Assembly (NCBI GenBank): GCA_024278135.1
Contig: JAJRTU010000352.1
Coordinates: forward strand, 1 to 34,799
Direction of reading: 5' to 3'
DNA length: 34,799 nucleotides
Source: Gammaproteobacteria bacterium
GTDB lineage: Bacteria > Pseudomonadota > Gammaproteobacteria > Eutrophobiales > Eutrophobiaceae
In this document: one piece after another, positions 1 through 34,799 of the stretch
Layout: each line of letters begins with the position of its first letter
Position numbering within the stretch: position 1 is the stretch's first letter
Translations under genes and position numbers: made by a program
The notes under the pieces: model-generated
Seen by the model: the letters and a program-made list of their open reading frames with translations, nothing else
What the model was told of the DNA's origin: nothing
Database searches by the model: none

Positions 1-134
1 CCGAGATGGTGGCTCTCTCACTCCATCGTAATGAATTTCAAGGTGATTGGAATTACGAGCTGCATCCTCGAATGAAATGAATGCCCAGCAAAAATTAATG
101 AGTGAAGTTGGCAAATTTATATCGATCAACATCC

Positions 135-476
135 TTAGCTTGTGAACTTGTCAGCATCCCCACTTTCCGTTTCCGCGTATACCCAGTTTCTGTAATCTTC
201 GTTAACGAATTCAAGCGCGACAGCCGTAATGCCGGGGACGTCGTATGGATGCATGGCCGTTACTGTTTGGCACACGGCATCGAACAAGGCGTCCCGTGTC
301 TTCACCAGCAAGGGGGTCTCGGTCGCGGCTTCGATTTCACCCTGCCAGTGGTAGGCACTGCTGATGTCCTGAAGTATATTGGCACAGGCGACAATGTGTT
401 CGTTGAGGAGTTTCCGGGATATCGCTTCGGCCGTTGCGCGATCCGGGCAATTGATCCATATATCAATGACTTTCAT
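135..476 (-). CDS. cutA: CutA divalent-cation tolerance protein
   Basis: The 113-aa product matches the small trimeric CutA1 family in length (usually 105-115 aa) and motifs: the N-terminal beta strand with CPDRATAEAIS, ACANIL around residue 30, YHWQGEI at 42-48 and the signature HPYDVPGI at 76-83. CutA proteins are PII-like in fold and have been linked to copper tolerance, but their biochemical role is unsettled. The gene lies 76 bp downstream of the SRPBCC gene on the same strand and may be cotranscribed with it. In many gammaproteobacteria cutA precedes dsbD; what follows here lies beyond the window, and bases 1-134 show no gene. The overlapping plus-strand 166-aa ORF is a shadow. Confidence 0.93.
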   Translation of the reverse strand: MKVIDIWINCPDRATAEAISRKLLNEHIVACANILQDISSAYHWQGEIEAATETPLLVKTRDALFDAVCQTVTAMHPYDVPGITAVALEFVNEDYRNWVYAETESGDADKFTS

Positions 477-552
477 TATCCTCCTCCCCTGTCACAGACA
501 CTGGTGCGAGTTCGTACCGCCGGAACGAGTGATACCGGCCACATGCTCTCGC

Positions 553-1065
553 TTAATTGCTTTCAATATATTTCTTCAACCGTTCAAGTTGATCCAACAT
601 AAGCTGGTCAACAGTATTCGCAATTTTTTTGCCGCCGGCGCCGGAAACAATGTATTTATATTCCAGTTTCGTCACATCTGCTATCGGCGCCAATTTGAAA
701 TTCATTGTCCCGGCCGCACCAAGCCCCCGCAGCGGACCCAGTGCACCACGCAGGCGCAAGATCTGGTTCTCATACACAACGATAACGCGCAAATGTTCAA
801 AACGTTTTTGATCTTCCTGTAATTCGCACAAACAACCACCGACCTTTGTCTGCATCAGCATATTCGCCGCATCACCGCCAAGGGTTTGGGCAGGATCCCA
901 CCAGCGCGAGATATCCCGCGTCAAACCACGCCAAACCTTCGCTGGCGAGGCGGAGATCGTCATACGGTGTCTGGAATAAAAGCTGTTGTCATCAACCTGA
1001 ACCAATTCAGCATGGGCAACAACATTCATTCCCAGCAAACATACAAAAAATATCAAATATCTCAT
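553..1065 (-). CDS. Exported SRPBCC (START-like) family protein
   Basis: The 170-aa protein has a signal peptide (about residues 1-19, ending AHA) followed by a domain that reads like the SRPBCC/polyketide-cyclase or AHSA1 group. It shows a helix containing VWRGLT and RWWDP near residues 44-57, strands GGCLCEL and LRVIVVYENQILRLRGALGPLRGLG, and a C-terminal helix (TVDQLMLDQLERLKKYI). Such domains form a deep hydrophobic ligand cavity; the ligand cannot be told from sequence. The signal peptide points to a periplasmic protein. It is the first gene of a likely two-gene unit with cutA. The fold assignment is fairly confident; no specific function is proposed. Confidence 0.75.
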   Translation of the reverse strand: MRYLIFFVCLLGMNVVAHAELVQVDDNSFYSRHRMTISASPAKVWRGLTRDISRWWDPAQTLGGDAANMLMQTKVGGCLCELQEDQKRFEHLRVIVVYENQILRLRGALGPLRGLGAAGTMNFKLAPIADVTKLEYKYIVSGAGGKKIANTVDQLMLDQLERLKKYIESN

Positions 1066-1340
1066 TAGATCCTTGCTCCGTTGATGGATGATTATTTTAT
1101 TTTGATGGCAGCTGTGATTTTTACAAGCGGAAAAACCCCTTCATTGATGTACATGCCCGATTTACCCGTTAATCCAGCACCCGGCCGGCGTCTTCAAACA
1201 GTTTATTGTAAACCCCTGTGCACCATCTGTTTTCAGTCCATACGAATACTGTGCGCTGATCACTGTCGAAATTTTTTACATTTTTATTGCAAGCGAAATA
1301 ATAAAAATTACAACACATTGTTTTTATTATATTTTATTTT

Positions 1341-1357
1341 TTGGTGTGAAATTTGCT
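1341..1357 (+). promoter_or_regulatory. Candidate sigma-54 (-24/-12) promoter of the PEP-CTERM gene
   Basis: The sequence TTGGTGTGAAATTTGCT carries GG (1343-1344) and GC (1355-1356) separated by exactly 10 bases, the spacing of RpoN-dependent promoters (consensus TGGCAC-N5-TTGC). Transcription would begin near 1368, about 60 bp before the ATG at 1430. It lies in an AT-rich stretch in the otherwise gene-free interval 1066-1429. Sigma-54 control through PrsK/PrsR has been proposed for PEP-CTERM/exosortase genes, which fits the downstream gene. The match is by eye and no enhancer site was identified. Confidence 0.5.
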
Positions 1358-1429
1358 GGATTAGTAAAGCCTTAATTTTATTGACATGGAATCAAATCAT
1401 TGACGGTTCCAACAGCGGAGGAAACAGCG

Positions 1430-2173
1430 ATGAAGCGAGTGGCACAGATTTTTATTCTTATGGTTCTGTCCATGCAATTGACCTGGGCATTGCCGATACT
1501 GGTGCGAAATGGCACCACTGCGGTGGGTGAAGGCGGGTACGGCAGTACCGGCTGGTCCACGATTACCGGCATGCTCGATGCCGCCTCAGGGAACCAGGTA
1601 ACAGTCATCGCCGATTATTTGAATAACGCCCAGGTCCAGGCTGCCGGTGCTCTGTGGGTGAATACCGGTGCGTACGACTCCAATCCCTCCACCAATCTTC
1701 TGGCTGCCGAGATAGCGAACGTAATCCAGTTCATTAACAGCGGCAAACGTGTCGTCCTTTTCGGAGAAAATACCTCCTGGACATCCTGGAACAACAACAT
1801 TCTGTCGGTGGTCGGCGGCAGCCAGGGTGGCAGCGCTTCTGGAATCCTGACGACTTCGATAGCCCACCAACTCACCGCAGGCGTCGGATCGATCAGCGTG
1901 CCGGCCGGTGCCGCCGCAGCGACGGTGACAGGCGGGACCTCTCTGTTCAGCCAGAATGTAGCCACGCTGTGGGGAGCTGGTAACGTATTGACGTTTCTTG
2001 ATTCGAATACGCTGCAGAACAGCTTTATCGGTAGTGCCGGCAATACCCAGTTCGGGCTGAACCTTACCAACTGGATATCGAGCCCGGTAGTGCAGACCCC
2101 GGAACCTGTCACTTTAATCCTTATGAGTCTGGGCTTGATAGGTCTTGGATTCAACAGGCGTAAACTGTTTTAA
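1430..2173 (+). CDS. PEP-CTERM sorting domain protein
   Basis: The protein starts at the ATG at 1430, preceded by GGAGGA with good spacing, rather than at the longer track start at 1400. That gives 247 aa with a signal peptide (about residues 1-20). The C-terminus is a textbook PEP-CTERM signal: TPEP, then a hydrophobic helix (VTLILMSLGLIGLGF), then a basic tail NRRKLF. Exosortase (EpsH/XrtA) is expected to process such proteins at the inner membrane for surface delivery, usually in exopolysaccharide-producing bacteria. The body (VIADYLNN, GKRVVLFGENTSWTSWNNN) is Gly/Ser/Thr/Asn rich and may have a DUF4350/amidotransferase-like fold, which is only a guess. A strong terminator follows. No exosortase gene is in the window. 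Confidence 0.85.
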   Translation: MKRVAQIFILMVLSMQLTWALPILVRNGTTAVGEGGYGSTGWSTITGMLDAASGNQVTVIADYLNNAQVQAAGALWVNTGAYDSNPSTNLLAAEIANVIQFINSGKRVVLFGENTSWTSWNNNILSVVGGSQGGSASGILTTSIAHQLTAGVGSISVPAGAAAATVTGGTSLFSQNVATLWGAGNVLTFLDSNTLQNSFIGSAGNTQFGLNLTNWISSPVVQTPEPVTLILMSLGLIGLGFNRRKLF

Positions 2174-2196
2174 CCCTTGCTCATTGTGTATTGTTG

Positions 2197-2226
2197 ATAA
2201 CGCCCCTTAATCGGGGCGTTATTGTT
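2197..2226. terminator. Rho-independent terminator between convergent genes
   Basis: A perfect 10-bp stem ATAACGCCCC / GGGGCGTTAT (2197-2206 and 2213-2222) with a 6-nt loop TTAATC is followed by TGTTT. It sits 23 bp after the PEP-CTERM stop. Its near-symmetric flanks could also stop transcription of the convergent CadC-like gene, which ends at 2297. Confidence 0.85.
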
Positions 2227-2296
2227 TGCGGTATGCGGTAAAACTCAGCGAATTATGCTTCATTCCACTGCCCCCTGAGCGGGGAAGGTGTTGGTC

Positions 2297-4753
2297 TTAC
2301 AGTCCCAGTTTAGCCAGACCGATGCTATCGCTCTGCGCCCTCATGTCCTCGAAGGACTGTTCCAGATCAGCCAGTTGCGGTGCCACAACAGCAGAACTCA
2401 GAAAACCATCAAACAGGGGAGAAGAGCGCATCAGCCCGAAAGGTTGCCAACCGCGTGCCACCATTCGCCGGACCAGCGCCAGTGCCTGCTGATCATCGTT
2501 CATGAAGTGAAACAGCGCGACCTTGATGCTGTTCAGCGTCGGGGTATCCCAGCCCAGTGTTTCGAGTTCATTCAGCATCGCCCTGGCCTGTTCCAGCATT
2601 TTCAATGCCTCGGCATCGTCACGTTGCTGTTTTAATTTACTGTCGGCATGATACAGCAGCGCCGCAATGCCTAATTCCGGCTCGTTCATCTTGCAATCGC
2701 TGGCAGCGAGACCTCGCTGATAGATATCAAAGCCTCTGTCCGCTTTCTCATAATCACCTGAAAGATAGTCGGTCAGCGCATACAGATAGTCCGCGAAGCA
2801 TCCTGTACAGGAAGCCTGTATGTCCTGTTTCACCTCAAAGTCATCCGAGCGCATGAAATCAGCGACTTTTTTCAGGCTTTGCGGATCCCGATCCACGACC
2901 GCAATACTGCCGTTGGTCATGGCTATCTGCCAGTCATCCATCAGTTTGCCATTGTCTATGACCATGCGCCTGGCCTTGTCGATACGTTGCAACTGGATCA
3001 GCGCTTCAATCACATAGATGTTCGTATAGGGTTTATATTCGCCTGTAAAAGTATGGCCGACAGCCAGATTCAACACTTCGTCATACTGTCCCAGCGCCAG
3101 CCTGGCTTCGAGTTGTATTTTCAAAAATTTCTCGGAAGGGTTCACTTTGGAAAACTCGTCCAGCACCTCCAGCGCTTTATCGTAGTATCCCTGGATCATC
3201 AGCGAGTGCGCATAGTTGGCCTGCACCTGCGGGTGCAGCGGGTCAAGTTTCAGTGCATCACGGTAGTGCTGATACGCCTGTTTAACGTCCCTCGCATCAA
3301 ACCAGGAGCTGCCCAGCCACATGTGTGCCATGGAGTACTGGGGTTTTAATTCCACCGCCCGCCGGTAGGCGGCGCGGGCCGCTTCCGGTTTTTGGGTTTG
3401 CTCCAGCAACATACCGTGTGAGGCATGCGCTTCGGCCAGTGCAGGTTCGAGTTCGAGTGAGCGGAGTATGGCAGCATAGGCCTGCTCCTGAATATCTTCC
3501 ATTTTTTTGTCGCCATACACTGTCTGGAATATCAGCGCATCAGCAAGACCGGAATAGGCCAATGCATATTCCGGATCCAGCACCAGGGCCTGCTGGAAAT
3601 ATTCTTCGGCCAGCTTCAGCGAGTCAACCGTACGCTCATGCCAGTGGTGACGGCCCAGCAGGTAATAATCATGGGCTTTTACGTTGGAGGTCACCCCCTT
3701 TAACAGCACGGAAGAATTTTTCAATGACGGTGCCAGTTGCCGGGCCAGCTCGTCGGCAATTTCCGTTTGTATCTCAATCTTGTCCGCCACGCTGCGTTCA
3801 TAGCTGGTGGCCCAGATGGAATAACCGTTGCGGGCGTCAGTCAGTTGAGCTGTAATCCGCAAATGCTCATTGTCTATACGCACCGTGCCTTCAAGAAGGG
3901 CATCAACATTCAACTGCATGGCGATGGTTCTCACATCCATCGGTTTGTTTTTGAATACCATCGAAGAGGTACGCGCGGCTACCCGCAAATTTGTCGCTGA
4001 CATCAGTGCGTTTCTGATATCGGCCGAAAGACCATTACTGAAATATTCATGATCGGGATTGCCGCTGAGATTGACAAAGGGCAGTACTGCCACGGAGCGG
4101 ATACTCTCCAGCGATGTGGTTTCGGTAAGCACTCTGTTATCCCTCACACGTTCAGGTACCGCCTGAATATATCCTGCTGTTGACTCCGGCACATCTTTCA
4201 GCCGGCTTTGCTTTTCACCGCCCACCGAGTTTGCGATCACCATAATCAGGATCGGCCCGGCAATCACCAGGAATATCCGTGTCAACCGGGGATGCATCTT
4301 ACTGAAAAAGCCTGCGAGACGATGTCCCGGGCTCTGCTGTGGCAGCGTTGTCCTGTCGGGATCGCCGCCCGCGGATTCCATTCGCGGCTCGTCGTGCAGG
4401 GCTTGTATCGGCATGATCAGGCTGTAGCCACGGCGGGGAATCGTACTGATAATACTTCTTTGCCGCTCAGTGTCCCCCAGTACCGTCCTGACTTCCGAGA
4501 TACAACGATTGATCGCATCATCCGTGACGATCACTTTGCCCCAGACCTCACTCAACAAATCATCCCGCGTCACTACTTCACCCTGATGAGCGGCAAGACA
4601 AACCAGCACATCCATCACCTTGGGTTCGAGATGAACCTGCCGGGCATCTTTCTTCAAACTGCCGGCGAGCGGCAGAACTTCCCAACCATCAAGAATGAAC
4701 CCACGGGACAGATCTGCTTCAGTTTCAGATGCTTTATTCATCATGATGACCAT
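2297..4753 (-). CDS. CadC/ToxR-like membrane-anchored transcriptional regulator with TPR repeats
   Basis: The 818-aa protein combines three parts. A cytoplasmic OmpR/PhoB-type winged helix (about residues 18-115, with the end motif PRRGYSL) binds DNA. A single transmembrane helix spans about 159-177 (IFLVIAGPILIMVIANSV). The large periplasmic region begins with SVAVLPFVNLSGNPDHEYFSNGLSADI, the FlgO/adenylate-cyclase-like domain typical of these regulators, followed by an array of TPRs (about 365-560) and a helical tail. Proteins of this layout are one-component regulators that sense periplasmic conditions. No target operon is obvious; the neighbours are convergent (PEP-CTERM gene) and divergent (DUF4329 gene). 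No clear ribosome binding site marks the start, so ATG at 4753 or 4741 are both possible. Confidence 0.88.
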   Translation of the reverse strand: MVIMMNKASETEADLSRGFILDGWEVLPLAGSLKKDARQVHLEPKVMDVLVCLAAHQGEVVTRDDLLSEVWGKVIVTDDAINRCISEVRTVLGDTERQRSIISTIPRRGYSLIMPIQALHDEPRMESAGGDPDRTTLPQQSPGHRLAGFFSKMHPRLTRIFLVIAGPILIMVIANSVGGEKQSRLKDVPESTAGYIQAVPERVRDNRVLTETTSLESIRSVAVLPFVNLSGNPDHEYFSNGLSADIRNALMSATNLRVAARTSSMVFKNKPMDVRTIAMQLNVDALLEGTVRIDNEHLRITAQLTDARNGYSIWATSYERSVADKIEIQTEIADELARQLAPSLKNSSVLLKGVTSNVKAHDYYLLGRHHWHERTVDSLKLAEEYFQQALVLDPEYALAYSGLADALIFQTVYGDKKMEDIQEQAYAAILRSLELEPALAEAHASHGMLLEQTQKPEAARAAYRRAVELKPQYSMAHMWLGSSWFDARDVKQAYQHYRDALKLDPLHPQVQANYAHSLMIQGYYDKALEVLDEFSKVNPSEKFLKIQLEARLALGQYDEVLNLAVGHTFTGEYKPYTNIYVIEALIQLQRIDKARRMVIDNGKLMDDWQIAMTNGSIAVVDRDPQSLKKVADFMRSDDFEVKQDIQASCTGCFADYLYALTDYLSGDYEKADRGFDIYQRGLAASDCKMNEPELGIAALLYHADSKLKQQRDDAEALKMLEQARAMLNELETLGWDTPTLNSIKVALFHFMNDDQQALALVRRMVARGWQPFGLMRSSPLFDGFLSSAVVAPQLADLEQSFEDMRAQSDSIGLAKLGL

Positions 4754-4978
4754 TTTATGCAGTTGATGACTTGCCTGTCTCTACATCGGGCACTCCGGCC
4801 CTGAAATTTCGAATTATTGTTAAGTACTTGAGACAACGTAAGTTTTTTAAGTTCCTTCGTTTTTCATAAGGTTTTTATCACTAAAATTCCGTTTTCCAGA
4901 GCATAACTGCCTTTTTCCCCAAGGACTTCGGATATGCGACGAGCGCATGCTTGCCTGCGACGAATGTGAGGATCGTGG

Positions 4979-5704
4979 GTGACGTTGCAAAAATCAGTGG
5001 TGTTTTTACTGGCTGTTTCTTCTATCGGGCGTGCTGTGCCCGGGGAATTGCCGATATCGTCGTTCCCGCCGGCTCTCGCGTTTAAAGACGCCAACCCAAC
5101 AGCAGGAGCAGGCATTGACACCATGAACGCACTTCCAAGCGCCCTGGCGGCCACTGATACAGCATGTAAAATAAGCCTCTATGACAGTGAGGTCGCGACC
5201 GTAATCGCGGCCAGTGAAATGTACAACCCCCTGTCTATCGCCGAGGATCGAGAGTACATGGGCGCCATTTTGCAGTGCGGCCAGGGCTACTATTATACTG
5301 CGGCACCCGGCGTCGCGGGACAGGATCAGATCACGGTACGCGTGTCGGTACCGGCGGGCAGTCATATTGTCGCATTCTGGCATACCCACGGCGCGGCAGC
5401 CCTGGACCGTCAGTATTTTTCTGAGGTGGATACGGCGCTGGCGCTGTCATGGAACAAACCCTTCTATCTCGCCGACTACACCGGTGCATTAAAGGTCTTT
5501 GCTCCCGGTGACAAACTGATGTCTCTGCGCAAGGCCAGTCGTCTGGGTCTTCCCGCTCGCAATGGATTTTCCCGGGGACGGCTCGTGCATGATCACAAAG
5601 GACGTCTCATCCGCGTGGCCACAAGTATCAAACAGCGATTCTTTGCCAACAACAAACACAGGGAAGATGATCTGCCGCACAATATCGAATTCGCCCACAT
5701 GTAA
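4979..5704 (+). CDS. Exported DUF4329 (JAMM/MPN-like) protein
   Basis: A GTG start at 4979 has GAGG seven bases upstream. The 241-aa product begins with a hydrophobic stretch (residues 6-18) that could be a signal peptide. Residues about 65-180 match the DUF4329 pattern: SEVATVIAASEMYNP, then VAFWHTHGA (HTH at 135-137), FSEVD (147-151) and the PFYLADYTGALKVFAPG strand pair. The H-x-H...D layout resembles JAMM/MPN metal sites, so a zinc-dependent peptidase activity is conceivable but not shown; DUF4329 often occurs at the C-terminus of secreted polymorphic toxin-like proteins. Here it stands alone as a small exported protein with a basic C-terminal tail. No immunity-like gene is recognisable beside it. 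Confidence 0.7.
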   Translation: MTLQKSVVFLLAVSSIGRAVPGELPISSFPPALAFKDANPTAGAGIDTMNALPSALAATDTACKISLYDSEVATVIAASEMYNPLSIAEDREYMGAILQCGQGYYYTAAPGVAGQDQITVRVSVPAGSHIVAFWHTHGAAALDRQYFSEVDTALALSWNKPFYLADYTGALKVFAPGDKLMSLRKASRLGLPARNGFSRGRLVHDHKGRLIRVATSIKQRFFANNKHREDDLPHNIEFAHM

Positions 5705-5807
5705 TCATAACAGGAGCTGTTGAACGGCCTGGCGTGGCAAGCCGCAAAAACGCCGCCCCCTGTCAGCGTAGTTATCACATCACCCGAGTAATCGTAAATA
5801 AAGGAAA

Positions 5808-6329
5808 TTACGGTTCCTGGAGCTTGACGGTAATATCCGCACCCAGACTGTCTGTACTAAAGGCGGAATTACTGAACTTCGGAAAACCGAACTTCAGCTT
5901 CGGGTTCTTCGACAGGCCGAAAGGCTCCTTCGGCATCCGGTTCCAGCGTTTTTTCAATTTGCGGTTGCCATCGACATCATGATAAGCGGCCACGGCATAG
6001 GTCCCCTGCTGTTCGACAGTGAAACAAACCTTGTGCTGCTGCTCGGTGGCAGGGATGCGGATACGTCGTTTGCGACCTTTTTTATTCAGGAAATGATCGG
6101 GATCATCGTAGAGTTCGACTGTGAGTATCCCGCCATAGCCGACATTGGTGACGGTCACTCTGATCTGCGCGATGTCAGCTTCACATGGATCGGCGGCTTC
6201 GTCAGGTCGAATATCCAGTTGTTCAGGGCCGTCAGCAAAGACCGGAATGAACAAACTCAATGCGGGAAAAAGCATCCACTTTACGAACCATGCCAATGTG
6301 TCTTTCAGGCTTGACTGTCTTTTCAACAT
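5808..6329 (-). CDS. DUF2141 domain protein, exported
   Basis: The 173-aa ORF has a hydrophobic signal-like segment around residues 19-32, so the true start may be the Met at residue 19. The body carries the DUF2141 pattern: an N-terminal strand ITVTNV-like region, GILTVELYDDPDHFL, a Cys-containing strand KVCFTV, and the hallmark YAVAAYHDVDGNRKLKKRWNRMPKEPFG, where the family normally has YAVavyHDeNgNGklD...G.PkEp.GfS. DUF2141 proteins are small exported beta-rich proteins of unknown function, often next to carotenoid or lipid genes. The asparagine/glycine-rich loop could bind a cation. Convergent with the DUF4329 gene and divergent from yqiA. Confidence 0.85.
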   Translation of the reverse strand: MLKRQSSLKDTLAWFVKWMLFPALSLFIPVFADGPEQLDIRPDEAADPCEADIAQIRVTVTNVGYGGILTVELYDDPDHFLNKKGRKRRIRIPATEQQHKVCFTVEQQGTYAVAAYHDVDGNRKLKKRWNRMPKEPFGLSKNPKLKFGFPKFSNSAFSTDSLGADITVKLQEP

Positions 6330-6523
6330 ATTTTTCTTCCCCGGACTGTTAAATCAATTATCGGTCTCACATTCCAGCATTTGTGTCACAGCATGTTTGC
6401 GAATTATACCCCCTGTGCAGAAAGTCGGGAGGCGACAGTAATACATCGACGCAATGTTGCACAATGTCATAAACCCGAAGTCGGCAGATTGATTCACTTC
6501 CAATACATCTGTAAATTGATGAC

Positions 6524-7105
6524 ATGCCGCACCTGCTTTACATACATGGATTTCTCAGTTCACCCGCATCGCACAAGGCCGTGCAGGTAGAACAGTGGCT
6601 GGCGACGCACCGACCCGACATCGAGTACCACTGTCCGTTTCTAAGCGCTTATCCCGAACAAAGCCGATACACGCTTGAGACGCTGGTGGAGCAATACTTG
6701 CCGGAACCCGTATATTTAATGGGCAGTTCGCTGGGAGGCTACTGGGCCACCTGGCTGGTGGAAAAATACGGGCTGCGTGCGGTGCTGATTAATCCGGTCG
6801 CCGAACCGGGACTGCTCAATCCTGATTATCTGCATGTCGAACTGAAGAACTACCATAGTGAGCATACCTACGTATTGACCGAGCATGACGCAAAGGCACT
6901 GTTGGCCGTCAATGTCAGTAACATTCAATTTCCCAATCACTACTGGCTGATGGTGCAGACTGGAGACGAAACGCTGGACTATCGCCTCGCTGTGGAGAAA
7001 TATGCTGCTTGCCGGCAACTGGTTGAAGAAGGTGGCGATCACGCCTTTCAGGGCTTTCAACGATGGATTGGTGATGCGATTGACTTTCTGCAGCTTGATA
7101 GCTGA
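6524..7105 (+). CDS. yqiA: YqiA-type alpha/beta-hydrolase esterase (UPF0227)
   Basis: The 193-aa protein matches the YqiA/YcfP family in length and pattern. It starts with LLYIHGFLSSPASHKA, has the nucleophile elbow MGSSLGGYWAT (Ser69), the acid loop TGDETLDY (Asp148) and the histidine in EEGGDHAF (His173). These are all three members of the catalytic triad. E. coli YqiA is an esterase with activity on short acyl substrates and usually lies near parE; that context is absent here. The gene converges with the SDR gene, with only 17 bp between the stop codons. The 194-bp upstream gap shows no obvious operator. Confidence 0.92.
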   Translation: MPHLLYIHGFLSSPASHKAVQVEQWLATHRPDIEYHCPFLSAYPEQSRYTLETLVEQYLPEPVYLMGSSLGGYWATWLVEKYGLRAVLINPVAEPGLLNPDYLHVELKNYHSEHTYVLTEHDAKALLAVNVSNIQFPNHYWLMVQTGDETLDYRLAVEKYAACRQLVEEGGDHAFQGFQRWIGDAIDFLQLDS

Positions 7106-7122
7106 ATCTTGCGCAGCTTCGC

Positions 7123-7845
7123 CTACCAGTCTTCCGTCGCTGTACGCAAATCCAGTTCGAATGTCCATGCTGCCTTTTCCTGCCGATATAGAAACTCATA
7201 AGCATCAACAATGCCGTCTATATTGATCATCCCATCCACTCCGTGCTGTTCCGCATACTCGGGATAGCGCTTTCGTACTTTGTCACCGTCGATCACGCCA
7301 TCAATGATGATATGGCCCACGTGTATACCTTCCGGCCCCACCTCTTTGGCCAACGCCTGCGCCATTATTCTCAACGCGGCCTTGGCGGAATTGAAGGCCC
7401 CAAAATCGGCCCGGCCACGTAATGAGGCACTGGCGCCGGTGAACAGAATTGTGCCTCTCCCGCCAGGCTGCATGCGTCGTACCGCTTCGCGGGCAAACAG
7501 AAACCCGCTGAAGCAGGCGCCTTGCCAGCCGGCGGTGAAATACTCGGCTGTCATCTCGCTGATTCGGCCGGGCGTGTAATTGCCCACGTTATACAGGGCC
7601 AACGCCGGCGGGCCTGCTGCACAGGCCCGGTCAAACAGGCTGATTATCTGTGCCTCATCGGTGGCGTCGGTCACGCAGGCACTGGCCCTGCCCCCTTCTG
7701 ATTCAATCAGGCTCACCAGCGCGTCAAGACTGGTTTGTGTCCGGCCTGCCGCATGAACGTGCAAACCAAGATGGGCAAAGCGTCGGCAAAGTTGTGCGCC
7801 CAGGCCGTTCAGCGGCCCGACGCCGATAATAATGGCTGTATTCAT
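7123..7845 (-). CDS. Atypical short-chain dehydrogenase/reductase
   Basis: The 240-aa Rossmann-fold protein has a modified nucleotide-binding motif GVGPLNGLG (residues 8-16) instead of TGxxxGxG, then YNVGNY in place of NNAG and the active-site strand FTGASAS (Ser139/141). At the catalytic YxxxK position it reads FGAFNSAK, so Tyr is replaced by Phe151 while Lys155 is kept. The C-terminal strand GIHVGHIIIDGVIDG is typical of a divergent SDR subgroup that shares this Tyr loss. It may use another residue or have a binding/reductase role without the standard proton relay. The substrate is unknown. The gap to the next gene upstream (7853) is only 7 bp, so it is probably cotranscribed with it. Confidence 0.87.
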   Translation of the reverse strand: MNTAIIIGVGPLNGLGAQLCRRFAHLGLHVHAAGRTQTSLDALVSLIESEGGRASACVTDATDEAQIISLFDRACAAGPPALALYNVGNYTPGRISEMTAEYFTAGWQGACFSGFLFAREAVRRMQPGGRGTILFTGASASLRGRADFGAFNSAKAALRIMAQALAKEVGPEGIHVGHIIIDGVIDGDKVRKRYPEYAEQHGVDGMINIDGIVDAYEFLYRQEKAAWTFELDLRTATEDW

Positions 7846-7852
7846 GGAAATA

Positions 7853-8437
7853 CTATTCCCCGGTTTCGACCTGTGTCTGTTTCTGTATCTGTTCCAGTTT
7901 CGTTTGATCCAGCACCTTCAGGGCTGTTGCGCGTAATCTCATGTTATTGTATTGACGACGACTCGGAATGCAGTTTAATTTACGTTTTAATTGTCGCACC
8001 TGCAGATGTGGCAGCACCTGCCGTTGAAATTGCTCCAGCAAGTCGCAGTCACCTGCGTCCAGATATCTGGACAGGTTGCCGACGATCCGTACTTCCTGCC
8101 ATTCGGCAGGAACGATTTCCCGGCTAAGATCGCTTTTGTCGGCAGGGACAGGCATGGCAAAAGCGAGCAGTATTTTATGAAAACGCTGGACCCTGTTCGG
8201 ATTGGCACAGATACTTTCCACACGCACATCATCACGTGCTCCCAGTAATTTCAACAATCGCTTCAGCGTGCGTTCAACACCATCACAGGTATAAAACGTG
8301 GAAAAGGCGACGTAACGAAATCTTATCTGGTGGACTTCCCACTGTGCCTCCAGGATTTCCGCCTGCACAGCAGAACCGGCGCCGAAACCGCTGACGACGA
8401 TTAATCCCAATATCAACTGTCTGCTGTGTTTAATCAT
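7853..8437 (-). CDS. Exported protein of unknown function
   Basis: I do not recognise this 194-aa protein. It has a clear signal peptide (residues 1-27, ending AVQA), then a compact domain beginning EILEAQWEVHQIRFRYVAFSTFYTCDGVERTLKRLLKLLGA. There are three mature-region cysteines that could form periplasmic disulfides, and a Gln/Lys-rich helical C-terminus (KVLDQTKLEQIQKQTQ). It lies 7 bp upstream of the SDR gene and 58 bp downstream of the TPR gene on the same strand, within a run of minus-strand genes. A periplasmic location is likely. Confidence 0.7.
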   Translation of the reverse strand: MIKHSRQLILGLIVVSGFGAGSAVQAEILEAQWEVHQIRFRYVAFSTFYTCDGVERTLKRLLKLLGARDDVRVESICANPNRVQRFHKILLAFAMPVPADKSDLSREIVPAEWQEVRIVGNLSRYLDAGDCDLLEQFQRQVLPHLQVRQLKRKLNCIPSRRQYNNMRLRATALKVLDQTKLEQIQKQTQVETGE

Positions 8438-8495
8438 AAATTATAATGGCGCTGTTGTTTCCGGTAGATAGGGAAAAACCGAAACAGTTCCCACA

Positions 8496-9227
8496 TCAAC
8501 CCTGATCAACGGGACACTTGCCATGCGTTGTTCCGGCATCTGCACAACAGGATTTATGCCAGAAACAAAGTGATTCGCGCTTGTTGCCTGTACATGCCAG
8601 CATTATCTTCAGACCCTGTGCATAGAGGGTCTCGGCACTTGAAAAAAGCTCTTTCAGACTGCGCCCCGTGTCCTTGTTGTACGATTCAATATACCAGCGA
8701 CGTAACCGTTTCAATGCATGCAACTGCCGCGGGTCATTTTTCTCGTAATTGCGACGGTATAACCAGTACATCCTGTCATAGCTGTCGGCCACCTGTTTCC
8801 AGTTCTCCAGCTTGCTGTTACTTTCTATCAATAAATCAATAATGGGCAACTGCCTGGTGCTGTAGAGACCCTCGTTGACACGGACAATATGCAGGGCCCT
8901 TTGAATGACCCTTGAGGCATCTGCATAATTTTTCTGTTCCTGGAAAAGAAAACCAAGGCCAATCAGTTCAGGGACTATTTCATCATCGTATACTCCCCGA
9001 CTGGACTCGATTTGCGCAATACGTTGCTCGTACTCGGTCTGACTTCCACGTCTGCTGCCGGTAGCCCAGTTTTCTATTCCTTGCTGCAGTTGATCCCGGT
9101 TGTTTTCGGACTCGGAAAGACACGTGGCCTGCATCGACTCCACACCACGGGTATCTGCGGCTACTGCTGTTGACAACAACAAACTTGTGTAAAGCACTGC
9201 GACAACTGCATTTTCTTTATTCATCAT
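8496..9227 (-). CDS. Exported tetratricopeptide-repeat protein with Cys-rich tail
   Basis: The 243-aa protein has a signal peptide (about residues 1-24, AVAA) and a helical body with TPR-like pairs (ELIGLGFLFQEQKNYADASRVIQRALHI; IDLLIESNSKLENWKQVADSYDRMYWLYRRNY). The last 35 residues hold five cysteines (ACTG, LCFW, SCC, KCP), which could bind metal or form disulfides. The start is either of two adjacent ATGs just after AGG. TPR domains mediate protein-protein contacts; the partner is unknown. It lies in the minus-strand run between the hemerythrin-like gene and the exported unknown. Confidence 0.72.
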   Translation of the reverse strand: MMNKENAVVAVLYTSLLLSTAVAADTRGVESMQATCLSESENNRDQLQQGIENWATGSRRGSQTEYEQRIAQIESSRGVYDDEIVPELIGLGFLFQEQKNYADASRVIQRALHIVRVNEGLYSTRQLPIIDLLIESNSKLENWKQVADSYDRMYWLYRRNYEKNDPRQLHALKRLRRWYIESYNKDTGRSLKELFSSAETLYAQGLKIMLACTGNKRESLCFWHKSCCADAGTTHGKCPVDQG

Positions 9228-9277
9228 CCTGCTTCAAGCGGTATTACGCCGGTAATTGGTTAAGCAATAATCGCGAG

Positions 9278-9820
9278 TCAATTCCGGCCTTCAGAACAGC
9301 TCCTGATATTCTCCATTTCCTTTTCCAGGGTCTGCCTCCATTGTGCTGAGAATGTTTCCATTACTGCTGAGCGCCAGTATGTATCGGTTTGCCTGTCCAG
9401 TTCAATCAATAATGACTGTTCTTCTCTTTCCTGATGGTGTTCACACAGACCCTTGAAACTTTTTTCCCGATCCAGCAGATGAATGATGTTACGACGCATC
9501 TGCGAAGGATCCAAAGATTGCCCCATCAATTCATGCAGCCCCTCCTCTATCCTGCTGTAAAGCTCGCCTATCTTTTGATGTTCCTGCTGATATAAAGTTG
9601 CATTCCATTTCCCCGGCTGCTCGAGGCCGGCATATACCGGCAGCAGCACATCGTCTTCAAATTGTCTGTGCAGGGTATGACAGGATTCATAACTGTGGAG
9701 TATGCCGACTGCGTTTTGCAACTGACCCTGTATCAGAGCCTCCTGATGCAGCAGAAATATTTCATCCAGTTGTCGGTGACAGGCGCCAAGCTGCCCGGTC
9801 AGAGAAGGCTCTTTACTCAT
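9278..9820 (-). CDS. Hemerythrin-like (HHE) domain protein
   Basis: I place the start at the ATG at 9820 (MSKEPSLTG), because it overlaps the stop of the upstream membrane-protein gene in ATGAGTAA; the track start is 48 bp longer. The 180-aa product is all-helical with histidine/acid motifs of the HHE cation-binding family: CHRQLDEIF, HSYESCHTLHRQFEDDVLLPVY, EHQKIGELY and CEHHQEREEQSL. These suggest a non-haem di-iron site able to bind O2 or sense redox/NO. The partner is probably the membrane sensor encoded just upstream, with translational coupling implied by the 8-bp overlap. An iron-sensing or oxygen-sensing role is inferred. Confidence 0.8.
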   Translation of the reverse strand: MSKEPSLTGQLGACHRQLDEIFLLHQEALIQGQLQNAVGILHSYESCHTLHRQFEDDVLLPVYAGLEQPGKWNATLYQQEHQKIGELYSRIEEGLHELMGQSLDPSQMRRNIIHLLDREKSFKGLCEHHQEREEQSLLIELDRQTDTYWRSAVMETFSAQWRQTLEKEMENIRSCSEGRN

Positions 9821-10427
9821 ACTGCGCCTGATCCTGCCGCACTTTCCTGAGAGTAAAGAAATTGACAAAAAATATAATAAACATGGTTATTGAAAGCAAC
9901 AGGACGGCGGACTGACGTCGACTGACACTGACATGTTGCTCAATCGCTGCATCAAAAGAACCCAGGTCTACATAGACAGACAAAATACCAAATTGTTGAC
10001 CGCCATATTCGATGGCCTGTTCAAACTTGCGTATGCCGGGGCCGAACTTTATCGGGCGTTTCTGCCACTCGGTGACGACGTAACCATTGTCATCAAGAAC
10101 ATGCACGTAGGTGAATTCTGACCATCCCGCCACATACTGCTCAATTGTCGCTTTGGTCTTGACGGCGTCGCCGGTGACCACGGATTCGGCTATCAAGCCG
10201 GCAAACAGGCCGGTGGTTCGTTGCATATCATCGTGAATGGTGGCCAGCAGGTAGTCCGTATCCAGTTTCCGTGTCACTTCCCCTGAAAACCAGGTGCCGA
10301 ATACAATGCCGAGACATAATACAAGCGATAATTTCAGCCAAAATGGAATACTCATAAACTGATTTTTTAATTTTACAATAAAGTCCTCAGAACTTTCACG
10401 CCGCTTCGTTGCCGTTTGGCGGGCCAT
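9813..10427 (-). CDS. Membrane protein with periplasmic sensor domain, no output domain
   Basis: The start is taken at ATG 10427 (MARQTATKRR), which has GGAAGAG upstream; ATG 10355 (MSIPFWLKL) is an alternative, and the track start at 10466 seems too far inside the upstream gene. Two membrane helices (WLKLSLVLCLGIVFGTWF and SAVLLLSITMFIIFFVNFF) flank a periplasmic domain of about 125 residues. That domain resembles dCACHE/PAS-type sensors of histidine kinases: DDMQRTTGLFAGLIAESVVTGD, YVHVLDDNGYVVTEW, FGILSVYVDLG. The protein stops about 15 residues after the second helix, so no kinase, HAMP or cyclase follows. The hemerythrin-like protein encoded next may act as its cytoplasmic partner. Confidence 0.72.
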   Translation of the reverse strand: MARQTATKRRESSEDFIVKLKNQFMSIPFWLKLSLVLCLGIVFGTWFSGEVTRKLDTDYLLATIHDDMQRTTGLFAGLIAESVVTGDAVKTKATIEQYVAGWSEFTYVHVLDDNGYVVTEWQKRPIKFGPGIRKFEQAIEYGGQQFGILSVYVDLGSFDAAIEQHVSVSRRQSAVLLLSITMFIIFFVNFFTLRKVRQDQAQYE

Positions 10428-10821
10428 ACTGCTCTTCCAGGAAGCGTGCAAAGTTTCTGCACACATCAGACAGCGTAAATATACCCACCAGTCTTCCCTG
10501 TCTGGTCACCAGCGCCGAATCCAGATGTCCATCGGCCATGGTTTTCAATACTTTATTCAGACCTTCATTCAGATCGACAACATACTTCTGTGCTATGGGA
10601 ATATCACATAGTCTTTTTTTACTGCCATCACTTTCCTGTTGTAAATAGAAATGAATATCCCGCTTTGATATCACCCCCAGCAACTCATCCTTGTTCGTTA
10701 CCGGTAAGTGACCCAGTTGATGTTGTTGCAGGAATGCATTTGCATCATGTACGGTTTGATTGACATCAACTGAATAGGGGAACGCAGTCATTACCGATTT
10801 TATGGCCGGAATACGTCGCAT
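10396..10821 (-). CDS. Two-CBS-domain protein
   Basis: The 141-aa protein consists of a tandem CBS pair. CBS1 (about residues 7-60) shows SVMTAFPYSVDVNQTVHDANAFLQQHQLGHLPVTN followed by LLGVISKRDIHFYL; CBS2 (about 70-125) shows YVVDLNEGLNKVLKTMADGHLDSALVTRQGRLVGIFTLSDVCRNF. Such Bateman modules bind adenosyl nucleotides and act as energy or ligand sensors. It is the first gene of the minus-strand run, and its 3' end overlaps the start of the membrane-sensor gene by about 30 bp. A candidate -10 (TATACT, minus strand of 10897-10902) lies upstream. Confidence 0.88.
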   Translation of the reverse strand: MRRIPAIKSVMTAFPYSVDVNQTVHDANAFLQQHQLGHLPVTNKDELLGVISKRDIHFYLQQESDGSKKRLCDIPIAQKYVVDLNEGLNKVLKTMADGHLDSALVTRQGRLVGIFTLSDVCRNFARFLEEQYGPPNGNEAA

Positions 10822-10924
10822 AATCTTTCTCTGGAAAAACAGGTGTGAATTAAACTGCTTCGCGGTACCAATTTTATTATTTCTTCCACTGCGGCTAGTA
10901 TAGATGAAAAAGAAATGAGTCGCT

Positions 10925-11413
10925 TCAGCGGGGCGGGCTGTTCAGGCCCATAACTCTTCCCATCTGTTCAGGCGGCGCCAGCAGGTTGTGTATCGCCTGG
11001 ATATCTTCCAGTTTTTTTCGAAAAGACTTGGGCATAATACCGACGCGTCTTTCCTTCATATCCATATACAAACTGATGACTTCGTTCGTTGCCGCCAGAA
11101 ACCCTTCGGATTTATGGTGCATAAAGTGAAAGAAGTGAATACGTTTCCTGTCGAAACCCAGCAGTTGGGTCTTGATACAGACTTCGTCACCCAGACTTAC
11201 TTCCCGTTCATAGTTGACATGTATCTCGGCGGCAAAGGTCGAGGACTGATTCGACTCGCGAAACTGCTTCGTTATCCCGATGTAATCCAGAAAGGCATCT
11301 GTAGCATGATCAAAGATCAGAACATAGTAGGCCAGATTCATGTGACCGTTATAATCGATCCACTCGGCCTGCACTGTTTCGCTGTGCAACAACAGCGGCG
11401 CTTCAATCTCCAT
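10925..11413 (-). CDS. Hotdog-fold acyl-CoA thioesterase family protein
   Basis: The 162-aa protein opens with the 4HBT signature VQAEWIDYNGHMNLAYYVLIFDHATDAFLDYIG, where Asp in the DYNGHMN motif is the usual catalytic acid. It continues with FAAEIHVNYEREVSLGDEVCIKTQLLGFDRKRIHFFHFMHH. The pattern is closest to the thioesterases linked to carnitine/betaine metabolism (betainyl-CoA thioesterase type), but the neighbours give no support for that pathway, so the substrate is left open. It starts 3 bp after the dapB stop, strongly suggesting cotranscription with dapB. Confidence 0.85.
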   Translation of the reverse strand: MEIEAPLLLHSETVQAEWIDYNGHMNLAYYVLIFDHATDAFLDYIGITKQFRESNQSSTFAAEIHVNYEREVSLGDEVCIKTQLLGFDRKRIHFFHFMHHKSEGFLAATNEVISLYMDMKERRVGIMPKSFRKKLEDIQAIHNLLAPPEQMGRVMGLNSPPR

Positions 11414-11416
11414 GAT

Positions 11417-12217
11417 TCAGAGCCCCAGGACATCCTGCATGTCATACAGGCCATTTTCCTTTTCCATCAACCAGCGGGCCGCGCGCACGGCTCCGACTGC
11501 GAAGGTCTTTCGATTTGAAGCCCGGTGGGTGATCTCCACCCGTTCACCGGCACAGGCAAACATGACTGTATGTTCGCCAACGATGTCGCCGGCACGAATA
11601 GTCTCGAAGCCGATAGTCTTTTTATCCCGCACCGCGCCCAGTCCCTCGCGGCCGTAAACAGCACACTCCTTTAAATCGCGATCCAGTGTATCCGCAATAA
11701 TCTCACCCATACGCACGGCAGTACCGGAAGGGGCGTCTTTCTTCTGATTGTGATGGGCTTCGATAATTTCGATATCATTATCTTCACCGATAATTTTCGC
11801 CGCCATTTCGATTAGTTTAAAACACAGATTCACACCGATACTCATATTCGGTGCAAATACCAGGGCGCAATCCCTGCCGGCGGCCCGGATTTCATCTTTC
11901 TGGACATCGCTCAGGCCCGTGGTGCCAATCACCATCCGTTTGCCGGCTGCCTGACATGCCCTGAGATTATCCAGCGTGGCATCGGCAAAGGTAAAATCAA
12001 TCAATACATCGAAATCATCTATAACGGAACTGATATCAGCAACCATGCTCACATTTTGCCTGCCAATGCCCGCAACATCACCAACATCCATGCCTAACAC
12101 AGGCGATTCGGTATGCTCAACGCCCGCAGCAATGATGACACCTTCCGTATCGCGGCAAACTTCGAGGATAGTTCTTCCCATGCGCCCGGCAGCACCACAT
12201 ACACCTACTTTTACCAT
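11417..12217 (-). CDS. dapB: 4-hydroxy-tetrahydrodipicolinate reductase
   Basis: This cytoplasmic enzyme uses NAD(P)H to reduce hydroxy-tetrahydrodipicolinate in the diaminopimelate/lysine pathway. The 266-aa length is standard. Motifs include the dinucleotide-binding loop VCGAAGRMGRTI (residues 6-17), VIGTTGLSD, FAPNMSIGVN and the family signature IIEAHHNQKKDAPSGTA with catalytic His-His and Lys. The order dnaJ-dapB is common in gammaproteobacteria, though the usual carA/carB follow-on is replaced here by a thioesterase gene. The dnaJ terminator hairpin upstream implies that dapB has its own promoter in 12218-12305. Confidence 0.97.
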   Translation of the reverse strand: MVKVGVCGAAGRMGRTILEVCRDTEGVIIAAGVEHTESPVLGMDVGDVAGIGRQNVSMVADISSVIDDFDVLIDFTFADATLDNLRACQAAGKRMVIGTTGLSDVQKDEIRAAGRDCALVFAPNMSIGVNLCFKLIEMAAKIIGEDNDIEIIEAHHNQKKDAPSGTAVRMGEIIADTLDRDLKECAVYGREGLGAVRDKKTIGFETIRAGDIVGEHTVMFACAGERVEITHRASNRKTFAVGAVRAARWLMEKENGLYDMQDVLGL

Positions 12218-12305
12218 AAATTCAACCCTCGTGGATCACTGCGCCATTGTGCATTTTTATCGGCAAGAACGCCAATATGACATATCGGCAGTCAACAGTT
12301 GAACA

Positions 12306-12337
12306 CAAAAGTGAAAAACAAATTATTTTCACTTTTG
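12306..12337 (-). terminator. Hairpin after dnaJ
   Basis: A perfect 12-bp AT-rich stem, CAAAAGTGAAAA / TTTTCACTTTTG, with an 8-nt loop lies 10 bp past the dnaJ stop on the minus strand. The following T-tract is short (TGTGTT), so termination may be partial and allow some read-through into dapB. Confidence 0.7.
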
Positions 12338-12346
12338 CTTGCAGAT

Positions 12347-13471
12347 TTACTGGGTCATATTGTCAAAGAAGCTTTTCACACCATCCAGCCAGGACGAAGC
12401 ACGTGGACTGTGCTTTTTGCTGTCGTTGTGCATAGCCTGATCAAATTGCCTTAACAATTCTTTTTGTGTCTTGTTCAGATTAACCGGCGTTTCCACCACG
12501 ATACGGCAAAGCAGATCGCCTTTTGACGAACCCCGGACCGAACGCACTCCTTTGCCACGCAGGCGAAACATCTTGCCGCTTTGACTCTCTGCCGGGATTT
12601 TCAGCTTGACGCGACCATCGAGTGTGGGAACTTCAAATTCGCCACCCAGTGTGGCGGTGGCAAAACTGACAGGCACTTCGCAGTAAAGATCGGAATCGTC
12701 ACGAGTGAATATCGGATGTTCCTTGACGGCAACATCGACATAGAGATCTCCGGAGGGTCCGCGGTTCTGCCCCGCTTCACCTTCGCCGGACAGACGAATA
12801 CGATCTCCGGTATCGACGCAGGCGGGAACCTTAACCGAGATGGTCTTGTTGTCTCTGACCCGACCCTGCCCGCGACAGGATGGACAGGGATCCTTAATCA
12901 TCTTACCCGCACCGCGACACTGCGGACAGGTTTGTTGAACCGAGAAAAAGCCCTGTTGCATGCGTACCTGGCCAACACCGTTGCAGGTGGTGCATTTGAC
13001 CGGCGATGAGCCTTTTTTCGCGCCACTGCCATTACAGGCTGTACATTCGACCTGCTTGGGTACACGGATCTTGACGGTGGTACCGGCGACAGCTTCTTCC
13101 AGCGTCAGGCTTAACTCGTAACGCAGATCGGCGCCACGATAGACCCGCTCTCCACCACGGCCGCTACCGCCACCGAATATATCGCCGAAGACACTGTCGA
13201 AAATATCGCCGAAACCGGCAGCACCCGCTCCACCACCGATACTGTTGTCAACACCGGCATGACCAAACTGGTCATAGGCCGCACGTTTATGTGCATCTGA
13301 AAGGACATCATAGGCTTCCTTGGCAATCTTGAATTTCTCCTCTGCCTCCTCGTTGTCCGGGTTGCGATCAGGGTGGTGCTTCATCGCCAGGCGACGATAA
13401 GCCTTTTTTAATTCAGCTTCTGTGGCGTTTTTGGAAACACCCAGCACATCATAATAATCTTGTTTAGCCAT
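12347..13471 (-). CDS. dnaJ: Chaperone DnaJ (Hsp40)
   Basis: DnaJ stimulates DnaK ATPase and delivers substrates. The 374-aa protein has all type I parts: J-domain (residues 1-70) with the HPD motif in KHHPDRN, a Gly/Phe-rich linker ([13 protein letters not shown]...GGGSGRGG, about 75-108) and four zinc-finger repeats, [24 protein letters not shown] and CPSCRGQG (about 140-210). The C-terminal substrate-binding domains follow. The start [11 protein letters not shown] is canonical. It is the last gene of the hrcA-grpE-dnaK-dnaJ cluster, separated from dnaK by 151 bp containing a strong hairpin that may lower dnaJ expression relative to dnaK. Confidence 0.98.
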
Positions 13472-13499
13472 CCCTATTTACTTTCTCTTGTCACAAACA

Positions 13500-13532
13500 G
13501 GCCCGGCAAGAAATATCAATTTCTTCCGGGCC
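13500..13532 (-). terminator. Intercistronic hairpin between dnaK and dnaJ
   Basis: A 14-bp stem with a single bulge (GGCCCGG + AAGAAAT pairing with ATTTCTT + CCGGGCC around an ATCA loop) is followed on the minus strand by TGTTTGTG. It lies 91 bp after the dnaK stop. It looks like an attenuating terminator or an mRNA-stabilising structure in the dnaK-dnaJ transcript. Confidence 0.7.
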
Positions 13533-13622
13533 AGAATTTTCAATCCAGACTTTCGCGAAATCACGCGAAGCATACAAGTTTATAAAAGCAAGGACCTGTA
13601 TTCCTTCGTGCTTGAAGACGCC

Positions 13623-15557
13623 TTACTTCTTATCGTCATCGACCTCCTCAAACTCCGCATCAACGACATTATCGTCATTAGCGGTATCGGAAGGTTCAGC
13701 GGCACCCGCTTCCGGCCCGGCTGTCTCGGCCTGCTCACCTGTCTGGGCGTAGGCCCGCTCAGCCAGTTTACCCGCCACCTCTGTCAGCTTTTTGGTCTTC
13801 TCTTCAATGGCTTCCTTGTCATCGCCCTTGATCACCTCTTCCAGCTCGGCAATCGCGGCTTCAATATCCTTCTTTTCCTGCTCTTCCACTTTCTCACCGA
13901 GATCTTCCATAGACTTTTGACTGGCGTGAATCAACTGCTCGGCCATATTGCGGGTTTCCACCAGTTCCCTGGCCTTGCGATCTTCTTCGGCATGGGCCTC
14001 GGCATCCTTCACCATCTTATCCACTTCCTCATCGGACAAACCGCTGGAGGCCTTGATGATAATGGACTGTTCCTTGCCTGTAGCCTTGTCGGTGGCAGAC
14101 ACATTGAGTATGCCATTGGCATCGATATCGAAAGCAACTTCGATCTGCGGTATGCCCCGGCCTGCCGGTGGAATATCAGCCAGATCAAAACGCCCCAGCG
14201 ACTTGTTGCCACTGGCCATTTCCCGTTCACCCTGCAATACGTGGACAGTCACCGCCGTCTGGCCGTCTTCAGCAGTGGAAAACACCTGCTGTGCCTTGGT
14301 CGGGATGGTCGTGTTCTTTTCGATCAGCTTGGTCATGACTCCACCCAGCGTTTCTATACCCAGTGACAGCGGCGTAACATCCAGCAACAGCACATCCTTG
14401 ACATCGCCACCGAGCACTCCAGCCTGGATAGCCGCACCTGAAGCGACAGCCTCATCGGGATTAACATCCCGGCGCGGCTCCTTGTTGAAAAACTTCTGTA
14501 CGGTTTCCTGTACCTTCGGCATACGGGTCTGGCCGCCGACCAGGATCACATCGGTGATATCGGAAGTCGACAGACCGGCATCTTCCAGCGCAATCTTGCA
14601 CGGCTCGATGGTCCGGGTAATCAGCGAATCCACCAGAGATTCCAGTTTGGCGCGACTCAGCTTGATATTCATATGCTTCGGGCCGCTGGCATCTGCCGTC
14701 ACGTAGGGCAAATTGATATCCGTCTGCTGACTGGATGACAATTCAATCTTGGCCTTTTCCGCCGCTTCTTTCAGACGCTGCAGGGCCAGTGGATCATTGT
14801 GCAAATCGACAGCCTGCTCCTTTTTGAACTCCTCACAGAGGAAATCAATAATACGCAAATCAAAATCTTCACCACCGAGGAAAGTATCACCGTTAGTGGA
14901 CAGCACTTCGAACTGGTGCTCACCGTCGATCTCGGCGATTTCAATAATGGAAATATCAAAGGTACCACCGCCCAGGTCATAAACGGCGATCTTGGCATCG
15001 CCGTGTTTCTTGTCCATCCCGTAGGCCAGGGCCGCAGCGGTAGGCTCATTGATGATACGTTTTACTTCCAGCCCGGCAATACGACCGGCATCCTTGGTGG
15101 CCTGACGCTGGGAATCATTAAAATAAGCGGGTACTGTGATGACGGCCTCAGACACATCCTCACCGAGATAATCCTCCGCCGTTTGCTTCATTTTCTGTAA
15201 TACCCTGGCAGACACTTCCGGTGGTGCCATCTTCTTGCCCCGGGCCTCCACCCAGGCATCGCCATTATCGGCCTTGACGATGGTATAGGGCACCATGTGG
15301 ATATCTTTTTGTACGACATCGTCTTCAAAACGGCGCCCAATCAGGCGCTTGACGGCGAACAGGGTATTGGCCGGGTTGGTCACCGCCTGTCGTTTGGCGG
15401 ACATGCCCACCAGCACCTCGTCATCGTCAGAAAATGCCACGATGGAAGGTGTGGTTCGCCCACCCTCACTGTTTTCAATCACTTTTGCCTGGCCACCTTC
15501 CAGTACAGCCACACAAGAGTTGGTGGTGCCCAGGTCTATTCCAATTATTTTTCCCAT
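13623..15557 (-). CDS. dnaK: Chaperone DnaK (Hsp70)
   Basis: The ATP-dependent chaperone of 644 aa has the Hsp70 signatures: [13 protein letters not shown] at the N-terminus, [13 protein letters not shown] (about 195) and [14 protein letters not shown] (about 340). The substrate-binding domain ([14 protein letters not shown]), helical lid and acidic Gly/Ala-rich tail ending in DDKK complete it. It works with DnaJ and GrpE, both encoded alongside. A sigma-32-like promoter lies 67-93 bp upstream, so dnaK can be induced separately from grpE/hrcA. Confidence 0.99.
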
Positions 15558-15623
15558 GCTTATTCTCCAGAAATACTCACTTTCACGATTACTTAAAATT
15601 AAAAACGTTATTGCTTACCCTAT

Positions 15624-15650
15624 ATTTGGGTGTCATTAGCAAAATTCAAG
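15624..15650 (-). promoter_or_regulatory. Sigma-32-like heat-shock promoter of dnaK
   Basis: On the minus strand, CTTGAA (15650-15645) is followed after 13 bp by ACCCAAAT (15631-15624). This fits the RpoH consensus CTTGAA-N13-17-CCCCATNT with 6 of 8 matches in the -10. It sits in the 157-bp grpE-dnaK gap, about 65 bp upstream of the dnaK ATG. Confidence 0.6.
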
Positions 15651-15714
15651 CCTGTTTCTCTCTTACATCTGTGTCGAATCGTGCAAAACCGGGCATTTGC
15701 ATTCGAGCTGGATC

Positions 15715-16293
15715 TTATTTGGCGACAATCACCATTGCCGGCCTGATCAGCCTGCCATTCAACATATAACCCTTCTGCAACACCGTGGCGACGGTACCGG
15801 GCTCGCTGCCCTCCACTTCCTGCATGGACACCGCCTCGTGTTTTTCCGGGTCAAATTTTTCACCCTCGGAATCCACTTCCTTTACGCCGAATTTATCCAT
15901 GACGTCGCGAAACATTTTCAGCGTCAGATCCATGCCCTCTTTCAGACTGCTGTGCTCATCGGCACTTTGTGCCGCACTGATGCCCAGTTCCATACTGTCC
16001 ATGACCGGTAACAGCCCATTGACAAATTTCTCCAGCGCATACTTATGGGCGTTTTCCACATCCCGCACGCTTCGCTTGCGCACATTATCCAGCTCTGCCT
16101 GGGCCCGAATGGCCTTGTCCAGACTCTCCTGCACCTGCTTTTTCAGTGCCTCCAGCTCCGATTGCAGGCTGTCCGAATCAGCGCTGCCCGGCTGATCCTC
16201 AGACTGTCCCTCTGCATCCATCGGCAGTAATTCACCCTCTACCGCCTGTTCTTCCGGCACGACTTTATTCTCACTTTGTTGCTTTGCTGCCAT
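15715..16293 (-). CDS. grpE: Nucleotide exchange factor GrpE
   Basis: GrpE releases ADP from DnaK. I prefer the ATG at 16293 (MAAKQQSENK), giving 192 aa; the track GTG start four codons earlier leaves no room for its ribosome binding site. The acidic disordered N-terminus (EEQAVEGELLPMDAEGQSEDQPG) precedes a long coiled coil with RAQAELDNVRKRSVRDVENAHKYALEKF. The C-terminal beta domain carries GVKEVDSEGEKFDPEKHEAVS and VATVLQKGYMLNGRLIRPAMVIVAK, the family signature. Located between hrcA and dnaK on the same strand. Confidence 0.97.
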   Translation of the reverse strand: MAAKQQSENKVVPEEQAVEGELLPMDAEGQSEDQPGSADSDSLQSELEALKKQVQESLDKAIRAQAELDNVRKRSVRDVENAHKYALEKFVNGLLPVMDSMELGISAAQSADEHSSLKEGMDLTLKMFRDVMDKFGVKEVDSEGEKFDPEKHEAVSMQEVEGSEPGTVATVLQKGYMLNGRLIRPAMVIVAK

Positions 16294-16377
16294 GGATATT
16301 TTCACCCTTCACGATTAGACAAAAAAATGCACTTGGACGTATAGACACGCCGCAGGCGCCAGAACCCTAGGTTGGGA

Positions 16378-17436
16378 TTAATTCAGGGAATTCAAGGCCG
16401 ATCCCAACATCCGTGCTGTAACATCCACTATCGGGATCACTTTTTCGTAATTCATCCTGGTTGGGCCTATCACGCCCAGTACACCAATGATCTCGCCGTC
16501 CACTTCATAGGGAGAGGTGACGACACTGCAATCATCAAACACCTCATAACCGGACTCTTCACCGATAAATATCTGCACACCATCGGCTTTGATGGCCTGT
16601 TCCAGCAGGTGCAGCACGTCTTTCTTCTGGTTAAAGGAATCAAACAGCTTTTTCAGCTTCTCAATATCGCAGAGTTCCGCCACATCCATCAGGTTTGTTT
16701 GTCCGGAAAGCACGTAATCCTTTCTTGTTTCCCCTTCCACAAAAGCTTTCTGCGCAATCTCAATCGCAGTTTGCATCAGCTGGTTGACATTCGCTTTCAT
16801 GCTTTCCAGTTCTTTCAGGATCTTCGCCCTGATCGTGGGTAAATCCTTGCCGGCGAAGACCTGGTTCAGAAAATTCGAGGCCTGCTGCAATTCCGCCGGG
16901 GTATAGTGTTTAGCCGTATGAATAATACGATTCTGTATCTCGTTATCACTGACCACCAGGATCACCAGCACCCGATTGTCTGACAAAGACACAAACTCCA
17001 CCTGTTTAAGAGCTTCCTGCTCCGTCCTGGGCAGCGTCACCACGCCAGCCAGTTTGGTTACATCAGACAAGGTCGACGATACCCTTTCCATCAGCGCATT
17101 CAGATTCTGTCCCGATTCCAGTTCATCCGCTATACGCTTGACTTCTTCCTTATCCAGCACACCGACACGCAACAGGGAATCGATAAAGAGGCGATAGCCT
17201 TTCACCGTGGGAACACGCCCGGCGGAGGTGTGTGCTGACTGGAGCAGACCCAGATCCTCCAGATCCGCCATCACATTACGGATTGTCGCCGGACTTAATG
17301 CCATTCTGCTGTCCCGGGCGAGCGTACGTGAACCCACCGGCTGTCCGTCCCGGATAAAATGTTCCACCAGGGCCTTAAACAGATACAGACTGCGTTCCGG
17401 AAGTTGTATTGAATCGCTTATGGAGCTTGTTGACAT
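16378..17436 (-). CDS. hrcA: Heat-inducible transcription repressor HrcA
   Basis: The 352-aa protein matches HrcA. An N-terminal winged helix carries FIRDGQPVGSRTLARDSRMALSPATIRNVMADLEDLGLL and the wing SAGRVPTVKGYRLFIDSLL; a GAF-like domain follows, with the dimer interface and end motif GVIGPTRMNYEKVIPIVDVTARML. HrcA normally represses dnaK and groE operons through the CIRCE element TTAGCACTC-N9-GAGTGCTAA. I found no CIRCE in the gaps around hrcA, grpE, dnaK or dnaJ, so its target may be elsewhere (for example groES-groEL). Divergent from nadK with 65 bp between the start codons. Confidence 0.97.
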   Translation of the reverse strand: MSTSSISDSIQLPERSLYLFKALVEHFIRDGQPVGSRTLARDSRMALSPATIRNVMADLEDLGLLQSAHTSAGRVPTVKGYRLFIDSLLRVGVLDKEEVKRIADELESGQNLNALMERVSSTLSDVTKLAGVVTLPRTEQEALKQVEFVSLSDNRVLVILVVSDNEIQNRIIHTAKHYTPAELQQASNFLNQVFAGKDLPTIRAKILKELESMKANVNQLMQTAIEIAQKAFVEGETRKDYVLSGQTNLMDVAELCDIEKLKKLFDSFNQKKDVLHLLEQAIKADGVQIFIGEESGYEVFDDCSVVTSPYEVDGEIIGVLGVIGPTRMNYEKVIPIVDVTARMLGSALNSLN

Positions 17437-17501
17437 ATTTCAATCTTCTTTATCTTGAAGGAGTACTAGTTTCAACCTCTTACTATCTATATTATCGTGA
17501 T

Positions 17502-18362
17502 ATGTTCGAAAAAATAGCACTAATTACCAATAATGATGCGACAGAGATCGCAGATACCCTGCAAACACTGACCCGTTTTCTGCTATCTCGCGATATCGAA
17601 CTTATATTAGACGAAAATTGCGCAAATTTGTTACCCAATTCAGGTCTTCGACAGGTAAATTCGGATCAATTGGCGCTGGAATGTGATTTTGCCATCGCCA
17701 TCGGTGGCGATGGTACCATGCTCAGGGCGGCACACCTGCTGGCAGAGCACGATGTCCCTTTGCTCGGCATCAACCGGGGCCGCCTGGGTTTTCTGACGGA
17801 CATACCGGCTGACAGCGTGGAAACACACCTGGGTGAGATTCTTGACGGGCATTATGTGGAAGATGACCGGTTTCAGTTGCACTGCCAGGTTAAACGGGAC
17901 GGCCGCAGCATCATGGAACGCGATGCCTTTAATGATGTCATCGTCCATAAATGGAATATCGCCAGGCTGATTGAGCTGGAAACCTATGTCAATCAGACTC
18001 TGGTGCATAGTCAGCGGGCCGACGGCATGATCGTGGCCACGCCGACCGGTTCCACGGCCTATGCCCTTTCCTGTGGTGGTCCCATCCTGCATCCGGCGCT
18101 GGATGCGCTGGTCCTGGTACCTGTCTGCCCTCATACGCTGAGTAATCGTCCCATCGTGATTGATGGCAACAGCCTTGTTGAAATCGTGGTCGGCACACCT
18201 GAAATTGATCATGCCCGGCTCAGTTGCGATGGTGAAATAAGCTGTGAACTGACAACCGGTGATCGGGTGGAAATTCGGAAAAAAGACAAAAAGGTCCGCC
18301 TCATCCACCCGGCCAACCACAACCACTTCAACACCCTCCGCGGGAAACTCAACTGGGGCTAG
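17502..18362 (+). CDS. nadK: NAD kinase
   Basis: The enzyme phosphorylates NAD to NADP. The start is the ATG at 17502 (MFEKIALITN), not the 31-codon-longer track start that would run into the hrcA promoter region. This gives 286 aa, close to the 290-aa norm. It contains IGGDGTMLRAAH (about residues 67-78), GINRGRLGFLTD and TPTGSTAYALSCGGPI (about 180), then LSNRPIVI. The gene is divergent from hrcA and followed 20 bp later by recN, the usual gammaproteobacterial nadK-recN pair. Confidence 0.98.
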   Translation: MFEKIALITNNDATEIADTLQTLTRFLLSRDIELILDENCANLLPNSGLRQVNSDQLALECDFAIAIGGDGTMLRAAHLLAEHDVPLLGINRGRLGFLTDIPADSVETHLGEILDGHYVEDDRFQLHCQVKRDGRSIMERDAFNDVIVHKWNIARLIELETYVNQTLVHSQRADGMIVATPTGSTAYALSCGGPILHPALDALVLVPVCPHTLSNRPIVIDGNSLVEIVVGTPEIDHARLSCDGEISCELTTGDRVEIRKKDKKVRLIHPANHNHFNTLRGKLNWG

Positions 18363-18382
18363 CTCTGCTGCCGCTTTAAGTC

Positions 18383-20047
18383 ATGTTGAAGCAACTGCTC
18401 ATCCGCAATTTCGCCGTCATAGAAGAGCTGGATCTTACACTGCGGCCGGGTATGACCGTATTCACCGGCGAGACCGGCGCCGGCAAGTCCATTCTCGTCG
18501 GCGCCCTGGGGCTGATATTGGGTGATCGCGCAGACAGCGCCATCATCCGCGCCGGCTGTGAACGTACCGAAATCAGTGCTGATTTCTCGCTGAACGATAA
18601 TAGCGATGTGTTTCGTATCCTGGAACAACAGGCCATCCCGCTGGATGACAATGAAATCCTGATCCGACGGGTCATCAGTCACGACGGACGCTCCCGGGCC
18701 TTCATTAACAGCACGCCGGTACCGGTCAACCTGCTGCGCAGTATCGGCGAACACCTGATTGATATTCACGGTCAACACGCACATCAATCCCTGATGAAGC
18801 ATGACACCCAACGCCTGCTGCTGGACGACTATGGTGCGTATCACGAAGAAGTGGATGCCGTAAATGCGGCTTACAATGAGTGGCAGGCACTACAGAGTAA
18901 AATTGCCGAACTGAGTGGCAAGACAGACGATCACAGCGCACAACTGACCCTGTTGCGCTATCAGGTGCAGGAACTGGAAACGCTGGCACCACAAGCTGGT
19001 GAATACGAATCCCTGTCTGAAGAATTTCGACGACTGGATAATGCCCAGCGCCTGATCGAACTGACACAGATGGCAACGCAAACGGTGACTGAGAATGAGC
19101 ACTCCCTGACCGGCACGCTTGCCACCACGATCAGGGATCTGCAGGAGGCACAACAGTTTGACGATGCCCTCTCCGGTATTATTGAACTGCTGGAAGGGGC
19201 TGAAATTCAGTTATCGGAGGCGGGAGATGAACTGCGCCGCTATCTCGACAAAATAGATCGTGACCCACAACGACTGCACATTGTGGAACAACGGCTGTCT
19301 GCGCTGCACGATATGGCCCGCAAACACCAAATCCAGTCGCAACAACTGGCCGGCTATCTGGAAGAACTGCAACAACAACTGCAGCAAATGTCGAACAGTC
19401 AGCAACAACTGGGCGAACTGGAGGAAAAACAGGCTGCCTGTCTGTCCCGCTACCGACAAGCCGCCACCAGGCTGCATCAACAGCGAGTCGAGGCGGCACG
19501 CAGGATATCGACTGAAATAACACAGTCACTGGAAAGCCTGGGTATGGCAGGCGGACAATTTCTGATCACGCTCGAGACGCAGGACGATCAACCGCCTGGC
19601 CCGCACGGTAATGATCATATTGAATTCCTGGTATCTGCCAATCCGGGTCAACCGCCACAAGCTCTGCGGAAGGTCGCCTCAGGCGGTGAATTGTCGCGTA
19701 TCAGTCTGGCCATCCAGGTGATCAGCAATAACGACAAGGTGATCCCGACGCTGGTGTTTGACGAGGTGGATGCCGGCATCGGCGGTGGTGTGGCCGAGAT
19801 TGTCGGCAAACTTCTGCACAGCCTGACAGACAAACACCAGGTCTTTTGTGTCACCCATCTGCCGCAGGTCGCCTCACTGGGCGATCAGCATCTCCAGGTA
19901 CAGAAATCCTCCCGCAAGAAGATCACCCGAACCCAGGTGGCCGAACTGGACGACGATGCAAGAATTGAAGAAATAGCCCGGATGCTGGGCGGCATTAAAA
20001 TCACCGAACAAAGCCGTAAACATGCCAGGGAAATGCTGATCAACTAA
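18383..20047 (+). CDS. recN: DNA repair protein RecN
   Basis: RecN is an SMC-like ATPase of double-strand-break repair. The 554-aa protein has the Walker A motif FTGETGAGKS (about residues 28-36), an N-terminal RNFAVIEELDL strand, and a central antiparallel coiled coil rich in Gln/Leu (about 155-365, for example QQLAGYLEELQQQLQQMSNSQQQLGELEEKQ). The C-terminal half-ATPase has the signature VASGGELSRISLAIQ, Walker B TLVFDEVDAGIGG and the HLPQVAS switch. It lies 20 bp after nadK. No LexA box was recognised upstream. Confidence 0.98.
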   Translation: MLKQLLIRNFAVIEELDLTLRPGMTVFTGETGAGKSILVGALGLILGDRADSAIIRAGCERTEISADFSLNDNSDVFRILEQQAIPLDDNEILIRRVISHDGRSRAFINSTPVPVNLLRSIGEHLIDIHGQHAHQSLMKHDTQRLLLDDYGAYHEEVDAVNAAYNEWQALQSKIAELSGKTDDHSAQLTLLRYQVQELETLAPQAGEYESLSEEFRRLDNAQRLIELTQMATQTVTENEHSLTGTLATTIRDLQEAQQFDDALSGIIELLEGAEIQLSEAGDELRRYLDKIDRDPQRLHIVEQRLSALHDMARKHQIQSQQLAGYLEELQQQLQQMSNSQQQLGELEEKQAACLSRYRQAATRLHQQRVEAARRISTEITQSLESLGMAGGQFLITLETQDDQPPGPHGNDHIEFLVSANPGQPPQALRKVASGGELSRISLAIQVISNNDKVIPTLVFDEVDAGIGGGVAEIVGKLLHSLTDKHQVFCVTHLPQVASLGDQHLQVQKSSRKKITRTQVAELDDDARIEEIARMLGGIKITEQSRKHAREMLIN

Positions 20048-20386
20048 GTGTCTCTCTGCCGGTTCCACCAGGCCCCGCCCACTCAGCCCAGATCACTGTA
20101 TTTGATGCCCTGATTTTCCGCAGCAAAGGCCGCTGTCGCTGTATTTCGATAATCTCATCACAAGCTGCCTTCATCTGGCACGATCCGTGAATAGTTCCTG
20201 ATATCAGCTTATTGGGCGTAAAACCCGCCAAATACTGTAAGAAAGGGTCTGAAAAAGATCAATTTGGCGCTTATTCCCGACAACATGGGAACAGAGAAAC
20301 AGGCCGGAGGGTCTAAAAAATAAGGACAACATGACGACATCGCGGGAGGAGGAGAACAGCAGCAGGCAATGACAGGAGGCAAATTG
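20048..20386. other. Gene-free interval recN to hydrolase gene
   Basis: I see no convincing gene in these 339 bases. Short ORFs on the minus strand (63-117 aa) lack family features and ribosome binding sites. A weak imperfect inverted repeat sits near 20210-20232 (TTGGGCG...CGCCAA). The last 35 bases are purine-rich and include the AGGAGG ribosome binding site of the hydrolase gene. Confidence 0.5.
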
Positions 20387-21592
20387 ATGGACACGACCGA
20401 AACACGGCAAAGTTGTCGGCGAGCCGCAGCCAGTTTTACCCCGGCGGCAACGCTGTTGGCTCTGCTGCTGCTCATTTTCAGCCCCGCCGGCCAGACTGCG
20501 GATTCAAACCCGGACGCTTCCTCCTCAATTTCCGGCCAACTGGTTGATGTGGGGACACACAAACTGTATATCTATTGCCAGGGTGAAGGATCGCCCACTG
20601 TCATCGTTGACGCCGGTCTGGGCGAAATGTCGCTGGAATGGATCCGTATTCAGCGTGGTATGGCCTTTTATTCCAGAATTTGTCTCTATGACCGGGCCGG
20701 TTACGGTCGGAGTGAAACCGGACCGTTGCCACGCACCAGCTCCTACATTGCCGATGAACTGTACCGGCTTTTAAAAGGGGCGGATATTCAGGGGCCGTAC
20801 ATCCTTGTGGGACATTCATTCGGCGGCTACAACATGCAGCTGTTTGCCAGCCGTTATCCCGATATCACTGCCGGCATCGTCCTGGTCGACTCCTCTCACG
20901 CGGAGCAATATGAGCGCTTTTTAGCTGCACCCATTCATGTGAAAACGGCACCTGACAACAGACCGGGAAGACGTGTTTTTCGATTCTCCATGCCCCGGCT
21001 GCACCCTAAACTGCCGAAGGAAGTGCGCGATGAAGTAATGACTATGATGTTAAAACGCTCCATGCGCATGGCCATGGCCAATGAGTACTATGACTTCCGC
21101 CAAAGTGCGGCCGAGGTGGCTGAGTCCGGTGAGCTTCCACCTGTCCCCCTGCTGGTCCTCAGCCGGGGTAAACGAGTTTACCCGCATAACCACCGTGGCG
21201 ATCTGATGGAAGCGCTCTGGTCCACACTACAGGAAGAACTGGTGGAGCGCAGCCCCAGAACGGCACATGTCATCGCCAATGACAGTGGGCATTTCATCCA
21301 TCTTGACCAACCGCAACTGGTGATCGACAGTATTGCGCTGATTGTTGATATTGCGAAATTCAGCCTGATGTTTGAAGACCGTGTTCTGGACAGGAAACCG
21401 CTGCCTGGACCGACCTGGTATGCTTTCAATGGTGCGACCTGGCGCTCCGACTGGCTCAGCACCAAACAGATCGACGGACCCGGTTTCCCCAGTCAAAATG
21501 GATATCAACAATCAGGATTTACAGCGGATACAGCGGCACTGCGCTGGCAGAAAAATCAACTGCCGAAATACAGTTTGAATTTTCCGGATTAG
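20387..21592 (+). CDS. Exported alpha/beta-hydrolase
   Basis: The start at ATG 20387 (MDTTETRQ) has a perfect AGGAGG seven bases upstream, preferred over the track start at 20369. The 401-aa protein has a basic N-region and hydrophobic helix (ATLLALLLLIFSPAGQTA), so it is exported or membrane-anchored. The hydrolase fold shows the oxyanion region VIVDAGLGEMSLEW, CLYDRAGYGRSE, the nucleophile VGHSFGGYNMQLFASRYP, and the histidine in IANDSGHFIHLDQP. A C-terminal extra segment of about 70 residues (GATWRSDWLSTKQIDGPGF...) follows the fold. The substrate is unknown; lipase or esterase activity is plausible. It appears to be a single-gene unit, converging on fur. Confidence 0.87.
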   Translation: MDTTETRQSCRRAAASFTPAATLLALLLLIFSPAGQTADSNPDASSSISGQLVDVGTHKLYIYCQGEGSPTVIVDAGLGEMSLEWIRIQRGMAFYSRICLYDRAGYGRSETGPLPRTSSYIADELYRLLKGADIQGPYILVGHSFGGYNMQLFASRYPDITAGIVLVDSSHAEQYERFLAAPIHVKTAPDNRPGRRVFRFSMPRLHPKLPKEVRDEVMTMMLKRSMRMAMANEYYDFRQSAAEVAESGELPPVPLLVLSRGKRVYPHNHRGDLMEALWSTLQEELVERSPRTAHVIANDSGHFIHLDQPQLVIDSIALIVDIAKFSLMFEDRVLDRKPLPGPTWYAFNGATWRSDWLSTKQIDGPGFPSQNGYQQSGFTADTAALRWQKNQLPKYSLNFPD

Positions 21593-22029
21593 CTGTCTTC
21601 TTTGGGGATCACATACAGCACCAGACTGTGATCCTGCAGAATATAACCATGCTTATCGGCTATTTTCTTTTGTAACTCTTCAATCTCCTCGTTGTTGAAT
21701 TCGATCACTTTATCGGTCTTCAGGCAGACCATGTGATCATGATGGCCACCACTGTCCAGCTCGAACACGGAATGACCGGAATCGAAGTTATGCCGTATCA
21801 CCAGCCCGGCGGCTTCGAATTGTGTCAACACGCGGTAGACGGTAGCCAGACCGACATCTTCTCCGGCCACGAGCAGGGCCTTGTAGACATCCTCGGCACT
21901 CATGTGCCTGAAAGCGGAAGCCTCCAGAATTTCGAGTATCCGCAATCGTGGCAGGGTGGCTTTCAGGCCGGCTTTTTTGAGATCTTTCGGTTCCATTTTC
22001 CAGTTCAAACGTATGGCCATCATTTTCAA
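21589..22029 (-). CDS. fur: Ferric uptake regulator Fur
   Basis: Fur is the Fe(II)-dependent repressor of iron acquisition genes. The conserved protein starts at about MEPKDLKKAGLKATLPRLRILE (Met12 of the ORF, 21996), so the first 11 residues may not be translated. It has the winged helix RHMSAEDVYKALLVAGEDVGLATVYRVLTQFEAAGLV and the metal motif HHDHMVC. The second Cys of the E. coli-type CxxC is Thr here (HMVCLKTDKVIEF), as I recall for Pseudomonas aeruginosa Fur, so this is a lineage feature rather than a defect. The gene is divergent from bamE, the common gammaproteobacterial arrangement; its stop overlaps the end of the hydrolase gene by 4 bp. Confidence 0.97.
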   Translation of the reverse strand: MKMMAIRLNWKMEPKDLKKAGLKATLPRLRILEILEASAFRHMSAEDVYKALLVAGEDVGLATVYRVLTQFEAAGLVIRHNFDSGHSVFELDSGGHHDHMVCLKTDKVIEFNNEEIEELQKKIADKHGYILQDHSLVLYVIPKEDS

Positions 22030-22146
22030 CCGATAAAAGTATAACCAAAGCCGCTTTGCTTGTCTTTGATCCGCGAATGCCTGCTGTGCTTATTTACACG
22101 ATAGGCTACAATACCTCATTGATTTTACTGATTTAAGTCCCTGAAT

Positions 22147-22704
22147 ATGTTTATACGCATTATTTTTTGTGTTTTCACCTTTATCGCCCTGGCCGGCTGC
22201 AGCTCCGAGGGAACACGTAAGCTGCCCGGCGTTGATCGGATGGATATACAGCAGGGCAATGTCATTGAGCAGGAAATGCTGGACAAACTGAGGCCGGGTA
22301 TGGAGAAGGCCCAGGTCCACTTCATCATGGGGACACCGACGCTCGTGGATCCCTTCCACACGAATCGCTGGGAATACATCTACACCTTCTCCAAGGGCGG
22401 CAACAGACGACAACAACGCCATATCACCATTTATTTCGAAGAAGGCAAACTGGCCTATCTTCAGGGAGGAGTCGTCCCCGGTATTCGCAGGCCACCGGAA
22501 GAATATCGCAAGGAACGCAAAACCGTTGATGTGCCAAGTACACGTCAGAAACAGGGCTTTTTCAGTAAACTGATCAATGTCCTGCCTTTCGTCGGAGACG
22601 ATGTGCCCACACCCAAAAAGACTGTGCCTGCCGAGGAGGAAGTGGCGGCAGAAGACGAAGAAGCAACACCGCCACAGATGGAAAACGACGGGGCCGGCCC
22701 CTGA
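22147..22704 (+). CDS. bamE: Outer-membrane assembly lipoprotein BamE (SmpA/OmlA)
   Basis: BamE is a lipoprotein of the BAM complex that inserts outer-membrane beta-barrel proteins. The lipobox LAGC places the lipid-bearing cysteine at residue 18. The SmpA/OmlA domain follows: KLPGVDRMDIQQGNVIEQEMLDKLRPGMEKAQVHFIMGTPTLVDPFHTNRWEYIYTF, with a second strand pair ITIYFEEGKLAYLQG. At 185 aa it is longer than E. coli BamE (about 113 aa); the extra C-terminal region is proline/glutamate-rich (VPAEEEVAAEDEEATPPQ) and probably disordered. Divergent from fur. Confidence 0.96.
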   Translation: MFIRIIFCVFTFIALAGCSSEGTRKLPGVDRMDIQQGNVIEQEMLDKLRPGMEKAQVHFIMGTPTLVDPFHTNRWEYIYTFSKGGNRRQQRHITIYFEEGKLAYLQGGVVPGIRRPPEEYRKERKTVDVPSTRQKQGFFSKLINVLPFVGDDVPTPKKTVPAEEEVAAEDEEATPPQMENDGAGP

Positions 22705-22723
22705 TCCGCGTGTCCGGGCTTCG

Positions 22724-23491
22724 CTATTCGGGAAAAAAGAAACTGCCCCCATTGACCTGTACTTTCTTTATCGGGTGCTGATACAGCCTTGCAAGATTGT
22801 CAATGGTCAGCACATCCTTAGTTTGGCCACAGATGATATTCTCATGATCTATCATCAACATGGCATGTGTACAAAAACGCATGACCAGATTGACATCATG
22901 TAACACCATTAACAATGCGCCGTTATTTTTCCTGACTCTGGCGACAATCAAACTCAGCAAGCTTATCTGATGATGCAGATCAAGATGATTGGCAGGCTCA
23001 TCGAGTAACCAGAGCAGGGGATCCTGAACCAGCAAAGTGGCCAGCGCCAGACGACGTCTTTCGCCACCGGACAACGTATCAATCTGACGTTCAGCCATAT
23101 CATCCAGGGCGACGTCAGCCAGGGCCCGGCGCACCAGTTCAACCTCCTCTTTTCCCTCCAGTGCCAGGAAAGGCATATAAGGATAACGGCCCGTCATCGC
23201 GATCTCCATAACCGTCGTTGGAAAGGTATCCACGCTGTCCTGAAACAACATACCCAGTTTGCGCGCCAGCGGCTTTCTCTGCCATTGCCGCAGTGATTTT
23301 CCATCAATATGGATATCACCCTGCACGGCAGGGCGCAAGCCGGCCAGCGTATTCAGCAGCGTGGTCTTGCCAATGCCATTGCCGCCCAACACACCCCAGT
23401 ACTCGTGCTTTTGCAGTTCAAAATCAAGCGCAGTACAAATGACTTTGCTGCCGATAGTGACTGACAATGCTTTTGTTGACAGTACGCTCAC
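22724..23491 (-). CDS. ABC importer ATP-binding protein, FecE/BtuD type
   Basis: The 255-aa ATPase has a Walker A of GGNGIGKTT (variant of GPNGAGKST), Q-loop MLFQDSVDTFP, signature LSGGERRRLALA, Walker B LLWLLDEPANHLD and the H-loop VLHDVNLVMRF. This type drives uptake of iron-siderophore, haem or cobalamin with a FecCD/BtuC permease, encoded next with a 4-bp overlap. Substrate cannot be told from the ATPase. The usual outer-membrane receptor and periplasmic binding protein are not in the window, and no B12 riboswitch was recognised. Confidence 0.93.
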   Translation of the reverse strand: MSVLSTKALSVTIGSKVICTALDFELQKHEYWGVLGGNGIGKTTLLNTLAGLRPAVQGDIHIDGKSLRQWQRKPLARKLGMLFQDSVDTFPTTVMEIAMTGRYPYMPFLALEGKEEVELVRRALADVALDDMAERQIDTLSGGERRRLALATLLVQDPLLWLLDEPANHLDLHHQISLLSLIVARVRKNNGALLMVLHDVNLVMRFCTHAMLMIDHENIICGQTKDVLTIDNLARLYQHPIKKVQVNGGSFFFPE

Positions 23492-24495
23492 GGCCGACTC
23501 CTGATAACGGCGGTGTGCAGCAGCAACAGGAACAGGGGCACGCCAATCATGGCAGTCAATACACCGACGGGTAATTGTTGAGGCGCAATGACGATCCGCG
23601 CTAGCGTGTCGGCAATGACCAGCAAACAGCCCCCCAGCAACATGGACACTGGCAACAACACACGGTGATCACTGCCCAGCAACAAACGAACAAGGTGAGG
23701 CACGATTAATCCGATGAAACCAATATTGCCGGCCTGCATCACGGCTGTTGCCGTTAACATGGAAGCCAGAAAATACACGATATAACGCAGCTGCTGCACC
23801 GGGACACCCAGTGCGGCAGCCTGTTTATCTCCCAGTGCCATCAGGTTCAGGCCTCTGGAGATAGCCATGGCAATGATGAAACCGCCTGTCAGGACGACCA
23901 GGCCGGTATGGTAATGTTGAGCATATTCAAGATCGCCCATCACCCAGAACAACATGCCATGTAATTGCGACGCCGGGCTGACCGCCAATAGAAAACTGAT
24001 CACCGCGCCCCAGCCTGAGGCGACCACAATACCGGTTAACAGGACCCGCAGGGGGTTCCAGCTCCCGCCAAGGCGGGCCAGACCAAACACCAGTAAAATG
24101 GAAAACAGGGCCCCGACAAAGGCGGCCAAATTGAGCCAGACACCCGCGACACCGGCCATCATGGCCAGCAACGCAGATACCGATGCACCACCGGAGACAC
24201 CCAGCACATAGGGCTCGGCCAGCGGATTCTTCAGCAATACCTGCATCAGGGCCCCCGCCATCGCCAACATGCCACCGACCAGAAATCCGGAAATGACCCG
24301 TGGCAGACGTAATTCCATGATCACCCTGGCCTGTATGCCATCTCTGTTGCCGAGCATAATATCCACAACACGCGCCAGCCCGACATCCACGCTGCCACTG
24401 GTCAGTGAAAACAGCAGGGACAGGAAAGACGCCATCAGCAGCAACAGGGTAAACAAAAATATGCGTCGACCCCGGCCACTCATCGGTATCGACAT
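23488..24495 (-). CDS. FecCD/BtuC-family ABC transporter permease
   Basis: The 335-aa polytopic protein has about ten membrane helices and family motifs LRLPRVISGFLVGGMLAMAGALMQVLLKNPLAEPYVLGVSGGASVSAL, GAVISFLL, GNIGFIGLIVPHLVRLLLGSDHRVLLPVSMLLGG and ADTLARIVIAPQQLPVGVLTAMIGVPLFLLLL. It transports iron chelates, haem or vitamin B12. Its ATG overlaps the ratB stop by one base (TGATG), so it may be translated from the ratA-ratB transcript. It lies next to the ATPase gene. Confidence 0.94.
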   Translation of the reverse strand: MSIPMSGRGRRIFLFTLLLLMASFLSLLFSLTSGSVDVGLARVVDIMLGNRDGIQARVIMELRLPRVISGFLVGGMLAMAGALMQVLLKNPLAEPYVLGVSGGASVSALLAMMAGVAGVWLNLAAFVGALFSILLVFGLARLGGSWNPLRVLLTGIVVASGWGAVISFLLAVSPASQLHGMLFWVMGDLEYAQHYHTGLVVLTGGFIIAMAISRGLNLMALGDKQAAALGVPVQQLRYIVYFLASMLTATAVMQAGNIGFIGLIVPHLVRLLLGSDHRVLLPVSMLLGGCLLVIADTLARIVIAPQQLPVGVLTAMIGVPLFLLLLHTAVIRSRP

Positions 24496-24800
24496 CAGTG
24501 TGACAGCGCCTGTTGCTTCCTGGCACGACGACGCCTGGCTTCTTTTGGATCAAGCCGCAAGGGCCGGTAGATTTCTATCCTGTCACCATCAATCACGCTG
24601 TCATCCAGTTGCCGCAACCGACTGTAAATACCAACTCTGTTTTTTTTCAGATCGATTTCTGCACAACGTTGCAGCATACCGGATTGCTCAATGACTTCCC
24701 TGATGGTGGCACCCGGGGCCACCTGCAGGGAGATAATGTGTGCGCTGCCGGCCAGTGCATAAACGACTTCCACTTGCAGACAGGCTTGTGGATCAGGCAT
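24495..24800 (-). CDS. ratB: RatB/RnfH-family ubiquitin-like protein
   Basis: The start is ATG 24800 (MPDPQACLQVEVVYA), which overlaps the ratA stop in ATGCCTGA; the track start is 15 codons too long. The 101-aa protein matches the RnfH/UPF0125 family: QVEVVYALAGSAHIISLQVAPGATIREVIEQSG, DLKKNRVGIYSRLRQLDDSVIDGDRIEIYRPL, then the basic tail DPKEARRRRARKQ. The fold is beta-grasp. It sits downstream of ratA as in E. coli, where RatA was described as the toxin and RatB as partner; its real cellular role is uncertain. Confidence 0.92.
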   Translation of the reverse strand: MPDPQACLQVEVVYALAGSAHIISLQVAPGATIREVIEQSGMLQRCAEIDLKKNRVGIYSRLRQLDDSVIDGDRIEIYRPLRLDPKEARRRRARKQQALSH

Positions 24801-25224
24801 AAAGTACTTTTGCCCGTTCGACAAAACTGTTGACCAGTGAGTCACCGATACGTTGAAACGCCGTATTCAGGGCCAGTTTGATGATTTTGTTCTTGTATTC
24901 AAAATGCATTTGAAAAGAGATGCGGCACATGCGCTCTCCCGCCGGTTCGAACAGCCAGTAACCCTGCAGTCGTTTAAACGGACCGGATAACAGCTGCACA
25001 TCAATGCGTCTTCCCGGCTGCAAGGTATTTTCAGTGGTGAAGGTCTGTTTGATTGCACCCACCGCCAGCGAAACCGAGGCCTTCATGTGATGCGCATTCT
25101 GTGTGTGCACAACGCCCTCACTGCACCAGGGCAAAAACACCGGATAGGATTCAACATCGTTTACCAGCGCATACATCTGTTCAGCCGTGAACGGGACAAC
25201 GGCAGATTTATTAATGGATTCCAC
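24793..25224 (-). CDS. ratA: RatA / Coq10-like START domain protein
   Basis: The 143-aa protein reads as RatA (PasT/YfjG): VPFTAEQMYALVNDVESYPVFLPWCSEG, VGAIKQTFTTENTLQPGRRIDVQLLSGPFKRLQGYWLFEP, and FQMHFEYKNKIIKLALNTAFQRIGDSLVNSFVERAKVLY. The START-like fold is shared with Coq10 ubiquinone-binding proteins. E. coli RatA was reported to block ribosomal subunit association; a ubiquinone-related role has also been suggested for this family. It is translationally coupled to ratB. In many gammaproteobacteria smpB is encoded divergently next to ratA; here a transporter gene and the kinase gene separate them. Confidence 0.94.
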   Translation of the reverse strand: MESINKSAVVPFTAEQMYALVNDVESYPVFLPWCSEGVVHTQNAHHMKASVSLAVGAIKQTFTTENTLQPGRRIDVQLLSGPFKRLQGYWLFEPAGERMCRISFQMHFEYKNKIIKLALNTAFQRIGDSLVNSFVERAKVLYA

Positions 25225-25259
25225 ACCAGTCTCCCGGGATTAACAACATCCGCTGACGT

Positions 25260-26660
25260 TCAGACGATGCCGATAGCATTAAGAAAAATCAGAATAACAC
25301 CGGCCGGGGCAATAAACCGCGCGGCGATTTGCCAGGCTCGGTAGGCAGTTTTGCTCAGGCCCAGCTCTTCTGCCGATGACTTTGTGGACATGACCCAGGC
25401 GGCGAAAATGGCAATCAGTAAACCTCCCAACGGCAGCAGGATATTCGAGGCCAGTGTATCAAAGACATCAAACAGACCATCCGTTTTTACCTGCCCGGCA
25501 AAGGGGAAACTGAAGGACCAGTGGCTGAATGACAACACTGTGCCGATACCCAGCAGCCAGGCGGCAAATCCCGCCAGCGCCCCGGCCTTCACCCGTGTCA
25601 TATTTTTATACTCCACCAGCCAGGCCACTGCCGGTTCCAGTATCGAAATGGCGGAGGTCCAGGCCGCGAACAGCAACAGGCAGAAGAACAGCGTGCCAAA
25701 AAAGGCGCCACCGGGCATCTGCGCAAAAGCCACGGTCAGCGTCACAAAGATCAAACCCGGTCCGCTGGAGGGTTCCATCCCGTAAGTAAAGACGACGGGG
25801 AATATCGCAATGCCAGCGAGCAGTGCCACACCGGTATCGGCCATGGCAATAACGATACTGGTCCCGGGAATGGATGAACTGCCGGGCAAATATGCTCCAT
25901 AGACCATGATAGCACCCATGCCCAGGCTTAAACTGAAGAAGGCCTGACCCAGGGCGTTAAGAAAAACATCGCCAAAAAACTGGCCGTTTTCTATCTTTTG
26001 CCTGATCAGATCAACATCCGGCACAAACAGATAACGCATACCTTCAACGAACTTCTCCGTGCTCATGGCATAGCCGACCATGACCAGCAACAATACGAAT
26101 AAGGCCGGCATTAAATATCGCACAGCCTGTTCCAGACCTCCTTTGACACCCCGGGAGACGACAATAATAACCATCATCATGAATATGGTATGCCAGGCAA
26201 GCAGACGTTCAGGGTCGGAAACAAGCTCATTAAACGTGGTGGCGACCTGGGCGGCCCCGGTACCCACGAATACGCCACTGGCAGTCCTGACAACATAAGC
26301 CAGGGTCCAGCCGGCGATGACGCTGTAAAAAGACAGGATCAAAAAGCCGGTCAACATGCCTGTCCAGCCAATGATTTGCCAACCCTGCCCCCGGTTTTCA
26401 TCCGCTGCCAGCGCCTTCATCGTATTGATCGGACTTTGCCGCCCTCGCCGGCCCAACATAATCTCCGCCATCAGGATGGGAACTCCCACCAATAACACGC
26501 AAACAAGATAAACCATGACGAAAATACCGCCACCGTTCTCTCCCACAAGATAGGGAAAACGCCAGATATTGCCCAGCCCCACCGCCGAACCCGTGGCTGC
26601 CAGGATAAAGGCCCAGCGCGATGACCATTGCCCGTGAATAGAAGTTCGATTGCCTGCCAT
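25260..26660 (-). CDS. Sodium-dependent NSS/SNF-family symporter
   Basis: The 466-aa membrane protein is a neurotransmitter:sodium symporter homologue (LeuT fold). It carries SSRWAFILAATGSAVGLGNIWRFPYLVGENGGGIFVMVYLVCVLLVGVPILMAEIMLGRRG in TM1-TM2, where the unwound TM1 supplies Na+ and substrate ligands. The later motifs LGQAFFSLSLGMGAIMVYGAYL (TM6) and AWTSAISILEPAVAWLVE (TM8) are also present. About eleven helices are expected. Bacterial members usually carry amino acids; the precise substrate is not deducible. It stands alone, divergent from the kinase gene with a 194-bp spacer. Confidence 0.93.
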   Translation of the reverse strand: MAGNRTSIHGQWSSRWAFILAATGSAVGLGNIWRFPYLVGENGGGIFVMVYLVCVLLVGVPILMAEIMLGRRGRQSPINTMKALAADENRGQGWQIIGWTGMLTGFLILSFYSVIAGWTLAYVVRTASGVFVGTGAAQVATTFNELVSDPERLLAWHTIFMMMVIIVVSRGVKGGLEQAVRYLMPALFVLLLVMVGYAMSTEKFVEGMRYLFVPDVDLIRQKIENGQFFGDVFLNALGQAFFSLSLGMGAIMVYGAYLPGSSSIPGTSIVIAMADTGVALLAGIAIFPVVFTYGMEPSSGPGLIFVTLTVAFAQMPGGAFFGTLFFCLLLFAAWTSAISILEPAVAWLVEYKNMTRVKAGALAGFAAWLLGIGTVLSFSHWSFSFPFAGQVKTDGLFDVFDTLASNILLPLGGLLIAIFAAWVMSTKSSAEELGLSKTAYRAWQIAARFIAPAGVILIFLNAIGIV

Positions 26661-26854
26661 ACGCTTTTTCCTGTTCTTTTATAGTGACTTGCCGATATCT
26701 GCGCGGGGAACCTGTTGAAACCAAAGACTGATTTTCACTCAAGATCAAGCTGATCCGGTCGCTATATTCTATATATTTTGCGCCCGTACCGCATGTAATA
26801 ATCCGCAGGGTCGGCCGCCAGCAACACCGCGTAACCGGGGGACAGACAGACACC

Positions 26855-29284
26855 ATGAGTGCCGGCGCTCTAGCTTTCATCAATAACAACGCATTGCCCG
26901 ACAAAGTAGGCCGCTTTGAGGTCGTCCGTTGCCTGGGAAAAGGTGCTCAGGGGGTCGTGTATCTCGCCCGTGATCCGGAACTGGATCGCCAGGTTGCCAT
27001 CAAGACGCTGGACAAACGCAGACGTGATCACAGCCACCTGATCCAGGAAGCCCGCCATGTCAGCAAACTGGAACACCTGAATATCATCCCCATTTATGAG
27101 ATCGGGATACATGAGGATGCGCCGTATCTCGTCTATCAGTTCTGCGAAGGGAAATCACTGCGGGATATTCTGTCAGAGCAGGGGCGTATGAAGGCGCTGG
27201 ACGCCGTCAATATCACCCGGCAATTGCTGGACGCCATGGGCTATGCCCACCGCAGCGGCATTGTGCATCGCGATCTGAACCCGGCCAATATCATGATCGA
27301 CAGGGACAATGTGCCGCATATCATGGACTTTGGTATTTCCATCATGATCGATACGGCGACCAATACCCAGGATATCGTCGGTACGGTCAACTACATGGCA
27401 CCGGAACAGATTGCCGCCGGCGAACCGGGGCCTTCTGTCGACATATTCGCCCTCGGACTGATTCTTCATGAAATGCTGACCGCCCGGCAGGTATTCCAGG
27501 CGGACAACACGATGGCAGTGATGTTCAAGATCACCAATGAGAATATCCTGCCGCCTTCCAGCTGTGAACCCTCCGTTGAGCCAAAACTGGACGCCATCGT
27601 TATGCAGGCGCTGAAGAAAGAGGTCTCCGCACGGTTTGAAAGTGCCGTGGCCATGAAGGCGGCGCTGGATCTCTATGCGCAGCCCTCGGAAACCGACGCC
27701 ACCCCGAAGCTCAGTGGCAGTAGCAGCGGCAATCTGGGCACGGTAGATTTTCTGCTGCGACGCATGCAGCGCAAGCAGGATTTTCCGGCTATTTCGACCA
27801 ACATCACCCAGATCACGCGGCGGGCCTCAAACCATACCAATTCGTCAGTCAATGAACTGTCCAATATTATTCTGAAGGACTATGCCTTGATGACGAAGCT
27901 GCTGCGTCTGGTCAATGCGTCTTTTTACGGGCAATTCGGCGGCGAAATCACGACCATCTCCCGAGCTGTGATCATTCTCGGTTTTGAGCAGGTCCGCGCG
28001 GCGGCGTTGAGTATCATTCTGTTTGAACACCTGCAAAACAACAGTCAGTTCAAGGAACTGAAAAGTGCCGCCTGTGGCGCGCTGATGAGCGGTATCATTT
28101 CCCGGGAACAGGCCCCTCGCATGAATAATATCAATGCCGACAGCGTCGAGACAGCATTTATCGCATCAATGTTCCACAAGCTTGGCAAACATCTGACCAT
28201 CTACTACTTCCCGGAAGAGTACCAGGAAATAAAAGGACTGATAAACAACAAGGGCATGGAAGAACAACAGGCGGCACGTGCCGTCATGGGCGTTTCCTAC
28301 GATGACCTGGGCAAGGCCATCGCCAAAGAGTGGCAGTTGCCGGACGTCATTATCAACAGCATGCAACGCATGCCCGATGGTCCCGTGGCCGAGGCGAAAT
28401 CCGTGAAGGACAGCATCGCCCAACTCGCCTGTTTCTCCAATGCCCTTTGTGAAATAGGCATGAATGGCAAGGATGACAATCAGGCGGCGATGGCCGAGCT
28501 CGCTGAACGCTACGGCAAATCCATCGGCATCAAAAAGAAAGATATACAGGCCCTGATCGATTCGTCGAAAAAAGAGATGAAGGAATTTACCAGAGCTCTC
28601 AATATCGATGTCGGCGACGTCAGCCTGTTTCCCGAAGCCCGTGATCGGGCACAGGCCGGCTCCGCTTCAAACCCGGCGGCGGCAACGAGTGCGACGGTGG
28701 CAACGGACATTAGCGGCGCGGCAGACGGCGAAACACAGGCCGTAGCGGAACCGACAGCCGCCTCTGTCGGCAACAAGGATGCCCTGGTACGCGGCATCGC
28801 CGAGATCACCGATGTCATGCTGAGCGATTTCAAGCTGAATGATGTGCTCACGATGATTCTCGAAAATATTTACTCGGGTATGGGCTTTACCCGTGTATTG
28901 TTTTGTATCTACGACCGAAAGAACCGGCAGATCGTCGGTCGTTTCGGTCTCGGCAAGCACATCGACGACATCGCGTCCAGGTTCCGGGCCAGGATCGAAG
29001 CCGGTAACGATATCGTCAGCACAGCAGTCATAAAGGGTAAGGACTTCATTGTCCTTGACACAAATTCCGACGAATATCGACAGCGAATTCCCCAGTGGTT
29101 GCGTCAACTGACCGCACCGCAGACGGTTGTGGTCTACCCCCTGATACTGAACAAACGCTGCATCGGCATGATCTACGCCGACACCGACGATGCCGCCACC
29201 TCTATCTCCATGGAAGCCCTGGGTTTTTTCAAGACGCTGAGAAACCAGGCCAGCATGGCCATCCGGCAAAGCCAGATGCGTTAA
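26855..29284 (+). CDS. Ser/Thr protein kinase-HDOD-GAF fusion regulator
   Basis: The 809-aa cytoplasmic protein joins three domains. The Hanks-type kinase (about residues 21-285) is complete: GKGAQG loop 28-33, VAIK Lys50, HRDLNPAN with Asp140, DFG at 158-160 and MAPEQ. The HDOD domain (about 300-510) includes the stretch NELSNIILKDYALMTKLLRLVNASFYG and SMFHKLGKHLTIYYFPEEY. A linker rich in Ala/Ser/Thr (about 595-640) precedes a GAF domain (about 645-805) with VLFCIYDRKNRQIVGRFGLG and VVVYPLILNKRCIGMIYADT. HDOD domains are found in signalling regulators; GAF domains bind small ligands. A kinase controlled by a GAF input, with HDOD relaying output, is inferred. No substrate protein is obvious nearby. 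Confidence 0.92.
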   Translation: MSAGALAFINNNALPDKVGRFEVVRCLGKGAQGVVYLARDPELDRQVAIKTLDKRRRDHSHLIQEARHVSKLEHLNIIPIYEIGIHEDAPYLVYQFCEGKSLRDILSEQGRMKALDAVNITRQLLDAMGYAHRSGIVHRDLNPANIMIDRDNVPHIMDFGISIMIDTATNTQDIVGTVNYMAPEQIAAGEPGPSVDIFALGLILHEMLTARQVFQADNTMAVMFKITNENILPPSSCEPSVEPKLDAIVMQALKKEVSARFESAVAMKAALDLYAQPSETDATPKLSGSSSGNLGTVDFLLRRMQRKQDFPAISTNITQITRRASNHTNSSVNELSNIILKDYALMTKLLRLVNASFYGQFGGEITTISRAVIILGFEQVRAAALSIILFEHLQNNSQFKELKSAACGALMSGIISREQAPRMNNINADSVETAFIASMFHKLGKHLTIYYFPEEYQEIKGLINNKGMEEQQAARAVMGVSYDDLGKAIAKEWQLPDVIINSMQRMPDGPVAEAKSVKDSIAQLACFSNALCEIGMNGKDDNQAAMAELAERYGKSIGIKKKDIQALIDSSKKEMKEFTRALNIDVGDVSLFPEARDRAQAGSASNPAAATSATVATDISGAADGETQAVAEPTAASVGNKDALVRGIAEITDVMLSDFKLNDVLTMILENIYSGMGFTRVLFCIYDRKNRQIVGRFGLGKHIDDIASRFRARIEAGNDIVSTAVIKGKDFIVLDTNSDEYRQRIPQWLRQLTAPQTVVVYPLILNKRCIGMIYADTDDAATSISMEALGFFKTLRNQASMAIRQSQMR

Positions 29285-29353
29285 TCATCTCCGAAGAACC
29301 GGCTTCAGGCCGGTCGCCGGCAATTGATAAGCTCTGCCCGGCCCGTCTGCTGG

Positions 29354-29359
29354 TATACT
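29354..29359 (+). promoter_or_regulatory. Extended -10 promoter candidate for smpB
   Basis: TGGTATACT (29351-29359) contains a TATACT hexamer preceded by the TGn extended -10. Transcription would start around 29366, some 20 bases before the GTG start of smpB. No good -35 is present at the usual spacing. Confidence 0.45.
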
Positions 29360-29386
29360 CGCGCCCTGAATCAGGCAGAGACAAAA

Positions 29387-29860
29387 GTGGGCAAGCTCAA
29401 GAAAAAAGATCACAGCAATACCATCGTTCTGAACAAAAAAGTCCGGCACGATTACTTCATCGAAGACCGTTTTGAAGCCGGCATCGTACTGGAGGGCTGG
29501 GAGGTGAAAAGTCTGCGGGCTGGAAAAGTACAGATCAGGGACAACTACATCCTGCTGAAAGACGGTGAGGTATTCCTGCTGGGCGCGCTGATCACGCCGC
29601 TGTCCACCGCCTCCACCCATATCACCCCGGACCCGCAACGCACCCGCAAGCTGCTGCTGCACAAAAAAGAAATCGCCCGGCTCACCGGTGCCGTGGAACG
29701 CAAGGGCTATACGCTCGTGCCCACGGCCATGTACTGGAAACACGATCTTGTCAAAGTGGAGATTGCGCTGGCCAGGGGCAAACAGGCCCACGACAAACGC
29801 CAAAACCTGAAGGACCGCGACTGGCAGCGGCAGAAACAGCGCATACTGAAAAGCCGATAA
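29387..29860 (+). CDS. smpB: SsrA-binding protein SmpB
   Basis: SmpB binds the tRNA-like part of tmRNA and places it in the A site of stalled ribosomes. The conserved protein begins at a GTG (29387; [11 protein letters not shown]); the 21 residues upstream in the track ORF are not part of the family. The 157-aa length fits. Motifs: [58 protein letters not shown], then [27 protein letters not shown], the basic C-terminal tail that enters the mRNA channel. Its RNA partner, ssrA, lies 1.2 kb downstream on the same strand. Confidence 0.97.
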
Positions 29861-29896
29861 TCTACCGGCACTCCTGCAATATGATATTCTAATACT

Positions 29897-30025
29897 TTAA
29901 GGAAGCTCTGATTAAGTACGTTCTCCTTCATGCTGGTGAATACCGGCATCCAGTAAGTTATTATAAGGACTGGATTCCGGCATGCGCCGGAAAACGACAC
30001 CGGGACTTAATCAGAGTTTCTTTAA
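29897..30025. repeat. MITE-like palindromic element between smpB and usp
   Basis: The 21-bp termini TTAAGGAAGCTCTGATTAAGT (29897-29917) and its inverse at 30005-30025 match at 19 of 21 positions. Inside lies a second inverted repeat (CCGGCATCCAGT / ACTGGATTCCGG) and a GCATGC/GCCGG-rich core resembling the CTGGATTCCGGC...GCCGGAA repeats scattered in many proteobacterial genomes. TTTAA occurs directly at both ends (29896-29900 and 30021-30025) and could be a 5-bp target duplication around a 120-bp element. No ORF is inside. Movement would need an outside transposase. Confidence 0.7.
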
Positions 30026-30115
30026 TTATATGGATCCGTGATCCAGAGTAATCACTTTTATTTCCGGTATTAATATAATACGACTGATTCATTTTCTGAT
30101 GGAGTGAACAAATTT

Positions 30116-30943
30116 ATGATCGAAATCAATAATATTTTTACCGTCATCGATCCGAGTACTGACAATCAATGTGCTTTGCAGCGCGCCATGCGCATTGCGA
30201 AAGTCGTCGATGCCAAAATTCATGCCTATCTTTGTATCTCTCCTTCCCTGGAAGCGCATGATCCCGAAGCACTTCGCAGGGCGGAAATGGCCCGATACAA
30301 ATCATGGTTGGAAAACATCGTTGAACAAGCCAGGGCAGAAGGCTTTGAAATCACCAGTGAACTTGTGTGGGATGCTGACTGGCGCAATACGCTGGGGGCG
30401 GCGGCGAAACGGGCCAAATGTGATTTCATTGTGAAGTCATCTCACCGAAGGTCGGCGGCACAACGCCTGATGATGACTTCTTCAGACCATGCTTTACTGG
30501 AAACGGCAAACTGCCCTGTACAACTGGTCTCATCCGAGGTTGTCGGTGACCTGTATAAGGTACTTATAGCGGTGGACACAAAAAGGGAAGATGAAAGATA
30601 TCGTGCAATTTTTGACTCTGTTGTCGCCTTTGGCAAGTTTGTGGCCGGCACACATGAGAATGGAGAGCTGCATGCCGTTTATGCTTTCTCTGACTCGGAA
30701 GATTTTGAACATGTTACCGATATCGCCAAACGAATAGATATAGACACCGATAATGTCCATGTTGTATCAGGAAATCCTGAGGAAGCCATTGCGGAAGCCG
30801 CCAGAGAAATTGATGCGCAAATACTGGTTATCGGATTGTCGACAAAAAGCACGCTGACCAACCGCATCTTCGGTCATATAGTGGATGACCTCCTCCATAT
30901 TGTCGAGAATGATGTTCTGATTGTTCTTCCGGAAAATGAGTAG
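30116..30943 (+). CDS. Tandem universal stress protein (UspE-like)
   Basis: I prefer ATG 30116 (MIEINNIFTVIDPSTDNQ), which has GGAG at suitable distance; the track GTG start at 30104 overlaps that site. The 275-aa product consists of two Usp domains: one about residues 5-140 (FTVIDPSTDNQCALQRAMRIAKVVDAKIHAYLCI; FIVKSSHRRSAAQRLMMTSSDHALLETANCPVQLV) and one about 150-272 (KVLIAVDTKREDERYRAIFDSVVAFGKF; ILVIGLSTKSTLTNRIFGHIVDDLLHIVENDVLIVLPE). Size and layout match UspE. The G-x2-G-x9-G ATP motif is degenerate. A TATAAT hexamer lies upstream (30074-30079). Confidence 0.88.
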   Translation: MIEINNIFTVIDPSTDNQCALQRAMRIAKVVDAKIHAYLCISPSLEAHDPEALRRAEMARYKSWLENIVEQARAEGFEITSELVWDADWRNTLGAAAKRAKCDFIVKSSHRRSAAQRLMMTSSDHALLETANCPVQLVSSEVVGDLYKVLIAVDTKREDERYRAIFDSVVAFGKFVAGTHENGELHAVYAFSDSEDFEHVTDIAKRIDIDTDNVHVVSGNPEEAIAEAAREIDAQILVIGLSTKSTLTNRIFGHIVDDLLHIVENDVLIVLPENE

Positions 30944-31006
30944 AACACGGAACCTCGAAAGAGGAACTGTACTATCCAGTCGTTTTATTTAATCTCGTGG
31001 ATAGTC

Positions 31007-31012
31007 TATAAT
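31007..31012 (+). promoter_or_regulatory. Candidate -10 of the ssrA promoter
   Basis: A perfect TATAAT lies 44 bp before the mature tmRNA 5' end. It would give a precursor with a leader of about 37 nt for RNase P to remove. No strong -35 was found at 16-18 bp. Confidence 0.4.
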
Positions 31013-31148
31013 TCTTCCACCCGGATATATTTCGCTTTTAATTGTAACTGTATTTGGGGGCGTACCAGGCTTCGACGTGGGTAGCGAAACCCAAGGGGCA
31101 TGCCGAGGTGCAGATTTCCTCGTAAATCCACCTGCACTTTATATAGTT

Positions 31149-31181
31149 GCCAACGACGACAACTACGCACTCGCCGCTTAA
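31149..31181 (+). other. tmRNA proteolysis-tag reading frame
   Basis: GCC AAC GAC GAC AAC TAC GCA CTC GCC GCT TAA encodes ANDDNYALAA. With the charged alanine this gives AANDDNYALAA, differing from the E. coli tag AANDENYALAA by Asp for Glu. The ALAA end is the ClpXP/ClpAP degron. Confidence 0.95.
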
Positions 31182-31400
31182 ACCCCGGTAGGGTGCCGTC
31201 TGCCCGGTATGTGCTTATGCATCCGGTCCCAGGCGTCGACTCACATAAGCTCGCGATGATATTCGTCCGGCGTTGATTCGTTAAAACTTTACGGAATCGT
31301 TGACTGCTTTCCCTGCCGTTCGGGTAACAGTCAATTAAACTAATAGAGTCGGCTAAGCATGTAGAACCAAAGGCAGAGTACTTGCGGACGCGGGTTCGAT

Positions 31401-31672
31401 CAACAAGGGTCGCCTTTACTCGTAAGAGTAAAGTGAAAACGGGGCTCACATCGGTGAAACCTAAAGTCGAAAGACCAGGGCAATACCGAGGGGTAAGTAG
31501 AGGGCCAACCTCAGGCTTGCCCTGTAGAGACTCATAGACTCACTGACCTGTACACAGGCGAGTGAATACTAGGATTCACCTGAGAATGCTACAAGGTGAA
31601 TAACACGCCCCGCATCCTGTTATGCAGGATGAAGGTATAGTCCAGCCCGGCTCGAAAGAGCAGGATAAGCTG
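31401..31672 (+). ncRNA. Group I intron in the T-loop of tmRNA
   Basis: The boundaries follow from the only junction that rebuilds a T-arm, GCGGG-TTCGATT-CCCGC. The 5' exon ends in U and the intron ends in G (omega-G), as group I introns require. A P1 helix can form between exon GG-CGAU and intron GUCGCC (31409-31414) with a U-G pair at the splice site. P2 is CTTTACTC-GTAA-GAGTAAAG (31414-31433, GNRA loop). P4 can pair GGGCAA (31478-31483) with TTGCCC (31517-31522). The R-like element CTGTAGAGACT (31522-31532) and S-like element GGTATAGTCC (31634-31643) supply P7. There is no ORF, so no homing endonuclease. Confidence 0.87.
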
Positions 31673-31695
31673 TCCCGCCGCCTCCACCAAATTGG

Positions 31696-31727
31696 CCACC
31701 AGACGATCAGGTCTGGTGGTCTTCTAT
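31696..31727 (+). terminator. ssrA terminator
   Basis: A perfect 9-bp stem CCACCAGAC / GTCTGGTGG with a 6-nt loop (GATCAG) begins 7 bases after the tmRNA 3' ACCA and is followed by TCTTCTAT. Confidence 0.85.
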
Positions 31728-31752
31728 ACAGACAAGTGAATTAACAAAACTG

Positions 31753-31941
31753 TTGATGCAACTGGAGGATGATCTCTGGGCCGCTACTGATAATCTGCGG
31801 GCCAATATCGATCTGGAATCCAGCGAGTACGCAACGCCGGTGCTCAGTCTCCTCTTTTTGCAGTTTGCCGATAACGAATACGGTAAGGCAGACAAAGCCA
31901 TCAATTGCGCCCCCACAAATAATGACTCTCCCGTTCAATGA
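31753..31941 (+). pseudogene. Truncated HsdM N-terminus (type I RM), plus-strand remnant
   Basis: The frame encodes MMQLEDDLWAATDNLRANIDLESSEYATPVLSLLFLQFADNEYG, which reads as the HsdM_N domain of a type I DNA methyltransferase (family pattern LE..LW.aAD.LRan..l.sseY..PVL.L.FLrfAdn.y). Family resemblance ends near 31880, after roughly 45 residues, then the frame runs into unrelated sequence and stops. The catalytic NPPY region and the rest of HsdM are absent. It starts 25 bp after the ssrA terminator and faces a second HsdM fragment on the other strand. Confidence 0.8.
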
Positions 31942-32153
31942 ACACTCGGCTCCAGCAGATCCTTAAAGCTCGCCCCTTCAGGAATCATGACAGGCGGGGT
32001 AAAGTCTCCAGAGTCGGCGTACCTGTCGGAGATATACTTGATAAACAGCATGAACAATACATAGTCCTTGTACAGGCTGGCATCCATGCCGCCACGCAGT
32101 TCGTCGCAGGAGGCCCAGAGGGAGTTGTAGAGCTCGGATTTTTTGATGGCCAT
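31935..32153 (-). pseudogene. Truncated HsdM N-terminus (type I RM), minus-strand remnant
   Basis: The minus-strand frame encodes MAIKKSELYNSLWASCDELRGGMDASLYKDYVLFMLFIKYISDRYA...IPEGASFKDLLEPSVH, the start of a different HsdM subgroup, which continues in intact proteins for several hundred residues. Here it ends after 72 codons. It points toward the plus-strand HsdM fragment, and the two ORFs overlap by 7 bp at 31935-31941. The two are not copies of each other, so two separate RM loci left their 5' ends here. Confidence 0.82.
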
Positions 32154-32288
32154 TGCTGATTATTATCGCCTTTCTGATTATCGTTCTTGTTTGTTGCCCG
32201 CCGGCAATACCTGTTGTTGCGGGATGACAATACCATTGCGCCCGCAACCGTCCCGGGTACGGATTTTCATAGCATATTATTTTCCGAT

Positions 32289-32337
32289 ATGTAACAATAT
32301 ACACTCATAAATAGAATATAAGGGTATATAGTTACAT
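32289..32337. promoter_or_regulatory. Inverted-repeat operator of the AbiE operon
   Basis: ATGTAACAATATAC (32289-32302) and GTATATAGTTACAT (32324-32337) are inverted repeats matching at 13 of 14 positions with a 21-bp spacer; the right arm covers the abiEi start codon. AbiEi antitoxins are known to bind inverted repeats upstream and repress their own operon, so this is the likely binding site. Confidence 0.7.
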
Positions 32338-32920
32338 GCCCCGGAACATCGAAAAACTGGAAAAACGACCATTCTTCACTACCGCCAAAGCGGAAAAATA
32401 TGGCATCTCCCGCCGTATGCTCAGCTATTATACCAGCGTCGGCAAATTTGAAAGAATTGCTCACGGTGTTTATTGCTCGCCAAAATATGTATCTAAAGGC
32501 GAAAACCTCAAATGGGAAGACCTGGCTATCGCTGCCAGTAACATAAAAGGTGGGGTGATCTGCCTCATTTCGGCACTAATCTATTATAAGCTCACCGATG
32601 AAATGATGAGAGAATTCTGGATCGCCGTTGCTAACGATCACTCCAGGGCCAGGTTCCCTCTAAGCCATATAGTCCGAATGCGAAACATGGATCTTGGTGT
32701 GAAGAAAATCGAGCTGGCCGGTATCAAAGTCAACATATTTGATGCAGAACGAAGCATAATCGATTCCTTTCGACTCCTTGATACTGAAACTGCCATGAAG
32801 GCCCTGAAACGTTATCTTAATGGTGAAACTGGCAAACCCAATATTAAAAAACTGGATCAATATATCACTGAACTCCGGGCATCGAAAGTTCGGGAATACA
32901 CAATGGCGCTAATCGCATGA
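32336..32920 (+). CDS. abiEi: AbiEi-family antitoxin (type IV toxin-antitoxin)
   Basis: The 194-aa protein has an N-terminal winged helix with EKLEKRPFFTTAKAEKYGISRRMLSYYTSVGKFERIAHGVYCSPKY (DNA binding, AbiEi_4-type). The C-terminal domain has the family pattern GGVICLISALIYYKLTD, FWIAVANDHSRARFP, IKVNIFDAERSIIDSFRL. AbiEi neutralises AbiEii and represses the operon. Its stop overlaps the toxin start by 4 bp (ATGA). The base composition is clearly more AT-rich than the flanking housekeeping genes, in keeping with horizontal acquisition. Confidence 0.92.
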   Translation: MPRNIEKLEKRPFFTTAKAEKYGISRRMLSYYTSVGKFERIAHGVYCSPKYVSKGENLKWEDLAIAASNIKGGVICLISALIYYKLTDEMMREFWIAVANDHSRARFPLSHIVRMRNMDLGVKKIELAGIKVNIFDAERSIIDSFRLLDTETAMKALKRYLNGETGKPNIKKLDQYITELRASKVREYTMALIA

Positions 32921-33738
32921 GTGATGCTACCGAACAGCGTGTTAAGGACACGCTCAAGAAGCTTTCAAAGGCGTCAAATACGCCGTTTAATCTGTTACTG
33001 GATACGCTTTTTCTTCAGCGCTTTCTGGTCAGAGTCGGGCAATCTGCTTATGCAGACAAACTGATCTTTAAAGGAGGTATGTGTTTGGCCCAATTCATAG
33101 AGATCGGCCGGGAAACCAGAGATATTGATTTCCTCCTGACGCGAAGCGTAGGCGGCATTGAAACCATTGAAAATATCACCGAGGAAATTGCCAGAGTAGG
33201 TGTTGGTGATAATTTCATTTTTTCTTCGGTATCAGTTGTTGAGCTTTCTCTAAGGCATAAGAAATACCCTGGGTATCGGATCACCATACAAGGTCAGCTT
33301 GGTCAAATAAGAAATAATGTCTCCATGGATATTGGCGTTGGCGATGTGGTTCGCCCAATATCATTAGAGGTCAAATTAATGAAATCCAATGATCCATTGT
33401 TTGAGGATCGCACGTACCTTCTTGCCTATCCACCGGAATACATATTTTCTGAAAAAGTCGAGGCAATTCTTTACCTTGGCAAACTCAATAGTAGAATGAA
33501 AGACTTTTATGATTGCTATCGGCTTGTCAGCGAAAACGTGCTTGATGCCACTGCTTTAAGCATGGCTGTTGCTGAAACGATGAAGAACAGAGGAACGCCA
33601 CTGGAACGCATTCCTGAACCCACAAAAGTGTTTGATGCAAGGTGGAAAGCCTTTCTCAGAAAAAACAGGATAAACGATCCGGGTCTTGGAGAAGTTGTTG
33701 CCAGGATTAATGGGGCTATTAAAGATATCGTCAAATAA
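32917..33738 (+). CDS. abiEii: AbiEii-family nucleotidyltransferase toxin
   Basis: The 273-aa protein is a MenT/AbiEii-type nucleotidyltransferase. It shows LIFKGGMCLAQF (GG motif), the catalytic RETRDIDFLLTRS (DxD within TRDIDF), a third acidic strand NVSMDIGVGD, and the late EYIFSEKVEAILYLGK motif with MKDFYDCYRL. These positions match the active enzymes, and no catalytic residue appears lost. Such toxins transfer nucleotides to target RNA (tRNA in related MenT) and cause growth arrest, giving phage abortive infection. Cotranscribed with abiEi. Length and ends suggest an intact gene. Confidence 0.92.
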   Translation: MSDATEQRVKDTLKKLSKASNTPFNLLLDTLFLQRFLVRVGQSAYADKLIFKGGMCLAQFIEIGRETRDIDFLLTRSVGGIETIENITEEIARVGVGDNFIFSSVSVVELSLRHKKYPGYRITIQGQLGQIRNNVSMDIGVGDVVRPISLEVKLMKSNDPLFEDRTYLLAYPPEYIFSEKVEAILYLGKLNSRMKDFYDCYRLVSENVLDATALSMAVAETMKNRGTPLERIPEPTKVFDARWKAFLRKNRINDPGLGEVVARINGAIKDIVK

Positions 33739-33845
33739 TGAACCTGGAAGATGCAGGAAAGACAGAATATATAGAACCTGTGATCAAAGGTCGCGATCCA
33801 AAATTTAGTGGAAATAATCGTGTGTATGAAAATATCAGTCACTAA
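33738..33845 (+). CDS. Short ORF coupled to abiEii
   Basis: A 35-codon frame starts at an ATG overlapping the abiEii stop (TAATG) and reads MNLEDAGKTEYIEPVIKGR...NRVYENISH before TAA. The one-base overlap suggests translational coupling. It is too short for the ORF track. I do not recognise it; it could be a small third component, the stump of a longer gene, or chance. The 94 bases after it contain TTGACA (33852-33857) but no good -10 for the next gene. Confidence 0.35.
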   Translation: MNLEDAGKTEYIEPVIKGRDPKFSGNNRVYENISH

Positions 33846-33939
33846 CATTCATTGACACTCACAAATGATCTGGAAACTGTATCAAGAACATAGAATATGC
33901 CCGGGATCTCTGCTCAATCGTGCTTCGGTCTAGAAGTCT

Positions 33940-34799
33940 ATGCCTCTCGACTACCAAACTCTTGAAGCGCTGAGGCAGAACCATCCCACCTGGCGCTTGC
34001 TGTCGAGTCCCCATGCCCCCTTGATGGTCAGTTTTTTTCAGAAAGTTTTTGTCGACAAAAATATTCGAATCATGCCGCAGGCGGATCTGGTGGAAGCGCT
34101 GGATGATGTGTTGTTTCATTTGCGCGAAATGCTCGGTGATGACAAATTTCCCAAATCGGCACAGGATTACCTGAATGACTGGGCGGCACCGGAAAAGGGC
34201 TGGTTGCGAAAGTTCTATCGCCAGGGTTCCGATGAGGTACAGTTCGACCTGACCCCGCACACTGAAAAGGCCATTGCCTGGCTGGAAGGACTCAGTCAGC
34301 GCAGTTTTGTCGGGACTGAGTCACGTCTGCTCATCCTGTTTGATTTGCTGCGTCAACTCAGTGAGGGCAGCGACGAAGATCCGCAAACTCGTTTGCAGGA
34401 ACTGGAAAAGCGCCGCGAGGCAATTGATATCGAAATTGCTCAGGTGCAGCAGGGCAATGTTACGCTGCTCGATGACACGGCGATAAAAGATCGCTTTATG
34501 CAATTTAATCAGCAGGCGCGTGAATTGCTCGCCGATTTTCGAGAGATCGAACACAATTTCCGTCAGCTTGATCGCAGCGCACGTGAAAGCATTGCCACAT
34601 GGGACGGTAAAAAAGGGGAATTGCTGGATGAGATTATGGGTGAGCGTGATGCTATCGCTGACTCCGATCAGGGTGCCAGCTTTCGTGCCTTCTGGGATTT
34701 TCTGATGTCACCGGCGCGGCAGGAAGAATTCAGCGAACGACTGGACAAGGTGCTGGCATTACCCGTCATAAATGAACTGAAACCGGACAAACGCACACG
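33940..34799 (+). CDS. jetA: DUF3375 protein JetA (Wadjet type I), 5' part only
   Basis: This frame is missing from the supplied track because it runs off the window without a stop. It starts at ATG 33940, with an in-frame TAG three codons upstream, and stays open for 286 codons. The sequence reads MPLDYQTLEALRQNHPTWRLL, PLMVSFFQKVFVDKNIRIMPQADLVEALDDVL, KSAQDYLNDWAAPEKGWLRKFY, FDLTPHTEKAIAWLEGLSQRSFVGTESRLLILFDLLRQL, LLDDTAIKDRF and ELLDEIMGERDAIADSDQGASFRAFWDFLMSP. This is the DUF3375 pattern of JetA, the kleisin-like subunit (MksF/EptA) of type I Wadjet complexes. These use JetABC as an SMC motor and JetD as nuclease to cut plasmid DNA. The usual length is about 480-500 aa, so roughly 60 percent is visible. 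jetB, jetC and jetD are expected downstream. Confidence 0.88.
   Translation, partial: MPLDYQTLEALRQNHPTWRLLSSPHAPLMVSFFQKVFVDKNIRIMPQADLVEALDDVLFHLREMLGDDKFPKSAQDYLNDWAAPEKGWLRKFYRQGSDEVQFDLTPHTEKAIAWLEGLSQRSFVGTESRLLILFDLLRQLSEGSDEDPQTRLQELEKRREAIDIEIAQVQQGNVTLLDDTAIKDRFMQFNQQARELLADFREIEHNFRQLDRSARESIATWDGKKGELLDEIMGERDAIADSDQGASFRAFWDFLMSPARQEEFSERLDKVLALPVINELKPDKRT

Follow-up and report, generated by a model that had tools for sequence, protein, structure and literature searches.

Type I Wadjet systems are built around a dimer-of-dimers DNA motor that consists of the kleisin JetA, the KITE subunit JetB and the MukB-like SMC ATPase JetC, two of these motors being joined via the N-terminus of the kleisin (PMC10586767). 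The fourth component, JetD, is a Toprim nuclease which cuts small circular DNA that is thought to be fully extruded by the motor first (PMC10586767). A homologous MukF-like kleisin is also found in the MksBEF condensins (PMC10586767), which lack JetD.

The window analysed here, a stretch of 34,799 nucleotides, represents the entire contig C303 of the draft genome G000 (3.74 Mb, 360 contigs, 88% complete, 5.6% contamination), and position 34799 is therefore a true contig end. The last gene on this contig (33940..34799, + strand) comprises the 5' part of jetA. Its frame starts with an ATG at 33940 and extends over 286 codons to 34797 without a stop before the end of the window, which corresponds to the front 58% of the gene. 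A minus-strand ORF (33859-34260) overlapping this frame was rejected as a shadow ORF. The preliminary description had noticed the plus-strand frame, which was missing from its ORF list, and had assigned it to DUF3375 and to JetA. Both assignments were confirmed by the reading of the frame, by profile searches and by matches to solved structures. The proposed comparison of the 286 visible residues with the Pfam DUF3375 profile (PF11855) gave a clear match of 360 bits (E 2.9e-107, profile positions 2-274 of 474), and the PADLOC JetA1 model PDLC00457 was matched with 460 bits (E 2e-138, positions 1-283 of 480), the type I JetA model being the best PADLOC match of the jetA product. Moreover, the solved JetA chains 8dk1, 8q72, 8as8 and 9qxt were matched (best: 8dk1, E 1.7e-26), with residues 10-278 aligning with residues 32-295, i.e. 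the N-terminal part, of a solved JetA of 517 residues. The type I Wadjet systems of 8dk1 and 8as8 thus resemble the jetA product in their best-scoring profile and its close relatives in the joint occurrence of A, B, C and D; they differ in that only the first 286 residues and no other jet genes are visible here, and the phmmer scores to the solved JetA (80-97 bits) indicate a distant relationship.

The complete JetA of a related locus (L010) shares 83% identity with the jetA product over residues 1-286. Since the alignment with the relatives, which are up to 83% identical, begins at residue 1, the start codon is correct. The differences between jetA and its L010 homologue are distributed over the codon positions as 43/22/146 (pN 0.10, pS 0.78), and the comparison with four relatives revealed a pN of 0.10-0.15 and a pS of 0.70-0.82 with differences mostly at third codon positions. 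This pattern and the low pN point to protein-coding constraint rather than to a frame that is open by chance, and judging from these substitution patterns the jetA frame is under strong purifying selection. The jetA promoter presumably lies in the low-GC gap (39%, 201 bp) between abiEii and jetA (33739..33939, + strand).

At L010 jetA is followed by genes encoding JetB (DUF4194), JetC (AAA_29 and SbcC_Walker_B) and JetD (DUF3322 and JetD_C), and each of the four proteins, JetA included, was assigned to a PADLOC type I model. To assess the gene set in relatives we turned to the closest homologues from other species and retained those loci, 60 in total, where the sequence continues for at least 7 kb past the start of jetA. 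A full operon, defined as near full-length jetA, jetC and jetD together with jetB, all on the same strand, was present at 54 of these loci, and the other six fell short of it. The jetB gene was seen in 68 of the 73 homologous loci with enough DNA to show it. Given that 54 of 60 loci are complete, jetABCD is the expected, if unproven, continuation past the contig end. On the basis of these comparisons the jetA fragment very probably represents the front of an ordinary type I Wadjet operon with jetB, jetC and jetD located most likely directly past the contig end (probability roughly 0.87). Longer gaps between the jet genes occur in some relatives (L016, L033, L069), but it seems improbable that the hidden part departs from plain jetABCD in a comparable way, for example by an extra gene between the jet genes.

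The gene might also encode the MksF subunit of a JetD-less MksBEF condensin, which would imply a function in chromosome organisation instead of plasmid defence. MksF is a kleisin homologous to JetA, and MksBEF probably arose from JetABCD (PMC10586767). However, the type I JetA model scores best and jetD is present in almost every close relative whose locus extends far enough, so that an MksF is scarcely to be expected here.

The L010 JetA has 492 residues, from which it follows that about 206 codons of jetA are absent from the window. Searching all 360 contigs of the draft genome with JetA, JetB, JetC and JetD of L010 recovered only the JetA fragment itself; the tail of jetA was not found on any other contig, and the last 300 bases of C303 matched nothing else in the assembly. 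No jetB (DUF4194) was detected elsewhere in the draft genome with a JetB query that was used without a positive control. The draft genome likewise yielded no JetC SMC ATPase with a query that recovers JetC from 9 of the 13 genomes searched, at identities as low as 26%, and no JetD (DUF3322, JetD_C/DUF2220) with a query that was positive in 6/6 other genomes. The JetC and JetD searches can therefore be considered functional, as both queries find their targets in relatives. Since jetB, jetC and jetD are absent from the assembly, they are either located on sequence outside the bin or do not exist.

The latter would apply if jetA were a remnant, either because the operon is truncated or because B, C and D were lost in this strain, as happened to the type I restriction-modification genes nearby. 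Two N-terminal HsdM remnants (31765-32154), encoded on opposite strands and pointing towards each other, separate the tmRNA gene from the abiE genes. The plus-strand remnant (31765..31941) was detected by PF12161 (E 5.8e-6), and the minus-strand one (31950..32154, MAIKKSELYNSLWASCDELRGGMDASLYKDYVLFMLFIKYISDRYAD...) was read by eye only, in line with the restriction-modification scars that had been proposed near jetA. These scraps lie near jetA and indicate that decay occurs at this spot, jetBCD are missing from the assembly, incomplete Wadjet copies exist among the relatives (e.g. L086, L019), and six of the 60 loci fall short of a full operon. On the other hand, the visible frame of jetA is intact and strongly constrained and 54 of the 60 relatives are complete. 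A missing contig would furthermore be the simpler cause of the absence of jetBCD, since the contig ends inside jetA and the bin is 88% complete and split into 360 contigs. It therefore seems unlikely that jetA is a remnant, and an operon cut by the contig end is favoured.

The AbiE pair which the preliminary description had placed upstream of jetA was likewise recovered. The genes abiEi (32336..32920, + strand; antitoxin/regulator, PF13338) and abiEii (32917..33738, + strand; nucleotidyltransferase toxin, PF08843) both score over the cut-off, and abiEii begins with an ATG that overlaps the abiEi stop codon, which is the expected arrangement of an AbiEi followed by an overlapping AbiEii. The pair stands outside the Wadjet system. 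Proximity of AbiE and jetA was observed at only 2 of 80 related loci and hence does not indicate a functional link; a recurrent AbiE-Wadjet pairing was rejected on the same count. A plasmid origin of the jetA copy was also considered and rejected: homologues occur in nine plasmid records (best identity 66%), and nothing suggested that the copy in the window resides on a plasmid.

Upstream of these genes the contig carries smpB (29324-29860), a gene for a universal stress protein (30104-30943) and the tmRNA gene, and the same order is found in the same-genus genome G002. The three genes are 81%, 67% and 92% identical to their G002 counterparts, which argues against a chimeric or misbinned contig whose part past the tmRNA gene, and jetA with it, would stem from another organism. 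The bin contamination of 5.6% and the fact that the closest JetA sequences come from genomes without demonstrated membership in the same family would fit such an artefact, which we nevertheless consider highly improbable. Next to smpB lies a gene (26855-29284, + strand) whose 809-aa product combines Ser/Thr kinase, HDOD and GAF domains; this gene is missing at the corresponding spot in G002, and a 52% identical relative adjoins smpB in G010.

The tmRNA gene (ssrA; 31065..31689, + strand) is interrupted in the T-loop by an insert of 272 nt (31401-31672), its 5' part ending with U31400 and its 3' part resuming with U31673. Group I introns are preceded by a U and end with a G (PMC11915505), and the ends of the insert follow these rules. 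It matched Intron_gpI (RF00028) with 44.3 bits (E 7.1e-10), which is under the gathering score of 50, and ARAGORN missed the interrupted tmRNA gene. Inserts at the same tmRNA site were found in G019 and G006 of the same family, but not in the same-genus G002. The G019 insert matches Intron_gpI (E 2.9e-8); that of G006 does not, yet it is similar in sequence to the insert in the window. Since group I introns located in the T-loop of tmRNA genes have been published (883 unique sequences from 21 phyla; PMC11915505), the intron-bearing tmRNA gene is a rare, already described gene form. In G019 a 147-codon LAGLIDADG ORF (L133:4199-4642, + strand; PF00961 and PF14528) starts about 50 bases past the 3' end of the tmRNA gene. 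This ORF lies downstream and outside of the intron, unlike the endonuclease genes that have been described for tmRNA introns, which are located within them, and it possibly encodes a free-standing or displaced homing endonuclease.

The tmRNA gene marks the conserved left border of a variable region. Past it, G002 harbours ABC transporter genes and ubiD, whereas the window contains the two hsdM remnants, the AbiE pair and jetA. Taking into account this difference in gene content and the fact that tmRNA genes are frequent integration sites of islands (PMC11915505), a variable defence-gene region after ssrA appears plausible. The G002 DNA after the tmRNA gene matches the draft genome only in ubiD, on contig C32, and therefore no right border could be placed. 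Furthermore, the 3.1 kb that the contig still covers past the tmRNA gene showed no integrase. The defence island proposed in the preliminary description is thus moderately supported overall: the presence of hsdM remnants, AbiE and jetA where G002 carries other genes speaks for it, and the lack of an integrase and the AbiE-Wadjet proximity at only 2 of 80 loci speak against it. The proposal that JetA starts a jetABCD operon held with respect to JetA, and its position as first gene is strongly supported by the relatives (54/60); jetB, jetC and jetD were not found in the draft assembly.

The presence of these three genes in this genome, like the activity of the system, is inferred. If the operon is complete, small circular DNA would be fully extruded by the JetA-JetB-JetC motor before being cut by JetD, so that incoming plasmids below roughly 50-100 kb would be lost. 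The jetA product would serve as the kleisin subunit, its visible part being the N-terminal one, and it is through the kleisin N-terminus that two motors are joined in type I Wadjet. In contrast to MksBEF, relatives of this JetA possess JetD.

Genes cut by a contig end are dropped from ORF lists that require a stop codon, and the jetA fragment illustrates this annotation trap. The jetA gene of C303 is an ordinary, further example of a known Wadjet type and leaves the general knowledge of Wadjet unchanged. No DUF3375 gene was detected in the two other genomes of the genus examined, both of which are drafts; with the window, this genus gains one type I Wadjet system, which is partial yet probably intact.
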